Source: Candidatus Zixiibacteriota bacterium
Lineage (GTDB): Bacteria > Zixibacteria > MSB-5A5 > SM1-73
Assembly (NCBI GenBank): GCA_023129805.1
Contig: JAGMBK010000087.1
Coordinates: 1-7,604, forward strand
DNA: 7,604 nt
Reading direction: 5' to 3'
Shown here: piece after piece, positions 1 through 7,604 of the stretch
Position numbering within the stretch: position 1 is the first letter of the stretch
How the letters are laid out: the number at the start of each line of letters is the position of its first letter
Notes under the pieces: generated by a model
The model's database searches: none
Told to the model about the DNA's origin: nothing
What the model saw: the letters and a program-made list of their open reading frames with translations, nothing else
Program-made: the position numbers and the translations under genes

Positions 1-7
1 CGAAGGG

Positions 8-42
8 CAGGGTGAACCCCTCTCCGCAAGTGCGGAGAGGGG
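8..42. repeat. Intergenic repeat with perfect 11-bp hairpin
   Basis: CAGGGTGAACCCCT (8-21) is the same 14-mer that ends the window (7591-7604), so it belongs to an interspersed repeat family. It runs into a perfect 11-bp inverted repeat: CCCCTCTCCGC (17-27), loop AAGT, GCGGAGAGGGG (32-42). No T-tract follows on the plus strand, so it is not a good intrinsic terminator for a gene entering from the left. Its role is unknown. Confidence 0.7.
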
Positions 43-76
43 GAAGATCGAAGATCCGTAGGACAGGGGGTGAGGT

Positions 77-82
77 AGGAGG
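77..82 (+). promoter_or_regulatory. Shine-Dalgarno sequence deciding a TTG start
   Basis: AGGAGG lies five bases upstream of TTG at 88-90. This near-perfect site is the main reason to accept TTG as the initiator of the nucleotidyltransferase gene rather than a later ATG (codon 18). Confidence 0.75.
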
Positions 83-87
83 CTGAT

Positions 88-804
88 TTGACCAAAACCG
101 ACGTTGAAAAATTATTGAAAAGATTTGTACGCCTGATGAAAAAGACCTACGGGAAAAATCTGGTCTTTATCATTCATCATGGAAGCTGGGCTACGGGTGA
201 GGCAGGTCCGGAGAGCGACATCGATACGCTGGTTATGCTGGAGAAGATCACAAAAAAAGAATTGGATAAGCTAAGAGATGTATTAAATCAAGAGAGATAC
301 AAAAAGATGACCGTGCTTTTGTTCTCCAGACTGGATATGGATAACTTCGTCCCCTTTGCCCGCCACCAGTTCCACTATGGAGCAAAACTGCTCTATGGAA
401 AATGCCCTCTTCCTGAGCCGACCAAAGAGGAGATGATAATTGAGATAAAAAAGATAGCAAATACGGTGGGTTACTGGAGCAAATTCTTATATACTCATCT
501 CCATATAGCCGAGAATGTAGCCCGAAAAATGTATTGGAGATTCAGAGAGGCCACAATCGCCCTGAAGGTATACGTTCAGTGGAAAACAGGTGAATTCCCT
601 GTAACTAAAAGAAGGTTAAAAAAGCTATTAGATGACCCCAAAGATAAAGAGATCGTGGAGATAATCGAGCAATGGGAAAAGAACAAGAAAAGATATGAAA
701 AAACCCCCGATTCGCTTTTGATAAAAGGTCTGGATTTCTCGCAGCGGATTTTGAAAAAAATCGACCTTTCCTTTCAGAATAGAAAGAGCAGACGGTTTCG
801 ATAA
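88..804 (+). CDS. Nucleotidyltransferase-fold protein with helical C-terminal half
   Basis: Encodes 238 residues from a TTG start set by AGGAGG at 77-82; it ends in TAA. Residues about 31-50 hold the signature of the MNT/kanamycin-nucleotidyltransferase fold: G32-S33, eleven residues, then D44-I45-D46. Family members transfer a nucleoside monophosphate to a small molecule, protein or RNA in the cytoplasm using carboxylate-bound metal. Residues about 115-210 look all-helical and rich in K, E and aromatic residues, as in the C-terminal helical domains of KNTase-like or HEPN-paired proteins. The third catalytic carboxylate normally sits on the following strand, but that strand reads KMTVLLFS here, with T75 or V76 where Asp is expected, so activity is uncertain. 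No partner gene adjoins it; hairpin-rich DNA lies on both sides. The fold is fairly secure; the substrate cannot be told. An antitoxin-like or aminoglycoside-modifying role is possible but unsupported. Confidence 0.8.
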   Translation: MTKTDVEKLLKRFVRLMKKTYGKNLVFIIHHGSWATGEAGPESDIDTLVMLEKITKKELDKLRDVLNQERYKKMTVLLFSRLDMDNFVPFARHQFHYGAKLLYGKCPLPEPTKEEMIIEIKKIANTVGYWSKFLYTHLHIAENVARKMYWRFREATIALKVYVQWKTGEFPVTKRRLKKLLDDPKDKEIVEIIEQWEKNKKRYEKTPDSLLIKGLDFSQRILKKIDLSFQNRKSRRFR

Positions 805-868
805 ATCCAGTCATATCCACCCTTTTAAGCATAAAAGATTTGCAGAATAGCTTGACCTGAAACCTCCT

Positions 869-906
869 ATCCGCAGGTATGAACCGAATAGTTCATACCG
901 TAGGAT
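869..906. repeat. Hairpin 1 of an intergenic cluster
   Basis: GGTATGAAC (876-884), loop CGAATA, GTTCATACC (891-899) form a perfect 9-bp stem. After a symmetric 3-nt internal loop, ATCC (869-872) pairs with GGAT (903-906). No T-run follows. It may be an RNA structure or one unit of a repeat element. Confidence 0.7.
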
Positions 907-923
907 CCCCGCCTTTGGCGGGG
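907..923. repeat. GC-rich hairpin 2, shared with 6408-6421
   Basis: CCCCGCC (907-913), loop TTT, GGCGGGG (917-923). The segment 899-923 (CGTAGGATCCCCGCC and on) closely matches 6401-6422 (CGTAGATCCCGCC and on), so the two belong to one dispersed repeat family. AAAA follows rather than a T-tract on the plus strand. Confidence 0.65.
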
Positions 924-926
924 AAA

Positions 927-945
927 AGACAAAGAACTTTTGTCT
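927..945. repeat. Hairpin 3 of the intergenic cluster
   Basis: AGACAAA (927-933) pairs with TTTGTCT (939-945) around a 5-nt loop. The stem is AT-richer than its neighbours. It abuts hairpins 2 and 4 with only three and one unpaired bases between them, so it is probably part of one composite structure. Confidence 0.55.
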
Positions 946-946
946 G

Positions 947-1003
947 GTTCACCTAACGGTTCGACTTTGCTCACCGTCCTGAGCTTGTCGAAGGAAGGTG
1001 AAC
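947..1003. repeat. REP-like composite palindrome
   Basis: Three nested stems share one axis: GTTCACCT (947-954) with AGGTGAAC (996-1003), TTCGAC (960-965) with GTCGAA (987-992), and GCTCA (969-973) with TGAGC (980-984). That is 19 base pairs with small internal loops and a CCGTCC apical loop. The core CCTGAGCTTGTCGAAGG resembles widely dispersed REP-type palindromes of many bacterial genomes, a comparison from memory. Traces of the following broken gene begin directly after its outer arm. Confidence 0.7.
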
Positions 1004-1935
1004 ACTCCAAACCCTTTCCTCCAGCTGGTCCGGAGATACTCTATATGCCAGCACCCTGCCGTGTCAGTTCTATGGTGAGGCTTGTGTGATGATGTTCCCA
1101 CCGACAGAATTCAGCCGGTTCTGGTATTCCAGGACGGTGTCTGCGGTCAGAACTGCGGTGGCGTTGATGTTTGCCCGGCTGGTCCAGATTTCTGCAAGCG
1201 TGGAGACATCAACTACAACACCATAACCTACGAGGTAGCTGATGTGGTTCTGTTTGCCAGCTACTTTGTTGAGGGTACCTCGGTGTTCCGTTATGATCCA
1301 CCTTATCAGATCTGTGCCACCGATGTGAATGCTGACGGCAGGAGTCTGACCCTGTCAGACTTAGTTTACCTGATTCGGGTGATCCTGCACGATGCGGTGG
1401 AGATTCCCAAGCTGGCTCCCTGCTCTGAGGTTGCTCAGGTGATCGTTTACAACAACGTCATCACCACAGAGTGTGCCAGCCCCATTGGTGCCATTTTGTT
1501 TGAGTTTGATTCTGCGGTTGTTCCCACCCTGCTTGCTACCAACATGGAGATGGTCAACAAGAACAACAAGGTATTGGTGTGGAGCAGAGAGGGCAACAGC
1601 ATTGAGAAGACCGCTGAGGTGTTGAGTTTTGAAGGTGATGCCGAACTGGTGAGCGTGACCGCCGAGAGCTTTCGACCTCCATTGCTGACAAGGTAGCCCC
1701 GACTGCCTTTGCATTGCATGCGGCTTATCCCAATCCGTTCAATCCATACACTAACCTAAGCTTCACTCTGCCAGAAGCTATGAACTATAATCTGAAGATT
1801 TACAACGTGGCTGGACAGCTGGTGATTAATCTGATGGGGCAGGGGTTTAATCCCTGCCCCAGCCTTTTGAGTTTTCATACATCCACTTTTGCTGGCCAAC
1901 TGGAGATCAATACTGTGGTATGGCGCGGGGTTTAG
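1004..1935 (+). pseudogene. Broken secreted protein with dockerin-like and YPNPFNP sorting domains
   Basis: Remnant of an exported surface or secreted protein. Three reading-frame pieces join into one protein. Frame A (about 1002-1085) gives WSGDTLYASTLPCQFYGEAC. Frame B (1082-1693) gives a dockerin-like segment with RGDINYN, ADVVLFASYF, ATDVNADG and LSDLVYLIRVI, a calcium-loop-like duplication, then a beta-rich stretch. Frame C (from about 1675 to the stop at 1933-1935) gives SIADKVAPTAFALHAAYPNP and FNPYTNLSFTLPE, the start of a type-A C-terminal sorting/FlgD-like domain. An extra TG near 1083-1087 explains the first frameshift and loss of one T near 1670-1672 the second. There is no start codon or signal peptide: frame A meets a stop at 999-1001, inside the palindrome ending at 1003. 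The sorting domain is interrupted by a hairpin (1835-1861), resumes as FAGQLEINTVVWRG, then stops short at a palindrome. The family architecture is from general knowledge of FCB-group proteins; the breaks are read directly. Confidence 0.8.
1835..1861. repeat. 10-bp hairpin inside the sorting-domain remnant
   Basis: TGGGGCAGGG (1835-1844), loop GTTTAAT, CCCTGCCCCA (1852-1861). It falls between the codons for KIYNVAGQLV and FAGQLEINTVVWRG, two stretches that are closer together in the usual sorting domain. The intervening residues (INLMGQGFNPCPSLLS) have no counterpart there, so the hairpin looks like an in-frame insertion rather than original coding sequence. Confidence 0.65.
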
Positions 1936-1963
1936 CCAGAACCTAACTTAAGTTAGGTTCTGG
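1936..1963. repeat. 28-bp perfect palindrome, possible terminator
   Basis: Every base from 1936 to 1963 pairs around the centre TTAA: CCAGAACCTAAC on the left, GTTAGGTTCTGG on the right, a 12-bp stem with a 4-nt loop. AATTTTGGTATTT follows, so it could end plus-strand transcription, though the T-run is short. It directly abuts the TAG that ends the broken secreted-protein gene. Confidence 0.7.
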
Positions 1964-1980
1964 AATTTTGGTATTTCACG

Positions 1981-2080
1981 TAAAGACGATCCTTGTCCGA
2001 GGCAAGCCCGGAACTATGTAGTTCAGGGCAAGCCCTTCAGGGTGAACCTTCAGGATAAACTCGGGCACTACATTCTACGC
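1981..2080. repeat. Structured intergenic repeat carrying the 15-bp unit
   Basis: An outer stem GTCCGAG (1995-2001) with CTCGGGC (2060-2066) encloses an inner hairpin: GCCC, one mismatch, GAACT (2011-2015), loop ATGT, AGTTC (2020-2024), one mismatch, GGGC. It also encloses the unit CCCTTCAGGGTGAAC (2033-2047) and a degenerate second copy, CTTCAGGATAAAC (2048-2060). GCAAGCCC occurs twice (2002-2009 and 2028-2035). The exact unit recurs at 7586-7600. It is non-coding. Confidence 0.6.
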
Positions 2081-2200
2081 AGATTTTTTACTTTAACGGA
2101 TTGAAGCTATTGAGGATTTTTACTTCCCACCTCTCCTGCGGCTCTAAGGAGAGCTTCCAGTTGGGGAACAGGACCAAACTTTGCTGAACCCTCTCGTAAA
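2081..2200 (-). pseudogene. Displaced 3'-end fragment of a GH57 gene
   Basis: On the minus strand this encodes YERVQQSLVLFPNWKLSL and onward to a TAA at 2088-2090, the same C-terminus as the intact GH57 enzyme. It matches 4107-4222 in direct orientation over 116 bp with ten differences. Positions 2081-2138 are identical to 4107-4164, including seven bases beyond the stop, where similarity ends abruptly. All ten differences are transitions; nine are synonymous and one is Lys/Arg. Just upstream in the gene, Tyr replaces Phe, then similarity fades into a hairpin at 2203. The fragment therefore came from a functional GH57 homologue that was under selection, not from old decay. It is either a displaced gene end left by cassette integration or the stub of a lost tandem paralogue. 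Confidence 0.88.
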
Positions 2201-2202
2201 GT

Positions 2203-2227
2203 GCATCAGGGCACCTTACCCTGATGC
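2203..2227. repeat. Hairpin capping the GH57 fragment
   Basis: GCATCAGGG (2203-2211), 7-nt loop, CCCTGATGC (2219-2227): a perfect 9-bp stem. It begins where similarity to the intact GH57 gene ends and so marks the left edge of the three-gene cassette. No T-tract follows on the plus strand. Confidence 0.65.
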
Positions 2228-2330
2228 GAATTACAATCATTCAAGAATAACAGCTAAAACACTATTTGTCAAATAAAAACCCCCTAAAACACCCGGACGG
2301 CAGAGTAGGCGCACATGAGGTGAAAAATGC

Positions 2331-2359
2331 TTGACTTTTGAGAGGGAAACACGTAAAAC
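2331..2359 (+). promoter_or_regulatory. Candidate sigma-70-type promoter of the three-gene operon
   Basis: TTGACT (2331-2336) is five of six to the -35 consensus. A 17-bp spacer leads to TAAAAC (2354-2359), four of six to the -10 consensus. It faces the operon at 2473 and would give a leader of about 105 nt. The remaining DNA from 2228 to 2472 shows purine-rich GAGAGAGAG (around 2366-2374) but no gene or strong structure. Confidence 0.45.
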
Positions 2360-2472
2360 AGGAAAGAGAGAGAGCTAACTAGAAAGACGGAGCTTTAAAA
2401 GAAATGATAAGTTGGGCAGAGAGCATGGCCCGATAGTGAAATTCCGGCTGACAATGTCGATAAGTTAAGCGT

Positions 2473-3213
2473 ATGAGAGCATCCAAGCAAATAAGCAAAG
2501 AGTTGAATACGGCGCAAGGAAGAATAATTAAGATTCAAACCGTTATTGACTTCGAAAAAGAGCCCAAGGTAAGGCACAAAGTTTTCGAGATCGAGGACCG
2601 GTTACGAGAGATTTTGCCCCAGACCGCCATAGTAGCTCCCGTGCCGGAAAATGAGCCAGAAGAACTTCCCCGGGTAATTTTCCCCGGCATAGAAAGCTGC
2701 AATTTTTCTCAGATTAGGATGGATTACGTAGTCCAAGTGCAGAAGGATAGAAGCAGAGAAGTTAATAAGGTGCTCCGTGAAACGGAGCAAAAAGCGACTA
2801 GGATTTTTAGTGCATTTCAAGAGCATACTGGAAGGGCCATCACGCGAATGGGGGTGATTGTCCATTTCGTGTTTCCTCTTGCTGCTAAAAAGAGTTCACG
2901 GACCTATCTACACCGAACTTTCTTTAAGGCGGATTTCACGCCGCCGAATCTAACTGAGTTAGATTTTCACTTTACACAGCAGTCACAGGCTAAATATAAC
3001 ATAAATTGGCTTATTAAAGCTGTAAAGGTTTCGGACGGTGCCCAAAGGGACGCAGTTTTGGTACTAATGGATGTTAACAATTACCTGGAAAAAACCAATA
3101 AAAAAATCACTTCGTACCCCAACGACGTAATCAAGGAAATTTTCGCTTTTCTGAAGGAACATATCAAAACCAAGCTACCCGCGGTAGTCAGAAATCAATT
3201 TACTTTGGAGTGA
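2473..3213 (+). CDS. Uncharacterised protein, first gene of cassette operon
   Basis: Encodes 246 residues; I do not recognise the family. ATG at 2473 is the first start after an in-frame stop at 2461-2463. No clear ribosome-binding site precedes it, so the true start may be further in; the N-terminal 25 residues are K/Q-rich. There is no signal peptide or membrane segment. Residues about 30-50 (EIEDRLREILPQ) look helical. Residues 52-75 are Pro/Glu-rich. The middle is mixed alpha/beta with RMDYVVQVQ, a helical stretch, then ITRMGVIVHFVFPL. Near residues 195-206 comes the strand DAVLVLMDVNNYLEK, then a closing helix (DVIKEIFAFLKEHI). This order loosely recalls TIGR04255-type proteins, which are sporadic and linked to mobile DNA, but that is a weak guess. 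The stop lies six bases before the next gene, with a GGAG between, so the two are co-translated. Confidence 0.75.
   Translation: MRASKQISKELNTAQGRIIKIQTVIDFEKEPKVRHKVFEIEDRLREILPQTAIVAPVPENEPEELPRVIFPGIESCNFSQIRMDYVVQVQKDRSREVNKVLRETEQKATRIFSAFQEHTGRAITRMGVIVHFVFPLAAKKSSRTYLHRTFFKADFTPPNLTELDFHFTQQSQAKYNINWLIKAVKVSDGAQRDAVLVLMDVNNYLEKTNKKITSYPNDVIKEIFAFLKEHIKTKLPAVVRNQFTLE
3207..3210 (+). promoter_or_regulatory. Ribosome-binding site coupling the first two cassette genes
   Basis: GGAG sits in the last codons of the upstream gene, nine bases before the ATG at 3220 and overlapping the termination region. This arrangement favours translational coupling. Confidence 0.55.
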
Positions 3214-3219
3214 AGAAAT

Positions 3220-3705
3220 ATGGATGAAAGAGGAAGCAACAAAACCGCCGTAGACACGCCTCAGGGGGCATTTCACCCGGACCTACTGAGAGAATTAGAT
3301 CCATCATCCACTGTTCCTCTCGCCGCACGGGCGCAAGAATACCCCTGGGTTCCACGCACCGCGACGGCGCCTCACCTTGTGAGTTTCTATGTGATTGAGC
3401 GCCGTGATATAGATCAGTTGATTGAGGAGAATGTTAGACTTAGGCAAGACATCAGCGATCTATCAGGCAAAGTCGCTGAGCTTGTGGAGATTCTTCGCGG
3501 AGATTACATTAGTAGGGCTGAAAACTTCATTGTGCTGCGTGAAATCTCTATGCGCCAGGCGAAAAAGGAGATTGTGAAACTGTTTCAAAAGAGCGGTTCC
3601 CTCTACTACTCCGACATCGCGGAGCAGCTTCGGTTAGACCTTGAACTCGTTGTCGACCTGTGCGCTGAGCTTGAAAAAGAAGGGAAAATTAAGCCAAAAC
3701 AATAA
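3220..3705 (+). CDS. Small coiled-coil protein with C-terminal winged-helix-like segment
   Basis: Encodes 161 residues; the family is not recognised. Residues 1-52 are low in structure and rich in Pro, Ala and Thr (PSSTVPLAARAQEYPWVPR). Residues about 58-93 (IERRDIDQLIEENVRLRQDI and on) have the heptad spacing of a coiled coil, suggesting a dimer. Residues about 113-158 (AKKEIVKLFQKSG, YYSDIAEQLRLD, LVVDLCAELEKEGKI) read as a winged helix-turn-helix, with SDIAEQL as the first helix of the motif and ELVVDLCAELEKEGKI as recognition helix and wing start. A DNA-binding regulator of the operon or an accessory subunit would both fit. It starts six bases after the first cassette gene, and its TAA overlaps the next ATG by one base (TAATG). 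No membrane or export signals are present. Confidence 0.75.
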   Translation: MDERGSNKTAVDTPQGAFHPDLLRELDPSSTVPLAARAQEYPWVPRTATAPHLVSFYVIERRDIDQLIEENVRLRQDISDLSGKVAELVEILRGDYISRAENFIVLREISMRQAKKEIVKLFQKSGSLYYSDIAEQLRLDLELVVDLCAELEKEGKIKPKQ

Positions 3706-4082
3706 TGGCTAAGTATTACGAAGCTGGCGACGCAATAGCTGGCAAGAGAATTGCAGCATGGTTCAGGGGCATGGACCTCAAGAGCGAGATTGACAAAGGC
3801 GTTCTCGGGAGTAGATGTTTTAGAGCGAAATTAAGAGGGAACGTATTCTGCGTTATCGAGAAATGTTTGGCGTTGAGCGTCATCAGATCCTTGAAAAAAC
3901 CAAATATTCATTTGAGCCGTGGCGATTCCTTGAAGGCGAAGCAGATCATGACGGAATTTGGCAAGATGAGAAGACAATCGCTTGTTCAGGGGTCGTCGAG
4001 TCATCGAATTCGAACAACGACTTTCGAAGATAAGGTTTATTGCGTTATAGACATGCCTTTCGAGGCTGTCAAAAATCAATAA
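3705..4082 (+). CDS. Small uncharacterised protein with internal V-[FY]-C-V-I repeat
   Basis: Encodes 125 residues; the family is not recognised. The ATG shares one base with the upstream stop (TAATG), so translation is probably by reinitiation; the nearest purine run (AAGGGA, about 3680) is too far away to act as a normal binding site. The protein is basic, soluble and lacks a signal peptide. Residues 38-52 (CFRAKLRGNVFCVIE) and 101-116 (RIRTTTFEDKVYCVID) resemble each other: an Arg-bearing strand, a turn, then V-[FY]-C-V-I followed by an acid. This suggests a duplicated beta-hairpin. The helical linker between them (about 72-93) is Lys/Met-rich. It ends 31 bp from the convergent GH57 gene with no convincing terminator between. 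As the last and smallest gene of the cassette it could be an accessory or effector protein; no function can be assigned. Confidence 0.65.
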   Translation: MAKYYEAGDAIAGKRIAAWFRGMDLKSEIDKGVLGSRCFRAKLRGNVFCVIEKCLALSVIRSLKKPNIHLSRGDSLKAKQIMTEFGKMRRQSLVQGSSSHRIRTTTFEDKVYCVIDMPFEAVKNQ

Positions 4083-4106
4083 CCCTTAGCTCCTCCGCTT
4101 CCCAAA

Positions 4107-4222
4107 AGATTTTTTACTTTAACGGATTGAAGCTATTGAGGATTTTTACTTCCCACCTCTCCTGTGGCTCCAAGGAGAGCTTCCAATTAGGAAATAAAAC
4201 CAAACTTTGCTGAACCTTTTCG
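4107..4222. repeat. Right-hand direct repeat: intact GH57 gene end
   Basis: This is the partner of 2081-2196. The two copies are 2,026 bp apart start to start and bracket the three-gene operon. The first 58 bp (to 4164) are identical. The outer edge lies seven bases past the GH57 stop codon, typical of attachment or exchange points that use the 3' end of a gene and leave its product intact. Confidence 0.85.
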
Positions 4223-6270
4223 AATCCTTCTTCAGATAATGAGACGGTATAGATGGGAAAACGCCAGAGTTGGGATTGGCGGCTAAGCTTGAAGTTTATA
4301 TCCAGATTCAGGTGATGGTCTTTGATCCCGAACTCCTGGCATCTTGCTGCATTACCCATCTGGACTAACTCCTTGTGTTCAATCTGATCTTCTTTGATGT
4401 AACAAAAGCTTCTTTCATCTTGGTTCCCCGGAATGGCCAAGCCAAATTCAATCCCGAACCATAAGTTGACTCTCGCCGAATAATTATTTACCAAAAGATA
4501 TGAAATGTCCAACTTAGAACTGTTTGGTTTAAGGCAGATCTTTTTTGCCACGGTAAGTGGTGCTCTTTTGTCCCTCACCCACACGAATCCATCCCGGTAT
4601 AAGGTGAGATCAAAACCTTTTTCCCCACGTTGCATCTTATAAAGATATGGCTGGTTTACAAAATCTCCCTGTTCGGGATATCGACATGCGGAGAAATCCT
4701 CCACCTTTGTCTGCTCCCCCAGAAAATGATCGATCAGAGAACCACGTCGATACCAATCATAGGTCAAAAACTTCTCCAGCCCCTCCTCCTTGGTTAGGAT
4801 AAGATCGTGGATGCTGGCCACCTGCTCATTCTGCTCATCTTGCTGTTTTTCCTGCCTCTCCAAAAGCTTATTGTGATATCCCTCTTCTCTTCTGGTCAAG
4901 GTATCCAAAAGATTTACACTTTTTGGCTTAAAATCCAACTCGAACAAACTCCCTCCAGAAGAGAGGGAGAAATACAAACTGAAAATGGGGGTATGCACTA
5001 AAAGCTCATCTCTGCCATCTTTATCAAAGTCAATAACCTGGTGGTCCACCCAATTCTTGGCAGTATGAGTAAGCTCATCTGCAAGCTTTTCTGCTTGGAT
5101 AAGATTTTCGTAAACCGCGGAACGGAGATGAGGAAGATACAATCCACCGAACACCCCATGCCAGTAAGGACAATTACACTGTCCCTTCCACAAAAAGTCT
5201 TTTGCTTTATTTAATTTGGTTTTGCTTTTCCGTTTCTGATTTTCGATTTCGCTGATCTTTAAGCTTAAGTTAAGCATCTTCTTGTGCATGTTGTTGGCTT
5301 CAGGATATTTTGCCAGAAAGTTTCGCCAGAAGCCGCCCCTTACGAAGGGTCCAAATCGCTCATACAGATTCTGTTCTTTCAAGATGTGTTCAAATTCCTC
5401 ATATTCGGCAAAGGCGCGGGCAGGCAAAGCCCACTGCATCATCTCATGATAGGAGGCGGTGGGAAGATAAATCCTCCCTTTTGGAGGAAGCAAATTTAAG
5501 GCATCTTTCAGATGAATCATCTCGATCCAATTTGCATTGTGCTCAATTTCATCAAAGAATCTTTCGATCCATCTATCTTTGAAGCAGTGCTCATATGTCT
5601 GGGGCCACACTCCGAATTTTTCTCCATCATCTCCATACACGATCAGATTTTCTCCATTCTCGGAGGCGATCTTCTTAAAATATTTAATGGTCTTCTCCGG
5701 TTCTTTAAAGGGGATGGAGTAGCGCAAAAATTTGGAGGAGGAGAAGAGAGCCAAAAGGTGCCCTTCCTCTTCGGTGAGATAATAACCTAAAAGCTCTTCA
5801 TCTGAGAGCCCGGAATATTTGAAATGGGAATCGTCCACAATGGTATACCTCACCCCTGCTTCAGATAAAGCTTTGGGAAGATGGGGTTCCCAGATCCTTT
5901 CTGCCAGCCACAGCCCCACCGGTTGGGTGTCAAATTCTTGTCTTAAAAAATCTGTCAGTTTCTGGATCTGTCCGATCTTGTCGCTATCCGGGACGACCGC
6001 AAGTATGGGTTCATAATATCCTCCGGTGAGCATCTCCACCTGACCTCTCCCAATCATAGATCTCAATTTGTCCATGATTTCCGGATGATGCTTTTTTATC
6101 CATTCAAGCAGAATTCCGGAGAAATGCAAGCTTATCTTGAAGCGGGGGTGTCTTTCTAAGATCTCCAGGAAGGGGAGATAGCTGTGGGTGAAAGCATGCT
6201 CAAACACATGTTCAAAATTGCCAATGGGCTGATGATTATGAATGGCAAAAGCGAATTTGATTTTTTTCAT
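4114..6270 (-). CDS. GH57 4-alpha-glucanotransferase / alpha-amylase
   Basis: Encodes 718 residues of a cytoplasmic-type glycoside hydrolase family 57 enzyme that cleaves and re-forms alpha-1,4-glucan bonds in maltodextrin or glycogen. There is no signal peptide. Conserved regions appear in order: HNHQP (11-15), GGYYEP (83-88), WLAERIWEPH (121-130) with E124 as nucleophile, and YGDDGEKFG (212-220) with D214 as acid/base. These sit almost exactly where the catalytic pair lies in the Thermococcus litoralis enzyme (E123, D214). The catalytic barrel covers about 1-300, a helical DUF1925-like segment about 300-395, and a beta-rich DUF1926-type C-terminal domain about 405-715 (starts FDKDGRDELLVHTP). 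A Gln/Glu-rich insert (471-483) and a Lys-rich one (345-355) may explain the extra length over the roughly 660-residue relatives. The start is ATG at 6268-6270 with GGGGGAAG upstream. Transferase versus amylase cannot be separated from sequence alone. Its last 36 codons are partly duplicated at 2088-2196. Confidence 0.93.
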   Translation of the reverse strand: MKKIKFAFAIHNHQPIGNFEHVFEHAFTHSYLPFLEILERHPRFKISLHFSGILLEWIKKHHPEIMDKLRSMIGRGQVEMLTGGYYEPILAVVPDSDKIGQIQKLTDFLRQEFDTQPVGLWLAERIWEPHLPKALSEAGVRYTIVDDSHFKYSGLSDEELLGYYLTEEEGHLLALFSSSKFLRYSIPFKEPEKTIKYFKKIASENGENLIVYGDDGEKFGVWPQTYEHCFKDRWIERFFDEIEHNANWIEMIHLKDALNLLPPKGRIYLPTASYHEMMQWALPARAFAEYEEFEHILKEQNLYERFGPFVRGGFWRNFLAKYPEANNMHKKMLNLSLKISEIENQKRKSKTKLNKAKDFLWKGQCNCPYWHGVFGGLYLPHLRSAVYENLIQAEKLADELTHTAKNWVDHQVIDFDKDGRDELLVHTPIFSLYFSLSSGGSLFELDFKPKSVNLLDTLTRREEGYHNKLLERQEKQQDEQNEQVASIHDLILTKEEGLEKFLTYDWYRRGSLIDHFLGEQTKVEDFSACRYPEQGDFVNQPYLYKMQRGEKGFDLTLYRDGFVWVRDKRAPLTVAKKICLKPNSSKLDISYLLVNNYSARVNLWFGIEFGLAIPGNQDERSFCYIKEDQIEHKELVQMGNAARCQEFGIKDHHLNLDINFKLSRQSQLWRFPIYTVSLSEEGFEKVQQSLVLFPNWKLSLEPQERWEVKILNSFNPLK

Positions 6271-6327
6271 AAAAGCTTCCCCCGGATAATTCTGCCCCTT
6301 TTAATTTTGAAAGGAGGGCAAGAAATG

Positions 6328-6434
6328 TGGAGTGCCCACCTTTAGGTGGACCCCAAAAAAAGCCTATTGTATTTCAAGTTATTACTGGTCCCGCTAAAGT
6401 CGTAGATCCCGCCTCGGCGGGGTGGGACACTCCA
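6328..6434. repeat. 107-bp MITE-like element bounded by imperfect inverted repeats
   Basis: TGGAGTGCCCACC (6328-6340) and GGTGGGACACTCCA (6421-6434) are inverted repeats that differ by one extra base. Inside are two small hairpins, CCACC/GGTGG (6336-6349) and CCCGCC/GGCGGG (6408-6421); the second shares its flank with the hairpin at 907-923. No coding capacity is seen and no clear target-site duplication flanks it. The rest of the gap 6271-6568 holds only AT-rich DNA, with no recognised gene or terminator. Confidence 0.55.
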
Positions 6435-6568
6435 GCTAAGCGACCCCGAAATCTGCTCTTTCAGGGATTTCATTATTTGTTCTCTTGATAAATTATCATA
6501 TCCAAACAAACCTACCCTTTCCTGTTCCCCCAATTCTATTCACGTTCTGAAAAGCCAACAAATCCATG

Positions 6569-7465
6569 TTAAAAGATGCTGATCTTCAGATATTTCTTGG
6601 GGTGTTTCTTTATGTCCTGTATTAATGAATCGACATTTTGGGCGGTTTTCTTAATCTGCTCATACAGGGTGGTGTCATTAATTAGCTGTCCTAAAGTCCC
6701 TTCTCCACTTTCTATTTTGGAGCTCAGATTCTTCAGGGAGATGGAGAGAGAGTCTAGGGTTGTGGTTATGTTGTTCAGCTTTTCCGAGGCGGAGCTGAAA
6801 TTATCTACGGTGCTCTGTAATTTGTCCTTATTTTCTGTCACCATTTTTCTTAGCTCTGCGGAGGTATATGACAAATCTTTAAGTGTTTGATCAAATCGCT
6901 CCTCGTTCCGATCCAGAAGGGCGTTCATCTTCTGGCTGATCTCTTTCAGATTCTTAATGGTTTGAATCAGCGCATCCTGGGAGGATTGAGTTCCCACCAC
7001 CGCCTCCAGATGTCCGGTCAGTCTTCTGATCTCGTTGATCATCTCACCCATCTTGCCCATCACCTCCGGAATGCCGATGTCGTAATATCCTCGGATGGGT
7101 TGAGAAAGATCCAAAAGAGTATCTGAGTAACCGGTCTTAACGGCGATGAATCTTTCTCCCATCAAGCCTACGTTCATTATAGTGAACTGGGCATTCTTCT
7201 TCAGAACCACATCCGTGGTTAAATTGAAGGTGACCAGAACATCCCCCTGATATAGTTTTATCTTTTCCACCTTTCCTTTAGGTACTCCAGAGACAGAGAC
7301 CGGATCCCCTACCTCCAATGATCCCACGTTAGGAAAAATGACGGAGTATTTGTATCGGGTCTGATCGAACCTGATTCCCTTAACCCAGATAAGTCCAAAG
7401 ATGAGGATGGCGCAGGCCAGAAGTACCACCACCCCCACCCTGAGTTCTGTAGTCTTACCTCTCAT
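6569..7465 (-). CDS. mlaD: MlaD/MCE-family phospholipid-transport substrate-binding protein
   Basis: Encodes 298 residues with a single N-terminal membrane anchor (about 10-28, VGVVVLLACAILIFGLIWV) after a short basic leader. An MCE domain follows at about 36-112, with FPNVGSLEVGDPVSVSGVPK, GKVEKI and GLMGERFIAV typical of the family. From about 135 to 290 the chain is long-helical and coiled-coil-like, ending GTLGQLINDTTLYEQIKKTA, a tail common in MlaD-like proteins. MCE proteins form hexameric rings in the periplasm that pass lipids between inner and outer membrane with an MlaE permease and MlaF ATPase. It therefore points to a two-membrane envelope. Neither partner gene lies in the 139 bp upstream visible here. 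The start is ATG at 7463-7465 with AAAGGA about six bases upstream. A 298-bp gap separates it from the GH57 gene, so a shared operon is unlikely. The gene symbol is by family; orthology is not proven. Confidence 0.92.
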   Translation of the reverse strand: MRGKTTELRVGVVVLLACAILIFGLIWVKGIRFDQTRYKYSVIFPNVGSLEVGDPVSVSGVPKGKVEKIKLYQGDVLVTFNLTTDVVLKKNAQFTIMNVGLMGERFIAVKTGYSDTLLDLSQPIRGYYDIGIPEVMGKMGEMINEIRRLTGHLEAVVGTQSSQDALIQTIKNLKEISQKMNALLDRNEERFDQTLKDLSYTSAELRKMVTENKDKLQSTVDNFSSASEKLNNITTTLDSLSISLKNLSSKIESGEGTLGQLINDTTLYEQIKKTAQNVDSLIQDIKKHPKKYLKISIF

Positions 7466-7510
7466 CTTAATCCTTTATTTTTGTTTTCAGAGTCTTCCTA
7501 AAAATAATTG

Positions 7511-7539
7511 CTAATGTTTAAGTATGCGCAAAAAGTCAA
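7511..7539 (-). promoter_or_regulatory. Weak promoter candidate for the mlaD-like gene
   Basis: On the minus strand TTGACT (7539-7534) is followed after 17 bp by CATTAG (7516-7511). The -35 is good and the -10 only three of six. It would place transcription start about 40 bases before the ATG. Its -35 context (GTTGACTTTTT) resembles that of the cassette promoter (CTTGACTTTTG). Confidence 0.35.
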
Positions 7540-7570
7540 CTGTTGCTGTTTTTACCTCTCCCCCTTTGTC

Positions 7571-7604
7571 CCCTTCAGGGTGAATCCCTTCAGGGTGAAC
7601 CCCT
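7571..7604. repeat. 15-bp tandem repeat at window end
   Basis: CCCTTCAGGGTGAAT (7571-7585), CCCTTCAGGGTGAAC (7586-7600), then CCCT of a further unit cut by the window edge. The exact second unit recurs at 2033-2047, and CAGGGTGAACCCCT recurs at 8-21. Each unit contains the small inverted repeat CCCT/AGGG. It is part of a dispersed intergenic repeat family. Confidence 0.75.

Follow-up and report, generated by a model that had tools for sequence, protein, structure and literature searches.

A three-gene cassette between direct repeats of a GH57 gene end in a Candidatus Zixiibacteriota contig, possibly a small island without an integrase

A 7,604-nucleotide stretch of a Candidatus Zixiibacteriota contig (hereafter the window) contains a cassette of three genes (1,910 bp, positions 2197–4106, plus strand; 2,026 bp when one repeat copy is included) that lies between an intact GH57 gene and an orphan copy of the 3′ end of that gene. 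From this arrangement of intact gene, insert, and orphan end we infer that the cassette has been mobile. We assign a probability of roughly one half to the reading that it is a small island, devoid of an integrase, whose entry took a single crossover at the GH57 3′ end. A putative circle bearing its own GH57 gene end would have recombined once with the chromosomal gene end. The gene would thereby have stayed whole, followed first by the cassette and then by the orphan gene end; the crossover would have been made by a site-specific recombinase that acted in trans or has since been lost from the element. The reading draws on the repeat with its mostly silent differences, a flanking sequence shared with one relative, the parallel with e14 and icd in Escherichia coli, and the occurrence of the gene trio elsewhere, yet of neither P1 nor P2 in the relative's phylum. 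It also draws on precedents for islands without an integrase, as far as the available portions of those reports describe them (PMC3191183, PMC3146451).

The intact GH57 gene (4114–6270, minus strand), which would be the target of the insertion, encodes 718 residues with Glyco_hydro_57, AmyA-A_glucT_m, and AmyA-gluTrfs_C domains. Its best relatives by protein identity are found in Zixibacteria SM23_73_3 (L001, 86%), L003 (77%, over part of the protein), and L002 (76%). Base-by-base comparison bore out the 116-bp copy of the gene end that had been reported in a first-pass annotation: the orphan copy (2081–2196, minus strand) and the att-like copy joined to the gene (4107–4222, minus strand) form a direct repeat in the same orientation with an offset of 2,026 bp, and they are identical at 106 of 116 bases. 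The homology begins 7 bases beyond the GH57 stop codon (these bases being 4107–4113) and ends inside the gene at 4222/2196. As also described in that annotation, 58 bp are identical without a mismatch (2081–2138 on the minus strand, equal to 4107–4164), and this block constitutes the outer (3′) half of the repeat; all of the differences lie toward the gene interior, where 48 of 58 bases agree. The ten differences are, again as described, all transitions, of which nine are synonymous and the remaining one changes K to R; random placement of transitions in that stretch would leave at least nine of ten silent with p = 8e-4. The direct repeat itself is far above the chance level, with 39 repeated 20-mers in the window versus none in any of 50 block-shuffled windows.

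Leftward of the GH57 gene, three plus-strand open reading frames encoding P3 (3705–4082, 125 residues), P2 (3220–3705, 161 residues), and P1 (2473–3213, 246 residues) precede the orphan gene end, and the start codon of P3 overlaps the P2 stop codon by one base. P1 matches PHROG 22817 (function unknown, E 5e-9) and lacks any substantial match in Pfam, NCBIfam, or PADLOC; P2 combines a variable N-terminus with weak winged-helix matches in its C-terminus; P3 has no family match. The absence of an integrase noted in the first-pass annotation held up, in that domain-family scans recognized no recombinase or other mobility domain in P1–P3, and no recombinase, integrase, or reverse transcriptase was found among the seven window proteins scanned with Pfam. 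Assignment to a known defence system was rejected, the PADLOC matches being weak only (BstA at 0.016 for P1, CasR at 5e-4 for P2, and a restriction enzyme at 7e-4 for one P3 relative). The predicted fold of P3 was uninformative (pLDDT 44), and that of P1 (pLDDT 65) matched neither PDB nor viral entries at E 0.001. Searched by sequence, P1 had no solved relative at the same threshold, with two chance-level matches (E 0.17 and 0.44).

Just inside the cassette edge, a hairpin at 2202–2228 has nine Watson-Crick pairs, a terminal T-G pair, and a 7-nt loop; no T run accompanies it, and its exact sequence was absent from the 92 loci examined and from viral contigs. A 29-bp stretch upstream of P1 (2330–2358, plus strand) probably serves as the promoter of the P1–P3 operon; it is matched at 90–93% near other genes at two mutually related loci (L093 and L094 1501–1529) from other genomes of the phylum of L001, and a consensus promoter scan did not list it. 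The GC3 of the cassette (0.47–0.52) is close to that of the neighboring genes (0.50–0.56), so either the cassette is no recent arrival from a genome that differs strongly in composition, or it has adapted since. Elsewhere in the window, 88–804 encodes a protein with a nucleotidyltransferase domain (NTP_transf_2; PADLOC PDC-S09, E 5e-12) that scored far below the cut-off of the MntA antitoxin model, and no toxin partner for it was recognized among the scanned window proteins. Positions 1082–1935, spanning two open reading frames, hold what we take to be dockerin-like and PNPFNP-type C-terminal sequence, and are probably a decayed secreted-protein gene; 1082–1696 gave no Pfam match.

If the cassette was inserted, a relative may retain GH57 followed directly by the sequence that flanks the orphan copy, as the first-pass annotation had proposed, and this arrangement was observed in L001 only. 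The blastn match of the orphan copy to L001 continues as far as window position 2049; that of the full gene breaks off at 4106. The sequence downstream of GH57 in L001 aligned to the outer flank of the orphan with a local score of 48 (maximum of 29 in 2,000 shuffles) and to the cassette side, at 4106, with a score of 14 (shuffle mean 15.3), and when the window was scanned in 25-base steps the outer flank of the orphan was its best match. The flank match covers 36 bp, of which 30 are identical, and starts 28 bases past the stop codon in L001 versus 54 in the window; the L001 contig extends 64 bases beyond the stop. In L002, the sequence after GH57 had no blastn match to the cassette. The flank itself (1981–2080) belongs to a dispersed intergenic repeat family (L083–L092) with five matches in G001, one in G002, and four in G003 at E ≤ 0.001, three of the last being overlapping tandem units; the 1.9-Mb genome of L001 holds five matches, one of which was taken as the GH57 site itself. 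The L001 gene end is probably an uninterrupted site. Its dependence on a single relative, a short contig, a mismatched spacing, and a flank from a dispersed repeat family counts against the island.

Relatives of P1–P3 were sought among sequences sharing common short exact words (E 0.001), which yielded seven for P1, five besides itself for P3, and 44 besides itself for P2. All three genes appear to lie together on three other contigs (22,731, 182,032, and 2,589 bases), one of them Zixibacterial, and in pairs on three further contigs, as judged from the equal lengths of the contigs that carry them; on the 22,731-base contig the trio has the consecutive locus tags KAX39_01510, 01515, and 01520. 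The protein search counted two contigs for the exact P2 and a single one for the exact P3. P2 and its KAX39 relative match at 23 of 56 residues and then at 77 of 105, in keeping with the general pattern among P2 relatives of a C-terminal part that is kept and an N-terminus that varies. P1 and P2 were found in none of 132 genomes of the phylum of L001 (a search run without a positive-control genome), and P1 in none of 15 further genomes. The P1 profile likewise found nothing in five groups taken to be the phyla of the GH57 relatives (0 of 82, 0 of 345, 0 of 64, 0 of 400, and 0 of 3 genomes, the sets of 345 and 400 being drawn from larger groups).

Scans of viral contigs for P1 and P3 gave nothing useful, and searching phages and plasmids at both the protein and the DNA level (P1 and P3 in either set, P2 in phages) returned one distant P1 match. 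This relative, from a Leptospira phage, has 22% identity to P1 (E 1e-6; profile E 2e-16), and the P1 profile found it in one of 16 genomes, the phage record itself. It is encoded upstream of His-Xaa-Ser genes (L081 3736–5429), and a viral-contig scan with it retrieved a single near-identical contig (L103). On that contig (L103 3368–7694), an open reading frame for a 577-residue ATPase (AAA_15) with best PADLOC matches to NsnB (3e-52) and AriA (2e-27) lies upstream of the P1 relative, in a stretch that the phage record annotates differently; the region is possibly an undescribed defence neighborhood. The cargo-like setting of the phage relative is the one hint of a defence or selfish role for P1–P3, and our guess is that the three genes, which form a conserved operon, are a module of that kind. 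It is highly improbable that they are the mobility machinery itself, which would make the cassette a minimal 2-kb gene-end element with an undescribed recombinase and little or no other cargo.

The first-pass annotation viewed the cassette as mobile and placed the recombination within the conserved core. Of that proposal, an insertion that left a copy of the gene end is supported, in agreement with the site in L001 and with the e14/icd control; the placement of the recombination is not. Wherever a single crossover falls, every position ends up with one allele from the chromosome and one from the element, and the identity of the core therefore cannot locate the exchange. We argue instead that element and chromosome already agreed over the 58 bases or that the copies were merged there; the identity could stem from gene conversion, from a previous cycle within this lineage, or from two strains having been joined by the assembler. 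If the crossover occurred near the inner edge, as in e14, its site would be the 18-base identical stretch at 2173–2190, with the present GH57 end derived from the element and the orphan being native; if it occurred in the 58-bp block, the inner half of the orphan would be that of the element. As to polarity, GC3 is 0.80 in the diverged half of the orphan (20 codons) versus 0.50 in the gene and 0.65 in L001, and the outgroup states at the differing sites favor each copy at some positions.

A crossover in the identical block would also leave homology extending inward from it (48 of 58 bases), which is unusual for a classical attP and in keeping with homologous recombination. A related species that carried the cassette beside a GH57 end may have supplied the DNA, which RecA would have joined through the near-identical gene end, with no attachment site involved. 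We consider this capture rather unlikely, though it is in keeping with the lack of a recombinase among the seven proteins scanned, an observation that counts against the island, and with the species-like divergence of the repeat copies (the window and L001 are 86% identical over the gene). It leaves unexplained how the cassette first arrived between two gene ends, and 116 bp is a short homology for efficient RecA exchange.

The single-crossover island further implies a gene end that can serve as a target, and the copy number of this end was surveyed in other genomes. No second copy of the own gene end was found in 80 GH57 loci, 72 of which extend at least 2,026 bp downstream; few of the loci are close relatives, the row for L003 is void because its own GH57 end reads N, and the survey addressed gene ends rather than integrases. 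Peptide matches in L036 and L041 lie inside their own GH57 genes and were set aside, and nucleotide matches of up to 22 bp in L035, L039, L043, L059, and L079 were treated as chance. The last 58 residues of GH57 were matched in 89 of 132 genomes of the phylum of L001 (taken as Zixibacteria), once in 87 of them and twice in G038 and G043. The additional end in G038 abuts a stretch of N and shares 97.9% identity with the first over 377 bp that include downstream sequence (L120 6930–7306 and L121 7977–8353), and that in G043 begins at base 16 of a contig of 3.3 kb, the other genes of which likewise resemble the first locus; both are likely artefacts of scaffolding, assembly, or strain mixture. 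Three more distant relatives (L127–L129) each show one gene end within the stretch examined, which for L129 comprised 1,040 bases downstream. These counts make the orphan end beside GH57 so far peculiar to the window. They also weigh against the island, since GH57 ends are no known target. A thin literature search showed no GH57 attachment site among the papers listed.

The duplicates in G038 and G043 lend some plausibility to a similar origin for the repeat studied here. A contig that switched strains inside the 58 identical bases would turn strain differences into differences between the copies, and the true repeat might then be perfect. The identical block is just above 55, a common assembly word size, and all ten differences fall in the other half (p = 6e-4 for a split picked post hoc). 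Nevertheless, no repeat covers the joints at 2196/2197 and 4106/4107, which should be real, so a cassette between two GH57 ends stands even in a strain-mixed contig, and the window sequence is free of N. We regard strain mixing as a doubtful source of the pattern. That the repeat remains from a tandem GH57 duplication whose second copy was mostly replaced by the cassette is less probable still. The copies are near one another in the same orientation, and a distant second GH57-family gene (21–22% identity) occurs at four of the 80 loci (L046, L064, L077, and L079), in L064 about 250 bp downstream (L064 8133–11299). This explanation was set aside because the two full tandem copies that the first-pass annotation had named as contrary evidence were seen at none of the 80 loci; in addition, nearly all matching genomes of the phylum have a single gene end, and the homology has an abrupt edge 7 bases after the stop. 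A template and variable repeat pair of a diversity-generating retroelement, suggested by a repeat some 100 bp long at a gene 3′ end, is refuted by transitions of both kinds, nearly all silent, in place of adenine changes; no reverse transcriptase was found among the seven proteins scanned.

If the preferred reading of a small integrase-less island is correct, the window holds a gene-end island of very small size, from a phylum on whose mobile elements one literature search returned a single paper that names Zixibacteria once, and short cassettes exist that island finders keyed to integrases would miss. The three genes of the cassette would then form a rare and conserved module, one protein of which has a distant phage relative. 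No new principle would be involved: as far as the available parts of the sources go, e14 and the microcin H47 island already exhibit the two halves of the mechanism.

We compared the cassette with known systems, beginning with e14, which belongs to a class of prophages that carry their own integrase; the cassette contains none that was recognized. In E. coli K-12, icd and icdC flank e14, and our alignment of the two gene ends revealed about 165 bp in common, with homology running just past the stop codon and 11 differing codons, two of which change the residue (both D to E). The window is similar in that an intact target gene and a displaced homologous end flank the insert, and in that its copies, too, extend a little beyond the stop and have mostly silent differences. 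It differs in that e14 spans 15.2 kb versus the 1,910-bp cassette, in that the 11-base stretch shared exactly by icd and icdC lies at the inner edge of their homology and the identical block of the window at the outer edge, and in that weaker gapped similarity continues beyond the icd stop. According to the portion of the report available, e14 supplies the 3′ end of a protein-coding gene and the displaced end stays at the other side (PMC6379469), as proposed for the cassette. Strand-biased circularizing elements were dropped from the comparison, those in the accessible part of their description carrying tyrosine recombinases and inverted repeats (PMC10214605).

The microcin H47 island offers a likeness of another kind, as a small island without a recombinase, whose extensive direct repeats of 148 and 144 bp are imperfect (76% identity) and for which excision and integration through functions supplied from elsewhere were shown experimentally, according to the sections at hand (PMC3191183). 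That island measures 13 kb and the same sections describe no gene-end copy (PMC3191183), and movement in our case is deduced from sequence. Cis-mobilizable elements (CIMEs) keep attL and attR at a gene end after loss of integration and transfer genes, in the available accounts (PMC5704250, PMC3146451), and 15 ssrA islands of Dehalococcoides without an integration module might, in the words of their authors in the part consulted, be such elements (PMC3146451). The cassette shares with these att-like repeats at a gene end and the absence of integration and transfer genes, as in cis-mobilizable elements or parasitic islands generally. The Dehalococcoides islands differ, as far as that account goes, in their use of a tmRNA gene, a 20-bp repeat, and the presence of adjacent related islands with an integrase, of which none is known for the window. 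By analogy, and apart from the integrase that marks the e14 class, the cassette appears to resemble a gene-end island with the anatomy of the CIMEs and of the microcin H47 island.
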